Shown here: positions 1 to 64,000 of the stretch, one piece after another | How the letters are laid out: every line of letters begins with the position of its first letter | Position numbering within the stretch: position 1 is the stretch's first letter | Source: Ruminococcus sp. | GTDB taxonomy: Bacteria > Bacillota > Clostridia > Oscillospirales > Ruminococcaceae | Assembly: GCF_024691275.1 (NCBI RefSeq) | Contig: NZ_JAILNU010000084.1 | Location: forward strand, 25,356 to 89,355 | Direction of reading: 5' to 3' | Length of the DNA stretch: 64,000 nucleotides | Position numbers and translations under genes: made by a program | Notes under the pieces: generated by a model | Database searches by the model: none | What the model was told of the DNA's origin: nothing | What the model saw: the letters and a program-made list of their open reading frames with translations, nothing else

Positions 1-1068
1 CTGCTGAAAACAGGAAATGATATTTATCCTCTTAATGATATGCTCCAGCTTTGTATGACTACTTCGGGCTCTACAGGAAGTCCTAAGCTGGTACGCTACA
101 AGAAGGGCAATCTTGAAGCTAATGCAAAGAACGTTGCGGCTGCTTTCGGCTGGACAGAGAATGAACGCGCTGTCTGCGACCTCGGTATGCAGTACACAAT
201 GGGTCTTAATGTTATAAATACCCACCTTTATGTCGGCGCTGTTCTTCTCCTTACCACTTATAACCTTATGAGCGGTGAGTTCTGGAAGTATGTCAGAGAG
301 GAAAAGGGTACCAACTTTACAGGTGTGCCTTTCAGCTATGAGATAATGAAAAGACTGCACTTCGAGAGAATGGATCTCCCTGATCTCCATACCCTCTCAC
401 AGGGCGGCGGCAAGCTTACAGATGCTCGCTTTGAGGAGCTTGCAAAGTATGCGGCTGATAACGGCAAGCGTTTCATCGCTTCATTCGGTACTACGGAAAC
501 TTCTGCCCGCCTCGCTTGTCTCCCTGCCGAGCTTGCACTGACAAAGACAGGCAGTATCGGACGCGCTATCCCTGAGGGTGAGCTTTTCCTCGTGAACGAA
601 AACGGAGATGTCCTTACCGACAAGGTCGCTGAAGGTGAGATGTGTTATAAAGGCCCTAACGTAACTATGGGTTATGCCGTTTGCAGGGAAGACCTCATGA
701 AGGGCGATGAGTTCGGCGGAGTTTACCGCACAGGCGACCTCGCAAGACGCGATGAGGACGGCTGCTATTATGTTACAGGAAGACTTTCAAGATTCCTCAA
801 GCTCCTCAGCTACAGAGTCAGCCTTGACCAGTGCGAAAGACTTATAGCGCAGGAGTTCGGCATAGAATGTGCCTGTGCAGGTACAGACAAGAGAATGAAC
901 ATCTATGTTACTGATGATTCCAAGCAGAAGGAGATAGTTGATTTTATAACTACTAAGACCGGTCTGTTCAAAAATCAGTTCAAGGTGATAAAAGTTCCTG
1001 AGATCATAAGAAATGATACAGGCAAAATAAGATATGCTATGATGGATCAGATGTACGGCGAGCTTTGA
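1..1068 (+). CDS. AMP-dependent synthetase/ligase, 5' truncated by window edge
   Basis: The C-terminal 355 residues of an adenylate-forming enzyme. The frame is open to base 1, so the true start lies upstream. The P-loop-like motif TTSGSTGSPKL (near base 60) binds ATP phosphates. Later GxTETS (FGTTETSAR) and YRTGD, the conserved Asp that holds ribose, are present, so the ATP-binding core is intact. Family members activate a carboxylate as acyl-AMP. The substrate cannot be read from sequence. The next genes, wecB and galE, make nucleotide sugars, which suggests a surface-glycan or acyl-modification locus rather than central fatty-acid metabolism (inference). Confidence 0.85.
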   Translation: MLKTGNDIYPLNDMLQLCMTTSGSTGSPKLVRYKKGNLEANAKNVAAAFGWTENERAVCDLGMQYTMGLNVINTHLYVGAVLLLTTYNLMSGEFWKYVREEKGTNFTGVPFSYEIMKRLHFERMDLPDLHTLSQGGGKLTDARFEELAKYAADNGKRFIASFGTTETSARLACLPAELALTKTGSIGRAIPEGELFLVNENGDVLTDKVAEGEMCYKGPNVTMGYAVCREDLMKGDEFGGVYRTGDLARRDEDGCYYVTGRLSRFLKLLSYRVSLDQCERLIAQEFGIECACAGTDKRMNIYVTDDSKQKEIVDFITTKTGLFKNQFKVIKVPEIIRNDTGKIRYAMMDQMYGEL

Positions 1069-1105
1069 TAAAGCAAGTAAATCCAATATTTATAGGAGTG
1101 GAAAG

Positions 1106-2230
1106 ATGAAAAAGGTAATGTTAGTTTTCGGAACACGGCCTGAGGCAATCAAAATGTGTCCGTTAGTAAACGAATTGAAAACAAGATCAGGTTTGCAGAC
1201 TGTTGTCTGCGTAACAGCTCAGCATCGCCAGATGCTCGACCAGGTGCTGAACACATTCGGTGTCGTTCCTGATTATGATCTTAATATCATGAAAAACCAG
1301 CAGACGCTGTTCGATATCACTACTAATATCCTCACTTCTATAAAGGAGATCCTCGAAAAGGAAAAGCCTGATGTAGTATTGGTTCACGGCGATACCTCCA
1401 CTACATTCGTAACAGCGCTTGCCTGCTTCTACCTTCAGATCCCTGTAGGTCACGTTGAAGCAGGTCTGAGAACATACAACATCTACAGCCCGTATCCAGA
1501 GGAATTCAACAGACAGGCTGTAGGTATCGTGAGCAAGTATAACTTCTCACCAACACAGCTCGCTGCCGATAACCTCCTCCGCGAGGGCAAGGATAAGTCA
1601 ACTATCTATATAACCGGTAATACCGTTATTGACGCTATGCAGCATACGGTAAGAGATGACTATACCCACCCCGAGCTCGACTGGGTAGGTGACGGTAAGC
1701 TCATATTCATTACTGCTCACCGCCGCGAGAACTTAGGTCAGCCAATGCATAATATGTTCCGCGCTATCAGACGTGTTCTCGATGAGCACCCTGAGTGCAA
1801 GGCTGTATACCCTATACACATGAACCCTGTTGTAAGAAAGGCTGCCGAGGAGGAACTGGGCGACTGCAAGCAGATCCATATTATAGAGCCTATCGAGGTG
1901 TTCGACTGCCATAACTTTGAGGCAAGATGCCACCTCTGCCTTACCGATTCGGGCGGAATCCAGGAGGAGTGCCCAAGCTACGGAAAGCCTGTTCTCGTTA
2001 TGCGCGATACTACCGAGCGTCCCGAGGGCGTTACAGCAGGTACTCTCAGACTTGTCGGCACAGACGAGGAGACTATATACAGGAACTTCAAGGAGCTTCT
2101 CGAAAATGAGGAGGAATATCAGAAGATGAGCAGAGCCTGCAATCCTTACGGTGACGGAAATGCTTGCAAGAGAATTGCTGATATCCTCGAAACAGGTACC
2201 TATGAGCCGTGGCACGGCAAGGAAAACTGA
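1106..2230 (+). CDS. wecB: UDP-N-acetylglucosamine 2-epimerase (non-hydrolysing)
   Basis: A 374-residue protein, the usual length for the bacterial non-hydrolysing enzyme. It interconverts UDP-GlcNAc and UDP-ManNAc in the cytoplasm and supplies ManNAc for cell-wall polymers or capsule. Seen in sequence: N-terminal FGTRPEAIKM, central VHGDTSTTF, GHVEAGLRT with the conserved Glu and His, HRRENLG, and the C-terminal UDP-binding LTDSGGIQEE. The start is an ATG with TAGGAG eight bases upstream. It begins 37 bases after the AMP-ligase and is probably cotranscribed with it and with galE, which follows after 85 bases. Confidence 0.96.
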   Translation: MKKVMLVFGTRPEAIKMCPLVNELKTRSGLQTVVCVTAQHRQMLDQVLNTFGVVPDYDLNIMKNQQTLFDITTNILTSIKEILEKEKPDVVLVHGDTSTTFVTALACFYLQIPVGHVEAGLRTYNIYSPYPEEFNRQAVGIVSKYNFSPTQLAADNLLREGKDKSTIYITGNTVIDAMQHTVRDDYTHPELDWVGDGKLIFITAHRRENLGQPMHNMFRAIRRVLDEHPECKAVYPIHMNPVVRKAAEEELGDCKQIHIIEPIEVFDCHNFEARCHLCLTDSGGIQEECPSYGKPVLVMRDTTERPEGVTAGTLRLVGTDEETIYRNFKELLENEEEYQKMSRACNPYGDGNACKRIADILETGTYEPWHGKEN

Positions 2231-2315
2231 CACTATGAGCTGAGATAAGATGCAGGGGCAAGATATTATTTCAGCATTACACATTATATACTTTTTATAA
2301 TAAGGAGAGATTGAT

Positions 2316-3335
2316 ATGTCAACAGTATTTTTAGCAGGCGGAGCAGGATATATAGGCTCACATACAGCAGTGGAGCTTCTCAATGCAGGATATGACGTTG
2401 TTGTTGCCGATAACTATTCTAACAGTTCACCTGAGGCTATCAGGAGAGTTGAAAAGATCACCGGCAAAAAGGTAAAGCTCTATGAGCTCGATATAAAGGA
2501 CAACGCAAAGCTTGCAGAGGTCTTTAAGGAGAATAAGATAGACGCTGTTATTCACTTTGCAGGTCTTAAAGCTGTTGGCGAATCCGTTCAGAAGCCTGTT
2601 TTGTACTACCGCAATAATATTGATACAACTTTGTCTTTGCTTGAGACTATGAACGAGTTCGGTGTCAAGAATATCATTTTCTCTTCAAGCGCTACAGTCT
2701 ACGGTGAGGAGAATCCTGTGCCGTACTTCGAGACTATGAAGCGCGGCGCTTGCACAAATCCTTACGGCTGGACAAAATCTATGATGGAGCAGATCTTTGA
2801 GGACGCTGCAAAGGCTGATAAGGAGCTCTCCGTAATACTTCTCCGTTACTTCAATCCTATCGGCGCTCATGAGTCGGGTATGATCGGAGAAGATCCGCAG
2901 GGCATACCAAATAACCTTATGCCGTATGTCTCACAGGTAGCTGTCGGCAAGCGCGAGTGCCTTACTATCTTCGGCAACGACTATCCTACACCTGACGGAA
3001 CCTGCACACGCGATTATATCCATGTTGTTGATCTGGCAAAGGGTCACGTAAAGGCTATCGACTATATCCTCGCCAATAACTGCGTTGAGATATTCAACCT
3101 CGGAACAGGTACTCCTTACAGCGTAACGGAGATTGTTGATACTTTTGAAAAGGTGAACAATATCAAGGTCAATCATGTGTACGGAGCAAGACGTGCGGGC
3201 GACCTTGCAGAGTGCTATGCAAATGCGGACAAGGCTCTTAAAGTGCTTGGCTGGAAGACCGAAAAGACACTTGAGGATATGTGCCGCGATACATGGAACT
3301 GGCAGAAAAATAATCCTGACGGATACAATAAGTAA
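2316..3335 (+). CDS. galE: UDP-glucose 4-epimerase
   Basis: A 339-residue extended short-chain dehydrogenase that interconverts UDP-glucose and UDP-galactose with tightly bound NAD. The N-terminal Rossmann motif is GGAGYIGSHT. The catalytic region has SSSATVYG (Ser/Thr) and NPYGWTK, the Tyr-x3-Lys pair in its usual GalE position. RYFNPIGAH and the C-terminal RRAGDLAECYA also match GalE. The ATG start is preceded by AAGGAGAG. It ends the cluster: an intrinsic terminator starts six bases after the stop. Likely role: UDP-galactose supply for surface glycans or galactose catabolism. Confidence 0.97.
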   Translation: MSTVFLAGGAGYIGSHTAVELLNAGYDVVVADNYSNSSPEAIRRVEKITGKKVKLYELDIKDNAKLAEVFKENKIDAVIHFAGLKAVGESVQKPVLYYRNNIDTTLSLLETMNEFGVKNIIFSSSATVYGEENPVPYFETMKRGACTNPYGWTKSMMEQIFEDAAKADKELSVILLRYFNPIGAHESGMIGEDPQGIPNNLMPYVSQVAVGKRECLTIFGNDYPTPDGTCTRDYIHVVDLAKGHVKAIDYILANNCVEIFNLGTGTPYSVTEIVDTFEKVNNIKVNHVYGARRAGDLAECYANADKALKVLGWKTEKTLEDMCRDTWNWQKNNPDGYNK

Positions 3336-3340
3336 TGATG

Positions 3341-3368
3341 AACTCGGGGCTGGTCCCCGAGTTTTTTG
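3341..3368 (+). terminator. Intrinsic terminator after galE
   Basis: Stem AACTCGGGG / CCCCGAGTT around a short GCTGGT loop, followed by TTTTTT. It closes the wecB-galE unit. Confidence 0.9.
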
Positions 3369-3652
3369 TTTGACAGCGTATCTTTTGAAGTTACTGCGAT
3401 AATATGCGGTGGGGAACGCTCGGAACAGCGGACGTGGACATTGCAGGAAGTATTTGTTGAAATTTAATTGAATGAAGTCATAATTTAAGCCCGACAAATG
3501 TTGTTAAGTAAAACATTTTGCATCAGTTTGACAAGCCGTTAACAGCTATAAACCAAGTAACAAAGGGGAGTATGGCTTGCTTTTTGTCTAATTCATACAA
3601 GTGATAGCTTTGTGAAAGTGCTCGTTTTGTGAGGAAAATTACACATAAATAA

Positions 3653-3681
3653 TTGACAAATTTGTGCTTTTATGCTATAAT
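3653..3681 (+). promoter_or_regulatory. Consensus housekeeping promoter for the giant surface protein
   Basis: TTGACA (3653-3658), 17-base spacer, TATAAT (3676-3681). A perfect vegetative promoter, placing transcription start near 3688 and leaving a leader of about 140 bases. The preceding stretch 3369-3652 shows nothing recognisable. Confidence 0.9.
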
Positions 3682-3687
3682 GTGGAA

Positions 3688-3828
3688 GCATAGTGGAATA
3701 TTATGCGTTGAGTTATTCCACTGTGTATCTTTGCTCTGAATTTTTTACGGAGCATGGGGTATTTTATGAGATGGTGTTCATATGGAGGGCATACCATTTT
3801 GAACGCAAAATGAAAGGAAAGAGTGCTA
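3688..3828 (+). promoter_or_regulatory. Structured 5' leader of the giant surface protein gene
   Basis: Three hairpins can be read. AGTGGAATA/TATTCCACT lies at 3692-3722, GCTCTG/CGGAGC at 3733-3753 (one G-U pair), and CATTTTG-AACG-CAAAATG at 3795-3812. The third ends directly before the ribosome site AAAGGA (3813-3818), so it could affect translation. No riboswitch family is recognised. Confidence 0.5.
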
Positions 3829-6800
3829 ATGAAGGGATTACTCAAACGTATTACCGCAGCAGCCTCAGCTTTGACTCTTATGGTCACAACTCAGATCAAT
3901 ATTATTCCTTGGTCTGATGTTAATGCTGCTGATGGAGACGGCGGTAAAAAGGTTCTTCTGATCGAAGACAACCAACCATGGAATTCGAGGGCAAATACAG
4001 ATATGCTCGCAAAGATCGGAATTGATTACCAGAAGGTGACTACAAACCAGTTCCTTGATGTGAAGCTTGAGGATTATGCTGTTGTTATCTTTGCAAACGA
4101 TCAGGCGTTCAGTACCTATAACAATTACCTTGACTTTAAACAGTATATGGAGACGTATGCTTCACTGGGCGGTGTTATAGTATTCGGTGCCTGCGATCAG
4201 GGCTGGGCAAGCGGCAGCCTTACAGGCGATCTTCCGGGCGATGTAAAGAAAATCAACAAATATACTTACTATAACTACGTTGCTGACATGAATCACCCTA
4301 TCATTCAGGCTGCACTTTCCGACGGTGACGGTGCTGCTGTTGAAGGTAAACAGAACCAATTATGGTACAGCAACTATTGCAGCCATACCGAATTCGATGA
4401 ATCGACCCTTCCCGCAGGTGCTAACGTTATCGTTCGTTCAAGTGATACCGACAGACCTACCTTCGTCGAGTATCCTCTCGGCAACGGACGTGTCATTGCA
4501 TCCGGTCTTACTACTGAGTATGCTTATGCTCATAAGACAAATAACTATTCACATAAGATCTTCGATGATATTTACCTCTATGCGCTGAGAGTCAGCGACT
4601 TTGACAAGGATGATGCTGCTCAGCTTGCTGCGTATCGTGCTAATGTAAATAAGCATCATATCCTTATATGCGATTCTGCTACTAAGAAACCCGTCAAAAA
4701 CGCAAAAGTGGATATCAACGGCAATACGATCGTTACAGATGATACGGGGCTTATAAACATAGACGGCGGAATTAAGGTAAGATTGAAAGTTACTGCTGAC
4801 GGATACCTCACTTCTACAGCTGAGTATACGGCAGCTAAAAGAAAAACACGTATAATCTACCTGAAGACCGATACTTCCGACGGAAAGCCATACCCGCTCA
4901 TGGCAACTGAAACAAGCTCGGGAAAAGACCTGTTCACAAGAGCTGTTTCATTTACAGAGGGCGATAATGATTCATGCAGGATCAAGGTCGAGGCTGAGTG
5001 GAACGGTCATGAAGCAGGTACATATGAGATCTTACAGTATGGTACAGGCGGAAGAAGACTGACAAGCTCTACAGGTTCATTCTTCTTATACCCTGGAAAA
5101 GACCTGACTCCTGAAAAGGACGTATACCTTGTTCTCAGAAGCAAGGACGGTACTTTGTCAGAAAAGAAAAAGCTTCAGATAAGAATTGTTGCCAAGGAAA
5201 AAGCTCCTGATATCGACCTCAGTCAGTTTAATAACAACTTTAAGTTTACAGAGGACAAGAGTGCCGAAACAGGAAGCGAAGATGTTGAAAATATTGTCGG
5301 AGATAATTTCCAGTTCAAGAATCCTGTTGTTCCTGTAGCTATCCAGAGCGAAAGAAATGATGATGAAGGTACTTGCACAGTTAAGTTCATGATAGGTATT
5401 GACGGTCCAACAGCGGATAAATCAAAAGGTATTGCGGATTACTTTAAGAATTCGTTTGCTGATGCTCTTGAAAAGGTTGAAGATGCTGATAAGCTTATAA
5501 ACGGTCTTTGCGATAAGATCAATTCAACAGGAAAACTTTTCCAGACAGGTTCTCTCGGGCCTCAGCTTGAGCCAACTATCCAACTCCTCGGTTATTATGA
5601 AATGACCTATGATGCAAATGGAAATGTTGTATCAAGAGGCGGCGGAATTGCTGTTACTTTAGGCTGTGAAGCTTCATATACACAGCAATTCCTTATAGCT
5701 GTTATTCCGATCTATCTTACAATCAAAGGCGGAGTTGCTTTTGATGCAAATATGGGTATGAATTACCTTGTGAATGAAGGCAAAGCTGCATACAGCGGTG
5801 AAGCAAGCATAACAGTATCACTTTCTGTCAGTGCAGGCGTAGGTATCAATGGCATCGTGTCAGTAGGTGCAGGCGGCGGATTTGAGTTCAAGATCGGTGT
5901 TGCTCCTCGATTTACAGGTGCGATAACACTCAGAGCTTTCATTGAAGCATATCTGCTGTTTGTTATTGATTACTCATATGACTTCGCAAAGAAAACATGG
6001 AATCTTTGGGATAAATCTTATTTTGCACCTGGTATGCCGATGAACGCTCCGGATGCAAATACAGAAATGGGATATATAGATCAGGGCTACCTTAATAATG
6101 TGTCGGCATGGAACGGAAATGTTCAGCCGGGTGCGGTTATCCTTAAAACAGGCGTACTGCCGAGTACTATCCCGCAGATAATCGAAGCAGGCGGCAATAA
6201 GGTAATGGTATGGCAGGATACTGTTTCAGATGCATCTCTTATTAACAGCACAAGACTCTGGGCTTCATATTTCAACAACGGTGCATGGTCTGATCCTGTA
6301 CTGGTAACTGAGACAGAAGGCGCTGACCTCTTTGCAGAGCTTTCCAAAAACGACGATGATATCTTCCTTGTATGGCAGAAGCAGAACGAGATCATTGACA
6401 GTGATGATATTACAGAGGCTGCTGAAAAGGCAATGGCTTCAACAGATATCTTTGCTGCTAAATGGAACGGCACAGGCTTCGACAGCCTCGGCTGCGTTAT
6501 AGACGATGAAACACTTGATATGCTCCCTGTACTTGCTTTCGACGGCGATAAGATCACAGCTGTATGGGCTAAGAGCGAAGGAAATGTTCTCAGCGGCGCA
6601 GGCAGCGATATTATGGCAGCTGATTATGCTGACGGCAAGTGGGGCACACCTTATAAGCTTTCATCTACAGATGATTATGTTCCCGAGCTGGCAGCAGCTT
6701 ATATCGGCGGTGAGCTCCATGCTGCATATTTATCACAGAAAATGACTGAGGAAGCTGCTCCTGAAGTTCATATGGTAATCGGCGGAGCTGATAAGATCAT

Positions 6801-8064
6801 CTCTGACGGCAATACTATCACAGGCATCAGATTTGCTGACGGCAAACTCTACGGCGCATCAAACGGCAAGCTTTACAGCTGTGCAGCTGATGATGCAGTC
6901 ATGAGTGCTGAGGCAGGCAAGCTTGCTACTCTTTCTCCTTCATTCGTTCTTTCAGATGACGGAACAGAGATGCTCTTCTCTGACGGAAATAAGTTCTATG
7001 TTTCAGTAAACAGAAACGGTGCTTGGAGCAGAGAGATGGAAGTTGCTGTTCCTGAAGGATTTACTGTAGATAATTACAGCGGCTCATATGAGGACGGAAA
7101 GTATTCTATCGTAATGAACGGCAAAAATGAAAACAATGAGGCTTCTCTTGTATACATCGAAGCAGAGTTCGTTGAAAAACTCACTGTTGATTATGCTGAT
7201 ATTCTCACAGATTATGAGACAGGTGAGCAGAAGATCATCTTCAAGGTGACAAATAATGAAAAGACTCCGATAACATCTGTAAATGCAGAGCTTTCTAATG
7301 AATCGGGCAGCCTTTTAAGCGTAAACGGTATAAGCGCTCAGCTTGAACCAGGTCAGTCAGCTGTATTCACATATCCTGTAAATTCAGAGGGTATCAGCGA
7401 CATAACTGATTATGATCTGAAGGTTACTGACGGCAGATTTACCGATTCAAAGACTGTTACTCTCGGCAAGCCTGATCTTGCACTCAGCGTTGAGTCATAC
7501 TACCTCGACGATCAGGTCGTTCTTGCAATAACAGGTTCTAACCTTACAAAAACACCTGCACAGGCTGCTATAAAGATCCGTGAGGACAGCGAAGACGGAA
7601 TCGCTCTTGATATGAAAAATGCAGGAGTTATCACAAATGATGAGGACTATATCCTCCTTGAGCAGATAAACCTCAATGATATCGAGTTCAATGAGGACGG
7701 CGTAAAGTATTTCTTCATCAATATCGAGTCACTCAGCAATGAGCTCACTATGGGCAATAATAAAGCTATAGTTGCTGTTTATAAGTCTGAAGCGCCTGAG
7801 GATACTGATGACAGTAAGCTTGAGACAAAAGACGTTACTGCTCCCGAAGAAGAAAATAACGGCGGCTCAGAAGCAGCAACTACTACGACGACTACTACAA
7901 CTACTACAACTACCACTACGACCACAACTACTGCAAAGAAAGATGATACAAATTCACCAAAGTCAGGCGACGATGGCGTTAAGACTGTATCAGCAGTTCT
8001 CGCAGCAGCATTTGCAATCGTTGGTATCTGCTTAATGACAAGAAAAAAATACGAAGATGAATAA
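3829..8064 (+). CDS. Giant secreted surface protein with Thr linker and wall-anchor-like tail
   Basis: A 1411-residue exported protein. The ATG at 3829 fits the ribosome site better than the in-frame GTG at 3823. Residues 1-33 form a signal peptide. Residues 40-250 look like a glutamine-amidotransferase-like fold (VLLIEDNQPWN, GGVIVFGACD). A carboxypeptidase-regulatory-like beta domain follows, then Gly-rich beta regions, propeller-like repeats (VMVWQDT, IFLVWQKQ) and a CARDB-like domain near residue 1120. The C-terminus has an uninterrupted Thr tract, then SPKSGD, a hydrophobic helix and the charged tail RKKYEDE, arranged like a sortase signal although not LPxTG. No catalytic site is recognised. 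Function is unknown; adhesion or a structural role at the cell surface is possible. Confidence 0.75.
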   Translation: MKGLLKRITAAASALTLMVTTQINIIPWSDVNAADGDGGKKVLLIEDNQPWNSRANTDMLAKIGIDYQKVTTNQFLDVKLEDYAVVIFANDQAFSTYNNYLDFKQYMETYASLGGVIVFGACDQGWASGSLTGDLPGDVKKINKYTYYNYVADMNHPIIQAALSDGDGAAVEGKQNQLWYSNYCSHTEFDESTLPAGANVIVRSSDTDRPTFVEYPLGNGRVIASGLTTEYAYAHKTNNYSHKIFDDIYLYALRVSDFDKDDAAQLAAYRANVNKHHILICDSATKKPVKNAKVDINGNTIVTDDTGLINIDGGIKVRLKVTADGYLTSTAEYTAAKRKTRIIYLKTDTSDGKPYPLMATETSSGKDLFTRAVSFTEGDNDSCRIKVEAEWNGHEAGTYEILQYGTGGRRLTSSTGSFFLYPGKDLTPEKDVYLVLRSKDGTLSEKKKLQIRIVAKEKAPDIDLSQFNNNFKFTEDKSAETGSEDVENIVGDNFQFKNPVVPVAIQSERNDDEGTCTVKFMIGIDGPTADKSKGIADYFKNSFADALEKVEDADKLINGLCDKINSTGKLFQTGSLGPQLEPTIQLLGYYEMTYDANGNVVSRGGGIAVTLGCEASYTQQFLIAVIPIYLTIKGGVAFDANMGMNYLVNEGKAAYSGEASITVSLSVSAGVGINGIVSVGAGGGFEFKIGVAPRFTGAITLRAFIEAYLLFVIDYSYDFAKKTWNLWDKSYFAPGMPMNAPDANTEMGYIDQGYLNNVSAWNGNVQPGAVILKTGVLPSTIPQIIEAGGNKVMVWQDTVSDASLINSTRLWASYFNNGAWSDPVLVTETEGADLFAELSKNDDDIFLVWQKQNEIIDSDDITEAAEKAMASTDIFAAKWNGTGFDSLGCVIDDETLDMLPVLAFDGDKITAVWAKSEGNVLSGAGSDIMAADYADGKWGTPYKLSSTDDYVPELAAAYIGGELHAAYLSQKMTEEAAPEVHMVIGGADKIISDGNTITGIRFADGKLYGASNGKLYSCAADDAVMSAEAGKLATLSPSFVLSDDGTEMLFSDGNKFYVSVNRNGAWSREMEVAVPEGFTVDNYSGSYEDGKYSIVMNGKNENNEASLVYIEAEFVEKLTVDYADILTDYETGEQKIIFKVTNNEKTPITSVNAELSNESGSLLSVNGISAQLEPGQSAVFTYPVNSEGISDITDYDLKVTDGRFTDSKTVTLGKPDLALSVESYYLDDQVVLAITGSNLTKTPAQAAIKIREDSEDGIALDMKNAGVITNDEDYILLEQINLNDIEFNEDGVKYFFINIESLSNELTMGNNKAIVAVYKSEAPEDTDDSKLETKDVTAPEEENNGGSEAATTTTTTTTTTTTTTTTTTAKKDDTNSPKSGDDGVKTVSAVLAAAFAIVGICLMTRKKYEDE

Positions 8065-8091
8065 TGCTTATTGCTGACATAAGTAAATATG

Positions 8092-8121
8092 GCGATGCCG
8101 CACGTTAATGTGCGGTATCGC
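8092..8121 (+). other. Strong hairpin between surface protein and DUF3592-like gene
   Basis: Twelve-base-pair stem GCGATGCCGCAC / GTGCGGTATCGC (one G-U pair) with a six-base loop. No T-run follows, so it is not a classic terminator. It may protect the upstream mRNA 3' end or set differential expression. Confidence 0.6.
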
Positions 8122-8140
8122 AGATAAAACTGGAGTAATT

Positions 8141-8797
8141 ATGAAAAAAGTAGCACCGATCGGGTATTCAAAAACAAGTGTTGGAACAGGTTTTTCAATA
8201 TTTATCATAATCATAGCAATAGTTATTATGACTTTGCTGGTCAAGGGCGGCGCATCTGCATCTGATGCAAAATACCTTGTCATAGGCGGAGTTGTACTGG
8301 CAGCTTTTTTCGGTTTATCTGATCTTACAACAAACTTGAAAAATCAGAAGAAAATATCTCATATGAATGATATGCTTGAGTGTCCTGCTGTCAAGGGAGA
8401 GATCAAGGAGATCAAACGCTTTGGCCATGTTCTGGGGAAAGAGATCGAAGTGCAGGATAATAAAAGATACAATCATTATGTTTATCGTATAATCGCAGCT
8501 TTTCATGATTCTGAGAGCGATAGTGAGAAAATGGTAACATCTGAGCCCTATGCCCGTGATCCGCGAGCTTTTATAAGCGGTAACAGCGTCAGTGTACATT
8601 ATTCTCCTGACGGCGAATACTGGATAGAACCCGGTGAATGGTATGACGGTACGAATGATGACGGAAATACGAGCAAAAAGGTTCGCGCTCTCAGATTTTC
8701 CGAAAGGCATGGTGCTCTTGTTACGTTTATAACTATGGCGGTTTCAATACTTACACTGGTTATAGCATATTTTATCGTAACAAATATTTTTAGCTGA
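8141..8797 (+). CDS. DUF3592-like membrane protein
   Basis: A 218-residue protein with two N-terminal membrane helices (SIFIIIIAIVIMTLL and YLVIGGVVLAAFF) and one at the C-terminus. Between them lies a soluble beta-rich part with the pattern GEIKEIK...NHYVYRI...NSVSVHYSPDGEYW. This resembles DUF3592, a family of unknown function common in gut Firmicutes. ATG 8141, with GGAG five bases upstream, is preferred to ATG 8108, which lies in a hairpin loop. It probably shares the transcript of the surface protein. Function unknown. Confidence 0.65.
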   Translation: MKKVAPIGYSKTSVGTGFSIFIIIIAIVIMTLLVKGGASASDAKYLVIGGVVLAAFFGLSDLTTNLKNQKKISHMNDMLECPAVKGEIKEIKRFGHVLGKEIEVQDNKRYNHYVYRIIAAFHDSESDSEKMVTSEPYARDPRAFISGNSVSVHYSPDGEYWIEPGEWYDGTNDDGNTSKKVRALRFSERHGALVTFITMAVSILTLVIAYFIVTNIFS

Positions 8798-8823
8798 TTA
8801 CTCTCTGATAATCGCATAAAGAT

Positions 8824-8860
8824 CAAAGCTGCTCCGTTTGGTACGGGGCAGCTTTTCTTT
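8824..8860 (+). terminator. Intrinsic terminator after the DUF3592-like gene
   Basis: Stem AAAGCTGCTCC / GGGGCAGCTTT with a T-rich tail (TTTTCTTT). Confidence 0.8.
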
Positions 8861-8910
8861 GTGGAGAAGGATTTTACAATTAGGATATTTTTGTAGTTTT
8901 ACTAAAACTA

Positions 8911-8939
8911 TTGACTAATTTGGAATAATATGGTATAAT
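8911..8939 (+). promoter_or_regulatory. Promoter of membrane diguanylate cyclase
   Basis: TTGACT (8911-8916), 17-base spacer, TATAAT (8934-8939). Confidence 0.85.
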
Positions 8940-8997
8940 ATGTATGGTTTTATAGATCCGCTTTTGAATTGTGGGGGAACAAAAGTGAGGTGAAAGA

Positions 8998-10929
8998 ATG
9001 GCTGAAGCAAAATCAAAGCGATTTACAAATATGGTTTCACAGATGCGGCATGGAACTATTATTTTCGCTGTCGGCGTAGCTTTGAATCTTGTCGGTTATT
9101 ACTTCACCCAAAGCTTTAGAGCACCGTTTGCGCTGAGTACGATCGGAACAGTGCTGTCTACTGCTTTGGGCGGTTATTTTCCTGGAGTACTTGCCGGATT
9201 TGTGACTAATTTAGTGAGAAGTGTGCATGATTATAATATTCTGTCATACGGTTTCCTGGATATGCTGGTCGCATTGATCTCCAACCTGCTTATAAAAAAA
9301 GGCTTCTTTGAAAAATTTTATAAGGCATTATTGACTATACCTGTACTTGTTTTCATAACGGGTGTGATTAGGTATGCAGTTTCGTTGATAATCGGAATGA
9401 AAGAAGACGGATTTGTTGTCACTGTCCTTTGGGAATTAGTTGATAAGAGCATTGTGGCGATCGTTGTATTCATTGCCTTGAAGGTATTGCCGCCTGAAGC
9501 ATATATAAATGAAAAAACTGCTGAATATAATTATGTCAACAAGGGCAAGAGCAGAGTCTTGTCCATAAGAGGAAAGATACTTATTATGCTCAGCCTTGTT
9601 TGTGTGCTTATTGCAACTGCTATAACATCAATAAGCTATATGCAGTACCGCGACGAGGTTATCCAGGATCATATCAGGCTGGGACGCGGCGCTATTCAGC
9701 TTATAAGAGAAAAGCTCGACCCTGACAGGGTTGATGACTTTATCGAACATGGATATATGGCTGTAGGATATTACAGCGTTGAAAATTATTTGTATGACCT
9801 TCGTGATAATCTTCCTGATGCGGAGTATATATATATATACAAGATGAAGCACACAGGAATACTCGTAGTCTTTGATATTGATACAGACGAGGTAGAAGCC
9901 GATGAACCGGGTGATTTTATCGAGTATGAGCCTGTTATGAAAAAGTACAAGAACGATTTCCTTGCAGGCAGGGAGATCGAACCAACGATATCAAATGATA
10001 GGTACGGTTTCCTTTTGTCGGTATATGAGCCTATCTTCGACCGAAAAGGAAATGTTGCGTGTTATGCGTGTGTGGATTTTTCCATGGACGTTCTCAATCG
10101 CTACATTATAGAGTTTATTATACGCATCGTTACGATGTTTATAGGCTTTGTTTTGCTTATTTTCGCAATGTTTATCAAGCTTATGGATATGAATATAGTT
10201 TCGCCGATAAACGCAATGTCATACTGCGCAAATTCTTTTGCTTATAACAGCGAGAAAGACAGGCATAGGAATATAGAACGTATAAGAGATTTGAATATCC
10301 GCACAGGAGATGAAGTCGAAAACCTGTATAACGCTTTTCGCAAGACTGTCGAGGACAGTATGTATTTTGTGGAAAATCTTAGACGTGCCAAGAATCAGGT
10401 TATGACTATGGCGGAGCAGGTGACGCAGATAAGTGTTACGGCGTATACAGACTCTCTTACAGGTGTCAAGAATAAAGCTGCTTACCAGAAAATGCGTCAG
10501 CAGCTTGAGTATGAGATAGATGAAGGTACGGCAAAATTCGCTATCGTTATGGTCGATCTTAACCGTTTAAAATACGTAAACGATACTTACGGTCATGAGA
10601 AGGGTGACTTTTATATCAAGGGCTCGTGTAAAATGATATGTGACCTGTTCAAACATTCTCCTGTTTACAGGTTCGGCGGAGATGAATTTGTAGTCGTTCT
10701 TACAGGGGATTCGTATGATGTGCGCGGTGAACTTCTCGAAATGGCAAGGAATGCTTTTCTGAAATCAGGTACTCGTGAGGGAAGCGATCCGTGGAAGCGC
10801 TTTTCGGCTGCTGTGGGAATGAGTGAATACACAGGAGCTCAAAACGAAAGAGTTGATGATGTATTTAAACGTGCAGATGAAAATATGTATGCATATAAGG
10901 TGAAGATGAAATCTAATCGCACCGAATAG
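8998..10929 (+). CDS. Membrane-bound diguanylate cyclase with transporter-like sensor domain
   Basis: A 643-residue protein that should make cyclic di-GMP from two GTP. Residues 18-165 are a polytopic membrane block with the pattern FALSTIGTVLSTALGG...VTNLVR, which resembles ECF-transporter S components or the related sensor domains. A further helix (near 200), an extracellular PAS/Cache-like part (220-365), another helix (about 370-395) and a linker follow. The GGDEF domain spans about 480-640 with DSLTG, the nucleotide-binding Asn/Asp motif, and an intact RFGGDEF active site. The RxxD inhibitory site is absent: FKHS stands at that position, so product inhibition by that route is not expected. 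AGGTGAAAG precedes the ATG. The ligand is unknown. Confidence 0.9.
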   Translation: MAEAKSKRFTNMVSQMRHGTIIFAVGVALNLVGYYFTQSFRAPFALSTIGTVLSTALGGYFPGVLAGFVTNLVRSVHDYNILSYGFLDMLVALISNLLIKKGFFEKFYKALLTIPVLVFITGVIRYAVSLIIGMKEDGFVVTVLWELVDKSIVAIVVFIALKVLPPEAYINEKTAEYNYVNKGKSRVLSIRGKILIMLSLVCVLIATAITSISYMQYRDEVIQDHIRLGRGAIQLIREKLDPDRVDDFIEHGYMAVGYYSVENYLYDLRDNLPDAEYIYIYKMKHTGILVVFDIDTDEVEADEPGDFIEYEPVMKKYKNDFLAGREIEPTISNDRYGFLLSVYEPIFDRKGNVACYACVDFSMDVLNRYIIEFIIRIVTMFIGFVLLIFAMFIKLMDMNIVSPINAMSYCANSFAYNSEKDRHRNIERIRDLNIRTGDEVENLYNAFRKTVEDSMYFVENLRRAKNQVMTMAEQVTQISVTAYTDSLTGVKNKAAYQKMRQQLEYEIDEGTAKFAIVMVDLNRLKYVNDTYGHEKGDFYIKGSCKMICDLFKHSPVYRFGGDEFVVVLTGDSYDVRGELLEMARNAFLKSGTREGSDPWKRFSAAVGMSEYTGAQNERVDDVFKRADENMYAYKVKMKSNRTE

Positions 10930-10969
10930 CATGATACGAAAAATAATTCGGGCAGATATGCCTGTTACA

Positions 10970-11027
10970 AAAGGAAGCACCCCTCGGTCAGCCTTGATTG
11001 CAAGGTCATGACGAGGGGTGTTTCCCT
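10970..11027. terminator. Bidirectional terminator between convergent genes
   Basis: Stem CACCCCTCG / CGAGGGGTG (10978-10986 / 11012-11020) with an inner CCTT/AAGG arm. Weakly T-rich on both sides. It serves the diguanylate cyclase gene and the convergent dockerin gene. Confidence 0.75.
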
Positions 11028-11059
11028 TCTATATATTTAAATGTTTTCTATTGGCTTTG

Positions 11060-13252
11060 TTATAATGACTCAATGATCTTTTTCTCGATCATGAATGCGT
11101 CAATGATCGTGATGCCGTCGCCTGTATAGCATATATCAGCGTTATATAATCCTTCCTTTGTCAGCGTATACCTGTCAGGGTAGGCAATGTATTGAATGAT
11201 AGTTATTACATCACTCATATCAACTATGCCGTCGCAGTTTGCATCGCCGCTTCTCGGTTTAAATATAGCGATCTTGCTCACGAACTGCTTGATCGCTCTG
11301 ATGCCTGTACTTGCGTTCTCGTCTCCGTCATCGGCGATAGCATCGGCTGCCGCTAATTCTTCAGGAAGTACATAGTGAGCGTAGTCGTATACATCAACTT
11401 CGGGGTGAGCCTTGTAGTATCTTGCGATCTCGTTGACAACTTCGTCCTCCTGTATGCCGAGTTCCTTTACTACGTAAAGCTCCACACATACAGTATCTGC
11501 AAGGTCGCCGCTCATGCGGTTGTTGTTGAAGTCGCAGTTCTGATAGAAATTCTTCTTTATATCCTGATCTATAGCATCAGGACTGAGAACAGACTCTGCG
11601 TAGCTGAGATTCAGCATAAGGTCTGCGTATATGTAATCCTCGAAGTCTATCCTGCCGTTCATGTCGATATCGGGTTCGGGGAGAAGACCGTTCTTTACAT
11701 TGCGGTAATACTCAGTGAATTGTTCGCTGATATCGTCCTTTGTGAAGTTGTAACGCGGATCGTACACATCGGGGCTGTAGTAGTGCATATATTCTTTAAC
11801 GTACCTGACGATATCGTCTGCGCCGATACCGTTTCGCATATCGGAGTAGAACATTTTGTCTGCATAACAGTATTCAAAAGCGTTGTGCTCAAAGAAATAT
11901 GTGCAGTAGTAGTCGAGGTACAGACCGTTAGATGAGAAGTAAAGGCTTGCTTTCTCATCGTTTGCATTCAGCTTTTCCCATTCCTTTGCGGTAAAGCTGC
12001 TTGTATCAGATGAGCCTGATTTTTGGAGCTCATAGAACGTTATCAGGTCATAGAGGTCTTCTATGGTATATTTTCCGTCGCCGTTGGTATCGGTTATCAG
12101 CGTTCCGTCGTCTATGAGGTCAAAGAAGAGGGAATAGCTTCTGTAGGCTCTCATGCTTCTGTCGGAAAGTATGGATATGAAATCGGCAGCATAGCTGTCG
12201 CTTTCTGATACGTTCGTATCGCTGTTATCCGTATATTTATCGGGACAGCTGCAATAATAGCAGCACGGAGAGAAATATTCGGGTTCGAGTGTATAATAGG
12301 TGAAGAAATAGTCTGTTGCGAGGAAAAGATCGTCGTGATCGCCGCCAAGAACTCCGTCGAGGTCAAGATCACCGTATTTTTCGTAATTCTTCATTATGCT
12401 GTCAGGTATCTGAGCAGCTGCGTCTTTTTCGCTTGTATATGTCATAAAGGAACGGTAATATGCATAAACGTCAAAAATGTCGTATTTCCCGTCACTGTTA
12501 AGGTCGAGGATACGCTCATTCCTGTGCAGCCATTCCATTTTTTCGGTATTGCTTGAAGGTTCACCGCTGAAATATTCATTATGCTTCTGTTCAAGAAATC
12601 CGCTGAGATCGGTTACTGCGCTGCCCGGGATAGACGATGTGTGCGAAGCTGTTACAAGGGAAGCGGCAAATGCCGATATCTTCTTCATTGAAAAGCTTCT
12701 TTCGTCGTGGGGCTTCGTGGAAGCGGGCGGTGAAGTTGTTATGCTGCTGATGTCAGGTGCAGATACCCCGTTATTGGCTGAGGTACTGACATCAGCAGTA
12801 ACAATAGAGGTCGTGACGTTTTTCACAGTATTATTGTACTGTGAAGGTGAAGCTGTATCCGTGTGGTCTTGCGCTGTTTCAGCTGCGGAGAGTGTGATAC
12901 CTACAGAAGTCACTTCAGATAATGACGTGGTAACATTAGCATTGTGGGCAGCTACGCTATTTGTTGTTACAGCAGGCTGAGGTGTTCTGTTGTCCGATAC
13001 AGATGTTTTGACAGCCGACGTATTATCAACTGTATCGTTAACATTAGCTCCAGTCTGTATCTTCAATGCTCCGAATATACCAACCCCGGCTACTATAGCG
13101 GCAGCCGCTGCGGATATTCTGTATATAACAGGCACAGTTCTTTTGCGCTTTTCTGTATAGGACTCTCCGACCTGTCTGAAAAAATCTTCTTTATGCTGTG
13201 ATCCGGGGAAATTGAATGAATCCCTGATAGCATTTTCTATTTTTTTATTCAA
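11060..13252 (-). CDS. Putative trans-membrane anti-sigma factor with Ca-binding repeats and C-terminal dockerin
   Basis: A 730-residue protein encoded 12 bases after an ECF sigma gene. The start is TTG with AGGAGG eight bases upstream. Residues 1-43 are a short charged cytoplasmic part (anti-sigma role inferred). One membrane helix (44-64) and a Ser/Thr-rich linker (75-185) follow. A second hydrophobic patch starts at Met189 and reads like a signal peptide (MKKISAFAASLVTA). The extracellular part carries several EF-hand or dockerin-like loops (DLNSDGKYD near 250, DLDLDGVLG near 296, DTNGDGKYT near 388, DMNGRIDFED), a Cys cluster near 330, and a full type I dockerin at about 665-730 with paired GDANCDGIVD and NADICYTGDG loops. 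No classical zinc-finger anti-sigma domain is seen. Confidence 0.7.
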   Translation of the reverse strand: MNKKIENAIRDSFNFPGSQHKEDFFRQVGESYTEKRKRTVPVIYRISAAAAAIVAGVGIFGALKIQTGANVNDTVDNTSAVKTSVSDNRTPQPAVTTNSVAAHNANVTTSLSEVTSVGITLSAAETAQDHTDTASPSQYNNTVKNVTTSIVTADVSTSANNGVSAPDISSITTSPPASTKPHDERSFSMKKISAFAASLVTASHTSSIPGSAVTDLSGFLEQKHNEYFSGEPSSNTEKMEWLHRNERILDLNSDGKYDIFDVYAYYRSFMTYTSEKDAAAQIPDSIMKNYEKYGDLDLDGVLGGDHDDLFLATDYFFTYYTLEPEYFSPCCYYCSCPDKYTDNSDTNVSESDSYAADFISILSDRSMRAYRSYSLFFDLIDDGTLITDTNGDGKYTIEDLYDLITFYELQKSGSSDTSSFTAKEWEKLNANDEKASLYFSSNGLYLDYYCTYFFEHNAFEYCYADKMFYSDMRNGIGADDIVRYVKEYMHYYSPDVYDPRYNFTKDDISEQFTEYYRNVKNGLLPEPDIDMNGRIDFEDYIYADLMLNLSYAESVLSPDAIDQDIKKNFYQNCDFNNNRMSGDLADTVCVELYVVKELGIQEDEVVNEIARYYKAHPEVDVYDYAHYVLPEELAAADAIADDGDENASTGIRAIKQFVSKIAIFKPRSGDANCDGIVDMSDVITIIQYIAYPDRYTLTKEGLYNADICYTGDGITIIDAFMIEKKIIESL

Positions 13253-13264
13253 GCCGTTCGCCTC

Positions 13265-13714
13265 CTATCCAATAAAACTTTTCTTGAGTTCGTCAAGTAT
13301 TCTTTTTATCCTGCGACCCATTTTAAACCTTGAAATACCGTATATTTCCGCAAGTACTCCGACAGGGACATCGTTTATGTAACGAAGTACAACGAGCTCT
13401 CTGTCGTCTTGTGAAAGCGCTTTTATTGCGTTTCCGAGCGCCACATTCGTAAGGATACAATCCTCATAATCGTTATCGTCAGGGATATTTTCGGTCAGTT
13501 CGTCCGATGTTTTTTTACGGAAATGATCCGCACACAGATTGCCGGCTATAGTATACAGATATCTTAATTTCTTGTTCATGTCTTTGTAGTTCGAGCTTTC
13601 CAAAAAACGAAGGAAGGTCTCCTGCGTCAGATCTTCAGCCGCTGAACGGTCATGAACTTTAAAAAAACAATATCGGAAAATCTTTTCGTACTGATCTTTC
13701 AGATCTTCTGACAC
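13265..13714 (-). CDS. ECF-type RNA polymerase sigma factor
   Basis: A 149-residue sigma-70 family protein of ECF size. Region 2: YRCFF-like segment (EKIFRYCFFKVHDRSAAEDL) and QETFLRFL. Region 4: ALSQDDRELVVLRYINDVP and the helix-turn-helix GVLAEIYGISRFKMGRRIKR. The start is GTG 13714 with AAAGGAGG seven bases upstream; an earlier in-frame TTG overlaps that ribosome site and is rejected. It is followed at once by its membrane partner, the usual order for a sigma/anti-sigma operon. Target promoters are not known. Confidence 0.9.
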   Translation of the reverse strand: MSEDLKDQYEKIFRYCFFKVHDRSAAEDLTQETFLRFLESSNYKDMNKKLRYLYTIAGNLCADHFRKKTSDELTENIPDDNDYEDCILTNVALGNAIKALSQDDRELVVLRYINDVPVGVLAEIYGISRFKMGRRIKRILDELKKSFIG

Positions 13715-13807
13715 GATACGACCTCCTTTCAATATGATTAACGTTTCAGAAAAGGTGTTTGAGCAAACAAAATGTAAATAAATTGTGAATTTTCTGCATT
13801 TTGTTAC

Positions 13808-13836
13808 ATTATAACATATTTTTTTTCAAATAGCAA
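13808..13836 (-). promoter_or_regulatory. Promoter of the ECF sigma/dockerin operon
   Basis: On the minus strand: TTGCTA (13831-13836), 17-base spacer, TATAAT (13808-13813), about 95 bases before the GTG start. Nearly the same sequence lies upstream of the U32-like gene at 45830-45858. Confidence 0.75.
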
Positions 13837-13932
13837 CAGATATTAAATAAATTGCTGCTGTTTTTTGGCGGGAGCTGCTAAAAAATAATATGTAATGTGC
13901 TGTGAAATAAAAGTTGAAAAGAATGATCTGCA

Positions 13933-13961
13933 TTGACACAGTGCATATACAGTGATATAAT
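13933..13961 (+). promoter_or_regulatory. Consensus promoter of CPBP protease gene
   Basis: TTGACA (13933-13938), 17-base spacer, TATAAT (13956-13961). Confidence 0.88.
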
Positions 13962-14030
13962 AAAAAAGGCTTTGTTACGGCATTTGTACAAAGTTAATTT
14001 GAGATATGGCATATTTCTGAGGTGAACAAA

Positions 14031-14702
14031 ATGGAAAACAATGTAAAAAAATCATCATTAACAAAAGCTATAGTAATTCATTTCATAATTTTTTATGCAG
14101 TATGGGCTGTGTATGAACTGCTATTGATCCCGATACTGGACGATGCAATAACGAACGATGTGATCGGTAAATTGCTGAAGGACGGCGTTATCAAAAACCT
14201 TGTGTGGACAGTTCCTGCTGCGATACTGATAAAGCATTATTCATCGGAAATGCATATCAGCCTGAAGAATATGTTTACGGAAAAGGTGAACTGGCTGAAG
14301 TATCTGCTTGTGTTTATAGCTTTTACCGCGTATATGCTTTTTTTGATACTAAGAAAAGGAAAGTTTGAAATAAGCAGTGAATTTGGGATAGGCACATTAA
14401 TAACAGTGCTTTTTGTGGGGCTGACAGAAGAAATGGTTTTCCGCGGCTGGCTTCTCAATGCGACTGTCAAGGATGAAAAAGACTGGAAACCGATAGCGCT
14501 GAATATGGTCATGTTTCTTTCGATACATTTTCCAATATGGATAAGGGAGGGACTGTTTATTCCGTATTTTGCATCGCTGAACTTTATTTTCCTTATGATA
14601 CTTAGTCTTATTTTTGCGCTTGCGTTTTTAAAAAGCAAGAGTATAGTAGTTCCTATAGCACTTCATATGTACTGGGACCTGCTGGCATTTATGATAGAAT
14701 GA
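14031..14702 (+). CDS. CPBP family intramembrane metalloprotease
   Basis: A 223-residue polytopic membrane protein of the CPBP (CAAX protease/Abi) family. Motif 1 EEMVFRG (paired Glu and Arg), motif 2 FLSIHFP (His) and motif 3 HMYWDL (His) are all present, so the glutamate/histidine active site is intact. Members cleave proteins within the membrane; in Gram-positives some process prenylated proteins or give bacteriocin self-protection. ATG 14031 is chosen over GTG 14022, which lies in the GAGGTG ribosome site. Single-gene unit with its own promoter and terminator. Substrate unknown. Confidence 0.88.
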   Translation: MENNVKKSSLTKAIVIHFIIFYAVWAVYELLLIPILDDAITNDVIGKLLKDGVIKNLVWTVPAAILIKHYSSEMHISLKNMFTEKVNWLKYLLVFIAFTAYMLFLILRKGKFEISSEFGIGTLITVLFVGLTEEMVFRGWLLNATVKDEKDWKPIALNMVMFLSIHFPIWIREGLFIPYFASLNFIFLMILSLIFALAFLKSKSIVVPIALHMYWDLLAFMIE

Positions 14703-14713
14703 ACAGATATGTG

Positions 14714-14760
14714 AATGATCCCGAAGGATGTTATGAAATAGCGTTCTTCGGGATCATTTT
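14714..14760 (+). terminator. Intrinsic terminator after CPBP gene
   Basis: Thirteen-base-pair stem AATGATCCCGAAG / CTTCGGGATCATT followed by TTTTG. Confidence 0.85.
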
Positions 14761-14845
14761 GTGTTAAGTTTTGCAGGTATTGTGATATGATATTTTGTGC
14801 TGCTCATTTTTGCACAAAATGATATACAATAAAGACAAAATGTTA

Positions 14846-14874
14846 TTGAAATTAAGTACGAGTTCTGCTAAAAT
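14846..14874 (+). promoter_or_regulatory. Promoter of GH9 cellulase gene
   Basis: TTGAAA (14846-14851), 17-base spacer, TAAAAT (14869-14874). Transcription start is expected near 14881, giving a leader of about 150 bases. Confidence 0.75.
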
Positions 14875-14899
14875 ATAACTGTAAAATATAAACCAACCA

Positions 14900-15006
14900 G
14901 TCAAGCGGCTATGTTATGCGGAATGTAAGTGTCTGCGAACACGGTGGTAAAAACACCGTATCTGCACTGTACGCAGTTACCTATATAGCACATAATGTTA
15001 CTTGAC
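14900..15006 (+). ncRNA. Long structured leader RNA of GH9 cellulase gene (unknown class)
   Basis: Nested complementary arms close a 107-base structure. GTCAAG (14900) pairs with CTTGAC (15001), GCTAT (14908) with ATAGC (14985), GTAA (14925) with TTAC (14977), CTGCG (14933) with CGCAG (14972), and ACGGTG (14941) with CACCGT (14954). GTTATG (14913) can instead pair with CATAAT (14991), which competes with the second pairing. The structure ends 27 bases before the start codon. No T-box, TPP, c-di-GMP or other riboswitch consensus is recognised. Confidence 0.6.
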
Positions 15007-15033
15007 AAAAACAAAAAATGAGAGGGAAATAAT

Positions 15034-17529
15034 ATGAACAAAAAAACACTAAAGCGTTACGCTGCTGTTTTAGCAGCGTGTACAGTCATGGCAGCAGCTG
15101 TACCTGCTTCAAGCGCACCTGTTTTTGCTGCCAAGAATCTCATAAGCAATTCAACATTTGAGAGCGGCACAAAGGACTGGGACACTTACAAAGAAAGCGG
15201 CGGTGTTTGTTCACTCAGCACAAAGGACGGACAGCTTGCACTTAAAGTATCCAATGTGGGCAAGGTGAATTATGCAGTTCAGGTATACTATGACATAGTT
15301 CCGCTCTACAAGAACGGTGTTTATCGCCTGAAATACGATATTTCAAGCTCTGTTGACCGCTACATTGAGGGTATGATCCAGCAGAACGGCGGTACTTACC
15401 AGGCTTATACATGGAAGGGCCTTGAACTCACATCAACTCCGCAGACTGTAGATTACAAGTTTACAATGAAGCAGGATACCGATATCATGGCTAAGCTCGT
15501 TTTCAACTGCGGTATCCAGGAGAAGCATGAGGGAGAGCTTCCCGAGCATACTATATTCATTGACAACGTTTCACTGGAGCTTATCGACGACAGCGAAGTA
15601 GACTACAACGCTGACCGTCCGTATGCGCCTTCTATAAATATAAATCAGGTAGGCTACAGACCTGACAGCCAAAAGATCGCAGTATTTCGTGATGTTAAAG
15701 ACCAGACCGAGTTCAAGGTCGTAAATGCTGAAACAAAGGAACCGGTCTACACAGGAAAACTGACAAATAAAAATGATAACAAAAGCGCTGATGAAATAAA
15801 CTGGACAGGAGATTTTTCATCAGTAAAAACAGCAGGAAAGTATTACATCTCCTGTGAGGGACTTGATGATTCATATACATTCGAGATCGGAAACAAGGTA
15901 TATTCAAATCTTCTTGATGACAGCGTTAGAATGCTCTATTTACAGCGCTGCGGCGTTAAGGTAGAGGACAAGGAGTTCGGTCATGAGGCTTGCCATACCT
16001 CGCTTGCAACGATTTATGGTACAGATAAAAAGATCGACGTTAGCGGCGGTTGGCACGATGCAGGCGACTACGGAAGATATGTTGTGCCTGCTGCTAAGGC
16101 TGTTGCAGACCTTCTCTACGCTTACGATGCTGCACCTGAGCTCTACAGCGACAGTATCGGTATCCCGGAGAGTGGAAACGGTACTCCCGATGTTCTCGAC
16201 GAGGCTCGTTTCGAGCTGGAGTGGATGCTGAAAATGCAGGCTGAGGACGGCGGAGTTTATCATAAGGTATCCTGCGCGACTTTCCCTGCATATGTTATGC
16301 CTACAAAGGAAACAGGCGAGCTTATCGTAACTCCTGTCAGCTCTACTGCTACAGCTGATTTCTGCGCTTCAATGGCTCTTGCTTCCGAGTTCTACAAGAA
16401 GTACGATGCTGATTTCGCAAAGAAGTGTCTGGACGCAGCTGAAAAGTCATGGGCATGGCTCGAAAAGAATCCAAGCTTTATATTCACCAATCCCAAGGAC
16501 ATCGTTACAGGTGACTACGGCGACAGGAGCGACAAGGACGAGCGCTATTGGGCTGCTGTTCAGATGTACCGCGCAACAGGCGAGAATAAGTACATCTCCG
16601 ATGTGAGCAAAATCTGCACGGGCCTTGACTGGTCAACGGTAGGAGATTACGGCAATATCGCTCTTCTCACTATGAAAGATGCAGATAAGACATCTGAGCT
16701 TTATAAAAAGGCTAAGGAAGCTGTTCTCGATCAGGCTGACAGCATGGTAAAGAACGTTAATGCTTCAAGCTACGGTTCGTCTATCACGACCTACAACTGG
16801 GGCAGCAACATGACTGTAGCTAACAGCGGCATTATCCTCGGTCTTGCAGACCAGCTTACAGGTGAGCACAAGTATATGAACGCTGCTAATGCTCAGCTTG
16901 ATTACCTCCTCGGTACAAACCCTGTTGCGACCTGCTTCGTTTCGGGCTACGGTACAGTTTCACCTGAACATCCTCACCACCGTCCTTCAATGGCAGTAGG
17001 CCATGCTATGAAGGGTATGCTCGCAGGCGGCGTTAACGAGAACCTCGAAGACAGCGCTGCAAAGGCATACTGCAAGGAGTCTCCGGCTGCAAAGTGCTAT
17101 ATCGACAATTCCGAGAGCTACTCTACAAATGAGATCACTATCTACTGGAACTCTCCGCTCACATACCTTCTCTCTCTTACAGAGAAGACAGTTGCTTCTG
17201 AGCCGCTGGTAACAACTACCACATCGACTACAACTGTAACTACAACTACAACTACTGTTACGACATCAACAGTTTCAAATATACCGAAGGATGTGGTATA
17301 CGGTGACGCAAACAACGATAAACAGGTCGATATGGCTGATGTTGTTCTCATTATGCAGTCCCTTGCAAATCCTGACAAGTATGGTATAAACGGAACAGAC
17401 GAGCATCATATCACAAAGCAGGGTCTCGACAATGCTGATGTCAACAAGACAGGCGACGGCGTTACCAATGCAGATGCGCTTTCGATACAGCAGTATCTTC
17501 TCGGGTTACTCAAAAAGCTTCCTGAATAA
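15034..17529 (+). CDS. Dockerin-bearing GH9 endoglucanase (CBM4-Ig-GH9-dockerin)
   Basis: An 831-residue secreted cellulase. In order: signal peptide (1-33), CBM4/9-like carbohydrate-binding module (34-185, NLISNSTFESG start), Ig-like CelD_N domain (about 203-290, INQVGYRPDS), GH9 catalytic domain (about 295-715), Thr-rich linker (about 722-750) and type I dockerin (757-831). Catalytic features are visible: GWHDAGDYG with Asp342 and Asp345 as base candidates, HHRPS at 648, and the DNSESYSTNE block with Glu700 as proton donor. The dockerin has two Ca-binding loops (GDANNDKQVD and NADVNKTGDG) for docking to a scaffoldin cohesin. It hydrolyses beta-1,4-glucans outside the cell. GAGAGGG precedes the ATG. 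Confidence 0.95.
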   Translation: MNKKTLKRYAAVLAACTVMAAAVPASSAPVFAAKNLISNSTFESGTKDWDTYKESGGVCSLSTKDGQLALKVSNVGKVNYAVQVYYDIVPLYKNGVYRLKYDISSSVDRYIEGMIQQNGGTYQAYTWKGLELTSTPQTVDYKFTMKQDTDIMAKLVFNCGIQEKHEGELPEHTIFIDNVSLELIDDSEVDYNADRPYAPSININQVGYRPDSQKIAVFRDVKDQTEFKVVNAETKEPVYTGKLTNKNDNKSADEINWTGDFSSVKTAGKYYISCEGLDDSYTFEIGNKVYSNLLDDSVRMLYLQRCGVKVEDKEFGHEACHTSLATIYGTDKKIDVSGGWHDAGDYGRYVVPAAKAVADLLYAYDAAPELYSDSIGIPESGNGTPDVLDEARFELEWMLKMQAEDGGVYHKVSCATFPAYVMPTKETGELIVTPVSSTATADFCASMALASEFYKKYDADFAKKCLDAAEKSWAWLEKNPSFIFTNPKDIVTGDYGDRSDKDERYWAAVQMYRATGENKYISDVSKICTGLDWSTVGDYGNIALLTMKDADKTSELYKKAKEAVLDQADSMVKNVNASSYGSSITTYNWGSNMTVANSGIILGLADQLTGEHKYMNAANAQLDYLLGTNPVATCFVSGYGTVSPEHPHHRPSMAVGHAMKGMLAGGVNENLEDSAAKAYCKESPAAKCYIDNSESYSTNEITIYWNSPLTYLLSLTEKTVASEPLVTTTTSTTTVTTTTTTVTTSTVSNIPKDVVYGDANNDKQVDMADVVLIMQSLANPDKYGINGTDEHHITKQGLDNADVNKTGDGVTNADALSIQQYLLGLLKKLPE

Positions 17530-17543
17530 TTCCCTATTCTTTG

Positions 17544-17573
17544 AAAGGCGACTTTAAACAGTCGCCTTTTTTA
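17544..17573 (+). terminator. Intrinsic terminator after GH9 gene
   Basis: Stem AAAGGCGACT / AGTCGCCTTT with loop TTAAAC and a T-run. From 17574 to 17850 there is only AT-rich sequence with no recognisable feature. Confidence 0.9.
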
Positions 17574-17850
17574 TTATGAATGGGAGTAACAACGATGAAT
17601 ATTACTCTGCGTATATTCGTGGTGAGGGCAATATAGTAATTTAATTTTATTTATAGTAACGTGGAGACATACTGTGACATATATGGCATATATAAAAATA
17701 TAATAATGCGGATTACGATATTTCAATAAAAAATCCGTTTTTACAGCCTGTTATCGTTTTTTTACTCAAAATGATAGATGACATATCAAAATGCTTAAAT
17801 CATAGTTCAAATTGTACATATTCAACAATTATTTCAGTTTCTTTTTGGAC

Positions 17851-17879
17851 TTGACAAATTTTGGAACCCGTGCTATAAT
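17851..17879 (+). promoter_or_regulatory. Consensus promoter of N-terminal dockerin protein gene
   Basis: TTGACA (17851-17856), 17-base spacer, TATAAT (17874-17879). Confidence 0.9.
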
Positions 17880-17885
17880 AAACCC

Positions 17886-18048
17886 AGAGTTAAGGATGAA
17901 ACAAATTAACAGTTCCGAACTTCAGTCTCTCCAACGATCACGTTAAATTACATATTCGCACACGGACCCTGATACATCAGGGTAATTATATGACGTTAAA
18001 ATGACCAATGGTCATTTGACAAATGTTTAACTGAAAGGGAGTATATTT
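17886..18048 (+). promoter_or_regulatory. Long leader of N-terminal dockerin protein gene
   Basis: A 160-base untranslated leader. It holds hairpin ACCCTGA-TACA-TCAGGGT (17966-17983) and the perfect 7-1-7 palindrome ATGACCA-A-TGGTCAT (18001-18015). The palindrome can fold as RNA or serve as a DNA operator. ACGTTAAA occurs twice (17940 and 17993). Class unknown. Confidence 0.45.
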
Positions 18049-19659
18049 ATGACAAAGTCCAATAAGATCATCGCATTCGTAAGCAGCCTCGCTGTTATGG
18101 CATCTGTATCCGTTTTACCGGCAAGTGCAGCCGCTGCACAGAAAACTTACAAACTCGGCGATGTAGATCTTAATGGTACTATCGACCTCAAAGATCTGAC
18201 AGAGATGAAAAAAGGCGTGTTCTGGTTATCCAATCTTTCGGATGCTCAGAAAAAAGCCGCTGATATCAATCAGGACGGACACGTTAATTTGAGCGACCTT
18301 GCACTTCTTAAAGCACATCTCGGCGGTCTTTACAAGATATCAGGCGAAGTAAAGGTAAATTACGACGAAAACGGTAATGCTGCTGAGTATATCAACGATA
18401 ACGAGCAGCTCAGCGTTTCTTCAGACGCATATCTTGCTGAGATAAGCAATGCTGCAAACGGATCTGCATTATCACTTTCAAATCATTACCTCTCATATAC
18501 TTCTGCAAACGGTGATTCTTCAGCAGTTATCAATCCGTGGTACTCAGAGCTCAAGTATAATAACGCTGATTCTTCACTTGCATTCAGCTCAAATGAGTAC
18601 AACACCTCAGCTAAGACTGTATACGCTGAATCAGGAAAGTCAGTTGGCATCTCACTTTCAAAGTGGGGCACTATTAATGCTGTTCATGACAGCATGGCAG
18701 AGGTTACTTCTCCATTCATGAAGAAGACTTACGATTTCTTTAACTGGACAAATAAGAGCTCCGAAGTCTTCACACAGACAGGCTATGGCATGGACGAGAC
18801 AGTGAACCTTGTGAACGCAGAGGTCACAAAGCGTGACGGCGGTATCGAGTTCGTCAACCACGTTTCAACTGATACTGTTTATTCATTCATGGCTGACGAT
18901 TATGTAACTATCGACGATGTTAAGATATCATACAGCGACGGAGAGTTCACAATTGAGGGTATAGCTGATGAAGATATCGACTTTATCCATACAATGACTG
19001 TGGGACAGTACGATGAGATCGCTGTAGTTACAAATACTCCAGGCAACCGCCTTGTATACGGTCTTATGTACGATAAGGATTCCGCAAGCATGGCTGCTCT
19101 CGTAAAGGTTAAGCTCGACCAGGACGCAGAGGCTACTGTTATCCAGTACAGCAAGCCTAACGATATGGCTACAACTATCAACTTCTATCCAAAGGAAGGC
19201 GTGGTTGACAGAGCTATGGCAAATCGTGACGAGATTGTTACTCTGTTCGATACACAGTATGATCCTAACGGTCTTGTGTTCCAGACAGTTCATTTCCCAA
19301 GAAAGACTAAGAATATGTTGGCTGGTACTCTCAATGCAAGATACCAGATCACAAACGGTATAACATATAAGCAGACAGCTGGAAACGCTTCTATCAAGCT
19401 TTCATATGCATCTACAGCTTCTACTCTCACTTTCAACAGCGCAGACGATACTTTCTCACTGGTAAATAATGAGGGCAAGGCAACTGTAGGCATCACATCA
19501 GCTGCTGACAGCGTTAAGTATAACCTCGGAACTGAGTCCCTCAGCGTTGCAGGTAAGACATACTCACCAAACAGCGCTGTAACATATACCTTCGGAGACA
19601 GCTCCGAAACATTCACTCCTGCAGGTGTACTTGCACAGCACGTTCCATTTATGTATTGA
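18049..19659 (+). CDS. Secreted protein with N-terminal dockerin, remainder unknown
   Basis: A 536-residue exported protein. The signal peptide covers about 1-28 (cleavage after SASAA). A type I dockerin follows at once (about 33-100) with loops GDVDLNGTID and ADINQDGHVN; most dockerins are C-terminal. The remaining 430 residues are acidic, rich in Ser, Thr, Asn and Tyr, and predicted mostly beta. I recognise no glycoside hydrolase, esterase or binding-module motif. It could be a new cellulosomal module, for example a binding or structural component (inference). ATG with AAAGGGAG upstream. It lies next to the GH9 gene but has its own promoter. Confidence 0.8.
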   Translation: MTKSNKIIAFVSSLAVMASVSVLPASAAAAQKTYKLGDVDLNGTIDLKDLTEMKKGVFWLSNLSDAQKKAADINQDGHVNLSDLALLKAHLGGLYKISGEVKVNYDENGNAAEYINDNEQLSVSSDAYLAEISNAANGSALSLSNHYLSYTSANGDSSAVINPWYSELKYNNADSSLAFSSNEYNTSAKTVYAESGKSVGISLSKWGTINAVHDSMAEVTSPFMKKTYDFFNWTNKSSEVFTQTGYGMDETVNLVNAEVTKRDGGIEFVNHVSTDTVYSFMADDYVTIDDVKISYSDGEFTIEGIADEDIDFIHTMTVGQYDEIAVVTNTPGNRLVYGLMYDKDSASMAALVKVKLDQDAEATVIQYSKPNDMATTINFYPKEGVVDRAMANRDEIVTLFDTQYDPNGLVFQTVHFPRKTKNMLAGTLNARYQITNGITYKQTAGNASIKLSYASTASTLTFNSADDTFSLVNNEGKATVGITSAADSVKYNLGTESLSVAGKTYSPNSAVTYTFGDSSETFTPAGVLAQHVPFMY

Positions 19660-19691
19660 TCGCCACTCCTTCGTTCCCACTCGTAAAAGTG

Positions 19692-19813
19692 GTGCTTATA
19701 TAGAAGTTTATAATGATCTGTCGGGGGAAACCTTTCTGAGGAAAGGTTCTCCCGACCCTTTTTTTAAAAAGGGGTTTCCTCAATATCTCACGTAAAATCT
19801 TCTGTATAAGTAC
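19692..19813. repeat. Terminator-embedded palindromic element, copy 1
   Basis: 122 bp. Imperfect terminal inverted repeats: GTGCTTATATAGAAG on the left, CTTCTGTATAAGTAC on the right. An internal GGGGGAAACCTTT...AAAGGTTCTCCC stem lies between them. Flanking AAGTGGT / ACCAACTT arms and a downstream CTTTCTTTTTT complete a terminator-like structure for the dockerin gene that ends 32 bases upstream. Confidence 0.7.
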
Positions 19814-19869
19814 CAACTTAAAATGAGAGGGGCTTTCTTTTTTATATATTGATATTGTAGTATTTATTA

Positions 19870-19898
19870 TTGATTTCTAATCTGAACTGTGATATAAT
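19870..19898 (+). promoter_or_regulatory. Promoter of aroF
   Basis: TTGATT (19870-19875), 17-base spacer, TATAAT (19893-19898). Confidence 0.8.
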
Positions 19899-19904
19899 AT
19901 AAGC

Positions 19905-19975
19905 TGTTACCGAGAGAATAAACAAGCGGCATTTGTTTCTTCGCAGTTGTTCAGTTGGTTGCCGTTCGGTAAATA
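19905..19975 (+). promoter_or_regulatory. Hairpin leader of DAHP synthase gene
   Basis: TTACCGA (19907-19913) pairs with TCGGTAA (19966-19972), and CGGCA (19927) with TGCCG (19960), forming one long stem-loop that starts almost at the transcription start. No T-box specifier or leader peptide is evident. It may set mRNA stability or amino-acid control. Confidence 0.45.
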
Positions 19976-20003
19976 TAGTTTACCATGAAAGGAAGAAAAG
20001 TTC

Positions 20004-21032
20004 ATGAATATGAATTTTAAATGTAAATTGCCTATCCCTAAGGAGGTAAAAGAACAGTATCCCGTTTCTGAGGAGCTGCAAAAGATAATAAGCGCAAGAA
20101 ATAAGGAGATCGCTGATGTCATCAGCGGAAGTTCCGACAAGCTCCTGCTCATTATCGGTCCATGCTCCGCTGACCGCGAGGACAGTGTGCTTGATTATAT
20201 CCACCGCCTCAGAGAAGTTCAGGAGAAGGTAAGCGATAAAATTCTCATCGTACCGCGTATATATACAAATAAGCCGAGAAGCACCGGAAAAGGCTATAAA
20301 GGTATGCTCCACCAGCCTGATCCCGATAAAGCTCCTGATATGTTCAAGGGCATAGTTGCTATCCGTGAGCTCCACCTTCGTGCGATACAGGAAACAGGCT
20401 TTACCTGCGCAGATGAAATGCTCTATCCTGAGAATCACCGTTACATCAATGACCTTCTCGGATATGTTGCAGTAGGTGCACGTTCAGTTGAAAATCAGCA
20501 GCACAGACTTACTGCCAGCGGACTTAATGTTCCTGTAGGCCTTAAAAATCCTGTCAGCGGAAGTATGCCTGTACTTATGAATTCCATTGAAGCAGCTCAG
20601 TCAGGTCATACCTTCCTCTACCGCGGCTGGGAGGTAAGTACATCGGGAAATCCTCTTGCACACGCTATCCTCAGAGGCTACGAAAATAACCACGGTCAGA
20701 GTATGCCGAACTATCACTATGAGGATATCCAGCTTCTTTTTGATATGTATGAGCAGAAGGGATTCAGCAATCCTGCTGTTATTATCGACTCCAATCACTG
20801 CAACTCGGGCAAGCGTCCGCTGGAGCAGCCAAGAATAATCAAGGAAGTCCTCAGCGGCTGCCGTTACAACGAGCATATCCGCAGGATCGTAAAGGGCTTC
20901 ATGGTTGAGAGCTACATTGAGGACGGTTCTCAGAAGGTCGATGAGCATATCTACGGCAAGTCTATCACCGATCCGTGCATAGGCTGGATAAAGACCGAGA
21001 AAATGATATACGAAATAGCTGATATGCTCTGA
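20004..21032 (+). CDS. aroF: 3-deoxy-7-phosphoheptulonate (DAHP) synthase
   Basis: A 342-residue type I-alpha DAHP synthase, the enteric AroF/G/H size. It condenses phosphoenolpyruvate with erythrose 4-phosphate, the first step to chorismate and aromatic amino acids. Conserved blocks: IGPCSADR, RIYTNKPRSTGKGYKG (PEP-binding Arg and Lys), GARSVENQQHR, GLKNPVSG, and IDSNHCNSGKRP with a metal-binding His. The N-terminus (KEVKEQYPVSEEL) is the part that carries feedback regulation in this class; which amino acid inhibits it cannot be read. A single-gene unit with its own promoter, leader and terminator. Confidence 0.95.
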   Translation: MNMNFKCKLPIPKEVKEQYPVSEELQKIISARNKEIADVISGSSDKLLLIIGPCSADREDSVLDYIHRLREVQEKVSDKILIVPRIYTNKPRSTGKGYKGMLHQPDPDKAPDMFKGIVAIRELHLRAIQETGFTCADEMLYPENHRYINDLLGYVAVGARSVENQQHRLTASGLNVPVGLKNPVSGSMPVLMNSIEAAQSGHTFLYRGWEVSTSGNPLAHAILRGYENNHGQSMPNYHYEDIQLLFDMYEQKGFSNPAVIIDSNHCNSGKRPLEQPRIIKEVLSGCRYNEHIRRIVKGFMVESYIEDGSQKVDEHIYGKSITDPCIGWIKTEKMIYEIADML

Positions 21033-21040
21033 TAACGAGA

Positions 21041-21076
21041 TATCCCCGATACTTTTAAAGTATCGGGGATATTTTT
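21041..21076. terminator. Bidirectional terminator aroF / carboxypeptidase
   Basis: ATATCCCCGATACTTT / AAAGTATCGGGGATAT perfect stem, then TTTTTT. It lies between convergent genes. Confidence 0.92.
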
Positions 21077-22074
21077 TATCTTATTTTATCTATCAGTTCG
21101 TTTGTGAGCTCGTATCTTTCGTAATCCTCTTCACAGCCGAGAACAACTGATATATAAGTCTTGCCGTTGATCTTGAATGCTGCTATTAGACTGCTTCCCG
21201 CAGAGAGAGTAGTGCCTGTTTTCAGTCCGATAGCTTCCTTACAGTAGTATTCGCTGTCAGGATCGAGCAGACAGTTTGAGTTTGTCCAGCTCTGTATACC
21301 TCCGGCTGTCATATTGACTTTTTTTGTAAGTGTTTTGGTGCTTTCTGTTATTTCGGGAACTGTGAGAACGTACTCGGCAAGCTTCAGCAGATCGGCTGCT
21401 GATGTGTACTGGTCGTCATCGTCCCAGCCGTCGGGAGTTACAAATGAGCTGTTTTCCATGCCCAGATCCTTGGCAAAAACGTTCATCAGTCCGCAGAAGA
21501 AATCAACAGCTTCGGAGTCACTCATACCTGCATCAGGGAGCATTTCTCTTGCCACAGATACAGCAATAGTATATGCAGCATCATTTCCAGAAGCCATGAG
21601 CATACCTGTTATCATATCCTTCAGCGTCATGCTGTCGCCTAATGAGAAGCCGCAAAGACTTGAATACGGCTGAACAAGCGACTGTTCAGAACCAACTGTC
21701 AGAACTTTATCGCCTGATAAGTGCTTTAGCGCTACAGAAGCCGTCAGCAGCTTCGTTATACTTGCAGGAGCAGCTTTTCCGTAGATATTGTCGTTGTACA
21801 GCAGCTGTTTATCGTCAACACAGTACAGTGCAGCTGACTTGCATTGAGGCGATTCTATTTGAGCAATAGTGGTTATTGCGATCGTAGTTGTAGCAGTATC
21901 GGTTGTGGTGATCTCTGTAGTTTCAGATACAGTGGTCTCCTGAGCAGGAGGCTGCTTTTGTTCGGATTCGGGATCGGGAGCGGTGATAATGAGCACCGCA
22001 ATAAATATCAATAAAGCAACGATAGCACATATCGAAGCTATTAATTTAGGGCGTGGAATATCTTGCATTATCAT
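21076..22074 (-). CDS. D-alanyl-D-alanine carboxypeptidase (S11, PBP5-like)
   Basis: A 332-residue penicillin-binding protein that trims the terminal D-Ala of peptidoglycan stem peptides outside the membrane. A single N-terminal helix (about 11-31) anchors it, and a Thr-rich linker (45-72) links to the catalytic domain. Active-site motifs: SITK (Ser105-Lys108), SGN (162-164) and KTG in GLKTGTT. The C-terminal PBP5 beta domain is missing, so it is a short member. Start ATG 22074 with AAGGA five bases upstream. The N-terminal anchor differs from the C-terminal amphipathic anchor of classical DacA. Confidence 0.92.
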   Translation of the reverse strand: MIMQDIPRPKLIASICAIVALLIFIAVLIITAPDPESEQKQPPAQETTVSETTEITTTDTATTTIAITTIAQIESPQCKSAALYCVDDKQLLYNDNIYGKAAPASITKLLTASVALKHLSGDKVLTVGSEQSLVQPYSSLCGFSLGDSMTLKDMITGMLMASGNDAAYTIAVSVAREMLPDAGMSDSEAVDFFCGLMNVFAKDLGMENSSFVTPDGWDDDDQYTSAADLLKLAEYVLTVPEITESTKTLTKKVNMTAGGIQSWTNSNCLLDPDSEYYCKEAIGLKTGTTLSAGSSLIAAFKINGKTYISVVLGCEEDYERYELTNELIDKIR

Positions 22075-22208
22075 CAGTATCCTTGTAATAGAATAAGTGC
22101 TGTATATGAAAAATGTAACCTGTAGTGTTACAGCACAGGTAATAGTATAACATATAAATGTAAAAAAAGCAATGGGAGGTGATAAATTAATCTTATTATA
22201 TAATTGTA

Positions 22209-22241
22209 CAAAAACGCGGTCCGAATTAATCGGACCGCGTT
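22209..22241 (-). terminator. Terminator of LRR-dockerin gene
   Basis: Perfect palindrome AACGCGGTCCGA / TCGGACCGCGTT, followed on the minus strand by TTTTTG. It starts ten bases past the stop codon. Confidence 0.9.
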
Positions 22242-22250
22242 AAGGAGAAA

Positions 22251-25200
22251 TTATTTCTCTTTCTGAGCGTAATATTCCTTGATAGGAAGAACCTCGCCTG
22301 TGCAGGTTGAAGCATAAGCGTAGTATTTTAAAGCTTTTGAAGCGTCAACAGAGTTTATAAAACCGTCTTCGTTGATATCAGCAGCCTTTTTCTGGCTTTC
22401 TGTGAAGTCTGAATTTTTATTTGTGGAGATCATAGCGTAATGCTTGAGGATAAGCGATGCATCAACAGAGTTTATAAGACCGTCATTGTTTACATCTCCG
22501 AGAGCGTTTTCTGTGGGTTGAGTAACTGTTGAAGTAGTAACGGCTGTAGTTGTAGTCTGGGTAGAAGTTGTCGCGGACTTTGTTGCAGTTGATGTTGTGC
22601 TTGTTGATGTGGAAGTTGATACAGGCTTTGTTGTAGTTGATGTGGAAGTTGAAACACGCTTTGTTGTGGTAGATGTTGTGCTTGTTGATGTGGAAGTTGA
22701 AACAGGCTTTGTTGTAGTTGATGTTGCCTTAGTTGATGTAGAAGTTGAAACACGCTTTGTTGTGGTAGATGTTGTGCTTGTTGATGTGGAAGTTGAAACA
22801 GGCTTTGTTGTAGTTGATGTTGCCTTAGTTGATGTGGAAGTTGAAACAGGCTTTGTTGTAGTTGATGTTGTCTTAGTTGATGTGGAAGTTGAAACAGGCT
22901 TTGTTGTGGTAGATGTTGCCTTAGTTGTTGTAGAAGTTGATGCAGGCTTTGTTGTGGTTGTAGTAGTTTTTGCGGTTGTCGATGTAGTAACAGTAGTTAC
23001 TTTACTCGGATCGGCAAACTTGACCTTATCTTCGATAATGCCGTTGTTTGCGCCGATCTTTACATTTTTCCATTCTTCCTCAGTGCCCTGATACAATACA
23101 TTTATGAGTGCATCACAGCCTCTGAAAGCATTTCTTCCGATAGTTTCGACCTCTTTTGGGATAGAGATGGTTTCAACACCTTCCAGTGAATAGAATGCAT
23201 TGCTTGGAATGCTCTTTCCGCCTGAAATGCTGATCTTTTTCAGAGAAGTCGGGATATCTCTTCTCTCACCGAAATAGCCGACTGCTGTATAAGTTGCGTC
23301 TTCTATAGGATCAAAGAAATAATCAATTACCTGAGCAGATGCGTTCTCTTCATTTACCGCATCGAGTGAGAAGCCTGCAAATGGGAGAGTGAGCTCTTCC
23401 AGTGATGAACAGCCGCTAAGTATATATTTGCCGATATTTTTGCTGCCGCCGTTTATAACAGCCTTTTTAATTGAAGAACAGCCTGAGAAAGCTCTTGTTC
23501 CGATATTGAGCACAGAGCTCGGAACAGTTATCTCGGTTATTGATGTGCAGTCTGCAAATGCTTCATTGCCGATAGATGTAACTCCCTCAGGGATAGAAGC
23601 GGTTGTTATCTTATCACAGCCCTTAAATGCATTTGAGCCGATAAATGTAACTTTTGAAGGTATACTGATGCTTGTGAGCGACTTGCAGTTCATGAAAGCA
23701 CGGTTTCCGATAGATGTTACAGTTTCAGGCAGCTTTATTGTCTCGACACCTGTGAGCTCGTAGAAGGCATTATCAGGTATCTTTTCGCCGCCTGTAATGG
23801 TGATGCTCTTGAGCGAGATCGGGATATTTCTTATGTCATCGTAATAGCTGTTGGAAACATAGGTCTTTTCCTCAACCTCATCAAGGAAGAGATTGCCAAG
23901 GTATGCGCTTTCAACGTTGCCTGCAACGTCCTTTGCATTGAAGCCTGCAAATGGAAGAGTAAGAGCTTCGAGAGAAGTACACTTATTGAAGATGTAGTTG
24001 CCGATGCTGACCTTATCTCCGTTGATAACAGCTTTTTTGAGAGCTGTACAGCCTGAGAAAGCATAATTGCCGATAGTTTCAATAGTAGCAGGGATATTCA
24101 GATCTGTTATCGAGCTGCAATTCTCGAAAGCATATGCGCCTATGTATGTTGTTGAAGCGTTGATCTTTAGTTCGGGAGTATTTGTGCAGTTCTGGAAAGC
24201 ATTCGAGCCTATATATGTACACTTGCTCGGCATCTTGAAGCTTGTGAGCGATGTACAGTTTGTGAAGGCACGGTTGTCGATCGCTGTGATATCATCAGGG
24301 ATATTGATAGTTTCAATGCCTGAGAGATTATAGAAAGCGTTTACGGAAATTCGCTTGCCGCCTGTGATATTTATAGTTTTGAGCGAGATCGGGATACCGT
24401 GAGTTTCGCCGCGGTAGCCTGTTACGGTATAAGTTTTTTCTTCCACCTCGTCATAGAAAAGATCGCCTACATATGAAGCAGTCTTTTCGTCGTTCACGTC
24501 AGCTTCTTTTGTGCCTGCGAACGGAAGTGTCAGTTCTTCAAGGGCAGTACATTTGTTGAATGCGTAATTGCCTATACCGTCGCTGCCGCCGTTGATGACT
24601 GCCTTTGTAAGGGAAGTGCAGCCGGAGAATGCGTAATTGCCGATAGTAAGCACACTTTCAGGGATAGTTAACTCCTTGATAGCTGTACAGCCGTTGAAGG
24701 CATATGCCCCGATATGTTCTATCTCGGAAGATAATACCGTATTTGTGAGAGCTGTGCAGTTTTCAAAAGCGTGTTCGCCGAGAGTTTTGATATTTGGTGA
24801 CAGCTGGCAGCTGGTGAGAGATGCGCAGTTGTTGAAAGCATAGATTCCGATGTTCTGGACAGGATCGGCAAGTACGATCTTCTTTACGCCTGTGAGATTG
24901 TAAAATGCAGATGCCGGTATCTTGCTTCCGCCGAGGATAGTGATGCTTGTCAGTGATCTCGGTACGTATCTTATATCGCCGTAGTAGCTGTTTACACGAT
25001 ACATGAGCGGATCTTCCTTAACTTCGCCGTCCACTATGACTTCATTGGAGGATCTGTTGAAGAAGTTTGCAATGAAATTGAACGAATTGTTCTTTTCTTC
25101 TTCAACACTTTCGAGACTGAGACCTGCAAACGGAAGTGAGAGCTCCTCCAATGCAGTACAGTCCTGGAACATTCCCTCGGATATGCCGAGGCTTCCGCCC

Positions 25201-26090
25201 TTTATGACTGCTTTTTTCAGGGCAGTACAATTTGCGAATACAGTGTCCTTTATCTGAGTAATTGTTTCGGGAACGGTTATCTCGGTAAGACCTTTACAAT
25301 CAGCAAAGACGCTGTTTTCGAGAGTTTTTACCGTGCTTGGTATAGATATGCTCTTGAATGCCTTACAGCCGCTGAAAGCGTATGCGCCAACGGAATGTAC
25401 GCTCTCGGGGATAACGATGTTTCCTGCCTTTGGAGCTTCTTTGCCGCTTAAAATGATGCTTTCAAGGGAAGAACAGTTTTCAAAGGTGTGGTTCTTGATG
25501 CTTGCAACTGTATCAGGTATGGTAACAGTTTTCAGGTTTGAACAACCATAGAAAATGTACGAACCGATGTCTGTGATGCTCTGGTCGGGAGCTGCGGGAT
25601 CGTTTGCAATAACAACGTTCTTTACGAACTGTGGCTTCTTGAACGGACACTTGGTGTAGTTGTTCATATTGCCTTGACCTGTGATATACATATATCCGTC
25701 CATATAGAGAGTATATGTAACAGTGTTGCCTATTTTGCCGACTTCCAGTATATCTTGTTCGTCGTAGCCGTTGTTGGTGTTTGTCGAAGTTGTGGTCGTT
25801 GAAATAGCAGCTGTAGTAGTTGTACTTTTTGTGGATTTAGGAGCAGAAGATGTAGTAGTAAGGCTGGTACTGGATATCGGTGCAGTGGTAGTCGTTGTTG
25901 TACTCACAGTCGGACTCGGGACAGATGTGGTGGTTGTGTCAGCAGCATATTTGTAAGCCACAGATGTGTTGTATTCAGTAAGAGCAGCATCTGCGGATTG
26001 CTGATATGATGCAGCAGGGCAGCTGCCTGAAAAAACAGCCGTAGCACACATGGCTGTGCTGAGAGCGGCAGCCGTTATCTTTTTCAGCAT
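22251..26090 (-). CDS. Giant BspA-type leucine-rich repeat protein with dockerin
   Basis: A 1279-residue exported protein. The signal peptide is at about 1-27; FSGSC near residue 24 could also be a lipobox. A Thr/Ser linker covers 50-105. The bulk (about 150-1025) is LRR_5/BspA repeats (for example SIGNRAFMNCKSLTSISIPS), arranged in at least three super-repeats of about 200 residues, each holding an insert with ITGG...IPxNAFY. A 16-residue Thr/Ser/Lys-Pro repeat region follows (about 1045-1195). A C-terminal type I dockerin has GDVNNDGLIN and ADINEDGFIN loops. BspA-type repeats bind host or plant polymers in other bacteria. A binding role within a dockerin-cohesin complex is inferred. Confidence 0.9.
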   Translation of the reverse strand: MLKKITAAALSTAMCATAVFSGSCPAASYQQSADAALTEYNTSVAYKYAADTTTTSVPSPTVSTTTTTTAPISSTSLTTTSSAPKSTKSTTTTAAISTTTTSTNTNNGYDEQDILEVGKIGNTVTYTLYMDGYMYITGQGNMNNYTKCPFKKPQFVKNVVIANDPAAPDQSITDIGSYIFYGCSNLKTVTIPDTVASIKNHTFENCSSLESIILSGKEAPKAGNIVIPESVHSVGAYAFSGCKAFKSISIPSTVKTLENSVFADCKGLTEITVPETITQIKDTVFANCTALKKAVIKGGSLGISEGMFQDCTALEELSLPFAGLSLESVEEEKNNSFNFIANFFNRSSNEVIVDGEVKEDPLMYRVNSYYGDIRYVPRSLTSITILGGSKIPASAFYNLTGVKKIVLADPVQNIGIYAFNNCASLTSCQLSPNIKTLGEHAFENCTALTNTVLSSEIEHIGAYAFNGCTAIKELTIPESVLTIGNYAFSGCTSLTKAVINGGSDGIGNYAFNKCTALEELTLPFAGTKEADVNDEKTASYVGDLFYDEVEEKTYTVTGYRGETHGIPISLKTINITGGKRISVNAFYNLSGIETINIPDDITAIDNRAFTNCTSLTSFKMPSKCTYIGSNAFQNCTNTPELKINASTTYIGAYAFENCSSITDLNIPATIETIGNYAFSGCTALKKAVINGDKVSIGNYIFNKCTSLEALTLPFAGFNAKDVAGNVESAYLGNLFLDEVEEKTYVSNSYYDDIRNIPISLKSITITGGEKIPDNAFYELTGVETIKLPETVTSIGNRAFMNCKSLTSISIPSKVTFIGSNAFKGCDKITTASIPEGVTSIGNEAFADCTSITEITVPSSVLNIGTRAFSGCSSIKKAVINGGSKNIGKYILSGCSSLEELTLPFAGFSLDAVNEENASAQVIDYFFDPIEDATYTAVGYFGERRDIPTSLKKISISGGKSIPSNAFYSLEGVETISIPKEVETIGRNAFRGCDALINVLYQGTEEEWKNVKIGANNGIIEDKVKFADPSKVTTVTTSTTAKTTTTTTKPASTSTTTKATSTTTKPVSTSTSTKTTSTTTKPVSTSTSTKATSTTTKPVSTSTSTSTTSTTTKRVSTSTSTKATSTTTKPVSTSTSTSTTSTTTKRVSTSTSTTTKPVSTSTSTSTTSTATKSATTSTQTTTTAVTTSTVTQPTENALGDVNNDGLINSVDASLILKHYAMISTNKNSDFTESQKKAADINEDGFINSVDASKALKYYAYASTCTGEVLPIKEYYAQKEK
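22610..22965 (-). repeat. 48-bp tandem repeats encoding Thr/Ser/Lys-Pro linker
   Basis: About seven imperfect 48-bp units, each encoding a 16-residue KPVSTSTSTK-type block. One 48-bp step is seen between GGCTTTGTTG at 22801 and at 22849. KRV and KPV variants alternate, and at least one unit is shortened. The tract is a likely site of length variation. Confidence 0.85.
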
Positions 26091-26128
26091 TGGGTTATAT
26101 CCTCCTTGATATTAAAAAATACTATTAT

Positions 26129-26157
26129 ATTATATATCAGAGTATATCGCTTGTCAA
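26129..26157 (-). promoter_or_regulatory. Consensus promoter of LRR-dockerin gene
   Basis: Minus strand: TTGACA (26152-26157), 17-base spacer, TATAAT (26129-26134). Confidence 0.88.
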
Positions 26158-26240
26158 TTCATTTTTTGTCCAAAAAGCAATATTTTTTTCCGTTTTTATG
26201 AACTGTAAAGTTTTTATTGTAGCAAGAGCTACAATAATGA

Positions 26241-26270
26241 TTGACATTTCATTAAACAATAGTGTATAAT
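26241..26270 (+). promoter_or_regulatory. Promoter of lipoprotein/RTX-lipase operon
   Basis: TTGACA (26241-26246), 18-base spacer, TATAAT (26265-26270). Just upstream a small hairpin ATTGTAGC-AAGA-GCTACAAT (26215-26234) separates it from the divergent LRR promoter. Confidence 0.8.
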
Positions 26271-26307
26271 TGTATTATAAATTATTACGTGAAAGGAGGA
26301 GACTGAA

Positions 26308-26994
26308 ACGAAAAATGCGCTGAAAGCAGTAACAGTTTTATTAACAGCTGCAATGCTTGTGACGGGCTGTCAGGGCGCTTCAAGCCAAAGAAGAAACCTG
26401 AGTCAGGAGCTTATCTCAACAATGGAAGAAAAATACGGGGATAAGTTCACGATCCTCGAAAATGCAGGCGGCGGCAGCGGTATGTCAGAACACTGTGCCC
26501 TGTTCGTCGGGTCGGATAAATTGCCCGATGACAAGATATACGCGGTACACGGTGTCTTTGACGGAAAGAGCGGGAACAGGGATAACTATATGGCGTATTA
26601 TTTGCGTAAGGAGGAGGCTGACTACCTTACAAAGCTGGCAAGCGGTGTCTATGGCGACTGCAAGGCATTCTGCAAGCCTGATGAGAAGTCTCTCCTGCCG
26701 GAAAGTATAAACAAGTCTTCATCGGCGGAAGATGTGCTAAGGAGCACGAAAATGTACGTCAATGTGGTTTTGCCGCCGCAGAGTACAGCAGACAAGGATC
26801 AGAAGCTTGATAAAATGTTCTATAAACTGAAAACCGAGAAGATAAACTGTTACTTTTATATTGCATATTTTGATGATGCAGGATATTACAAGGAATTGAA
26901 ATCGTTTGAAGGCGTGGACAAGTCTCATATAAAAGCTTGCTGCACCCTTGGCATGGACGATGGATTCAATATAGTTGAACGACAGTGGGGGTAA
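26308..26994 (+). CDS. Lipoprotein with apparent ACG start, upstream of RTX lipase
   Basis: A 228-residue predicted lipoprotein of unknown function. The first in-frame ATG (26353) would remove most of the signal peptide. The frame runs back to an ACG at 26308, eight bases after a strong AAAGGAGGA site. Starting there gives a complete lipoprotein signal: KNALKAVTVLLTAAMLVTG, then Cys. The ACG is either a true non-AUG start, a recent start-codon mutation, or a sequence error. The mature part shows no family I recognise. It is followed after three bases by the lipase-like gene, so a partner or immunity role is plausible. Confidence 0.65.
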   Translation, partial: TKNALKAVTVLLTAAMLVTGCQGASSQRRNLSQELISTMEEKYGDKFTILENAGGGSGMSEHCALFVGSDKLPDDKIYAVHGVFDGKSGNRDNYMAYYLRKEEADYLTKLASGVYGDCKAFCKPDEKSLLPESINKSSSAEDVLRSTKMYVNVVLPPQSTADKDQKLDKMFYKLKTEKINCYFYIAYFDDAGYYKELKSFEGVDKSHIKACCTLGMDDGFNIVERQWG

Positions 26995-26997
26995 AAA

Positions 26998-29016
26998 ATG
27001 GCTGATTTTTTTGAAAAATACGGAATAACCGATGAAGCGAGGGCTTCAATAATACTCAATACATTTATGTATATAGACAAATGTCCCGAAACTGAGGGCA
27101 GAAACACTCTCGGAAGCATCGTAAAGCAGATGAGCTACAACGGACTTGAGGACTTCCAGAAGTCTGCACTCTGGATAATGAAGAAAACTCTCGAAAAGAA
27201 TACCGAGCTGGCTGATCTGGAGCTTATAAGCTTTTCGGAAAATATGGGCGGTCAGTTCAAGGGCGCTTATGCGGCTGCATTCAAAAACAGCGACAGCTCT
27301 GTGATATATGTAGTGTTCCGCGGAACAGGCAGCGGACGCTGGTATGACAACGGTGAGGGACTTGCAAGCGTTTCCAGCGACTATCAGAAGGTTGCAGTCT
27401 GGTATTTCAACGATGTTATAAAGCGGCTCAATGAAAAAATACCCGAAAAGCTGATAGTTACAGGCCATTCAAAGGGCGGAAATCTTGCGCAGTATGTTAC
27501 GTTCAAATCAAAATACAGATCGCTGGTGACCCGATGCATCTCCTTTGACGGACAGGGCTTCTCGCCTGAATTCTACAGTGAGCTCAACTGTACTGAGGAC
27601 GAAAAGAATACTATCTGTGACAAAATGTATTCCATATGCGGCGATAACGATTACGTAAACGTGCTTGGCATGAAAATTATCCCGAATATGCATACGATCT
27701 ACATTAAGACTAAAACGGAGTGGAAGGATATGTACGGCGCTCATTCCATAGTGCCTAAGCTTTTCACCGATGTTCAGGAGCACTATTGCGATTTCCTTTA
27801 CGATTTCAGCGCAGACTGTTTCAATACACAGACCCTCGATCAGCGTGATATGGCAAGATGCTCGAAGGAGCTAAGCGCGAAGATCATGGAGCTCAGTCAG
27901 AACAACCGTGAGGATATCTGCGAAACGGCTATGACCCTTGCCGAGAAGTTCCTCGGCGGTACAGGCTCTCCGCAGGGCATAAACGGCGAAATGGCAACTC
28001 TTGAGGAGGGCGTGGGCTTCCTGTCGAATATACTTGAAGTCGTTGGTCCTGTCACAACTTATGCGGGCAAGACTACTCTTGAGGATATGATCTTAAAGAA
28101 TTTCATACTTGCAAACGATAAGAACGCTGATACCGAAAAGGTAATGTCATCAACTTCAAGCAAGATAAAGTATATCATCTCCGATTCCGATATCACGAAA
28201 ATGTTCTGTCTGGTGTCGTCGCTGGCTATAGACAGCTGTGCGAGCACGTTCAGTTCAGCTATCTCGGGCATCGGCAAATTGATGACAAGCCGCGGCAGAG
28301 CTGAAATATTCTCATTTATCGGGGCTCAGCTCAAAGTATCCGAGAGAGTTGCAGGACTGATTGATAATGCAAGGGATAAGGTGGATTCTGCTTTCAATAA
28401 TTATTTCGCAGGAAACAGCTCACGCGAAGATCAGTCCTCTAAAAACGAGACTGTTGAGGGAAACTGGGATAATTTCTGCGGATATAAAAAGTCTGACGGC
28501 AAAAATGTCATAAACGGAACTGAGGGTGTGGACTATATAATCGGCGAGGCAGGCAATGATATAATATACGGTCTGAGCAGCGGCGATAATATACACGGCG
28601 GCGATGGCGACGATGAAATTTACGGTGGAGCAGGCGATGATAAATTGTTCGGCAACAGCGGAAATGATGTATTGTTCGGTGAATCGGGCAATGATACACT
28701 GAGCGGCGGCAAAGGCAATGATGTATTGCGCGGCGGTCCGGAAAATGATACCTACGTTTTTATGAAAGACTGCGGCAATGACGTGGTATATGACAACGAG
28801 GGCGATAATGTTCTGGAATTCAGGAATATAGCGCCTGAACAGCTTGATGCGGTTATGGCGGATCACGATGATCTTCTCATAAAAGTCAAGGGCACATCAG
28901 ATTCTGTCACTATAAAGAATTATCCGCTGTGTAAAAACAGGTTTACCCTGCTTATAAGCGGAATAAAATACAGAATTGCAGAAAACTGCGGCAATTACAG
29001 TTTCGTAAAGATATGA
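26998..29016 (+). CDS. Lipase-like alpha/beta hydrolase (DUF2974) with RTX Ca-binding tail
   Basis: A 672-residue protein. The N-terminal part (about 20-270) is a Mbeg1/DUF2974-type hydrolase with the nucleophile elbow GHSKGGN (Ser158), a conserved Asp region (GDNDYVNV) and a candidate catalytic His in YGAHSIVP. The middle (270-480) is helical and unassigned. The C-terminus (about 505-590) has six or more RTX nonapeptides such as GGDGDDEIY, GGAGDDKLF and GGKGNDVLR, which bind calcium and fold after secretion. There is no signal peptide or membrane helix, so export, if it occurs, must use another route. The upstream neighbour is a lipoprotein; effector plus immunity is one reading. Confidence 0.85.
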   Translation: MADFFEKYGITDEARASIILNTFMYIDKCPETEGRNTLGSIVKQMSYNGLEDFQKSALWIMKKTLEKNTELADLELISFSENMGGQFKGAYAAAFKNSDSSVIYVVFRGTGSGRWYDNGEGLASVSSDYQKVAVWYFNDVIKRLNEKIPEKLIVTGHSKGGNLAQYVTFKSKYRSLVTRCISFDGQGFSPEFYSELNCTEDEKNTICDKMYSICGDNDYVNVLGMKIIPNMHTIYIKTKTEWKDMYGAHSIVPKLFTDVQEHYCDFLYDFSADCFNTQTLDQRDMARCSKELSAKIMELSQNNREDICETAMTLAEKFLGGTGSPQGINGEMATLEEGVGFLSNILEVVGPVTTYAGKTTLEDMILKNFILANDKNADTEKVMSSTSSKIKYIISDSDITKMFCLVSSLAIDSCASTFSSAISGIGKLMTSRGRAEIFSFIGAQLKVSERVAGLIDNARDKVDSAFNNYFAGNSSREDQSSKNETVEGNWDNFCGYKKSDGKNVINGTEGVDYIIGEAGNDIIYGLSSGDNIHGGDGDDEIYGGAGDDKLFGNSGNDVLFGESGNDTLSGGKGNDVLRGGPENDTYVFMKDCGNDVVYDNEGDNVLEFRNIAPEQLDAVMADHDDLLIKVKGTSDSVTIKNYPLCKNRFTLLISGIKYRIAENCGNYSFVKI

Positions 29017-29023
29017 TGTTCGT

Positions 29024-29053
29024 AAAGCCCGAATTATGGTTCGGGCTTTATTA
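29024..29053 (+). terminator. Intrinsic terminator after RTX lipase gene
   Basis: Stem AAAGCCCGAA / TTCGGGCTTT with a short T-rich tail. Confidence 0.85.
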
Positions 29054-29060
29054 CTGAAAT

Positions 29061-29126
29061 AGTGACAATTGTCACTGTTAAAGTTATATATGTCATCTTG
29101 ATTAAATGGGAATATTGATGTAAAAT
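29061..29126 (+). promoter_or_regulatory. Operator plus promoter of 29166 gene (shared type, copy A)
   Basis: Perfect palindrome AGTGACAATTGTCACT (29061-29076), then after five bases AGTTATATATGTCATCTTG (29082-29100), then -35 TTGATT (29098) and -10 TAAAAT (29121) with 17-base spacing. The same layout at the same spacing occurs at 63217-63282. Confidence 0.75.
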
Positions 29127-29165
29127 ATGACCATAGGCACGAGATGTTGCTAAGGAGGTCATTGT

Positions 29166-29732
29166 ATGGTAGTTGATTTTTATCAGATAAAGAACTGTCA
29201 GTATGAATATTTTATGGGAAGGCACGTTATCTTTGCTCCCGAGGGAACAAGTGAGGACTTGTTGTATACATACAGATTCTTCAGGGCTGATGACGGAAGA
29301 GCCTGCCATTTTCTTACTCCTGACGAGTATTACTACGTTATGGATAATATGAACACGGGCAGGGCTGTTTTCGGTTCGGCAGAGCCTATTATGCGGAGAT
29401 CAGACGAAGAACAGATGCTCATGCCCGGAATGCAAGGCGGGAATATCCCTCAGAAGGAGACCGATAATACTCTGTGCTTCATTTCGCTTGCACTGCTTAT
29501 CGCTTCATTCTGTGTCACCGGATTTGCTTCTCAGTTTTCCGTGCCGTGCTTTATAGCTTCATATGTATTGGCTATCGTGGCACGTTCCAAAAATCCAAAG
29601 AGCACATTTGCACTTGTGCTTATTATAGTCCATTCTGTACTGGTAGCACTGGCTGTTCTGACAATAATCTCCCTTATGATAGCCTGCGGCGAGATGACGC
29701 GGTCATGCAATGACTGCCATATCCCTGGGTAA
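29166..29732 (+). CDS. Hypothetical membrane protein
   Basis: A 188-residue protein. Residues 1-85 are soluble (GRHVIFAPEGTSEDLLYTY, FLTPDEYYYVMDN). The C-terminal part has about three hydrophobic segments (LCFISLALLIASFCVTG, FIASYVLAIVA, ALVLIIVHSVLVALAVLTII). No family recognised. AAGGAGG lies seven bases before the ATG. Its promoter carries an operator shared with a lipoprotein gene 34 kb away, so it may belong to a signal-induced regulon. Cotranscribed with the Lgt-like gene 17 bases downstream. Confidence 0.7.
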   Translation: MVVDFYQIKNCQYEYFMGRHVIFAPEGTSEDLLYTYRFFRADDGRACHFLTPDEYYYVMDNMNTGRAVFGSAEPIMRRSDEEQMLMPGMQGGNIPQKETDNTLCFISLALLIASFCVTGFASQFSVPCFIASYVLAIVARSKNPKSTFALVLIIVHSVLVALAVLTIISLMIACGEMTRSCNDCHIPG

Positions 29733-29749
29733 CAGACTAAGGAGGAACA

Positions 29750-30460
29750 ATGCTGTCATTACATATTGATACCGAATACAGCGTTATATCGCCGTATTCG
29801 GTGATGATTCTGCTGTCGTTCGCGTCAGGACTGGTATTACAGTACTTTCTTAATATAAAACGCGGAGTAATTAAACGCTATGCATTGTATCTGATAACGC
29901 TCGGACCATTGATGAGCATTGAAGGTGCATTGCTGCTGACTTATATCACCTCAAAGAGCATCGGGCTTTCTTCGTTAGGCGGTCTTACGGGAATGTATGC
30001 TGCAGCTCTGGTCATAGGAGCACTTAGCAGAGACAAATACGGAGCAAGAGCTATGCTTGAAAACTGCACCCTTATACTGCCGCTTATGTACAGTGTTGCA
30101 AAGGTAGGCTGTCTGCTTGGCGGCTGCTGCTATGGAAGGGCTTATCACGGACCGCTTTGCGTTGAGTATACAGGGCACGGCATGGAAGGTATGTGCGTAT
30201 TTCCCGTGCAGCTTGCCGAAACAGTCGTTTTTTTCATGATATTTATAGTTGGAATGATAATGGCGAAAAAACGCAGCAAAAACACATTATTTACCGTTTT
30301 TATGTTATCTGCCGCAGCCAAATTTATACTTGATGTGTTGCGTGATTCACATAAGGAATGCATAATATCGGTAAATCAGGCTCTGTGTCTGGCAATGATG
30401 GTTTTGGTGGCAGCAGCCGCTGCGGTAAAAAACTTCAATAAAAAGAAACAGCCCATGTAA
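29750..30460 (+). CDS. Prolipoprotein diacylglyceryl transferase (Lgt)-like protein
   Basis: A 236-residue polytopic membrane protein resembling Lgt, which moves diacylglycerol from phosphatidylglycerol to the lipobox cysteine of prolipoproteins. The loop VGCLLGGCCYGR replaces the usual RIGNFxNGE signature, as in many Lgt paralogues. VFPVQLAE matches the conserved H/Y-PxQLYE region, and the C-terminal RDSHKECIISVNQAL corresponds to the R-x-DxxxxxxxSxxQ tail. It may act on a special lipoprotein set or have another role; a housekeeping lgt should exist elsewhere. ATG with AAGGAGGAAC upstream. Confidence 0.75.
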   Translation: MLSLHIDTEYSVISPYSVMILLSFASGLVLQYFLNIKRGVIKRYALYLITLGPLMSIEGALLLTYITSKSIGLSSLGGLTGMYAAALVIGALSRDKYGARAMLENCTLILPLMYSVAKVGCLLGGCCYGRAYHGPLCVEYTGHGMEGMCVFPVQLAETVVFFMIFIVGMIMAKKRSKNTLFTVFMLSAAAKFILDVLRDSHKECIISVNQALCLAMMVLVAAAAAVKNFNKKKQPM

Positions 30461-30465
30461 GCTCA

Positions 30466-30548
30466 GTGCTTATACAGAAGTTATTGGGGAAAACCCTTTT
30501 GAAAAAGGTTTTCCCCGACAGATCATTATAAACTTCTATATTAGCTCC
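30466..30548. repeat. Terminator-embedded palindromic element, copy 2
   Basis: 83 bp, inverted relative to copy 1. The reverse complement carries TATAGAAGTTTATAATGATCTGTCGGGG-type sequence shared with copy 1. It lies in the loop formed by AACAGCCC (30447) and GGGCTGTT (30557), followed by TTTTTT. It therefore sits inside the terminator shared by the convergent Lgt-like and diguanylate cyclase genes. Confidence 0.75.
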
Positions 30549-30566
30549 GTACTTACGGGCTGTTTT

Positions 30567-31985
30567 TTATCTCATTTTTCTTTCGGGGTATTTAGCGTAG
30601 TAGCGTTCTTTATCCTCGTACATTTTTTCGTCTGCACATCGCATAGCCTGACGTATATCTCCGCCGTCGTCATCATAGTGCATTCCGATGGCGAAGCTTA
30701 TATTATTCGGGTCTTCAGAATCTTTTCGTATCCTTTCAATGCGCTCTTCCAGATCATTTTTTTCCATGTTGAGAGCTATTATCATAAATTCGTCGCCGCC
30801 TGCACGGTAAATATCACATTCGCTGAAACGTTCCGTCAGCAGTTTTGCGGCAGCTTTCAGCATATTATCACCCGCTATGTGGCCTTCAACATCGTTTTTC
30901 TGCTTCAGACCGTTAAGATCGGCAAAAATTATGCCGAAATGATCGGGAAGCCTTTCTTTGCCTGATGTAAAGCGGTAGATCTGGTTGTTCATGGCATTAC
31001 GGTTGTAGATGCCTGTGAGAAGATCGACCGTACTCAGCGTTTCAAGGCGTTTCAGAAGCTGATAATTTGCGATCTCAGATGCTACAAAGAACGTAGTCAG
31101 TTCAAGAGTTTCCTTGATGTGTACGGTGTTTCCCGTATCAAAGTTTATCGCCCAGATATAGCCGAATATATCGTTATTGTACTTCAATGGGAAAAGAACC
31201 AGACTTTCAACGTTGGCGTAGGCGAGAGAGGAATACCATTTGGGATTGCGTTCCTTAACGTATTCCATGTCATTCTGCCCCTGTATTATAAGGCAGGTGC
31301 TTCCGTCGATAGTGTTTTCCCATGAGTTGGCGATCTCAAAGAATTCCTTGTCAACGTATTTTTTCATTGAGAGCTCGTCAGCGCCTTCGAGTATTGATTC
31401 GGCAATTACCGAGCAGTTCTGCGCTTTATAGTCCAAAAGGAGTATACAGCACATATTTGCTTTGCATAGCTCGCGGATATCGGTTATTACCTCGTTGATA
31501 GAATCCTGAAAATTAGTTGCGCCGCGGAGCTTTATGCAGGTCTGGAGTACTTTGGACGACGTTTCGGCAGATATAGAATCTGTCATAAGAGCAACATCAG
31601 CTTCTGTGCTCAGTTCCTGCGAATAAGTGCAGTATGCAAGGTTTGGATCGTCAGATTCGATCGGCAGCATAACTATATCAAACCAGAAATCATATCTTTC
31701 GGGGTGGACATATGTATGCATAGGCTTTTTACCAATCGCGCATTTATAACAAAAAGCTTCAAAATTCATATCCTTTGGGATATATCGTTCATATGGGGAA
31801 TTGGGTACGATTTTATTGCCAAGCATTGAAGGAACAGACGCATCATTAAAATTCTCGAAAGAATCCATATAGGCTTTATTTCCCGTAACTATACGGATAG
31901 TTCCATAACCGCCGTCGTCTTTCTTTTCGACGGAAAGGATACAGGTCATGGTTTCAAATTTATCAACAAATTCCTGATAATTCAT
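30567..31985 (-). CDS. Diguanylate cyclase with PAS- and GAF-like sensor domains
   Basis: A 472-residue soluble protein. The N-terminus (1-120) looks PAS-like, the centre (about 150-300) GAF-like (NMCCILLLDYKAQNCSVI), and the C-terminus (about 310-470) is GGDEF with DLLTGIYNRNA, the Asn/Asp nucleotide motif and an AGGDEF active site. It should make cyclic di-GMP. The RxxD inhibitory site is missing (FSEC at that position). ATG 31985 follows AAAGGAG; the in-frame TTG five codons earlier lies in the ribosome site. This is the second diguanylate cyclase in the window, and both lack the I-site. Confidence 0.9.
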   Translation of the reverse strand: MNYQEFVDKFETMTCILSVEKKDDGGYGTIRIVTGNKAYMDSFENFNDASVPSMLGNKIVPNSPYERYIPKDMNFEAFCYKCAIGKKPMHTYVHPERYDFWFDIVMLPIESDDPNLAYCTYSQELSTEADVALMTDSISAETSSKVLQTCIKLRGATNFQDSINEVITDIRELCKANMCCILLLDYKAQNCSVIAESILEGADELSMKKYVDKEFFEIANSWENTIDGSTCLIIQGQNDMEYVKERNPKWYSSLAYANVESLVLFPLKYNNDIFGYIWAINFDTGNTVHIKETLELTTFFVASEIANYQLLKRLETLSTVDLLTGIYNRNAMNNQIYRFTSGKERLPDHFGIIFADLNGLKQKNDVEGHIAGDNMLKAAAKLLTERFSECDIYRAGGDEFMIIALNMEKNDLEERIERIRKDSEDPNNISFAIGMHYDDDGGDIRQAMRCADEKMYEDKERYYAKYPERKMR

Positions 31986-32039
31986 AGTATCTCCTTTCAA
32001 ATAAAAAGAGAATTTTGCCTGAGTTTTATATGTTATATT

Positions 32040-32070
32040 ATATCATATTTTTTCGCAAATGTCCAGTTTA
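32040..32070 (-). promoter_or_regulatory. Promoter of second diguanylate cyclase gene
   Basis: Minus strand reads TGGACA, 17-base spacer, TATAAT, about 60 bases before the start. Between it and the repeat at 32284 no gene or clear signal is seen. Confidence 0.6.
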
Positions 32071-32283
32071 ATTTATTTTAATATGCTAAAAATATCACAT
32101 ATTTCCTTTGGGATAAATTAACATAAGTTCCGTAATATAGTCGCTTTTTCCATAAAACTGCCTTACAGGTAATGTGATTTGTAAGTTTTACACATACAAT
32201 GATGCTGAAATTCGGCGTTTTTACAGATTGAGCGTGCAAGCAGATCATGATATTACAAAAAAACTGCCGACCATTTAAGCAGC

Positions 32284-32543
32284 GTACTCATATAGAAACT
32301 TTACACGAAATTATCGGGGGGGAAACCTTTCTGAGGAAAGGTTCTCCCCCCCAGCCCCCCTTCCAAAGACTTTTAGCTGATTTTTTCTATGATAAAGCCC
32401 CTTTGTACTTTAATACAAAGGGGCAGTTTATTAATGGGCTTTATCATAGAAAAAATGAAATAACGGTCTTGAAGGAATACAGAGAAAATCTTCTTCAAAA
32501 GGGTTTTCCTCAATATCTCACGTAAAAACTTCTGTATAAGTAC
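32284..32543. repeat. Terminator-embedded palindromic element, copy 3 (long form with insert)
   Basis: 260 bp. Ends match copy 1 (GTACTCATATAGAA on the left, CTTCTGTATAAGTAC on the right, plus TTTCCTCAATATCTCACGTA). The middle carries an extra palindromic insert. The element sits between CTGCCGA (32264) and TCGGCAG (32557), the arms of the thiM terminator, which continues as TTTTTTT on the minus strand. Confidence 0.78.
32381..32455. repeat. Nested palindrome inside copy 3
   Basis: Perfect 20-bp inverted arms at 32381-32400 and 32436-32455 (TTTTTTCTATGATAAAGCCC and its complement). They enclose a second perfect 10-bp palindrome CCCCTTTGTA / TACAAAGGGG (32398-32423). Confidence 0.9.
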
Positions 32544-32566
32544 CTCGCTTATTAGATCGGCAGCTT

Positions 32567-33388
32567 TTATATTATATTGATCTTGGCTTGTCTGTCGAGT
32601 TCCTGACCGCGGAGATTGAAAACAGCGTCGATTATATGACTGCGGCAGCCTGCGTTGCCGTCGGAAGTCTTCATGAGCTTTGCCCCGATCTCTCCGCATA
32701 TATCCATAGTGCATACCGCAGCGGCAGCAGCTGTCAGGGGCTCATTCCCGTCAGCGGCAAGAAATGCAGCAGTAAGCGACGAAAGCATACATCCGCAGCC
32801 TGTTATCCTGCTCATTATAGGGTGTCCGTTGCTGATTATGAAGGTGCGTTCAGTGTCGGAGACAATGTCTTTTTCGCCCGTTATCACAGTAACTGCATTG
32901 AATTTCCGTGAAAAGCTTTTGGCAAGTTCAATAGCTCCTGTCATACTTTCAGGATCTATTGTATCGGCAGTGTCAACTCCGTGAGAGGTATATCTCTCAC
33001 CCGCGAGGACTTTTATCTCCGAAAGATTGCCCCTGATAACGCTGAATTTTACTTCGCTGAGAAGCCTTGATGCGGCGTTTGTCCTGAACTTTGAAGCTCC
33101 TGCGCCGACAGGGTCAAGAACTACGGGTATGCCCATTTCGTTTGCTTTTTTTCCTGAGAGCAGCATTGCTTCAATGCGCTTGTCGGAGAGCGTACCGAGG
33201 TTTATCACAAGTCCGCTGCACAGAGCAGTGATCTCTGAGCTCTCTTCGGGCGCATCAGCCATTATTGGGGAAGCTCCGCAGGCGAGGAGTATATTTGCGC
33301 AGTCATTTGCGGTCACGTAATTGGTTATGCAGTGGATACGCGGCTTTTTTACGTGTACTGAGCTGAGGATCGTTCCGAAAGTTGTCAT
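32567..33388 (-). CDS. thiM: Hydroxyethylthiazole kinase
   Basis: A 273-residue ribokinase-fold enzyme that phosphorylates 4-methyl-5-(2-hydroxyethyl)thiazole for thiamine salvage. Family features: HCITNYVTANDCAN at the N-terminus, VVLDPVGAGAS (substrate and phosphate site), VIRGNLSEI, VITGEKD, and the anion-hole and catalytic Cys motif RITGCGCMLSS. Length is typical. Its start overlaps the end of thiW by four bases, so translation is coupled. Together they suggest uptake and activation of the thiazole moiety. Confidence 0.95.
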   Translation of the reverse strand: MTTFGTILSSVHVKKPRIHCITNYVTANDCANILLACGASPIMADAPEESSEITALCSGLVINLGTLSDKRIEAMLLSGKKANEMGIPVVLDPVGAGASKFRTNAASRLLSEVKFSVIRGNLSEIKVLAGERYTSHGVDTADTIDPESMTGAIELAKSFSRKFNAVTVITGEKDIVSDTERTFIISNGHPIMSRITGCGCMLSSLTAAFLAADGNEPLTAAAAAVCTMDICGEIGAKLMKTSDGNAGCRSHIIDAVFNLRGQELDRQAKINII

Positions 33389-33894
33389 ACACTATCCACC
33401 TTGAGAACTTTTGATTTTTTGAGAGACTCCACAACTACAGCTGAGAGCACAGCGCCTGCTGCTGTTGATATGAGGAAGGGGATAATGTAAGCGTAAAAAG
33501 CTACATCAGCCGATTCTACGCCCATTAATAGTATAGCTACAGGGTACGCACACAGACCTCCGAGGACAGCCGTTCCCAATACCTCTGCGATATATGTCAG
33601 CCATGTATTGCGTGTTATATGAAACACTATCCCGCACAGAAGAGCTCCCAGCATACTTCCCGGGAAGGCGAGGAGACTGCCGAGACCGAGAAGATTTCGT
33701 ATGAGACTGGTCGTGAAGGCAACTGCAACGCCGTAAAAAGGTCCGAGAAGGACTGCGCAGATGATATTTACCATATGCTGCACGGGAGCACATTTACTGC
33801 CGAAAACAGGAAATGAAAACAGGCTTCCCACAACTCCCACGGCGCAGAGAACCCCTGCAAGGGCTATTTTCTTTGTACGGGTAATATTTTTCAT
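33385..33894 (-). CDS. thiW: ECF transporter S component for thiamine precursor (ThiW)
   Basis: A 169-residue membrane protein with about five helices. The N-terminal KKIALAGVLCAVGVVGSLFSFP and KCAPVQHMVNIICAVLLGP are characteristic of ThiW, the substrate-binding component of a thiazole-specific ECF transporter. It needs the shared EcfAA'T module, which is not in this window. ATG 33894 with AAGGAG upstream is chosen; an in-frame extension to 33948 would run across a terminator hairpin and is unlikely. The first gene of the thiW-thiM unit. Confidence 0.9.
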   Translation of the reverse strand: MKNITRTKKIALAGVLCAVGVVGSLFSFPVFGSKCAPVQHMVNIICAVLLGPFYGVAVAFTTSLIRNLLGLGSLLAFPGSMLGALLCGIVFHITRNTWLTYIAEVLGTAVLGGLCAYPVAILLMGVESADVAFYAYIIPFLISTAAGAVLSAVVVESLKKSKVLKVDSV

Positions 33895-33911
33895 TGAATA
33901 CACTCCTTGAT

Positions 33912-33929
33912 GTTCGGACAAGACCGAAC
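33912..33929 (-). promoter_or_regulatory. Hairpin before thiW ribosome site
   Basis: GTTCGG-TCTTGT-CCGAAC on the minus strand, directly before TCAAGGAG. It could modulate translation. Confidence 0.5.
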
Positions 33930-33935
33930 TCAGAA

Positions 33936-33962
33936 TAAAAAAAGACATTGCGCAGAATGTCT
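33936..33962 (-). terminator. Terminator-like hairpin in thiW leader (possible attenuator)
   Basis: Minus strand: AGACATT-CTGCGC-AATGTCT followed by TTTTTTT, about 45 bases before the thiW start. A terminator inside a leader suggests transcription attenuation. The TPP riboswitch consensus (CTGAGA, ACCTGAT) is not present. Confidence 0.65.
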
Positions 33963-34064
33963 GTTGATGAACATGATTTTCTAATGTATTATAATGTTAT
34001 AGCGTGTCTGCATTGTGATGAATTTGTGCCTGAAATGTGATAAACTCCGCGGCTGATATGCGGG

Positions 34065-34147
34065 GGACTCATATAGAATCTTTACACGAAATTATCGGAG
34101 GAAAGGCTCTCCCTCAATATCTCACGTAAAAAATTCTGTATCAGCAC
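34065..34147. repeat. Terminator-embedded palindromic element, copy 4 (short form)
   Basis: 83 bp. Shares ACTCATATAGAA...TTTACACGAAATTATCGG with copy 3 and CCTCAATATCTCACGTAAAA with copies 1 and 3. It is framed by a 17-bp inverted repeat at 34042-34058 and 34154-34170 (one G-U pair), the presumed terminator of the histidine kinase gene. Confidence 0.75.
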
Positions 34148-34190
34148 CGTGCTTATCAGCTGCGGAGTTTGTATTTTATATAAAACTATA

Positions 34191-35423
34191 TCATTGTGGT
34201 TTTCGGCAGACAACTGTGACATTCATGCAGCCGTCCGACGTTTCTGCGAAGATATCGCCGCCCATGCAGTCCATGAGCCTGCGGCAGATATACAGTCCGA
34301 GACCGCTGCCCTTTTGAGAGCCAGTATTTGAGCCGCGCCAGAAGCTGTCGAAAATATGCGGCAGTTCATTGTCAGGAAGCTGACAACCGCTGTTCGAGAT
34401 GCATATAAGTCGGCAGTCTTCTTCATCGGAAAAGCTGATGGAAATACTTTTTCCGTCGCCGTATTTTACAGCATTTTCGATGATATTCTGCAATACCTCC
34501 TCAAGACGGTCGGGATCTCCCGATATAAGGCAGTTGCTGTATTTTTCTACATTGAAAGACGTACCAAGTACGGAAAGCTTGTCGCTGTAATACTTTACGG
34601 TGTTTTCAATGACGGAAGAAAGATAGAACTCCGAAGTGTTTACATCAAAGCTCATGAAGTCATTGTTGAGGTTGCCTATGATCTCATTAACATAACCTTC
34701 TATCTCATCGGCTTTTTCGTTGATATTCTCGGCTGCCTCGATCTGCTTTTCAGACTCTGTATATAACCCCTTTGACAGAGCCTTTGAGTACAGCTTTATG
34801 GCGGACAGCGGTGTTTTGATATCATGTGAGAGCGAGAGAAGAAAGGTCTTTTCTTTTTTTGCGCGTTCAAGCTCTTTCGTCTTTGAGCTTTCAAGCTGTT
34901 CGCGCAGCATATCCAGTCCCCAGATGAATTTGCCGAAGTATCGGCTTTTGTTTTCTTTCAGTGGAGCGGCTAAGGTGCCCTTTGCCAGCTGATACGGCAG
35001 TTCGCTTACATTCGAGAATGGTCTGACTATGCTGCGTCTGATGTAAAGCAGCGTACCGAGTATCAGCACGAACATCGCGGCAGCGGAAATATTTACCGCA
35101 GTAAGCGGCGCAGAGCTGCTCTTTGTCGTATCGCTGCTGTATTCTATGCGGTATAACGAGCTGTTTATCTCGCGGATAACGTATTCGTTTTCAGAGTTAT
35201 AGAAATCACTGCTGCCGTCGTACTGTTTTATGGAGATGATATGTTCGTAATCGTCTGCGGAGACATTCTGTCCGGCGGCGAGTTCATGTTCTATGCGGTT
35301 AAGCTCGACTTTGTAGATCTGAGAATGAGAAGTGTCCGATCTCAGCATAATGACATTGATAACAGCAATGATCGCTGCCATTGCCAGCATAACGCCTATG
35401 ATGAGCTTGTCGATGCGTTTCAT
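34191..35423 (-). CDS. Sensor histidine kinase
   Basis: A 410-residue membrane kinase. Helix near 9-28, extracellular sensor of about 80 residues, second helix near 110-128, HAMP-like linker, then the dimerisation/phosphoacceptor motif LSHDIKTPLSAI and the ATPase domain with N-box NIIENAVKYG, HIFDSFWRG and GSGLGLYI. It should phosphorylate the response regulator encoded just upstream; one base separates that stop from this ATG. Last gene of a four-gene operon with an ABC transporter, an arrangement typical of peptide-antibiotic sensing and detoxification. Confidence 0.94.
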   Translation of the reverse strand: MKRIDKLIIGVMLAMAAIIAVINVIMLRSDTSHSQIYKVELNRIEHELAAGQNVSADDYEHIISIKQYDGSSDFYNSENEYVIREINSSLYRIEYSSDTTKSSSAPLTAVNISAAAMFVLILGTLLYIRRSIVRPFSNVSELPYQLAKGTLAAPLKENKSRYFGKFIWGLDMLREQLESSKTKELERAKKEKTFLLSLSHDIKTPLSAIKLYSKALSKGLYTESEKQIEAAENINEKADEIEGYVNEIIGNLNNDFMSFDVNTSEFYLSSVIENTVKYYSDKLSVLGTSFNVEKYSNCLISGDPDRLEEVLQNIIENAVKYGDGKSISISFSDEEDCRLICISNSGCQLPDNELPHIFDSFWRGSNTGSQKGSGLGLYICRRLMDCMGGDIFAETSDGCMNVTVVCRKPQ

Positions 35424-35424
35424 C

Positions 35425-36090
35425 TCAGCCCTCCCAGCGGTAGCCCTTGCCCCATACAGTGATTATCTTTTTCGGGGACTTGGGGTCATTTTCCACCTTT
35501 TGTCTGAGCCATTTTATATGCACAGTAAGTGTCTGGAGTTCTGATTCGCTGTCACAGCCCCATATCTTATTGAATAGAAACTCTTTGCTGAGTGTTTGTC
35601 CCTTATTTGCAATAAGTAGATGGAGCAGCTCAGTTTCCTTTGCGGTCATGCTGAGCGGAACATTGCCTTTGGTTACGATACCGTCCGCAAGGTTAATGGT
35701 GATATCGCCGTCACTTATGACATCGAGGGCGAGCCTTCGCTTGAAAATGCCCTTGATCTTAGCGATAAGTATGTCGATATCGTAGGGCTTTTCGATATAA
35801 TCATCAGCTCCGAGGAGTATACCGTTCAGCTTGTCTTCCTTGCTCACTCTTGCGGTGAGTATTATTATCGGAGTATTGTCCTTTTCGCGTATTTTTTTGC
35901 ACACTGCAAAGCCGTCAAGCTCAGGCAGATTGATGTCCAGCAGGACAAGCTTTGCACCGTATTTCTCATAAAGCGAAATCGCCTTTTCAGCGCTGTCAGC
36001 AGTGCTTACCGTATAGTTTTCTCCGCGAAGAAAATCGCAGAGCAATGTGCAGAGTTCCTTATTATCCTCGATTATGAGAATATCAACCAT
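35425..36090 (-). CDS. OmpR-family response regulator
   Basis: A 221-residue regulator. Receiver domain 1-115 with acidic pocket IIEDN, phosphoacceptor Asp in LVLLDINLPELDG, and the switch/Lys motif IEKPYD. The winged-helix DNA-binding domain (about 125-220) includes LSMTAKETELLHLLIAN and LTVHIKWLRQKVE. It is cotranscribed with the transporter genes and the kinase, and its start is one base past the ATPase stop. Likely autoregulates this operon. Confidence 0.95.
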   Translation of the reverse strand: MVDILIIEDNKELCTLLCDFLRGENYTVSTADSAEKAISLYEKYGAKLVLLDINLPELDGFAVCKKIREKDNTPIIILTARVSKEDKLNGILLGADDYIEKPYDIDILIAKIKGIFKRRLALDVISDGDITINLADGIVTKGNVPLSMTAKETELLHLLIANKGQTLSKEFLFNKIWGCDSESELQTLTVHIKWLRQKVENDPKSPKKIITVWGKGYRWEG

Positions 36091-36091
36091 A

Positions 36092-36850
36092 TTACCAACC
36101 CATTTCCAGAAGCCAGTTATTCAGCTCACGCTCACGGTCGCGCAGCGGAAGTGCTCTGTTAATATTATACTCGCACTTGATATTCCCGTCAACTATAAAC
36201 AGCACACGGGAGCATTTTGCAGCAACTTTTGCATCGTGAGTTACGAGCATTATGGCAGTTCCTTCACTGTTGAGTTTTGTAAGCTCGTCCATGACCTCCT
36301 CGGAAGATGTGCGGTTGAGAGCGCCTGTAGGTTCGTCTGCGAATATCATCTGCGGCTTGTTTATCATGCTGCGGCAGATGCAGGCGCGTTGCAGCTGACC
36401 TCCTGACACCTCATTGATATCATTGGCGGCTATCTCAATGATGCCCAGCTTGCGCATGAGCTCCTGACCGCGCTCCATGGTATCCTTGCGGCTCTCCTTG
36501 ATCTTGTCGGATTTTACTGCGGGGAGTATGATATTATCCAGCACCGAAAGGTTCTTCATCATGTACATCTGCTGGAAGATGAATCCCATATCGTCCAGAC
36601 GCATCTTTGAGAGCGCATTTTCGTTCATCTCGGAGATATCTCTGCCGCAGAATCTGACGCTGCCTGCTGTCATTTTGTCCATGCCCGAGACAGTGTAAAG
36701 AAGAGTGGATTTTCCTGAGCCCGAAGGTCCCATTATAGCCACCATTTCTCCTTCACGGATAGTGAACGAAACGTTCCTCAGAACATTGTTCTGGCGTTTG
36801 TTTATGATATATGTTTTGCAAAGGTCTGTGACCTCAAGAATATTTTTCAT
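36092..36850 (-). CDS. ABC transporter ATP-binding protein (MacB/SalX type)
   Basis: A 252-residue ATPase with Walker A GPSGSGKST, Q-loop FQQMYMM, signature VSGGQLQR, Walker B MIFADEPTGAL and switch His in LVTHD. The sequence belongs to the FtsX-coupled (MacB/LolD/BceA) group. ATG 36850 with GAGGAG upstream is used; an in-frame extension lacks a ribosome site. It partners the large permease encoded 19 bases upstream. Confidence 0.95.
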   Translation of the reverse strand: MKNILEVTDLCKTYIINKRQNNVLRNVSFTIREGEMVAIMGPSGSGKSTLLYTVSGMDKMTAGSVRFCGRDISEMNENALSKMRLDDMGFIFQQMYMMKNLSVLDNIILPAVKSDKIKESRKDTMERGQELMRKLGIIEIAANDINEVSGGQLQRACICRSMINKPQMIFADEPTGALNRTSSEEVMDELTKLNSEGTAIMLVTHDAKVAAKCSRVLFIVDGNIKCEYNINRALPLRDRERELNNWLLEMGW

Positions 36851-36869
36851 ACTGATCTCCTCATTCTTT

Positions 36870-39242
36870 TTAATCAATATCGGCTGTATCGGATGCCTTG
36901 ACAGTCTTCATATACTGAGCTGTCAGGAATGCTCCGAGGATAGTTGCCGAGATCACGATGATCGGATATAACACACATACTTCCGCGAACCTGAAGTTAT
37001 ACTCAACGCCGCTTACAGCTCCCATTATACCGAATATAGGATCTATGCACAGCTTTGTGAAAGGAAGGCACAGCGCGATCGAAAGTGCAGATGCGATAAC
37101 TGAGACTATGAAGAATCTCAGAGTGTGCTGAGCTATGATCGAGCCTGACCTGAATCCCATTGCCTTCATAAGAGCGATCTCGGATTTTTCCTTTGATATG
37201 AAAGAGCGCTCCATAAGTACGGATATCATTATGATTATAGCAACAGTAATTAAAAGTACCAGTAATTTTACGCTGTCTATCATGTCGCTCACATCTGAGC
37301 CTATGCACTGCATTACGAATCCGTCTGCGTCAAAGACGAACTCTGTTCCGAAGATATCCTTGATCTTTTCAATGCGGCGCTCGGCTTCATCTTTATCAGG
37401 GGAGTCATCGAAGTCTATCTGGAATCCCATCGTCTGGGCGATAAGTTCATCGGGGATATCCATACTTTCGTGGAATCTTCCCGATTCGCCAAGCTGCATC
37501 ATGCTCTGGAAAAGAGCGGATATGATGTATTCGTCTGTTTTCCCGTTTATGGTAAGATTAACTTTATCACCTATACCGACCTCAAGCTTATCGGCAATTG
37601 TATAAGTAAGTGCTATCTCGTTTTTGTATTTTGGAGCATACCCTTCGCTGTAGGTATATTCCGAAGCCTTTGTTTCTCTGTCGTAATTAAAGATAGGTGA
37701 TGCTTTTTTGCCCTTTGATGTTTCAATGGTCGGATAGAGAAGGGCTTCTGCGTGAACTTTGCAGGGCATACCGTTCTCGGCAAGAGTGTCCTCTATGTAG
37801 CTGCACATCTCTGAGTATCCCATTCCGCCTGACATGATCTGTGAGCGCATATCCGAGTCGGTCATATATGCATCGCTCTTAATAGAACACATAAGCGCCA
37901 GCAGCTTTTCACTTGCAAGTGTGTTTGCGGAATTTGCAAGGCACATTATAAGGAGAAGGCATACTGTGAAAACGCTTGTCATTATACCGAACTGCTTCGG
38001 ACTGCTCAAAACATCGTTGAAAGCCATGAAGCCCGTAGTACAGAGTTTGCTTCTGCCAAGATCAAGAATTCCCTTCTTCTTGAATCTTTCGCCTGTCTGA
38101 CCGCTCCTTACGGCATCTATGGGTGAAAGTTTCTTTATCTTTGCTGTACAGTGCCAGCAGAAAAGTATTATTATAAGGACTGCCGTGATGCTGCAAAGGA
38201 TACCGATAATGACCGAGTTGTCGCTTTCAAGCACAATGTTGTCACTTACAGAGTCGAGAAGCATATTTCCGAAAGGTACGCTCAGAGCATATCCGATAAC
38301 AGCTCCGATCAGGGAGATGCCCAGATATTTCACAAGATAAAGTGCTCTTACCGAGCTGTTTTTCAGACCAAGAGCTTTCATAACGCCTATCTCACGGAAT
38401 TCCTCGTTAACGGTGAAGCTTATCGTGAAGCTCAGTACAACAAATGATACAAGTATGAGACAAATACTTACTATGAGAAGTATCCCTGCAATAAGTGTAT
38501 TCATCAGGTATGATGTCTTTATAATGTTTATGCCTTTGTTGAAAAGAGTTCCCTGTATATCCGAGAGGTCCGATTCAAGAGTTTTTTTGTCATATCCGTT
38601 TATATAGAAGATAGAGCCGCTGTTATTTTCTCTTGCTTTCGCGTCGGAAAGAAATTTCTCATAATCGGCATCACTGACGATCAATCGCGGATTGTTCATC
38701 ATGACAGAACCGAGAAAAGCGTCCTTGCCAATGCCTGCATACTGAAGGGTAAGTACGGTATCTCCGATCTTCAGCTGAAACTCATCGCCTATCCCGATAT
38801 CGGTATTTACAACGAGTGCTCCTGTGAAGTAAGCCTTTCCCTCAGGAACATCTTTTATTATCTCATTATTTTCATCGAAATAATTCAGTTGGGCATTGTC
38901 TATACTGAGCAGCATAAGATTGTTTCCGAGCTCAGCGACCTTCTTGCCGTTTTGGGTCAGAGCAGTATCGTTGAAAAACAGCTGGTCTTCTCTTCGGAAC
39001 TCCTTGATGTTTGGCTTTTCGGAAAGCTGTTTTGATATTTCATCTGAATTGCCGTTTGTTGATATGATGAAATGATCGCTCATATTTGCTTTCCTGAAAT
39101 AATTGTCAAGACCTCCCATTACTGTGATGATGTTGTTGACGCTGCTTGCTGCGAACATAGTTGCGAGTATCACAAACAGCAGCAGGATAGTGTTCATGGT
39201 CTTTTTCCGTTTAAGGTCTTTTTTTAGTATTCTCAGATACAT
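36870..39242 (-). CDS. FtsX-like ABC transporter permease, large form
   Basis: A 790-residue permease with an N-terminal helix, a large extracellular domain (about 45-240), three helices with an FtsX core (SFTINEEFREIGVMKALGLKN-type region near 290), a second extracellular domain (about 470-640), and a repeated C-terminal FtsX core (KSEIALMKAMGFRSG). This duplicated layout is typical of antimicrobial-peptide or cell-envelope-stress transporters. First gene of the operon with ATPase, response regulator and kinase. Substrate unknown. Confidence 0.9.
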   Translation of the reverse strand: MYLRILKKDLKRKKTMNTILLLFVILATMFAASSVNNIITVMGGLDNYFRKANMSDHFIISTNGNSDEISKQLSEKPNIKEFRREDQLFFNDTALTQNGKKVAELGNNLMLLSIDNAQLNYFDENNEIIKDVPEGKAYFTGALVVNTDIGIGDEFQLKIGDTVLTLQYAGIGKDAFLGSVMMNNPRLIVSDADYEKFLSDAKARENNSGSIFYINGYDKKTLESDLSDIQGTLFNKGINIIKTSYLMNTLIAGILLIVSICLILVSFVVLSFTISFTVNEEFREIGVMKALGLKNSSVRALYLVKYLGISLIGAVIGYALSVPFGNMLLDSVSDNIVLESDNSVIIGILCSITAVLIIILFCWHCTAKIKKLSPIDAVRSGQTGERFKKKGILDLGRSKLCTTGFMAFNDVLSSPKQFGIMTSVFTVCLLLIMCLANSANTLASEKLLALMCSIKSDAYMTDSDMRSQIMSGGMGYSEMCSYIEDTLAENGMPCKVHAEALLYPTIETSKGKKASPIFNYDRETKASEYTYSEGYAPKYKNEIALTYTIADKLEVGIGDKVNLTINGKTDEYIISALFQSMMQLGESGRFHESMDIPDELIAQTMGFQIDFDDSPDKDEAERRIEKIKDIFGTEFVFDADGFVMQCIGSDVSDMIDSVKLLVLLITVAIIIMISVLMERSFISKEKSEIALMKAMGFRSGSIIAQHTLRFFIVSVIASALSIALCLPFTKLCIDPIFGIMGAVSGVEYNFRFAEVCVLYPIIVISATILGAFLTAQYMKTVKASDTADID

Positions 39243-39344
39243 ATTATCCCTCGCTTTCTGTGATATTATAATAACATGGAAAATCTTAAATAATCATTAA
39301 ATCTCTTTGCGGATATAGTATAGCGTGAAAATACGTATTTGTCA

Positions 39345-39376
39345 AGGCAAAAGAAACGCCCTCCGAATGGAGGGCG
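39345..39376 (-). terminator. Terminator of the 39413 gene
   Basis: CGCCCTCC-GAAT-GGAGGGCG, followed on the minus strand by TTTCTTTTG. Confidence 0.8.
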
Positions 39377-39412
39377 GCAGTTGGATTATTATTTATTCTG
39401 ATACTGCTCAGC

Positions 39413-40633
39413 TTACTGACCTTCGTTATTTGACGGAGCTCTGTTTGCTTCCTCAAATTTTACAGCATGATCGTTTTTCTCGGCATAAAATTCATATTCG
39501 AGATTTCTCCATTCATGAGAGTTGTATTCATTGATGTAGGTTTCGTAAGCTGAGTTGTCACTAAAGTTTTTCTCGCCTTTTTCTATTACCATTATTCCGT
39601 CTTTGTAATAACCTGAGTAGTTGTATTCAGATAATACATTGAAGGTATTATCAGCTGATACTTCGACGGTCTGGAGATATTCATATCCTTCTTTTGCACC
39701 TAAGCTGATAAGATTCTCCCTGTGGCATACTTTGATGGTACCTGTCATTATATATGACACTTCGGGAGTACCTGTCCATAAGTGAAGGTTTACTTTTGCC
39801 TGAACATATTCGCTGCCGTCATAAACGAACATGAGCGTGATATTTGAGGAGATCGTCTGACTGCTTACGAATAATTCAGGAATACCGTCGTCGTTGATAT
39901 CAAATGATGCAGTCTGGATATCCCACATAGCAGTCTCTTCCATTTCATCTTTGCCGTTTATAGTATAGCAGATGCTTTCATGCATGATCCTGTTCATTGC
40001 ACGGGATCTTGCAGCTTCGATCTCCTCATCGGATACATAGCTGCTGTCGGGATGAGGGTTTTTGTAAGGCTTCAGATCGGAAGCTGCAATCGGTGCAACA
40101 GTAGTTACAGCAGGGGTATCTGCCGCAGCTGTAGTAGTATCTGCTGCATTGTCCGCAGAAGTTGCCACAGTGGTTTTTGTAATAACGTTTGAAGTAGTTT
40201 TCGCAGTATTTTTTGCAGTTGTGTTTACAGTAGTGTTTTCTTCTTCCGAAGTTGCCGATACAGTCGTAGTTGGTGTAGTAACAGGATCGGGGATATTCGG
40301 GCCCGAAGGCTTGTTGCGGTTGAGCATGAAAATGCTTCCTCCAACGATAACAAGTGCTGCTGCCGAGCATAAAGCAGTGTATATTACATGGGATATTTTT
40401 TTGCGGTTGTATGTTTCAACTCCTGTAACGGAATCATTATCATCGGACGTTTCAGAATTGCTGCTGTTGAGCGCATTGAGCTGCTTTTTGCTGTCTTCGT
40501 ACTTTTTCATCGCATTTTTCAGCATTCTGTCACGAGCGTCCTTGTCTATATTCATATTATCAGCACCTATCTTTTCAACAGTGTTCATATCTGCATTTTC
40601 CAGTACATTGAAATCAATTTTCTTGTTATTCAT
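39413..40633 (-). CDS. Putative trans-membrane anti-sigma factor with Thr-rich linker
   Basis: A 406-residue protein whose ATG overlaps the stop of an ECF sigma gene by ATGA, so translation is coupled. The cytoplasmic part (1-80, acidic and helical) would bind the sigma factor. One membrane helix follows (82-104), then a Pro/Thr-rich stalk (107-185) and an extracellular domain (about 190-390) with DINDDGIPELFV, an FG-GAP/EF-hand-like calcium loop. Same plan as the protein at 11060 but without a dockerin. The anti-sigma role is inferred from operon and topology. Confidence 0.7.
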   Translation of the reverse strand: MNNKKIDFNVLENADMNTVEKIGADNMNIDKDARDRMLKNAMKKYEDSKKQLNALNSSNSETSDDNDSVTGVETYNRKKISHVIYTALCSAAALVIVGGSIFMLNRNKPSGPNIPDPVTTPTTTVSATSEEENTTVNTTAKNTAKTTSNVITKTTVATSADNAADTTTAAADTPAVTTVAPIAASDLKPYKNPHPDSSYVSDEEIEAARSRAMNRIMHESICYTINGKDEMEETAMWDIQTASFDINDDGIPELFVSSQTISSNITLMFVYDGSEYVQAKVNLHLWTGTPEVSYIMTGTIKVCHRENLISLGAKEGYEYLQTVEVSADNTFNVLSEYNYSGYYKDGIMVIEKGEKNFSDNSAYETYINEYNSHEWRNLEYEFYAEKNDHAVKFEEANRAPSNNEGQ

Positions 40634-41205
40634 ATATTACCCTCCTTCATATCGTAGCCTTCTGCTGCAAGAAACTCTTTAAGTTTTTTTATAGCCCTGC
40701 TGCATCTCATTCTGACAGATGCAGGGGACATAGAGTGCTTGTCGGCTATCTCACTTGAGTTCATATTGTAATAGTATTTTTGAAGTATTATAGTGGAATC
40801 AGGATCGCCGAGACTTTTTATCGCACGAAGCAGTGTGCTGCGCATATCGCTGCGCTCTGCGTTTTCTTCCACACGTTCGGTATCGGCGATCTCGTTGGTT
40901 TCGTCTTCGATATAAACGGTGCCGCTGTTTCGTGTAAGGTTTCGGTACATCTGTATAGCTTTTCGGCTTGCTATAGTTCCGATGAAGCCTTTAAGGTCAC
41001 CGTCGAATTTTCCATTGCGGTCATAGTTTATAAATACTGCGGAAAAGACATCTCCCACACATTCTTCTATATCCTCTCTGCTGCCGCAGCTTCTCAGTTT
41101 ATTGTAAACTATTGCGTATACATAGCTGAGGTATTCGTCAAACAGTGCAGTCTGAGCTGTACGAGGATCTTTGTTGTACATATTACGGTATTCATTATCA
41201 GTCAT
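40630..41205 (-). CDS. ECF-type RNA polymerase sigma factor
   Basis: A 191-residue sigma-70 family protein. Region 2: LSYVYAIVYNKLRSCGSREDIEE and DVFSAVFINYDR. Region 4: SLGDPDSTIILQKYYYN and the helix-turn-helix SSEIADKHSMSPASVRMRCSRAIKKL. ATG 41205 with AAAGGAG upstream is used; an upstream in-frame ATG at 41265 lacks a ribosome site. Followed by its membrane partner. Confidence 0.9.
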   Translation of the reverse strand: MTDNEYRNMYNKDPRTAQTALFDEYLSYVYAIVYNKLRSCGSREDIEECVGDVFSAVFINYDRNGKFDGDLKGFIGTIASRKAIQMYRNLTRNSGTVYIEDETNEIADTERVEENAERSDMRSTLLRAIKSLGDPDSTIILQKYYYNMNSSEIADKHSMSPASVRMRCSRAIKKLKEFLAAEGYDMKEGNI

Positions 41206-41256
41206 AGAACCACTCCTTTGTTTATTTAAAAAAGCCTGAGCGCTGTAAGTGCTTTC

Positions 41257-41284
41257 ATAATACATACTTGCACAAACGTGTCAA
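41257..41284 (-). promoter_or_regulatory. Promoter of second ECF sigma operon
   Basis: Minus strand: TTGACA (41279-41284), 16-base spacer, TATTAT (41257-41262). Confidence 0.7.
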
Positions 41285-41451
41285 AGTGTAACAAGAAATT
41301 TCACTTTTTTATTATATTATATTTTTAAGCGAAATTCAACGCTGTGAAGCCGAATATTATGCGTAAAATCCACCTGAAGTGCTTGAATTCCTGTAAGAAA
41401 TCATGCTATAATTAGAAAAGTAACAATATATGGTTACAGGAGGATATTAAA

Positions 41452-42297
41452 ATGAAGATAGGTTTTATAGGTGCCGGAAAGGTCGGTTTTTCTCTCGGAA
41501 GATATTTCTCGGAAAACGGCATTTTCCTGACAGGGTATTACAGCCGTAGTATCCAGTCTGCTATGGAGGCAGCAAAATTCACAGGAAGCAAGGGCTATGA
41601 GGAGCTTTCAGAACTGGTGGGCGACAGTGATGTGCTTTTTATTACCGTTTCTGACGGAGCGATAAAAGAAGTTTATGACCGCGTGAAGGTGCTGGGAATA
41701 GCGGGAAAGCAGCTTTGCCACTGCAGCGGTTCGATCTCGGCTTCGGAAGCTTTTCGTGATATCTCGTCATATGGTGCGAGCTGCTGTTCGATACACCCGT
41801 TATTTCCCGTAAGCAGCAAGTACGATTCCTTCAAGGAGCTTCACAAGGCATTTTTTTGCATTGAAGGCAACAATGATGATGTGAATGTCTGGTCGGAGCT
41901 TTTCAGGAAATTCGGCAACCGCACAAGAGTGATCTCAGGGGAGAACAAGATCGAATATCATGCTGCCTGTGCAATTTCAAGCAATCTTGTATGTGCTCTG
42001 GCAGCAAAAAGTCTTTCGCTCCTGGAAAAATGCGGCTTTACAGAATCAGAGGCTATATCTGCATTTGAGCCGCTAATTATGAATAATATCAAGCGCATAC
42101 TTGCAGTAGGCCCTGCCGAGGCTCTTACGGGACCTGTTGAGCGCAATGACGTGGAAACAGTGCTCAAGCATATCCGCTGCATGGAAAATGATGTGGACAG
42201 GAATATGTATATGGCGGTTTCACGCAAGCTTGTGGATATAGCTGAGAATAAGCATCCCGATAATGATTATTCCGAGCTGAAAAGACTTCTTAAATAA
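41452..42297 (+). CDS. DUF2520 Rossmann-fold protein, candidate ketopantoate reductase (PanG type)
   Basis: A 281-residue protein with N-terminal NAD(P)-binding GFIGAGKVGFSLG, VLFITVSDGAI and the motif HCSGS...SIHPLFP. A DUF2520 helical C-terminal domain follows (EYHAACAISSNLV, LTGPVERND). DUF2520 proteins resemble pyrroline-5-carboxylate and ketopantoate reductases. It lies divergently next to panB, panC and panD, while no panE is in the window. The non-orthologous ketopantoate reductase PanG is therefore a good candidate (inference from context). It starts after ACAGGAGG. Confidence 0.75.
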   Translation: MKIGFIGAGKVGFSLGRYFSENGIFLTGYYSRSIQSAMEAAKFTGSKGYEELSELVGDSDVLFITVSDGAIKEVYDRVKVLGIAGKQLCHCSGSISASEAFRDISSYGASCCSIHPLFPVSSKYDSFKELHKAFFCIEGNNDDVNVWSELFRKFGNRTRVISGENKIEYHAACAISSNLVCALAAKSLSLLEKCGFTESEAISAFEPLIMNNIKRILAVGPAEALTGPVERNDVETVLKHIRCMENDVDRNMYMAVSRKLVDIAENKHPDNDYSELKRLLK

Positions 42298-42326
42298 GAA
42301 GCAAGCTGCTCAGATATAGACGTTTT

Positions 42327-42373
42327 AAGCCATAGTATCTCTGATGTTTGGTCAGAAGCACTATGGCTTTTTC
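42327..42373 (+). terminator. Terminator of DUF2520 gene
   Basis: AAGCCATAGT / ACTATGGCTT outer stem with an inner TCTGA...TCAGA hairpin and TTTTTC tail. Between this and 42512 lies one further hairpin, AGCTGTTC / GAACAGCT, at about 42420-42448. Confidence 0.85.
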
Positions 42374-42511
42374 TATCGGCAGAGTCCGTAGGCAGGTTTA
42401 ACAGGTCCGTCACCTCTGACAGCTGTTCACAGTTTTCAGGGAACAGCTAAACAGAATACTATTTGTAGTGTAAGGCGTGGCATAGGTTATAGGCTAACGG
42501 CTTAGATCAAA

Positions 42512-42550
42512 TATAATAAAGCCCCGAAGCATATCCATTTGCTTCAGGGC
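42512..42550 (-). terminator. Terminator of panBCD operon
   Basis: GCCCTGAAGC / GCTTCGGGGC stem on the minus strand, followed by TTTATTATATTT. Confidence 0.85.
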
Positions 42551-42573
42551 AATATTTCTATATGGATTCTTTT

Positions 42574-42957
42574 TCAGCCGAGTTCGCCGTGTTTTTCGTA
42601 ATCGGCAACTCTTACTATCTCATTTTTATCGCCTACAAAGACTACCTTCGGGCGATGAGTTTTTATCTCGTCGGGAGTCATTGCTGCGTAGGACATTATT
42701 ATTACAAGATCGCCCTTTTGCCCCGAACGTGCAGCTGCACCGTTGAGACAGATAACACCGCTTCCGCGTTCACCTGCGATGACGTAGGTCTCGATACGGC
42801 TGCCGCTGTTGACATTTACGATGTGAACGTGTTCGTATTCGTAAAGTCCTGCTGCCTCCATGAGGTCTTCGTCGATAGTAACGCTGCCCACGTAGTTGAG
42901 TTCAGCCTGTGTGATGACAGCACGGTGTATCTTGCTTTTGAGCATTGATATTTCCAT
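42574..42957 (-). CDS. panD: Aspartate 1-decarboxylase
   Basis: A 127-residue pyruvoyl enzyme that makes beta-alanine from aspartate for pantothenate. The pro-enzyme cleaves itself between Gly and Ser in YVGSVTID, turning the Ser into pyruvoyl. Other marks: MLKSKIHRA at the N-terminus and [13 protein letters not shown] lies five bases before the ATG; ATG 42945 is an alternative. Third gene of panB-panC-panD. Confidence 0.97.
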
Positions 42958-42967
42958 TGCCGCCTCC

Positions 42968-43816
42968 TTATACGTCTTCAGTGAAGAAGTTGTCGATAAG
43001 GCGGGTCTTGCCGATATATACAGCTATCGCGCAGAGAGCAGGGCGGTCGAGAGCGCCTATCTGCTGCATAGTTGCGCAGTCTACGATCTTTACATAGTCG
43101 ATACGTGCAAGGGGTTCGGCTTCGATATGCTTCTTCATAGCATCTATAATAACGGAGCAGTTCTTCTCGCCGTTCTTTACCATATCCTTGCCGAGGAATA
43201 TTGCCTGTGAGAGTACCAGTGCAGCTTTTCTTTCAGCTTCACTGAGGTATGTATTTCTTGAGCTTTTTGCAAGACCGTCAGATTCGCGGACGATAGGACA
43301 GCCGATTATCTCGATGTCCATATTCAGGTCGTCCACCATGTGGCGGATAACTGCAAGCTGCTGCGCGTCCTTCTTGCCGAAGTAAGCGCGGTCAGGCTTA
43401 ACGATGTTGAAAAGCTTTGAAACTACCGTGCAGACACCTCTGAAATGTACGGGGCGGCTGAGTCCGCAGAGTTCTTGTGTGAGAACGGTCATATCAACGA
43501 ATGAAGAGAATCCTTCGTGGTACATTTCCTCAGGCTCGGGATTGAATATAAGGTCGCCGCCGTGTTCTTCCACAAGCTTTGCATCGTGCTCAATGTCACG
43601 GGGATAGCTTTCGAGATCCTCCGTCGGACCGAACTGCATAGGATTTACGAAATCCGATACAACTGTTCTGTCGTTGTCTCTGTGTGAAGCGTCGATAAGA
43701 CTTGCGTGTCCCTCGTGAAGATAGCCCATTGTAGGAACAAGACCTACTGTGAGCCCCTGTGCTCTCCATTCCTTCACCTGTCTGCGTACTTCATCTATAG
43801 TTTTAACTATCTTCAT
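42968..43816 (-). CDS. panC: Pantothenate synthetase
   Basis: A 282-residue enzyme joining pantoate and beta-alanine with ATP. Class I nucleotidyl-transferase motifs: [15 protein letters not shown] (HxGH), [30 protein letters not shown] and SSRNTYLS (KMSKS equivalent). ATG 43816 follows the panB stop by one base with AAGGAG at good spacing; the GTG three codons earlier is too close to that site. Confidence 0.96.
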
Positions 43817-43817
43817 A

Positions 43818-44657
43818 TCAGTCACACTCCTTCATAAGCTCATTTATAACTTCATCATCAACAGCATAGGTATGTTCCTGCGCAGGAAAAGCTCCTGATT
43901 TAGTTTCGCTGATGTAGTCCGAAACTCCCTGACGCATTAGTGCCCCTGCTTCTGCAAAGCGCTTTACGAATTTAGGTGTATGACCTGTGGTAAGTCCCAG
44001 CATATCCTGATATACCAGTACCTGTCCGTCGCAGCCGTTTCCTGCGCCGATGCCGATTGTCGGGATAAAAAGCTTCTTTGTGATGATATCCGCGATCTTT
44101 GCGGGGATACCCTCAAGGACTACTGCACAGGCACCTGCTTCCTGTATTTTCAGCGCGTCATCAACAAGCTTTCTTGCTTTGCCGAGGCTCTTGCCCTGTA
44201 CTTTGAAGCCGCCGAAAGCGTTTACCGACTGTGGGGTAAGACCGAGGTGAGCTACGACCGGGATAGAGGCATTTACGATAGCCTTTATCTGCTCGCAGAC
44301 CTCAGCGCCGCCTTCAAGCTTTACAGCGTTTGCGCCGCCCGCCTTGATGAGCCGTCCTGCGTTGACAACAGCGTCCTGAACGCTTACCTGATAGGACATG
44401 AAAGGCATATCGGCAACTACAAAAGCATTTTCCGCACCTCTTGATACTGCTGCGGTGTGGTGGATCATATCCTCCATAGTTACAGGGAGGGTATTCTCAT
44501 AACCCAGCATCACCATTCCCAGTGAATCGCCGATGAGGATAGCATTTACGCCGCATTCATCAAAGATCTTTGCTGTGGTGTAGTCATAGGCAGTAAGCAT
44601 CGTGATCTTGTCGCCCGATTGCTTCTGCTCCAGCAGAGTTGAAACAGTGTTCTTCAT
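43818..44657 (-). CDS. panB: 3-methyl-2-oxobutanoate hydroxymethyltransferase
   Basis: A 279-residue TIM-barrel enzyme that adds a hydroxymethyl group from methylene-tetrahydrofolate to 2-oxoisovalerate, giving ketopantoate. Conserved: [23 protein letters not shown] (Mg-binding Asp), [22 protein letters not shown] and [20 protein letters not shown]. First gene of the operon; ATG with AAGGAG upstream. Its ketopantoate product is the proposed substrate of the divergent DUF2520 reductase. Confidence 0.96.
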
Positions 44658-44783
44658 ATTCAGTTTTCTCCTTAAAAGATGTTACCTTTCCGAGTACACG
44701 GATAAGATACATTGTTATTATAACAGGGGAGTGTGAAAAATGTGTGAACAACTGCTGTAAATTGCAAAAATCATTCATCAAGT

Positions 44784-44809
44784 ACAAACGCCTCCCGAAT
44801 GGAAGGCGT
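44784..44809 (-). terminator. Terminator of U32-like gene
   Basis: ACGCCTTCC-ATTC-GGGAGGCGT on the minus strand, with a short T stretch. Confidence 0.7.
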
Positions 44810-44832
44810 AAAACTGTATTTTTTTACCGTTA

Positions 44833-45795
44833 TCAGACCTGATCGGGAATGATTATTGCTCCGTTCAGGCTGAGATTGCGCAGGAATGTAAGACGAGCCT
44901 TGTCGATATACTCAGGCTTTGCCATGTAGTAGAGGTAGTGCTCCATGAGATTGAACATATCAAATGTGCGTCCCTCTATCTTGAACTGATTGAAGCCCAT
45001 AGGCACGTATTTGTTCCAGATATCGTCGGGAGTGATATGCGTACTCAGTGACTTGATATCAAAAAGACTCCTGTGCTCGCACTGACACTCGAATATAGCC
45101 TTGGCTTCGGGGTGTTCGGCAGCAAACTTATTTGAATCGAAAGGCACGTTAGGGTACTTTCTGACGTGATTTGCGTAGGCTATCTGCTCAGTGCCGATAG
45201 TCCGATAGTGCAGCGAGCGGTTCGCACAGGCAGGGGTGCAGCAGGCATTTACCAGTATCTCGCACTTTTCCTTGTTAGGTATCTTTTCGAGAATATCGAA
45301 CTTGTTGTTCAGGTCATAGTCAAGCACTACTAAGTGATAATCCTTTTCTACCTCGCTGTACAGTGCTTCGGGATCGGTCAGGCGCTTGCAGGTAGAGCTT
45401 GTCAGCTTGAAATTGGGGTAGTTCTTGCGTATGTAGTCCTCAAGTATAGGTGATACGACGATACATTCGTTCATACCATTGTCAGCAATGTGCATGACCA
45501 TGTTGCAGAATTCATCGCTGAGGTGCTTCTTTTCGATAACAGGGTTAGTGAACGTGAAGCGGAGCGGTATGCCTTTACGGTTGAAATAGTTGGTAACTCC
45601 CTTCACGAAGTCCTTCTGGCACATACCGTGCATAACTCTGCCGCCGTTCCAGAGCGACGGTGGGAATACGCCGTATACAGATGCTATCTCAATGCCGTCG
45701 CGGAAGAATTCGGGGCTGTTTTCCAGCATTGTGAGAAACACTACATTGAATTTAAAAAGCCTTGCAAAATCAGGCAGGTGGAATCTTACTTTCAT
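44833..45795 (-). CDS. U32-peptidase-like protein of unknown function
   Basis: A 320-residue soluble protein. The sequence NACCTPACANRSLHY resembles the cysteine-rich signature of U32 peptidase-like TIM-barrel proteins, with further Cys in FECQCEHRS that could bind a metal or Fe-S cluster. GMNECIVVSPILEDY and HLVVLDYDLNN fit a barrel with repeated beta strands. The true reaction is unknown; U32 relatives take part in tRNA and ubiquinone hydroxylation as well as proteolysis. ATG with AGGAGG upstream. Single gene. Confidence 0.6.
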   Translation of the reverse strand: MKVRFHLPDFARLFKFNVVFLTMLENSPEFFRDGIEIASVYGVFPPSLWNGGRVMHGMCQKDFVKGVTNYFNRKGIPLRFTFTNPVIEKKHLSDEFCNMVMHIADNGMNECIVVSPILEDYIRKNYPNFKLTSSTCKRLTDPEALYSEVEKDYHLVVLDYDLNNKFDILEKIPNKEKCEILVNACCTPACANRSLHYRTIGTEQIAYANHVRKYPNVPFDSNKFAAEHPEAKAIFECQCEHRSLFDIKSLSTHITPDDIWNKYVPMGFNQFKIEGRTFDMFNLMEHYLYYMAKPEYIDKARLTFLRNLSLNGAIIIPDQV

Positions 45796-45829
45796 GGTTA
45801 TCCTCCTATAGTCGGAAATGTATAAAAGT

Positions 45830-45858
45830 ATTATAACATATATTATTTAAAATAGCAA
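45830..45858 (-). promoter_or_regulatory. Promoter of U32-like gene
   Basis: Minus strand: TTGCTA (45853-45858), 17-base spacer, TATAAT (45830-45835). Same -35, spacing and flanks as the ECF sigma promoter at 13808-13836. Confidence 0.7.
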
Positions 45859-45898
45859 CATTCAGCATGATATACAGCAAGTATCGGTCAGATAAAGA

Positions 45899-45934
45899 CA
45901 AAAAAATGCATCACAGGAGTATCTCCTGTGATGC
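45899..45934 (-). terminator. Terminator of Pro-rich secreted protein gene
   Basis: GCATCACAGGAG / CTCCTGTGATGC (3-base loop), followed on the minus strand by TTTTTTT. It is about 150 bases past the stop. The 3' untranslated stretch between them has a further hairpin ACCTCTTCAGAGGT near 46040. Confidence 0.88.
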
Positions 45935-46081
45935 GCACTTTAGAACTTGTATCACTGTACTTACCGTTATACAGTTTATCAAGTGGGTATGGGATAAAGG
46001 GGATTGGGATTGGATAGATCTAAGATAACTGCCTTATGGGGACCTCTTCAGAGGTAAGACAGTCCTATATATAAGCAGCGA

Positions 46082-47020
46082 TTATTCGCTGATCTCAGCT
46101 TCTGTAGGAGCCTCTGTAGGAGCCTCAGCTGCATTGAGTGCCTCTCTCTCCTTAGGTCCGAGGTGCTCGTGCTTTGGTCCCTTAGGAGCTTCAGGAGCAA
46201 CAGGTGGTGTTGGAGGTGTTGGAGGTGTTGGCGGAACAGGCTTTTCGTTCTCGTCAGGAGCTACAGGAGGAGCCGGAGGTGTAGGAAGCTCAGGCTTCTC
46301 AGCATTGTCGTCGATAGCAGGAGCTGTCGGCGGCTCAGGCTTCTCAGCGTTATCGTCGATAACAGGAGCTACAGGCGGTACAGGCTTCTCAGGCTCAGCC
46401 TTCTTGAAGTGAACGTCAGCGTGTACGTCCTTAGCATTCAGTATCTTTTCCTTTGTTGCATCGTCAACGAAGTCGATCTTGCTTGCGTCAATTACATCAC
46501 GGAACTGGAAGAAAAGGTCTGTAAGGTCAAGGTGAACAGGCTTGAGTGCCTTAGCAGGCTTCTCAGCATCTTCATCTTCATCAGCCTTTGTAGGTGCCTC
46601 CGGCTTCTCAGCATCTTCATCTTCGTCAGCCTTTACAGGTGCCTCTGGCTTTGCGTTAGCGTGGAAGTGAACGTCTACCTTCTCGATTTCGTCCCAGTTT
46701 TCAAGGATAGTATCTGTGAGGACATCAATATCATTTGCTTCGATGAAGCTGCGGATCTGGTCGATAAAGTCTGTTACGTCAATAATAACAGGAGCCTCAG
46801 GCTTCTCAGCGTCGTCAAGCTCAGCGGGAGCTACAGGCGGTACAGGAAGCTCAGGTGCTGCAACTTCAATTGCAGTTGTTGTAACTACAGCGTTTGTTGT
46901 TGTTGCAGCAGTTGTAACTGCTGCTTCATCTGTCTCTGCTGCGAATGCGTTAAAGCTTGCTGCTGAAGCCATTACTGACATTGCAGCGAGTGCAGCGAAA
47001 ATGTGCTTTTTACTTCTCAT
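46082..47020 (-). CDS. Secreted Pro/Glu/Ala-rich protein, probable SigI target
   Basis: A 312-residue exported protein. ATG 47020 with AAAGGAG upstream; the longer frame to 47125 runs back over the promoter and is rejected. Signal peptide about 1-27. The mature part alternates short helical segments that look like repeats of one another (VTDFIDQIRSFIEANDIDVL, LTDLFFQFRDVIDASKIDFV) with Pro-rich linkers of EKPEAP, PPVAP and PPTPP type. No membrane anchor or enzyme motif. It lies just downstream of rsgI, is Pro-rich like the RsgI C-terminus, and has a promoter matching that of sigI. It may contact RsgI or cell-wall polymers (inference). Confidence 0.75.
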   Translation of the reverse strand: MRSKKHIFAALAAMSVMASAASFNAFAAETDEAAVTTAATTTNAVVTTTAIEVAAPELPVPPVAPAELDDAEKPEAPVIIDVTDFIDQIRSFIEANDIDVLTDTILENWDEIEKVDVHFHANAKPEAPVKADEDEDAEKPEAPTKADEDEDAEKPAKALKPVHLDLTDLFFQFRDVIDASKIDFVDDATKEKILNAKDVHADVHFKKAEPEKPVPPVAPVIDDNAEKPEPPTAPAIDDNAEKPELPTPPAPPVAPDENEKPVPPTPPTPPTPPVAPEAPKGPKHEHLGPKEREALNAAEAPTEAPTEAEISE

Positions 47021-47105
47021 AATAATTACTCCTTTAAAATATATTTTTTCTCCTCGTGGGAGCCTATAGGCGTGTTTTGTATTGTTTTGTTTGCCTTTTG
47101 TTAAC

Positions 47106-47140
47106 AGTTTACGGAGCACGATCACAAAAAACGGGGTAAT
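47106..47140 (-). promoter_or_regulatory. SigI-type promoter of Pro-rich protein gene
   Basis: Minus strand ATTACCCC (47133-47140), 19 bases, CGTAAACT (47106-47113). Identical boxes and spacing precede sigI. It differs from vegetative promoters and fits the C-rich -35 and CGWA -10 known for SigI. Confidence 0.8.
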
Positions 47141-47278
47141 CTGAAAAATTTTTCGGAAATTTTTTTTGCAGTTGCCGCAAATGCCGAAATATAGCCATAT
47201 TTTTTAGGGGATTTTTTGCGAAAGCTTCATACCGTTAACGATAATATACCTGATACGGAGTTTTTAACAGGAAACATG

Positions 47279-47318
47279 AAAAGAAAAAGAAGGCACTTTT
47301 CAGTACCTTCTTTTACAA
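47279..47318 (-). terminator. Terminator of sigI-rsgI operon
   Basis: AAAAGAAGG / CCTTCTTTT arms with inner ACT/AGT pairing and a TTTTTCTTTT tail on the minus strand. Confidence 0.75.
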
Positions 47319-47343
47319 TTCCTCTATATTTATTCATGTTTCC

Positions 47344-48468
47344 TTACGGAGAAGGCAACTGGGGGTGCAATGGCAGCGGAGCATCTGTCGGAGGGTGTGC
47401 TTCTTTCTGCGGATCGGCAGGAGCTTCGATGTCTTGCTTTGGTTCGGGTTCGCTGTGGAGAGACGCAGGACGCATTCCCTCAAGTGTGATGGGTTTGTTC
47501 TGCTGTATATCTTTAAGCGCATCTTCTATGATCGAGAGCGGCTTTTTATGCTCCTCAGGCAGCTTTTCTCCTTCGGCAGGAGCCGGCGGCTTAGGAGGCT
47601 CGGCAGCTTCATCGGGCTTGGGAGCTTCGGGGCCTGCACCCTTTTCAGGTGCGGCAGGCTTTTCGGGAGCCTTTGGCGGCTCAGGATCAGATGGTGGAGC
47701 AGGAGGTTCATGTTTAGTGTCTGGATTTGGTGTGACAGGCTGATGCTGTAATGGAGGATCAGCAGGTGCAGGTGGTGTTACGTCAGCGGGAGCAGGTGGC
47801 TCGGGAGACTTTACGCTGTCCTTTTCAGGCTTTGGCGGTTCCGGAGCAACTGCTTCCTTTGCAGGATCAGGTTTTGCGATCGTTACTTTTTCCTTTGCGG
47901 ACGGTGCAGGCGGATCAAGTCCGCGGACTTTGACATTTATGTCTGAATTCTCTTTTTCAAGGTCGGATTTGAACGTGTTGTAGCCGTCGTTTTTCTCCGA
48001 ATCAACATAGATATTTACCGTGTCGCCGCTGGATATCATGCCCTTTTCTTTTTCAAGTTCGATTATCTCATTTGCTGCGGTGAGTTTATCCTTCCCTTTG
48101 CCGTCGTAGTCCTTTAGGAGTTCTTTTCCATCTTCGTCATCGCTCTTTATTTCAATTACCTTGCCATTTCGGTTTATAGACATTCTGATCTTTGCGTCAG
48201 ATGAGATAAGGATAGTTGAATACGGTTTCAGGTTATGTGTGTAGTACAGAGTACCTGCTGTTGCAAGCACTCCGATACAGGCAGCAGCTGCTGCGAAGCG
48301 GGTCACATATATTTTTATACGTCCTGAACGCTGCTGTTCGTCCATGATTATCGGGTTTGTGACGGACTGCCCGACTTTATAGTGAAGATTGGCAGCATTG
48401 ACAAAACGTGAATCCTCGTCCATTAGTATTGCGTATCCTTCGTGACATTCCATAACGATATATTTCAT
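47344..48468 (-). CDS. rsgI: RsgI-like trans-membrane anti-sigma-I factor with Pro-rich extracellular tail
   Basis: A 374-residue protein. Residues 1-50 are the RsgI N-terminal anti-sigma domain (MKYIVMECHEGYAILMDED, FVNAANLHYKVGQSV). A membrane helix spans 53-75. Residues 80-185 correspond to the conserved RsgI extracellular middle domain (STILISSDAKIRMSINRNGKV). The usual Asn-Pro of that region (DxNPS) is replaced by SSDAK. Residues 185-374 are Pro-rich (PEPPKPEKD, PPAPADP), with no carbohydrate-binding module as in Clostridium thermocellum RsgI proteins. It follows sigI after two bases. Role: holds SigI at the membrane until an outside signal arrives. Confidence 0.88.
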   Translation of the reverse strand: MKYIVMECHEGYAILMDEDSRFVNAANLHYKVGQSVTNPIIMDEQQRSGRIKIYVTRFAAAAACIGVLATAGTLYYTHNLKPYSTILISSDAKIRMSINRNGKVIEIKSDDEDGKELLKDYDGKGKDKLTAANEIIELEKEKGMISSGDTVNIYVDSEKNDGYNTFKSDLEKENSDINVKVRGLDPPAPSAKEKVTIAKPDPAKEAVAPEPPKPEKDSVKSPEPPAPADVTPPAPADPPLQHQPVTPNPDTKHEPPAPPSDPEPPKAPEKPAAPEKGAGPEAPKPDEAAEPPKPPAPAEGEKLPEEHKKPLSIIEDALKDIQQNKPITLEGMRPASLHSEPEPKQDIEAPADPQKEAHPPTDAPLPLHPQLPSP

Positions 48469-48470
48469 AT

Positions 48471-49187
48471 TTATTCACCACCTTTTAGTACCTGCATGAT
48501 GTGTCCGCGCATGATCTCGTAGCCGTTCGTACATATGAGCAGAACTGCCACAAGATAACGCCTGTGTCTTTCAAGTGATTTTCTTTCGACTTTTGCTCCC
48601 TCTGCGAGCTTTGCGATCGGGACGCGCTTAGTCCTGAGGAATTCCTCAAGTATATCGGGATTTTTCCGCGCATAAGAGATAGCCTTTTGGCAGATTTCGA
48701 GAGTTCTGTGCTGACGCGGAGAATTATCAGCAACATCGCTCATTGAAACGCCAAAGCTCTCCATCTGAGCGGAGAGTTCCGAGATCTCCTGCTGAGTAGC
48801 CTCGCGGAGCTCGTTTTCGGCATATGTATCGTGTTCATCACGGATAGTATCTTTCAGGTCTGCTTTATCGTCTTCGGAAACATCGAGCGATATCTGCCCT
48901 TTGTTCCTTTTTTCTTTTCGGTAATTGTCTATCAGGCGGTTTTTTATCTGCAAAGCTGCAAATTTCAGGAAAGAACCGCGCAGTTTTGAGTAATTACGTA
49001 TCGACTCGTAAAAAGCGAACATGGCGATACTAAGCTCGTCATCGCTCTGATTGGGAGGACGATTGAGAAATTTGGCAGTTTCCGACTTTATAAAAGGCAT
49101 ATAAGCTGAGATAAGCTCGTCTGCCGCGTGGCTGTCGGTTTTAGCCTTGTAGACCCGGGATATGATTTGATGCGCATCAGAAGTCAT
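48471..49187 (-). CDS. sigI: RNA polymerase sigma factor SigI
   Basis: A 238-residue SigI-family sigma factor. N-terminal domain: AYMPFIKSETAKFL, DDELSIAMFAFYESIRNY, GSFLKFAALQIKNRLIDNYRKEKR, ISLD. The C-terminal SigI domain (about 140-235) ends in KLAEGAKVERKSLERHRRYLV. ATG 49187 with GGGGGTGG upstream is preferred to the in-frame ATG 49202, which would lie almost on the transcription start. SigI controls heat response or wall synthesis in bacilli and cellulosome genes in C. thermocellum. Its own promoter has the SigI-type motif, so autoregulation is likely. Confidence 0.92.
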   Translation of the reverse strand: MTSDAHQIISRVYKAKTDSHAADELISAYMPFIKSETAKFLNRPPNQSDDELSIAMFAFYESIRNYSKLRGSFLKFAALQIKNRLIDNYRKEKRNKGQISLDVSEDDKADLKDTIRDEHDTYAENELREATQQEISELSAQMESFGVSMSDVADNSPRQHRTLEICQKAISYARKNPDILEEFLRTKRVPIAKLAEGAKVERKSLERHRRYLVAVLLICTNGYEIMRGHIMQVLKGGE

Positions 49188-49210
49188 ATTTGCCACCCCC
49201 ATGTATAAAT

Positions 49211-49245
49211 AGTTTACGTACGATATGTTATAAAAGTGGGGTAAT
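49211..49245 (-). promoter_or_regulatory. SigI-type promoter of sigI-rsgI
   Basis: Minus strand ATTACCCC (49238-49245), 19 bases, CGTAAACT (49211-49218). Same as at 47106-47140. Confidence 0.82.
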
Positions 49246-49342
49246 TACAAAAAAAGTTTAAAACCTTTTGCAGTGATCGGAAATCAGAGAATAGTAATTA
49301 GCAAGAGTCCCGTTCTGATAATTACTGATTTATTATAATTCA

Positions 49343-49380
49343 GAAACAGCCATAAAGTCGCGGGTGCTTCTTTATGGCTG
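49343..49380 (-). terminator. Terminator of acyl-CoA ligase gene
   Basis: CAGCCATAAAG / CTTTATGGCTG stem with a GTTTCTG tail on the minus strand. Confidence 0.8.
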
Positions 49381-49395
49381 CTGAAAGTTAATGAT

Positions 49396-51072
49396 TTATT
49401 TTGCTGTGTTTTCCTCGTCCTGATGACGTATCTGAGCACGTTTGATCTTGCCGCCGAGAGTCTTCGGCAGTTCCTTTACGTACTCGATAACACGGGGATA
49501 CTTGTAAGGAGCTGTCTCATGCTTAACGTGATCCTGAAGCTCCTTTGTGAGCTCGGGTGAAGGTGTATATCCCTCAGCGAGAACGACTGTAGCCTTTACT
49601 ACCTGTCCTCTGATAGGGTCGGGAGCTCCTGTGATAGCTGATTCAACGACAGCAGGGTGGGTGAGGAGTGCGCTCTCTACCTCGAATGGTCCGATTCGGT
49701 AGCCCGAGCACTTGATAACGTCGTCGTTTCTTCCTACGAACCAGTAATAGCCCTTGGAGTCACGCCATGCAACGTCGCCTGTGTCGTAGTTCTCACCGCC
49801 GAGAACAGCCTCTGTGAGCTCGGGGTTCTTGTAATAGCCGCAGAACAGACCTGTAGGACGCTCCTTGTCTATGCCGCATACCATGATGCTGCCTTCTTCA
49901 CCGTCGTCAGCCTCTGTTCCGTCGGGACGGAGAAGGTGGATATTGTAAAGTGGGGAAGGCTTTCCTGTTGAACCAGGCTTAGGGTCTATCCACGGGAAGT
50001 TTGCGATAAGTACGGTACCCTCTGTCTGACCGAAACCCTCGCGCATCTTCTTGCCTGTGAGCTCGTAGATACGGTTGAATACCTCGGGGTTGAGGGGCTC
50101 GCCTGCGTTGCAGAAGTTCTGGATAGACGAAAGATCGTACTTTGTCATATCCTCCTGAAGCATAAATCTGTACATTGTAGGCGGAGCGCAGAATGTTGTG
50201 AGCTTGTAGTGGCTGATAACTTCAAGGATATCCTTGGCATTGAATCTGCCTGTGAAGTCGTATGCGAACTGTATTGCGCCGCATATCCACTGTCCGTAGA
50301 TCTTTCCCCAGCCGAACTTAGCCCAGCCTGAGTCGGAAATAGACATATGGAGCTTGTTCTCCTGTACCTGATGCCAGTATTTAGCGGTAACGATATGTCC
50401 GAGTGGGTGCGCGAAGTTATGGCATACCATCTTCGGCATTCCTGTAGAGCCTGATGTGAAGTATATCAGCATGGTATCAGTTGCCTTTGTAGCCTGATCG
50501 TCTGTAGGACGCTCAAAGGTGTCGGGATACTTGGCAATCTCGTCCTCGAAGAAGTCCCAGCCTTCACGAGGCTCGGCAACTGCTATCTTCTTTCGGAGAG
50601 TCTTTATCTCGGGTGCGGCAGCGTCTATCTGTCCGCGGATATACTCGTCATCGCAGGCAATGATAGCGGATATCTCTGCCATATTGCCGCGGTAAGCGAT
50701 ATCATGTGTTGTAAACAGAAGATTTCCAGGGATAAGGATAACTCCCAGCTTATGGAGAGCTGTAGCTATTACCCAGTACTCCCAGCGGCGGCGAAGTATA
50801 AGAAGAACTACATCGCCCTTTTTAAGTCCGAGACTTCTGAAATAGTGACAGGTCTGGTTTGAGAGCTTTGAAATATCGGTAAAGGTGAAGGTCTTTTCCT
50901 TCTTGTCATGGCTGAGCCATATAAGAGCCTTCTTATCAGGCTCCTGCTTTGCCCATTCATCAACGATATCCCAGCCGAAATTAAAGTTCTCAGGAACATT
51001 AACACGGTAATTTTCCTTAAAATCCTCATACGAGTCGAACTCTATACGAGGCAGGTAACGGTCTAAAAGCAT
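49396..51072 (-). CDS. Acyl-CoA synthetase (medium-chain/acetyl-CoA synthetase type)
   Basis: A 558-residue adenylate-forming enzyme. YFTSGSTGMPKM (ATP loop), GFGQTEGT (adenine motif), YDTGDVAW (ribose Asp), RNDDVIKCSGYRIGPFEVE (hinge) and the catalytic Lys in LGGKIKRAQ are all present. It activates a short or medium-chain carboxylate as acyl-CoA. The paired downstream position to a cupin-XRE regulator (37-base gap) is a recurrent arrangement in Clostridia and suggests regulated use of a specific acid; the substrate is not known. Confidence 0.93.
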   Translation of the reverse strand: MLLDRYLPRIEFDSYEDFKENYRVNVPENFNFGWDIVDEWAKQEPDKKALIWLSHDKKEKTFTFTDISKLSNQTCHYFRSLGLKKGDVVLLILRRRWEYWVIATALHKLGVILIPGNLLFTTHDIAYRGNMAEISAIIACDDEYIRGQIDAAAPEIKTLRKKIAVAEPREGWDFFEDEIAKYPDTFERPTDDQATKATDTMLIYFTSGSTGMPKMVCHNFAHPLGHIVTAKYWHQVQENKLHMSISDSGWAKFGWGKIYGQWICGAIQFAYDFTGRFNAKDILEVISHYKLTTFCAPPTMYRFMLQEDMTKYDLSSIQNFCNAGEPLNPEVFNRIYELTGKKMREGFGQTEGTVLIANFPWIDPKPGSTGKPSPLYNIHLLRPDGTEADDGEEGSIMVCGIDKERPTGLFCGYYKNPELTEAVLGGENYDTGDVAWRDSKGYYWFVGRNDDVIKCSGYRIGPFEVESALLTHPAVVESAITGAPDPIRGQVVKATVVLAEGYTPSPELTKELQDHVKHETAPYKYPRVIEYVKELPKTLGGKIKRAQIRHQDEENTAK

Positions 51073-51109
51073 AGTAACGAATACTCCTTTTTAACGGATT
51101 ATATACTTA

Positions 51110-51655
51110 TCATTCAGCGATCATAGTGAGGAATCTTGCCTTGCTGTCACCTACACAGCGCTGTCCGTGCGGGTAAGTAGGGTTGAAGTAGATCGAGTCG
51201 CCTTCGTTGAGGATTATTTCCTTATCCTCGAATATAACTGCGACTGTTCCCTTCAGAACAAGGTTGAATTCCTGACCTGTATGTGTAACGAGCTTAGCGG
51301 GCTCGTCTGATGGTTCAAGTGTTACGAGAAGAGGCTGCATGATCTTGTCTGCATAGCGGAAAGCAAGATCCTTGAAGCGATATCCGGGGAAACGGCTTAT
51401 GCTTCTGCCCTTGCCGCGGCGGACGACCTGGAATGTGTCGATACGGCTTGGCTCACCTGTTACAAGCTCATTGAAATCGACTCCGAACTTATTTGCAATC
51501 TCATAGATGACGCTGATAGGAAAATCACCGTTCTGTTCATAGCCTGCATACTGTTCCACGGTCAGGTTAAGCTCCTCTGCGAGCTTCTCCTGTGAATAGT
51601 CACAGACCTCGCGCAGTTCACGGATACGTGCTGCTATTTCGTTAATGGTTTCCAT
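51110..51655 (-). CDS. XRE-cupin transcriptional regulator
   Basis: A 181-residue regulator with an N-terminal XRE helix-turn-helix (IAARIRELREVCDYSQEKLAEELNL shortened here: YSQEKLAEEL) and a C-terminal cupin_2 domain (about 105-180: HTGQEFNLVLKG, LNEGDSIYFNPTYPHG) with metal- or ligand-binding His. ATG 51655 with AAAGGAGG upstream. Cotranscribed ahead of the acyl-CoA ligase and likely senses a related metabolite. Confidence 0.92.
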   Translation of the reverse strand: METINEIAARIRELREVCDYSQEKLAEELNLTVEQYAGYEQNGDFPISVIYEIANKFGVDFNELVTGEPSRIDTFQVVRRGKGRSISRFPGYRFKDLAFRYADKIMQPLLVTLEPSDEPAKLVTHTGQEFNLVLKGTVAVIFEDKEIILNEGDSIYFNPTYPHGQRCVGDSKARFLTMIAE

Positions 51656-51679
51656 AGCGTGACCTCCTTTATATAACAT

Positions 51680-51795
51680 ATAAATAAAACAGCGCAAAGC
51701 CGTTGGCTTTCGCCGCAGACAGGCACTTTTCGCCTGAGTGTACATTTTTTATGATAACATATTTCGAGTGGATTTGTCAAGTTTTTGAAAAATCG
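51680..51795 (-). promoter_or_regulatory. Promoter and leader of the cupin regulator operon
   Basis: The minus strand reads TTGACA, 18-base spacer, TATCAT. The leader holds CAGGC...GCCTG and AAAGCC-AAC-GGCTTT hairpins, the second followed by GCGCTGTTTTATTT, so an attenuator is possible. Confidence 0.5.
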
Positions 51796-51837
51796 GGGAT
51801 ATAGAATATATTACTGTATTAACAGAACTTTTTATAT

Positions 51838-51868
51838 AAAAAGCACTCCCGAGGTGCTTCGGGAGTGC
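51838..51868 (-). terminator. Terminator of zinc transporter operon
   Basis: GCACTCCCGA / TCGGGAGTGC stem, then TTTTTATAT on the minus strand. Confidence 0.88.
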
Positions 51869-51879
51869 CGTTAAGGCTT

Positions 51880-52749
51880 TTATCTGCCTTTTTTCATTAT
51901 GAATGATGCGAGACAGAATGCGAAGAATATGCAGATATCTGCGGAAACTATGGTCGAACCTACAGGTGTTCCGACAAGTATTGCGATTATAAGACCGCTT
52001 GCTGCGCAGAAAAGTGAGATTATCACAGAGCATATTATAACGCTCCTGAAGCTCTTGAATATTCGCATTGCCGAAAGGGCAGGGAAGATAATGAGCGCGG
52101 AAATGAGCAGCGAGCCTACGAAATTCATTGCGAATACGATAATGACCGCTATGACAACTGCTATGAGCAGGTTGTACATATCCGAGCGCACTCCTGTTGC
52201 CTTGGCAAAGCTTTCATCGAATGTTACAGCGAATATCTTATTGTAGAAGATAAGGAATACTGCGACTACGACAACCGACATTCCGACACATATCCATACG
52301 TCTGTGATGGAGAGAGTGAGTATTGACGCTGAACCGAAGAGGGTACTGCATACATCGGCTGTGACGTTGCTCGATGTACGTTTGTTTCCGCTTTGTGAAG
52401 CGATATTCATTAGCATATATCCGATAGCAAGTGCTCCCACAGATATCATAGCGATGGCAGCGTCGCCTTTTATTTTTGTCTTGCTGCCTGTTCTCAGGAG
52501 GAGTATCGCGGCAGCAATAGTCACAGGCATTATTATGAGCATATTACTGGTGACACCTGCCACGGTGGCAACAGCCATAGCTCCGAAAGAAACGTGGGAA
52601 AGACCGTCTCCGATGAATGAAAAGCGCTTCATTACCAGCGTTACGCCGAGAAGCGACGAGCAGAGAGCTATAAGCAGTCCGACTATCATTGCATAGCGTA
52701 TAACAGGGAGCTGGAAGTAAGAGTGGAGTTTATCGAGTATCTCACTCAT
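51880..52749 (-). CDS. znuB: Zinc/manganese ABC transporter permease
   Basis: A 289-residue ABC-3 family permease with about eight helices (GLLIALCSSLLGVTLVMKRF, GDGLSHVSFGAMAVA, VGSLLISALIIFPA). ATG 52749 has GGGAGG eight bases upstream and overlaps the ATPase stop by eight bases. Forms the channel of the transporter with the two upstream genes. Confidence 0.92.
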   Translation of the reverse strand: MSEILDKLHSYFQLPVIRYAMIVGLLIALCSSLLGVTLVMKRFSFIGDGLSHVSFGAMAVATVAGVTSNMLIIMPVTIAAAILLLRTGSKTKIKGDAAIAMISVGALAIGYMLMNIASQSGNKRTSSNVTADVCSTLFGSASILTLSITDVWICVGMSVVVVAVFLIFYNKIFAVTFDESFAKATGVRSDMYNLLIAVVIAVIIVFAMNFVGSLLISALIIFPALSAMRIFKSFRSVIICSVIISLFCAASGLIIAILVGTPVGSTIVSADICIFFAFCLASFIMKKGR

Positions 52750-53464
52750 CGTCATCACCTCCCATTACTGTCAGGAAAGCCTGTCCTGTCTTGCTGGTGA
52801 GGTAGTCATCTTTTGTGCCGAAAAACAGCTGCTTTCTGCCAACGTGGAGTATATGCGTAGCGTATCTTACGGCTGCGTTCATATCGTGGGATACCATTAT
52901 TACGGTGATGCCGTCCTTTTTGTTAAGACTGCCGATGAGCTCATACATCTCGTTTGTAGCTTTTGGGTCAAGTCCTGTGACAGGTTCGTCGAGAAGTATC
53001 ATTTTTCTTGCGGCACATAAAGCTCTTGCAAGGAGCACCCTCTGCTGCTGACCGCCGGAAAGCTCTCTGTAGCAGCGTTTGGCAAGGGATTCTATCTCAA
53101 GTCTGTGCATCATATCGTGTGCAAGTTTTTTTTCTTCTTTATTGTAGAACGGACGCAGTCCACAGCGGTTCATGCAGCCTGACAGGACTATCTCACGGAC
53201 TGAGGCCGGAAAATCACGCTGCACCATAGTCTGCTGAGGCAGATAGCCTATCTCGTTCTTGCCGACCTCGCCGCACAGCTCGATATTGCCGCTGAGCTGA
53301 GGCTTCAGACCGAGCAGAGCCTTTATGAGCGTACTCTTTCCGGAGCCGTTTTCTCCGACTATGCATAAATAATCACCGCTGTTAACGGTGAAATTAAGAC
53401 CTTTCGTAACAACGTCCCCCTCGTATCCGAGAGAGACGTTTTCGCATTTCAGTAATGCTCCCAT
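52742..53464 (-). CDS. znuC: Zinc/manganese ABC transporter ATP-binding protein
   Basis: A 240-residue ATPase with Walker A GENGSGKST, Q-loop YLPQQ, signature LSGGQQQR, Walker B MILLDEPVTGLD and switch His MVSHD. ATG 53464 lies one base after the binding-protein stop. Energises metal uptake. Confidence 0.94.
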   Translation of the reverse strand: MGALLKCENVSLGYEGDVVTKGLNFTVNSGDYLCIVGENGSGKSTLIKALLGLKPQLSGNIELCGEVGKNEIGYLPQQTMVQRDFPASVREIVLSGCMNRCGLRPFYNKEEKKLAHDMMHRLEIESLAKRCYRELSGGQQQRVLLARALCAARKMILLDEPVTGLDPKATNEMYELIGSLNKKDGITVIMVSHDMNAAVRYATHILHVGRKQLFFGTKDDYLTSKTGQAFLTVMGGDDDE

Positions 53465-53465
53465 A

Positions 53466-54449
53466 TTAATCAAGCACCTTCTTCAAAGTATCGAGATTAT
53501 CCTGCATTATCGAGATATATGCAGCTCCGTCCGCAATATCGCTGTCAGTTACGGACTGTAAGGAGTTGAGCTTCTCGACAGCAGCATTTTTATTTTTTGA
53601 GTTGTTGATTATTGATCTTGCAAGTGAATCATCGGAATTCTCTATGATAAATACAGTATCCAGTTTGAGGTCATCAAGCTTTCCCGCAAGTTTTGCCACA
53701 GTCTCGAAGCTGGCTTCCGACTCTGCCGAACAGCCTGCGAAAGCGGCATAGTAATCAATGCCGTAGTCATCGACGAGATAGCGGAACGGAAAACGATCCC
53801 CGAAAAGTACAGTCTTTGTTGACGCATTGTCAGCCATATCCCTGAAAGCTTTGTCAAGAGAACTCAGCTCTGCGCTGTAGGCAGAAAGGTTTGATCTGTA
53901 TTTGTCTGCATTTGCCGCATCAAGTTCGCAGAGATCATCGCATATTATGCTGCATATGGTCTGTGCATTGCGCACCGACAGCCATACGTGTTCATCGTAT
54001 TCCGGCTCGCTTTCTGTGTGGGAGTGTTCCTCGTGTTCGCCCTCCATTCCTTCTTTCAGCTCTTCCTCTTTGAGCTGATCCCGTACAGTGTCAAAAAGCT
54101 TTACGACCTTCATATTCTTGTTTGCGGAGTTTTTTAGTGCGTCATCGACCCAGCTTTCGGACTCTCCTCCAACATATATGAACATATCGCAATTGGAGAT
54201 CGTCATCATATCGTCAACGCTTGGCTGATAGTTGTGTATGTCGATACCGCTTGAAAGGAGATATGTGATATCGGTATTGCCGCTCTCTCCGACAATATTC
54301 CTTGTCCAGTCGTATTCGGAAAAATCGGTGCATACGATGCTCAGCTTTTCCTTTTTTTCAGCAGCACTTGTGCTGCCGCAGCCTGTAAACATAGCTGCAA
54401 ACATTACTGCTGCAACGGACAGTGCAGCCTTTCTGCGAGTGAATTCCAT
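53466..54449 (-). CDS. znuA: Zinc ABC transporter substrate-binding lipoprotein
   Basis: A 327-residue cluster A-I metal-binding protein. Lipoprotein signal with lipobox FTGCGS. A His/Glu-rich loop (EHEEHSHTESEP) is typical of ZnuA and of zinc rather than manganese specificity. The conserved DEHVWLS gives a ligand His and precedes the linker helix. It captures metal outside the membrane. First gene of the operon, with a Fur/Zur-type operator over its start region. Confidence 0.93.
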   Translation of the reverse strand: MEFTRRKAALSVAAVMFAAMFTGCGSTSAAEKKEKLSIVCTDFSEYDWTRNIVGESGNTDITYLLSSGIDIHNYQPSVDDMMTISNCDMFIYVGGESESWVDDALKNSANKNMKVVKLFDTVRDQLKEEELKEGMEGEHEEHSHTESEPEYDEHVWLSVRNAQTICSIICDDLCELDAANADKYRSNLSAYSAELSSLDKAFRDMADNASTKTVLFGDRFPFRYLVDDYGIDYYAAFAGCSAESEASFETVAKLAGKLDDLKLDTVFIIENSDDSLARSIINNSKNKNAAVEKLNSLQSVTDSDIADGAAYISIMQDNLDTLKKVLD

Positions 54450-54474
54450 AGATCCGCTCCTTTATCCTTTTGAA

Positions 54475-54526
54475 TTTGATAATCATTTTCAAATCATATT
54501 ATACTTGATTTGAACTGATATGTCAA
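54475..54526 (-). promoter_or_regulatory. Zinc operon promoter with Fur/Zur-type operator
   Basis: Minus strand: TTGACA (54521-54526), 17-base spacer, TATAAT (54498-54503). The 7-1-7 box TGATAAT-C-ATTTTCA (54477-54491) covers the transcription start. It should allow metal-dependent repression. Confidence 0.8.
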
Positions 54527-54582
54527 TAGGGGAGCGTTAATTTCATAAAAATGTCAGGATAAGCTTTTTCGGCATGATACTG

Positions 54583-54632
54583 CACAATAATAAAAAAATA
54601 ATTGCTTCACAATAATAAAAAAATAATTGCTT
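54583..54632. repeat. 25-bp tandem duplication upstream of prfB
   Basis: The unit CACAATAATAAAAAAATAAT plus TGCTT occurs twice head to tail. A recent duplication in AT-rich spacer. Confidence 0.9.
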
Positions 54633-54699
54633 CACCTCTTGCAGTCTGAAAAAAAATATGATATAATGTATATATCTATGTTTGAAAGGAATTGAAACT

Positions 54700-55818
54700 A
54701 TGATAATACTTGATGAACTCAGAGTCGAAATGACAGGCTACCGCAAGGAAATGGCGGAGCTCGCAGACGTTCTGAATATAGAAGCCGCAAAGAAACGAGT
54801 TGCGGAGCTTGGCGACGAGACTGCAAAGGAAGGTTTCTGGGATGACCTCGAAAATTCCCAGAAAGTCCTCAAGGAACAGAAGTCTCTTGAGCGAAAGATC
54901 GAGAAGTTCAACAAGCTCAATAACAGCCTCGAAGATCTCATAACCCTTATCGAGCTTTCTATCGAAGCTGATGATGAGAGTGACATCGAGGAAATAAAGA
55001 GCGAGTCGGAGATCTTCAAGACAAAGCTTGAAGACGAGAAGCTTTCCACTCTCCTTACAGGCGAGTACGATAATTCCAATGCTATCCTCACATTCCATGC
55101 AGGCGCAGGCGGAACAGAGGCTCAGGACTGGGCCGAAATGCTCTACCGTATGTACAATCACTGGGCTGAGCGCCACGACTTCAAGGTGGAGCTGCTTGAT
55201 TACCTCGACGGCGATGACGCAGGTATGAAGTCCGCTTCTATCCTTATTGAAGGCGACAACGCTTACGGCTATATGAAGTCGGAATCAGGCGTTCACAGAC
55301 TTGTCCGTATCTCACCTTTCGACGCTTCGGGCAGAAGACATACTTCTTTCGCAGCTCTCGAAGTTATGCCTGAAATTGACGATTCTATCGAAGTTGATAT
55401 CCGTCCCGAGGACATCGAGATGGAGGTTTACCGTTCAAGCGGCGCAGGCGGACAGAAGGTCAACAAGACCAGCTCGGCTGTACGTCTTATCCACAAGCCT
55501 ACAGGTATCGTTGTTTCATGTCAGACTCAGCGAAGCCAGTACCAGAATAAGGACTACGCTATGAAGATGCTCCGTTCAAAGCTCATCGAGATCAAGGAGC
55601 GTGAGCACCTCGAAAAGATCGAGGATATCAAGGGCGTTCAGAACCAGATCGCATGGGGTTCACAGATACGTTCTTATGTATTCATGCCTTACACACTTGT
55701 AAAGGATCACCGCACAGGCTTTGAAAACGGTAATATCCAGGCAGTTATGGACGGCGATCTTGACGGATTTATCAATGCTTACCTCAAGTCGCTCTCACAC
55801 GGAACTCTTGAAAAGTAA
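54700..55818 (+). CDS. prfB: Peptide chain release factor 2
   Basis: A 372-residue release factor that reads UGA and UAA. The SPF tripeptide that selects UGA (VRISPFDASGRRHTSF) and the peptidyl-hydrolysis motif GGQ (SSGAGGQKVNKT) are present. The reading frame is continuous from ATG 54700 with no internal UGA after the first 25 or so codons, so the programmed +1 frameshift found in most prfB genes is missing. ATG follows GAAAGGA. Single gene. Confidence 0.96.
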   Translation: MIILDELRVEMTGYRKEMAELADVLNIEAAKKRVAELGDETAKEGFWDDLENSQKVLKEQKSLERKIEKFNKLNNSLEDLITLIELSIEADDESDIEEIKSESEIFKTKLEDEKLSTLLTGEYDNSNAILTFHAGAGGTEAQDWAEMLYRMYNHWAERHDFKVELLDYLDGDDAGMKSASILIEGDNAYGYMKSESGVHRLVRISPFDASGRRHTSFAALEVMPEIDDSIEVDIRPEDIEMEVYRSSGAGGQKVNKTSSAVRLIHKPTGIVVSCQTQRSQYQNKDYAMKMLRSKLIEIKEREHLEKIEDIKGVQNQIAWGSQIRSYVFMPYTLVKDHRTGFENGNIQAVMDGDLDGFINAYLKSLSHGTLEK

Positions 55819-55846
55819 TTTGTGAGTTGGGGGTCGTTAAGATAAA

Positions 55847-56350
55847 ATGAAGAAGTATATCAAAAAATTTCTTCCAATTTTTGCTGTAGTTGTTATAGCA
55901 TTGACTGCACTGAGGTTTTTTGCTCCATCTGCATTCTTCGGGTATGTTTACCCTTTCAGCAGAATAAAGGGAAAAGTTTCTGTAACTATTGACGGCAAAA
56001 AAGTACCGCTTTCGGACTGCAATATCAGCTGCAAGAAAGCAGACGGAAGCGAAAAAGTACACGTATTTGGCAGTAAGATCAGGATACGTGCAGGCAAGTA
56101 CGGTTGTTATGAGTTTATTATTGAGCATGACGGCGTTGAAATACCATTTTGTTTCAGTCAGTCAAACTGCTGGAACTGTGAAGATTTCGAGCTTTCATTC
56201 AGCGTTGACACCGCAAAAAATACAGTATCATGTACTGGCTGGAAAAGAGGCCTTGAAGAGAACGGTTTAAGGGAAGATAAAATAGATATCGACGATACTT
56301 TCAACTTTGACGATATTCCGTCTGAGGGAATACGTATTACTTCTGTTTGA
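55847..56350 (+). CDS. Hypothetical membrane-anchored protein
   Basis: A 167-residue protein with a basic N-terminus and one helix (IFAVVVIALTALRFFA, about 10-25). The rest is a beta-rich extracytoplasmic domain (KVSVTIDGKKVPLSDCNISC, GCYEFIIEHDGVEIPF), similar in style to small surface beta-sandwich domains. No family recognised. The ribosome site is weak (GGGGG 15 bases upstream). Confidence 0.6.
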   Translation: MKKYIKKFLPIFAVVVIALTALRFFAPSAFFGYVYPFSRIKGKVSVTIDGKKVPLSDCNISCKKADGSEKVHVFGSKIRIRAGKYGCYEFIIEHDGVEIPFCFSQSNCWNCEDFELSFSVDTAKNTVSCTGWKRGLEENGLREDKIDIDDTFNFDDIPSEGIRITSV

Positions 56351-56362
56351 ATAAGACATTTT

Positions 56363-56390
56363 AAAGGGACGGAATGACCGTCCCTTTTTC
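56363..56390. terminator. Bidirectional terminator
   Basis: AAAGGGACGG-AATGA-CCGTCCCTTT then TT, between convergent genes. Confidence 0.9.
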
Positions 56391-56391
56391 G

Positions 56392-56769
56392 TTAGAATAC
56401 ACTTGTGAGAAGCGGCGTTTCACCGCTTTTCAGCATTTCAAGCATATCGTGCAGCTCAGCAAACTCAGCGGTCAGCTCTGCATCGTCTTTTCCTGCAAGC
56501 TCTCCTATCCGCGAGCAAAGGCGGTCTATCTCCTCAAGCTTTTCGTATTTCAGAAGCACGGAGGCTTTTTTTCGGAATTGCTCCCATTGACCCCTGAGCT
56601 TTTGGACGGCTGCCTTTACACTTTCCATATCGCCCTTGTCGAAAAGCTCGTTCGCTGCGGAGAGCTCTGACAGCATATTGCTGCATTTTTGGTTTATCCA
56701 TGTGCCTGACAGGGTACTTAGTCCTATCAGCATTACCAGGATAAAAGCGCTTATCTTAACTCTTGTCAC
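56392..56769 (-). CDS. DUF4363 membrane-anchored protein
   Basis: A 125-residue protein. GTG 56769 has GGAGGTAATAACT upstream and overlaps the DUF421 gene by 14 bases. One N-terminal helix (FILVMLIGLSTLSGTW), then a helical bundle with heptads (SELSAANELFDKGD, KLRGQWEQFRKKASVLL). DUF4363 is regularly encoded next to DUF421 in Firmicutes; function unknown, perhaps a partner at the membrane surface. Confidence 0.8.
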   Translation of the reverse strand: MTRVKISAFILVMLIGLSTLSGTWINQKCSNMLSELSAANELFDKGDMESVKAAVQKLRGQWEQFRKKASVLLKYEKLEEIDRLCSRIGELAGKDDAELTAEFAELHDMLEMLKSGETPLLTSVF

Positions 56770-57475
56770 AGTTATTACCTCCAAGTGTGAGATGTTTAGG
56801 AGCTTTTCCGTTTTTGTCGGCAACAAAGCAGTTTCCGTCGCAGTCTGCGGTCATTATGAAAACCTCATTGACTGTTAGCCCGTTTGCTTTCAGCAGAGCT
56901 TCTACAGATGCCCTGCCTGTACGCAGAGTTTCAAGGGCTTGCGGTACAAATTTGCCGTCGGATATTATCATCACGGGCGGATCGGTGCAGTCGGCAGCTA
57001 TCTTCATGTCACTTCGGGTCGGAGTATCCTCTGTCTGCTTCTTCATGACGGAAACGCTGCCTGTAGTCTCGACAATGGCGAACTGTACGTCGCTGAGGTC
57101 GAAGATATCTTTGCTGCGCAGAGCCATGAGCAGATCGTCCGCAGAAAAGCGCAGCTCGCGGAGAATATCGCGCTCTATCTTGCCGCCGCGGACGATGATC
57201 TTAGGACTGCCCGATATGAGCTTTCGCAGCTTAGGAAAGTGCAGGTTCAGCCAAGATACTATCACCTCAAAACTGACAAGTGACAATATCGGTGTTATTC
57301 CTACGATAACGGGGATATTTACGTCTTCGAGGGGGAGTGTTGCAATATTCGATACAAGTATGGTTATTACCAGCTCTGATGGCTGTAATTCGCCAAGCTG
57401 ACGCTTTCCCATAAGTCTTACGGCGAATATGACCAGCGGATAGAGTATGAGTGAACGGATAAGTATAACAGACAT
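56756..57475 (-). CDS. DUF421 (YetF-like) membrane protein
   Basis: A 239-residue protein with three N-terminal helices (LIRSLILYPLVIFAVRLMGKRQLG, ITILVSNIATLP, VIVGITPILSLVSFEVI) and a cytoplasmic domain carrying the family motif GKIERDILRELRFSADDLL. YetF proteins are needed for spore or envelope functions in bacilli; here the role is unknown. ATG 57475 with AAAGGAG upstream. Confidence 0.88.
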   Translation of the reverse strand: MSVILIRSLILYPLVIFAVRLMGKRQLGELQPSELVITILVSNIATLPLEDVNIPVIVGITPILSLVSFEVIVSWLNLHFPKLRKLISGSPKIIVRGGKIERDILRELRFSADDLLMALRSKDIFDLSDVQFAIVETTGSVSVMKKQTEDTPTRSDMKIAADCTDPPVMIISDGKFVPQALETLRTGRASVEALLKANGLTVNEVFIMTADCDGNCFVADKNGKAPKHLTLGGNNCDKS

Positions 57476-57527
57476 AAAAACAGCTCCTTTGCAGTTATTG
57501 TACCGCAAAAGAGCGTATATATGCAAG

Positions 57528-57548
57528 AAGCCGCGCAAATGCGCGGCT
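57528..57548 (-). terminator. Terminator of cytidylate kinase-like gene
   Basis: CCGCGC / GCGCGG stem with flanking A-G/C-T pairs and a CTTCTTG tail on the minus strand. Confidence 0.7.
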
Positions 57549-57552
57549 GTAA

Positions 57553-58176
57553 TTATTCCTGTGCGTTTTTGTTGTATTCTTTGAAGGCTTTCACGATGAT
57601 CTCTGCGCAGAGCTCGTCGCCCAGTTCGGCACTATTGAGACAAAGAGCATACTGATCTTTATCCTGCCATACTCTGCCCGTGTTGACATTGTAGAATGTC
57701 TCGCGGCGTTTGTCAGCCTTTTTCATAATGGACTCCGCCTTGTTCTCCTTGACGTTATACTGCTCAATAGCTCGTTTTACGCGAGACTTTGTATCGGAGT
57801 AGATGTAGACGCTGAAGCAGCCCTTTTCCTCGAGTATATAGCTTCCGCATCTGCCGACGAGCACGAAGCTTTTTTCCTTTTCGGCTATCTCGTTTATGAT
57901 ACGGCTCTCCATGAGGAAGACTTTATCGGACAACGGGAGATTTTCTTCCATTGCTCTTGTTGGATTCGCATTGATGAGCAGCGAATAAAGGAAGCTTGTG
58001 GGGACATTTTCTTCTGCGTTTTCAAGGTATTCGGGAGATATCCCACATCTTTCGGCAGTCATTTCCAGTATCTGGCGGTTATAGAAGTTTATGCCGAGTT
58101 TTTCAGCAGTAAGTTTACCGATGTTGCTGCCGCCGCTTCCGTATTGTCGTTCGATTGTTATGATGTTCTTTTTCAT
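57553..58176 (-). CDS. Cytidylate kinase-like protein (AAA_26 type)
   Basis: A 207-residue P-loop kinase. The N-terminal ITIERQYGSGGSNIG is the phosphate-binding loop of the cytidylate-kinase-like family, distinct from Cmk. LVGRCGSYILEE and the late RETFYNVNTGRVW are also typical. It may phosphorylate a nucleotide or related substrate; members are widespread in Clostridia without proven activity. Confidence 0.85.
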   Translation of the reverse strand: MKKNIITIERQYGSGGSNIGKLTAEKLGINFYNRQILEMTAERCGISPEYLENAEENVPTSFLYSLLINANPTRAMEENLPLSDKVFLMESRIINEIAEKEKSFVLVGRCGSYILEEKGCFSVYIYSDTKSRVKRAIEQYNVKENKAESIMKKADKRRETFYNVNTGRVWQDKDQYALCLNSAELGDELCAEIIVKAFKEYNKNAQE

Positions 58177-58331
58177 GTGGTACCCCCAGGCTAAAGATAT
58201 AATTATATAGATATAATAGTATTATACCACATTATGTACATATTTCAAGAATAATCGAAAGTATAATTGTGATTTATGCAAAATTCTATGTTTTGACCAA
58301 TTTATCCCGTTCTGCATTGTGCAATTTTAAA

Positions 58332-58366
58332 ATAAAAACCTCCCGTTGGTTAGCACAACGGGAGGT
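58332..58366 (-). terminator. Terminator of gdhA
   Basis: ACCTCCCGTTG / CAACGGGAGGT stem then TTTTTATTTT on the minus strand. Confidence 0.92.
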
Positions 58367-58415
58367 ATATTTACTTTACTGCTCTAACTGATGAGTCACT
58401 ATCAGTTGTTTATGA

Positions 58416-59825
<1,410 letters not shown>

Positions 59826-59870
59826 TCACATTTGATTATAACACTACATTATTGATTTTGCAAGACTTTA
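59826..59870 (-). promoter_or_regulatory. gdhA promoter
   Basis: The minus strand reads TTGCAA, 17-base spacer, TATAAT. The leader has a small CTGCG-GTAAA-CGCAG hairpin. Confidence 0.72.
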
Positions 59871-60059
59871 TTGCAGTGAATTTAAAAAAAATTGCGTTTT
59901 TGTAAGTGCTGCACAAATCGGCGTCGAATTTTTATCCATATTGACGATGTTTTTGTATGTTTTCATAATTATGTCGGCAGTAAGTTGTAAGGTTTGGCTG
60001 AGTTTTTGCTGTTTCCGATAATTTGCGCAAAAAGTTGGTATAATTTGCCTGCTATTGTA

Positions 60060-60088
60060 TTGATTTTTTCGGCAATATATAGTATAAT
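60060..60088 (+). promoter_or_regulatory. Promoter of HD-metY-flavodoxin unit
   Basis: TTGATT (60060-60065), 17-base spacer, TATAAT (60083-60088). The stretch 59871-60059 shows nothing else. Confidence 0.78.
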
Positions 60089-60132
60089 TGATATATTATG
60101 AGGGAGATATCCTATCTGAGGAGGTATGCCCG

Positions 60133-60639
60133 ATGCTAAAAGCAATATGTTCTTCAAAGGAACTGACGGATAACAGCTACTATGACTGCGTAAGCGATCT
60201 CATCGGAAGCGAGCAGGTGCAGGAGCTGAAAAATATCACTCATCATGTTTCAACTACCCGTTTTCAGCATTGTGTCAACGTATCCTATTATAGTTATATT
60301 GTTTGCAGAAAATTCAAACTGAATGCTCGTTCTGCCGCAAGAGCGGGACTGCTCCACGATCTTTTCTTCTATGACCGCAAGGAGTATAACGCTTCTAAAA
60401 TAAAAGGTCAGGCTTCTCACAGCAAAAAACATTCTATGGAAGCGTGTGCGAATGCTGCTGAGTTAACACATATCACCTGCCTTGAACGCGATATGATTGA
60501 AAAGCATATGTGGCCTGCAACAAGACCTATGCCAAGATACAAAGAGACATACATAATAACCATTATCGACAAATACTGCGCCGTCCTTGAATTCTGTGTA
60601 CCAAGAGTGCAAAGGTTCATTGCGGGGAAAACGCGGTAA
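60133..60639 (+). CDS. HD-domain phosphohydrolase
   Basis: A 168-residue protein with metal-binding HD motifs: RFQHCVNVSYYSY (His), GLLHDLFFYD (HD), HSKKHSMEACANA and the late DKYCA Asp. HD proteins hydrolyse phosphate esters, often of nucleotides. ATG 60133 with GAGGAGG upstream is preferred to in-frame ATG 60088, which lies in the -10 box. Located before metY; probably cotranscribed. Confidence 0.85.
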   Translation: MLKAICSSKELTDNSYYDCVSDLIGSEQVQELKNITHHVSTTRFQHCVNVSYYSYIVCRKFKLNARSAARAGLLHDLFFYDRKEYNASKIKGQASHSKKHSMEACANAAELTHITCLERDMIEKHMWPATRPMPRYKETYIITIIDKYCAVLEFCVPRVQRFIAGKTR

Positions 60640-60665
60640 TATATATTTCAGGAGGTATCTTAACA

Positions 60666-61934
60666 ATGAAGATCGAAACCAAATGCCTGCACGCAGGTTA
60701 CACACCTAAGAATACAGAGCCGAGAGTTGTGCCTATAGTACAGAGTACTACTTATGTGTACGACTCTACAGATGACGTTGCTGCTGTATTCGATGATCCT
60801 ACCAAGAGCCTTATCTATTCACGCTTCGAGAACCCTACTGTTATGGCGGTCGAGGATAAGATCGCTGCTCTCGAGGGCGGTATCGGTGCTATGTGTACCT
60901 CCAGCGGACAGGCGGCTTCACTGCTTTCGCTCCTTAACATCTTAAAAGCAGGAGACAGCTTTATCTCAGCAGCTACTATTTACGGCGGAACTGTAAATCT
61001 CTTTGCGTATACCCTTAAAAAGCTCGGTATCGAGTGCATCTTCGTCAATGCAGATGCTTCCGAGGACGAGATAAGAGCTGCCTTCAAACCTAATACAAAG
61101 GCTGTTTTCGGCGAGACACTCGCAAATCCTGCACTTGCTGTTTTTGATATCGAAAAATTCGCTAAGATAGCTCATGAGAACGGTGTTCCGCTCATCATCG
61201 ACAATACCTTCCCGACACCTATTCTTTGCAGACCTTTCGAGTACGGCGCTGATATCGTTATCCACTCCACTACAAAGTATATGGACGGCCATGCTGTCCA
61301 GGGCGGCGGTGTTATCGTTGATTCAGGCAACTTCGACTGGACAAACGGCAAGTTCCCTGAGTTCACAGAGCCTGATGAGAGCTATCACGGCACTATCTAT
61401 ACCAAAACTTACGGCAAGGCTGCATACATTATAAAAGCAAGAATGCAGCTTATGCGTGACTTCGGCTGCTATCCTTCAGCTCAGTCCGCATTTTACCTCA
61501 ACCTGGGACTTGAAACACTTCATATCCGTATGAAGCAGTACTGCGAAAATGCATTGACTGTTGCAAAGTTCCTTGAGGCAAATGAGCACGTTGAATCTGT
61601 AAACTATCCTGCTCTTGAAGGCAATAAGTACCACGAGCTTGCCAAGAAGTACCTCCCTGACGGTACGAGCGGCGTTATCTCGTTCGTTATCAAGGGCGGA
61701 AGAAATACTGCCGTTAAATTTATGGATTCACTCAAGCTTGCTTCAAATGAAGTTCACGTTGCCGATATCCGTACCTGCGTCCTTCACCCTGCAAGTGCAA
61801 CACACCGTCAGCTTACAGACGAGCAGCTCGTTGCCTGCGGCATAAACGGCGGACTTATCAGACTTTCTGTCGGTCTTGAAAATGTAGAAGATATCCTTGA
61901 TGATCTCAAGGGAGCTTTTGCTGCTATAGATTGA
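60666..61934 (+). CDS. metY: O-acetylhomoserine sulfhydrylase
   Basis: A 422-residue PLP enzyme of the Cys/Met metabolism family, in the size class of MetY. It makes homocysteine from O-acetylhomoserine and sulfide. PLP motifs: SSGQAASLLS, GETLANPALAVFD, DNTFPTP, and the Schiff-base Lys in IHSTTKYMDGH. C-terminal IRTCVLHPASATHRQL and GLIRLSVGLE are typical. AGGAGG precedes the ATG. Confidence 0.95.
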   Translation: MKIETKCLHAGYTPKNTEPRVVPIVQSTTYVYDSTDDVAAVFDDPTKSLIYSRFENPTVMAVEDKIAALEGGIGAMCTSSGQAASLLSLLNILKAGDSFISAATIYGGTVNLFAYTLKKLGIECIFVNADASEDEIRAAFKPNTKAVFGETLANPALAVFDIEKFAKIAHENGVPLIIDNTFPTPILCRPFEYGADIVIHSTTKYMDGHAVQGGGVIVDSGNFDWTNGKFPEFTEPDESYHGTIYTKTYGKAAYIIKARMQLMRDFGCYPSAQSAFYLNLGLETLHIRMKQYCENALTVAKFLEANEHVESVNYPALEGNKYHELAKKYLPDGTSGVISFVIKGGRNTAVKFMDSLKLASNEVHVADIRTCVLHPASATHRQLTDEQLVACGINGGLIRLSVGLENVEDILDDLKGAFAAID

Positions 61935-61976
61935 TAATTATTACAGAAGCCATGAGATTTATATGAGGAAAAAATT

Positions 61977-62522
61977 ATGAAAACACTGATAATTTATTCA
62001 TCACAGACAGGTTTCACTAAACGCTACACTGAATGGCTTGCAGAAAAATTATGCGCTGAGACTATGACGGTAAAAGAGGCTCATAAAAAAGATGATTCCT
62101 ATTTCAAGCCTTATGACGCTATAATCTACGGCGGTTGGGTAGCTGTTGAAAAAATACACAAAGCAGACTGGTTCCTTAAAAGGATCAGTAAATGGGAGGG
62201 GAAGAAGCTCGCTATTTTCGGCGTGGGAGCAAGTCCTATAACATATTCGGGAGTTGATGGGCTCCTAAAGAGAGCACTCAACGATGAGCAGCGGAAATAT
62301 GTCAAGGCATTTTACTGCGAGGGCGGTATCGACTATAGTAAGATGTCCATGGGCTCAAAGGTCCTTATGAAGACTTTTGTCGCAATGCTCAAAGGTAAAA
62401 AGAATAAAACTCCTGATGAGAAAGCTATGTTTGAACACATCTCAAAGTCCTGCGATTGTTCCGATCCGAAGTACCTCGAGCCTATAGTGGATTACATAAA
62501 CAGTCCCGCAGAGACTGCTTGA
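61977..62522 (+). CDS. Flavodoxin-domain protein
   Basis: A 181-residue flavodoxin-like protein (Flavodoxin_5). The FMN phosphate loop is YSSQTGFTKRY; IIYGGWVAVEKIH and LAIFGVGASP line the isoalloxazine site. Similar proteins act as electron carriers or protoporphyrinogen oxidase-like reductases; the partner is unknown. Last gene of the HD-metY unit, 42 bases after metY. Confidence 0.85.
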   Translation: MKTLIIYSSQTGFTKRYTEWLAEKLCAETMTVKEAHKKDDSYFKPYDAIIYGGWVAVEKIHKADWFLKRISKWEGKKLAIFGVGASPITYSGVDGLLKRALNDEQRKYVKAFYCEGGIDYSKMSMGSKVLMKTFVAMLKGKKNKTPDEKAMFEHISKSCDCSDPKYLEPIVDYINSPAETA

Positions 62523-62550
62523 AATAATAAGTAAACAGCATATGTAATGA

Positions 62551-62586
62551 AAAGCCCCGAGACAATGCCTCGGGGCTATATTTTTT
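62551..62586. terminator. Bidirectional terminator
   Basis: AGCCCCGAG / CTCGGGGCT with loop ACAATGC, then ATATTTTTT; T-rich on the other strand as well. Confidence 0.88.
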
Positions 62587-62637
62587 ATGAGTATGGTTCT
62601 TATGGGAGTTCCTTAGTGATAATACTGAGCAGCCTGT

Positions 62638-63102
62638 TCAGTCTTTTCTGAAAAGTTCCTTGAGGACAAGTGCTCCGCCTGCTGCTGTCATACCGAACAT
62701 GATTATGAAGACATACGCGCTTGTGGTCCTCCACGAAAGGTGAGTTGTCAGCATAACGCTCAGAAGCACTATGACTATTCCTATGGAAAGGACTATCCAG
62801 CCGAATATCTTCTTATCCATCAGGAAAAGCATTCCTATGCCGACGATTATCGGCAGCATAATGAGCCCGTTTGAAAGGTGAAATCCGCCGATACTGAAAA
62901 AGTGACCGCCGTAACCCCACGAACTTGATACGGAGATATTCTGGAATATCATGAACAAGCCTCCGCCCAGCATGAGCAGTCCTATGAAGAAAGTCAGCAG
63001 ACGATTTCCGTCGCTCTTGTTTGCGGAACGCATACTGTCACGGGTCTCAAGAAGATCCCTGTACATTTTGTCCAGTTCCTTGTCTCTGTTTGTTTTTGGC
63101 AT
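62638..63102 (-). CDS. Small membrane protein, LiaF-like topology
   Basis: A 154-residue protein with a soluble N-terminus (1-30) and four helices (LLTFFIGLLMLGGGLFMIF, GLIMLPIIVGIGMLFLM, IFGWIVLSIGIVIVLLSVML, AYVFIIMFGMTAAGGALVL). The helix pattern resembles the membrane part of LiaF/DUF5668 proteins of envelope-stress systems, but the soluble LiaF domain is absent. Function unknown. Confidence 0.65.
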   Translation of the reverse strand: MPKTNRDKELDKMYRDLLETRDSMRSANKSDGNRLLTFFIGLLMLGGGLFMIFQNISVSSSWGYGGHFFSIGGFHLSNGLIMLPIIVGIGMLFLMDKKIFGWIVLSIGIVIVLLSVMLTTHLSWRTTSAYVFIIMFGMTAAGGALVLKELFRKD

Positions 63103-63216
63103 AATACCGCCCCCCTATATCAATTTTACGAGTATATTATACACAAAAACCCTGTCAATGTCAAGTATGATGATGTCAATAATAAATATTGGTTTGTTGT
63201 ATGACTTTGGATATTT

Positions 63217-63282
63217 AGTGACAAATGTCACTATTTTAGTTATATTTGTCATCTTGTCATTCAAGTGAAAATCATTTATAAT
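63217..63282 (+). promoter_or_regulatory. Operator plus promoter of 63314 lipoprotein gene (shared type, copy B)
   Basis: AGTGACAAATGTCACT (63217-63232), five bases, AGTTATATTTGTCATCTTG (63238-63256), -35 TTGTCA (63254), 17-base spacer, -10 TATAAT (63277). Spacing is identical to the site at 29061. Confidence 0.8.
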
Positions 63283-63313
63283 ATAGAAGAATAATTATAT
63301 AGGAGGAACAACC

Positions 63314-64000
63314 ATGAAAAAAATAATCACACTATTTATCGCAACGATCATTGCTGTAGTATGCTTTGGTTCGTGCGGAAAAACAGCAACACAAACCACA
63401 CCGACAACACAGACGGAACTACTTAACGACTGGCAGAAAGAGGTTCTTGCGGCAGAGGGACTTCCCACAGAAGCCGACCAGCTGACAGACGCTCAGCTTC
63501 GCTCGATTCAGCGTATCTACGAGATGATAACCTACCTCAATGATAAGTATGACGAGGAGTTCATCTATGCGGGATACCTTGAGCCGGCGGCAAATCAGAC
63601 GGAAACGCTGTATGCCTACCCTCGCTTATTAGGCAATGATTACGGCAGAAACACCGTTACAGTCAAGGCGACAAAGGACGGTTTTACCGATGATTACAGC
63701 GACAGGTCGATCGTTGACTATGCTGAAGAAATGGCAAACGACTTTATGAAGGATTATTTTGATTCGGATCAGGTCATTGCATTTTTCAAAGTCAACGCCT
63801 GCGATATTAAGAAAAATGAGGTGGTAGATGGAGATTTCCAGTGGAAACTCGGCGTTTCTGACATTATATTTGTAAATGAAGACATCTGTAATGCAGATCA
63901 GGTGGAAGAATTTGCTGTTAATTATGCTAAATGGCTTTATGAGCATAAATTGGACGGACGTCATAGAATCAATATAGTCAAGGATATGGATGTTACACAA
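63314..64000 (+). CDS. Lipoprotein of unknown function, 3' truncated by window edge
   Basis: At least 229 residues, open to the window end. AGGAGG lies eight bases before the ATG. Lipoprotein signal peptide with lipobox FGSCG (Cys21), then a Thr/Gln-rich stretch and an acidic helical domain (LTDAQLRSIQRIYEMITYLN, DYAEEMANDFMKDYF). No family recognised. Its promoter carries an operator shared with the 29166 gene, so both probably answer to the same regulator. Confidence 0.85.
   Translation, partial: MKKIITLFIATIIAVVCFGSCGKTATQTTPTTQTELLNDWQKEVLAAEGLPTEADQLTDAQLRSIQRIYEMITYLNDKYDEEFIYAGYLEPAANQTETLYAYPRLLGNDYGRNTVTVKATKDGFTDDYSDRSIVDYAEEMANDFMKDYFDSDQVIAFFKVNACDIKKNEVVDGDFQWKLGVSDIIFVNEDICNADQVEEFAVNYAKWLYEHKLDGRHRINIVKDMDVTQ

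Follow-up and report, generated by a model that had tools for sequence, protein, structure and literature searches.

In Ruminococcus, an ECF sigma factor gene is paired with a downstream gene for a predicted membrane protein with a dockerin at its C-terminus, the plug by which cellulose-digesting complexes are held together. The pair was analyzed in a 64,000-nucleotide stretch of one genome (the window), where it lies on the minus strand, and it is a family, not a one-off: the same arrangement occurs as 26 pairs in 26 genomes, which represent at least 26 species of the genus. We propose that the membrane protein, here called DOC, retains the sigma factor at the membrane, with release that would depend on the occupancy of its dockerin by a cohesin of the cell's own scaffoldins. 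Judged from sequence and structure models, we give this proposal roughly even chances of being correct. For the question of how cellulosomes are controlled in Ruminococcus, dockerin-tipped putative anti-sigma factors supply concrete genes and a promoter. If the proposal is true, control would follow the assembly state of the machine and not its substrate, which is a different logic.

Layout of the gene pair

The sigma factor gene (13265..13714, minus strand) encodes 149 residues. Sigma70_r2 (41.9 bits) and Sigma70_r4 (26.6 bits) both score above their Pfam cut-offs and sigma70-ECF scores above its NCBIfam cut-off; with sigma-70 regions 2 and 4 and its small size, the product is an ECF sigma factor. 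After a gap of 12 bases comes the open reading frame of DOC (11060..13252, minus strand; 730 residues), a putative anti-sigma factor with a predicted transmembrane helix, and this order is kept in the 26 group members. Seven homologues of DOC (P0001-P0007) share 58-67% identity with it along its full length; two are called hypothetical protein by a source and five are nameless.

Five parts can be distinguished along DOC, all on the minus strand. Residues 1-41 (13130..13252) form a predicted cytoplasmic N-terminus, likely sigma-binding, in which F13, P16, K21, and F24 are conserved. The predicted transmembrane helix spans residues 43-65 (13058..13126), has a hydropathy of 1.94 at residues 42-60, and is also helical in the structure model. 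It is followed by a stalk that is Ser/Thr-rich in sequence and modeled at pLDDT < 50 (residues 66-188; 12689..13057), by an EF-hand-rich helical module (residues 213-627; 11372..12616) with loops at 12470-12505, 12056-12091, and 11636-11671, and by the dockerin (residues 668-729; 11066..11251) with calcium-loop sequences at 11210-11245 and 11099-11137. A sequence-only reading of the window had described a sigma gene, 12 bases, and a single-pass protein with a stalk, EF-hand-like loops, and a dockerin, and sequence and predictions confirm that layout. What it lacked was the internal start discussed below, the module of about 415 residues as a unit, and the at least four N-terminus/sigma types that have the ectodomain in common.

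Distribution in Ruminococcus

A sigma homologue (E <= 1e-15) is present in 74 of the 125 genomes of the genus. There are 104 sigma matches listed in the genus, and the partner was read for 66 sigma genes of the subfamily, the window's included: 26 partners end in a dockerin and 40 have another ectodomain. In a tree of these 66 sigma factors, a single branch separates the 26 with dockerin partners from all others (support 100/99), and it recurs in 100% of 200 bootstrap trees. Looking for the same pair in other Ruminococcus genomes, as the sequence-only reading had suggested, thus recovered it as one group. The number 26 is a lower bound that leaves out a likely further dockerin-type copy (G126:C164). 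By Pfam, 24 of the 26 members have a Dockerin_1 domain, and the window's own dockerin scores just below the Pfam cut-off. Partner reading was confined to the genus; a sigma homologue at E <= 1e-30 occurs in 13 of 297 genomes drawn from the family, spread over 8 of 126 genera.

The family can also be approached from the membrane protein. An ECF sigma gene lies directly upstream in 25 of 31 loci with homologues of DOC (L031-L061), a share that is biased upward by the choice of these loci as best full-protein matches. At six of the 31 (L040-L042, L044, L059, and L060) the homologue is a solitary protein with what appears by eye to be a signal-peptide-like start. A contig scan with the single DOC protein found no relative in a set from which genomes near the window's own are possibly absent.

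The N-terminus and membrane topology

The conserved N-terminal motif is not confined to partners with a dockerin. Among all 66 partners, the first F is found in 62, P in 60, K in 58, and the second F in 66, and distances between N-termini track those between sigma factors (rho = 0.635; 0 of 500 permutations as high). Because partners with different ectodomains have the motif in common, the N-terminus belongs with the sigma factor, and residues 1-41 are likely to be the part that binds it. A model of these residues contains helices at 3-12 and 19-29, with low confidence (pLDDT about 40-56).

Homologous ectodomains also occur with three further types of N-terminus, and each of these has a distinct type of ECF sigma factor next to it: a type named for contig C43 (12 genes), one for C112 (5 genes), and one for loci L035/L036 (3 genes). 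With at least four N-terminus/sigma types joined to a homologous ectodomain, the ectodomain behaves as a separable cassette. The genome of the window alone holds at least three such pairs, in the window, C43, and C112. The C43 protein has no Pfam dockerin match at E <= 0.01 but matches a profile built from the dockerins of the 26-member group at 5e-23. The family member at L035 (6503-10375), which lies beside another sigma type, is 1291 residues long and has 13 EF-hand-like loop matches.

These patterns bear on the possibility that DOC is no anti-sigma factor and is a dockerin-bearing membrane anchor merely co-transcribed with the sigma gene. Such an anchor would account for the finding that DOC matches no known anti-sigma domain in Pfam or in NCBIfam, even with E values as high as 1. 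The zinc-binding anti-sigma (ZAS) domain, for example, has an H-C-C zinc motif in its inner domain; residues 1-41 of DOC contain no Cys, and Pfam at the same limit finds no ZAS domain. However, a mere anchor would not be expected to have an N-terminal motif that follows the sigma subfamily whatever the ectodomain, nor would each of four sigma types be expected to have its own N-terminus beside a homologous ectodomain. We consider this explanation very improbable and continue to treat DOC as a putative anti-sigma factor.

Positive residues before the first helix suggest that the stalk, EF-hand module, and dockerin are outside the cell. The hydropathy of this helix reaches the threshold of 1.6 in 20 of the 26 group members and falls below it in 6. 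A second hydrophobic segment follows the stalk and is above the threshold in four members (L106, L114, L117, and L048). If this segment crossed the membrane, then the dockerin would be inside the cell.

The EF-hand module and the dockerin

The ectodomain is modeled with a mean pLDDT of 84.5 and a pTM of 0.76. As modeled, the C-terminus resembles solved R. flavefaciens group 1 dockerins, and the duplicated calcium-loop/helix fold of a type I dockerin is present, in agreement with the dockerin fold that the sequence-only reading had claimed for the C-terminal repeats. Two of the group 1 dockerins (5m2o and 5m2s) were solved with ScaB cohesin 3. These dockerins occur on enzymes, whereas that of DOC is on a putative anti-sigma factor.

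The neighboring GH9 cellulase (15034-17529) has a dockerin against which the window's scores 142; with the other class compared, the score is no higher than 46. This enzyme class is found in 23 of the 26 group members. The dockerins of L043, L108, and L052 belong to the other class and are most similar to the one on the LRR protein encoded in the window (22251-26090). Since L043 is the window's sister in the sigma tree, the dockerin class changed recently there while a dockerin was kept.

The module of about 415 residues between the stalk and the dockerin is well modeled, and EF-hand-like loops occur in the ectodomain far more frequently than chance. With the whole ectodomain as the query, Foldseek and VIA-align gave no convincing match to the module beyond the dockerin. 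The matches from Foldseek, those to the dockerin included, all fall short of E 0.001. The abundance of loops and the well-formed module would suit a calcium or envelope sensor, in which sensing falls to the EF-hand module and the dockerin does no more than hold the protein on the cell-surface cellulosome; the promoter element TTCAYA-N5-TTTACA, whose likeness to a WalR box is taken up below, would suit it as well. Such loops also belong to dockerins, however, and a terminal dockerin is present in 26 of 26 group members, where a change of class means replacement by another dockerin. We therefore regard a calcium or envelope sensor as decidedly unlikely, and sensing through the dockerin remains the preferred reading.

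A candidate internal start before the ectodomain

A candidate internal start lies at 12617..12705 (minus strand), where a weak Shine-Dalgarno (SD)-like sequence, GAAAGAAG, precedes an ATG at 12686-12688 (Met189) and a signal-peptide-like segment. Such a combination can be found between the stalk and the module in 44 of 46 genes across the four types; L102 and L052 have no candidate and are outside the 44, and the chosen codon is doubtful in L049, L055, and L061. An SD match of at least 5 bases occurs in 26 of the 44, compared with 6.1 expected from synonymous codon exchange (maximum 14 in 1000), in statistics that treat related sequences as independent. None of 42 non-dockerin partners has an internal SD site of this kind. 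Median anti-SD duplex energies are -12.1 for the internal sites, -12.9 for the first start of each of these 44 genes, -16.5 for 65 sigma starts, and -2.2 for 656 other in-frame ATGs. The internal site is strong (-9.5 or below) in 35 of the 44 genes, and a strict AxA motif is present in 20. The window's site is weak (-5.2), as are those of L101, L055, L032, L103, L105, L112, and L061.

The high frequency and strength of these sites raise the possibility of a fused operon, in which residues 1-188 would be an anti-sigma part that senses something else, while the dockerin part, translated from the internal start, would be a secreted cellulosome protein in its own right that shares the frame by coincidence. 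The presumably secreted solitary homologues at 6 of the 31 loci are in keeping with this arrangement, as is an unfused order of sigma, anti-sigma, and separate dockerin gene at C40 of this genome. It is harder to reconcile with the weak site in the window and with the long frame through the stalk, which is open in 26 of 26 aligned members. In P0005-P0007, moreover, the internal Met is changed to Ile but the dockerin is intact, so the dockerin is retained there as part of a full-length protein. On balance a fused operon seems unlikely to us. Under the preferred reading of DOC as a dockerin-tipped anti-sigma factor, strong sites in most genes, a weak one here, and the lost start in P0005-P0007 together suggest that much of the family likely makes two products, so that many relatives may also make a secreted form, while the window's gene would make the full-length product only or nearly so. 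The internal start was accordingly dropped as a feature of the window's gene and is kept as a feature of the family.

A conserved putative promoter block

A putative promoter block precedes the sigma gene at 13734..13789 (minus strand). It consists of TTCACAATTTATTTACA at 13773-13789, a -35-like GCTCAA at 13759-13764, a 15-base spacer, and a -10-like CGTTA within 13734-13743. The consensus upstream of the sigma genes is TTCAYA-N5-TTTACA, GCWCA, about 15 bases, CGTYA (CAGTYA in some), and then a ribosome-binding site. As a strict pattern, the first element precedes 20 of 25 dockerin-type sigma genes and 23 of 40 others, and both core elements are found 14-15 bases apart before 14 of 25 and 25 of 40, respectively; L101, whose contig breaks off within the sigma gene, does not enter these counts. 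This conserved block fits a self-controlled sigma operon. TTCACA-N5-TTTACA at 13773-13789 also resembles, on the other strand, the consensus of the WalR/YycF box, and the element might link the operon to cell-wall control.

The 8 genomes contain 14 occurrences of the compound promoter pattern and none of the reversed pattern. Six occurrences are directly before a dockerin-type sigma gene and four are before a dockerin-serpin gene (C40 of this genome and G073 checked with Pfam; G018 and G071 assigned by like N-termini). Two of the remaining occurrences precede proteins without a Pfam match and two precede no clear gene. A relaxed pattern (one mismatch) gave no clear sign of a wider regulon in the 8 genomes, with 17 matches (8 sigma operons and 9 others) and 6 in the reversed control. 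At L175 and L179 the compound block stands before two proteins that begin with a signal-peptide-like segment and match nothing in Pfam at E 0.01; these are possible further targets of the sigma factor. Locus L200 (G000:C40:46500-52500) has the order sigma, 299-residue anti-sigma-like protein, dockerin protein, dockerin-serpin, and second sigma with its partner, and the compound block is found before the serpin gene.

Cellulosome genes in the same genome

A cellulosome of the cell's own, which the sequence-only reading had assumed, finds support in the genome of the window. A ScaE orthologue (48% identity) and a CttA-like gene are present, together with the end of a ScaB-like gene that is cut off by the edge of contig C108; their order is that of the complete cluster of G034. 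The dockerin of DOC is of the same class as that of the neighboring cellulase. We assigned the gene names from the gene order in PMC4081043. We infer that the organism is a cellulosomal Ruminococcus. Pfam counts one cohesin in this genome versus at least 8 in many relatives, a low number that is explained at least partly by the contig break and by a ScaE cohesin that Pfam misses. A lack of scaffoldins like that of R. albus, which the single Pfam cohesin could suggest, was rejected in view of ScaE, CttA, and the truncated ScaB gene. ScaA as a whole and the cohesins of ScaB are missing from this assembly, and the presumed partners of the dockerin are therefore visible only in relatives. A search of this genome for CapA, whose gene flanks the scaffoldin cluster in G034, found none.

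The single Pfam cohesin belongs to a protein of 231 residues at L092 (1279-1974), which starts like a lipoprotein and has no dockerin. Two tandem proteins at L211 (1370-3315) and a protein of 1857 residues at L212 (1996-7569) match the cohesin part of ScaE, and they look like further cohesin carriers missing from the Pfam list. Dockerin genes beside the pair were considered as a general rule and rejected; they are present in this genome, in G034, and in a few more, and not at most loci.

A possible mechanism

The proposed mechanism starts from the observed adjacency of the sigma and DOC genes, which is kept in the 26 pairs. Residues 1-41, to judge by their co-conservation, would bind the sigma factor while the stalk, EF-hand module, and dockerin face outside. 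Because the dockerin is of the neighboring cellulase's class, we propose that the two draw on a common pool of cohesins, for which the dockerin of DOC would compete with enzymes, thereby reporting free cohesin sites. Docking could then alter the tension on the stalk, or protease access to it, and free the sigma factor; this step is the least certain. Once free, the sigma factor would activate its own operon through the promoter block; its targets may also include other exported proteins of the cellulosome, among them the dockerin-serpin. The sequence is compatible with docking either releasing or retaining the sigma factor. The idea that a dedicated sigma/anti-sigma set counts free cohesin sockets via a membrane dockerin in cellulosome-building Ruminococcus, in many species with a secreted competing dockerin copy that is produced from the internal start of that gene and tunes the count, is tentative and we hold it to be rather doubtful.

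Comparison with known systems

Among known systems, the closest are the SigI/RsgI pairs, which sense carbohydrates in Clostridium thermocellum and Acetivibrio (PMC3413522, PMC11557425). As far as the accessible parts of these papers describe them, they likewise pair a sigma factor with a membrane protein whose short N-terminus lies inside the cell and whose C-terminal binding module lies outside, and they occur in cellulosome producers. In layout only, DOC is RsgI-like, with its C-terminal dockerin as the outer module after a single helix. Unlike those pairs, the window's pair has an ECF-type sigma factor, and neither RsgI_N (PF12791) nor RsgI_M (PF23750) is matched in DOC, where Dockerin_1 is the sole Pfam match at E up to 1. 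The outer module also differs, being a dockerin, which is a cellulosome part, in DOC and a carbohydrate-binding module in RsgI.

Dockerin proteins that are not enzymes are known from Ruminococcus and include serpin, LRR, and transglutaminase-like proteins (PMC2930009, PMC4300822, PMC5301203). Like DOC, these secreted proteins have no glycoside hydrolase, and they have a dockerin at either end; unlike DOC, they are described as cellulosome or surface components, and none is given a sigma partner in the accessible parts of these sources. The sequence-only reading knew of no described system with such a layout. We also found no description of a dockerin on an anti-sigma factor in the accessible text of the literature on RsgI and dockerin catalogues (PMC12484212, PMC3413522, PMC6507058, PMC11557425, PMC4081043, PMC2930009, PMC5301203, PMC4300822, PMC5814915, PMC3573020, PMC5742341, PMC6118326).

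Two other sigma loci were noticed in the window. At 39413-41265, another ECF sigma gene is beside a protein with a helix-plus-stalk-like arrangement in which a Pfam dockerin was not found. A true RsgI/SigI-like pair is present at 47344-49202, with RsgI_M above its cut-off (E 6.7e-13), RsgI_N below its cut-off (E 2.6e-4), and sigma region 2 in the neighboring protein.
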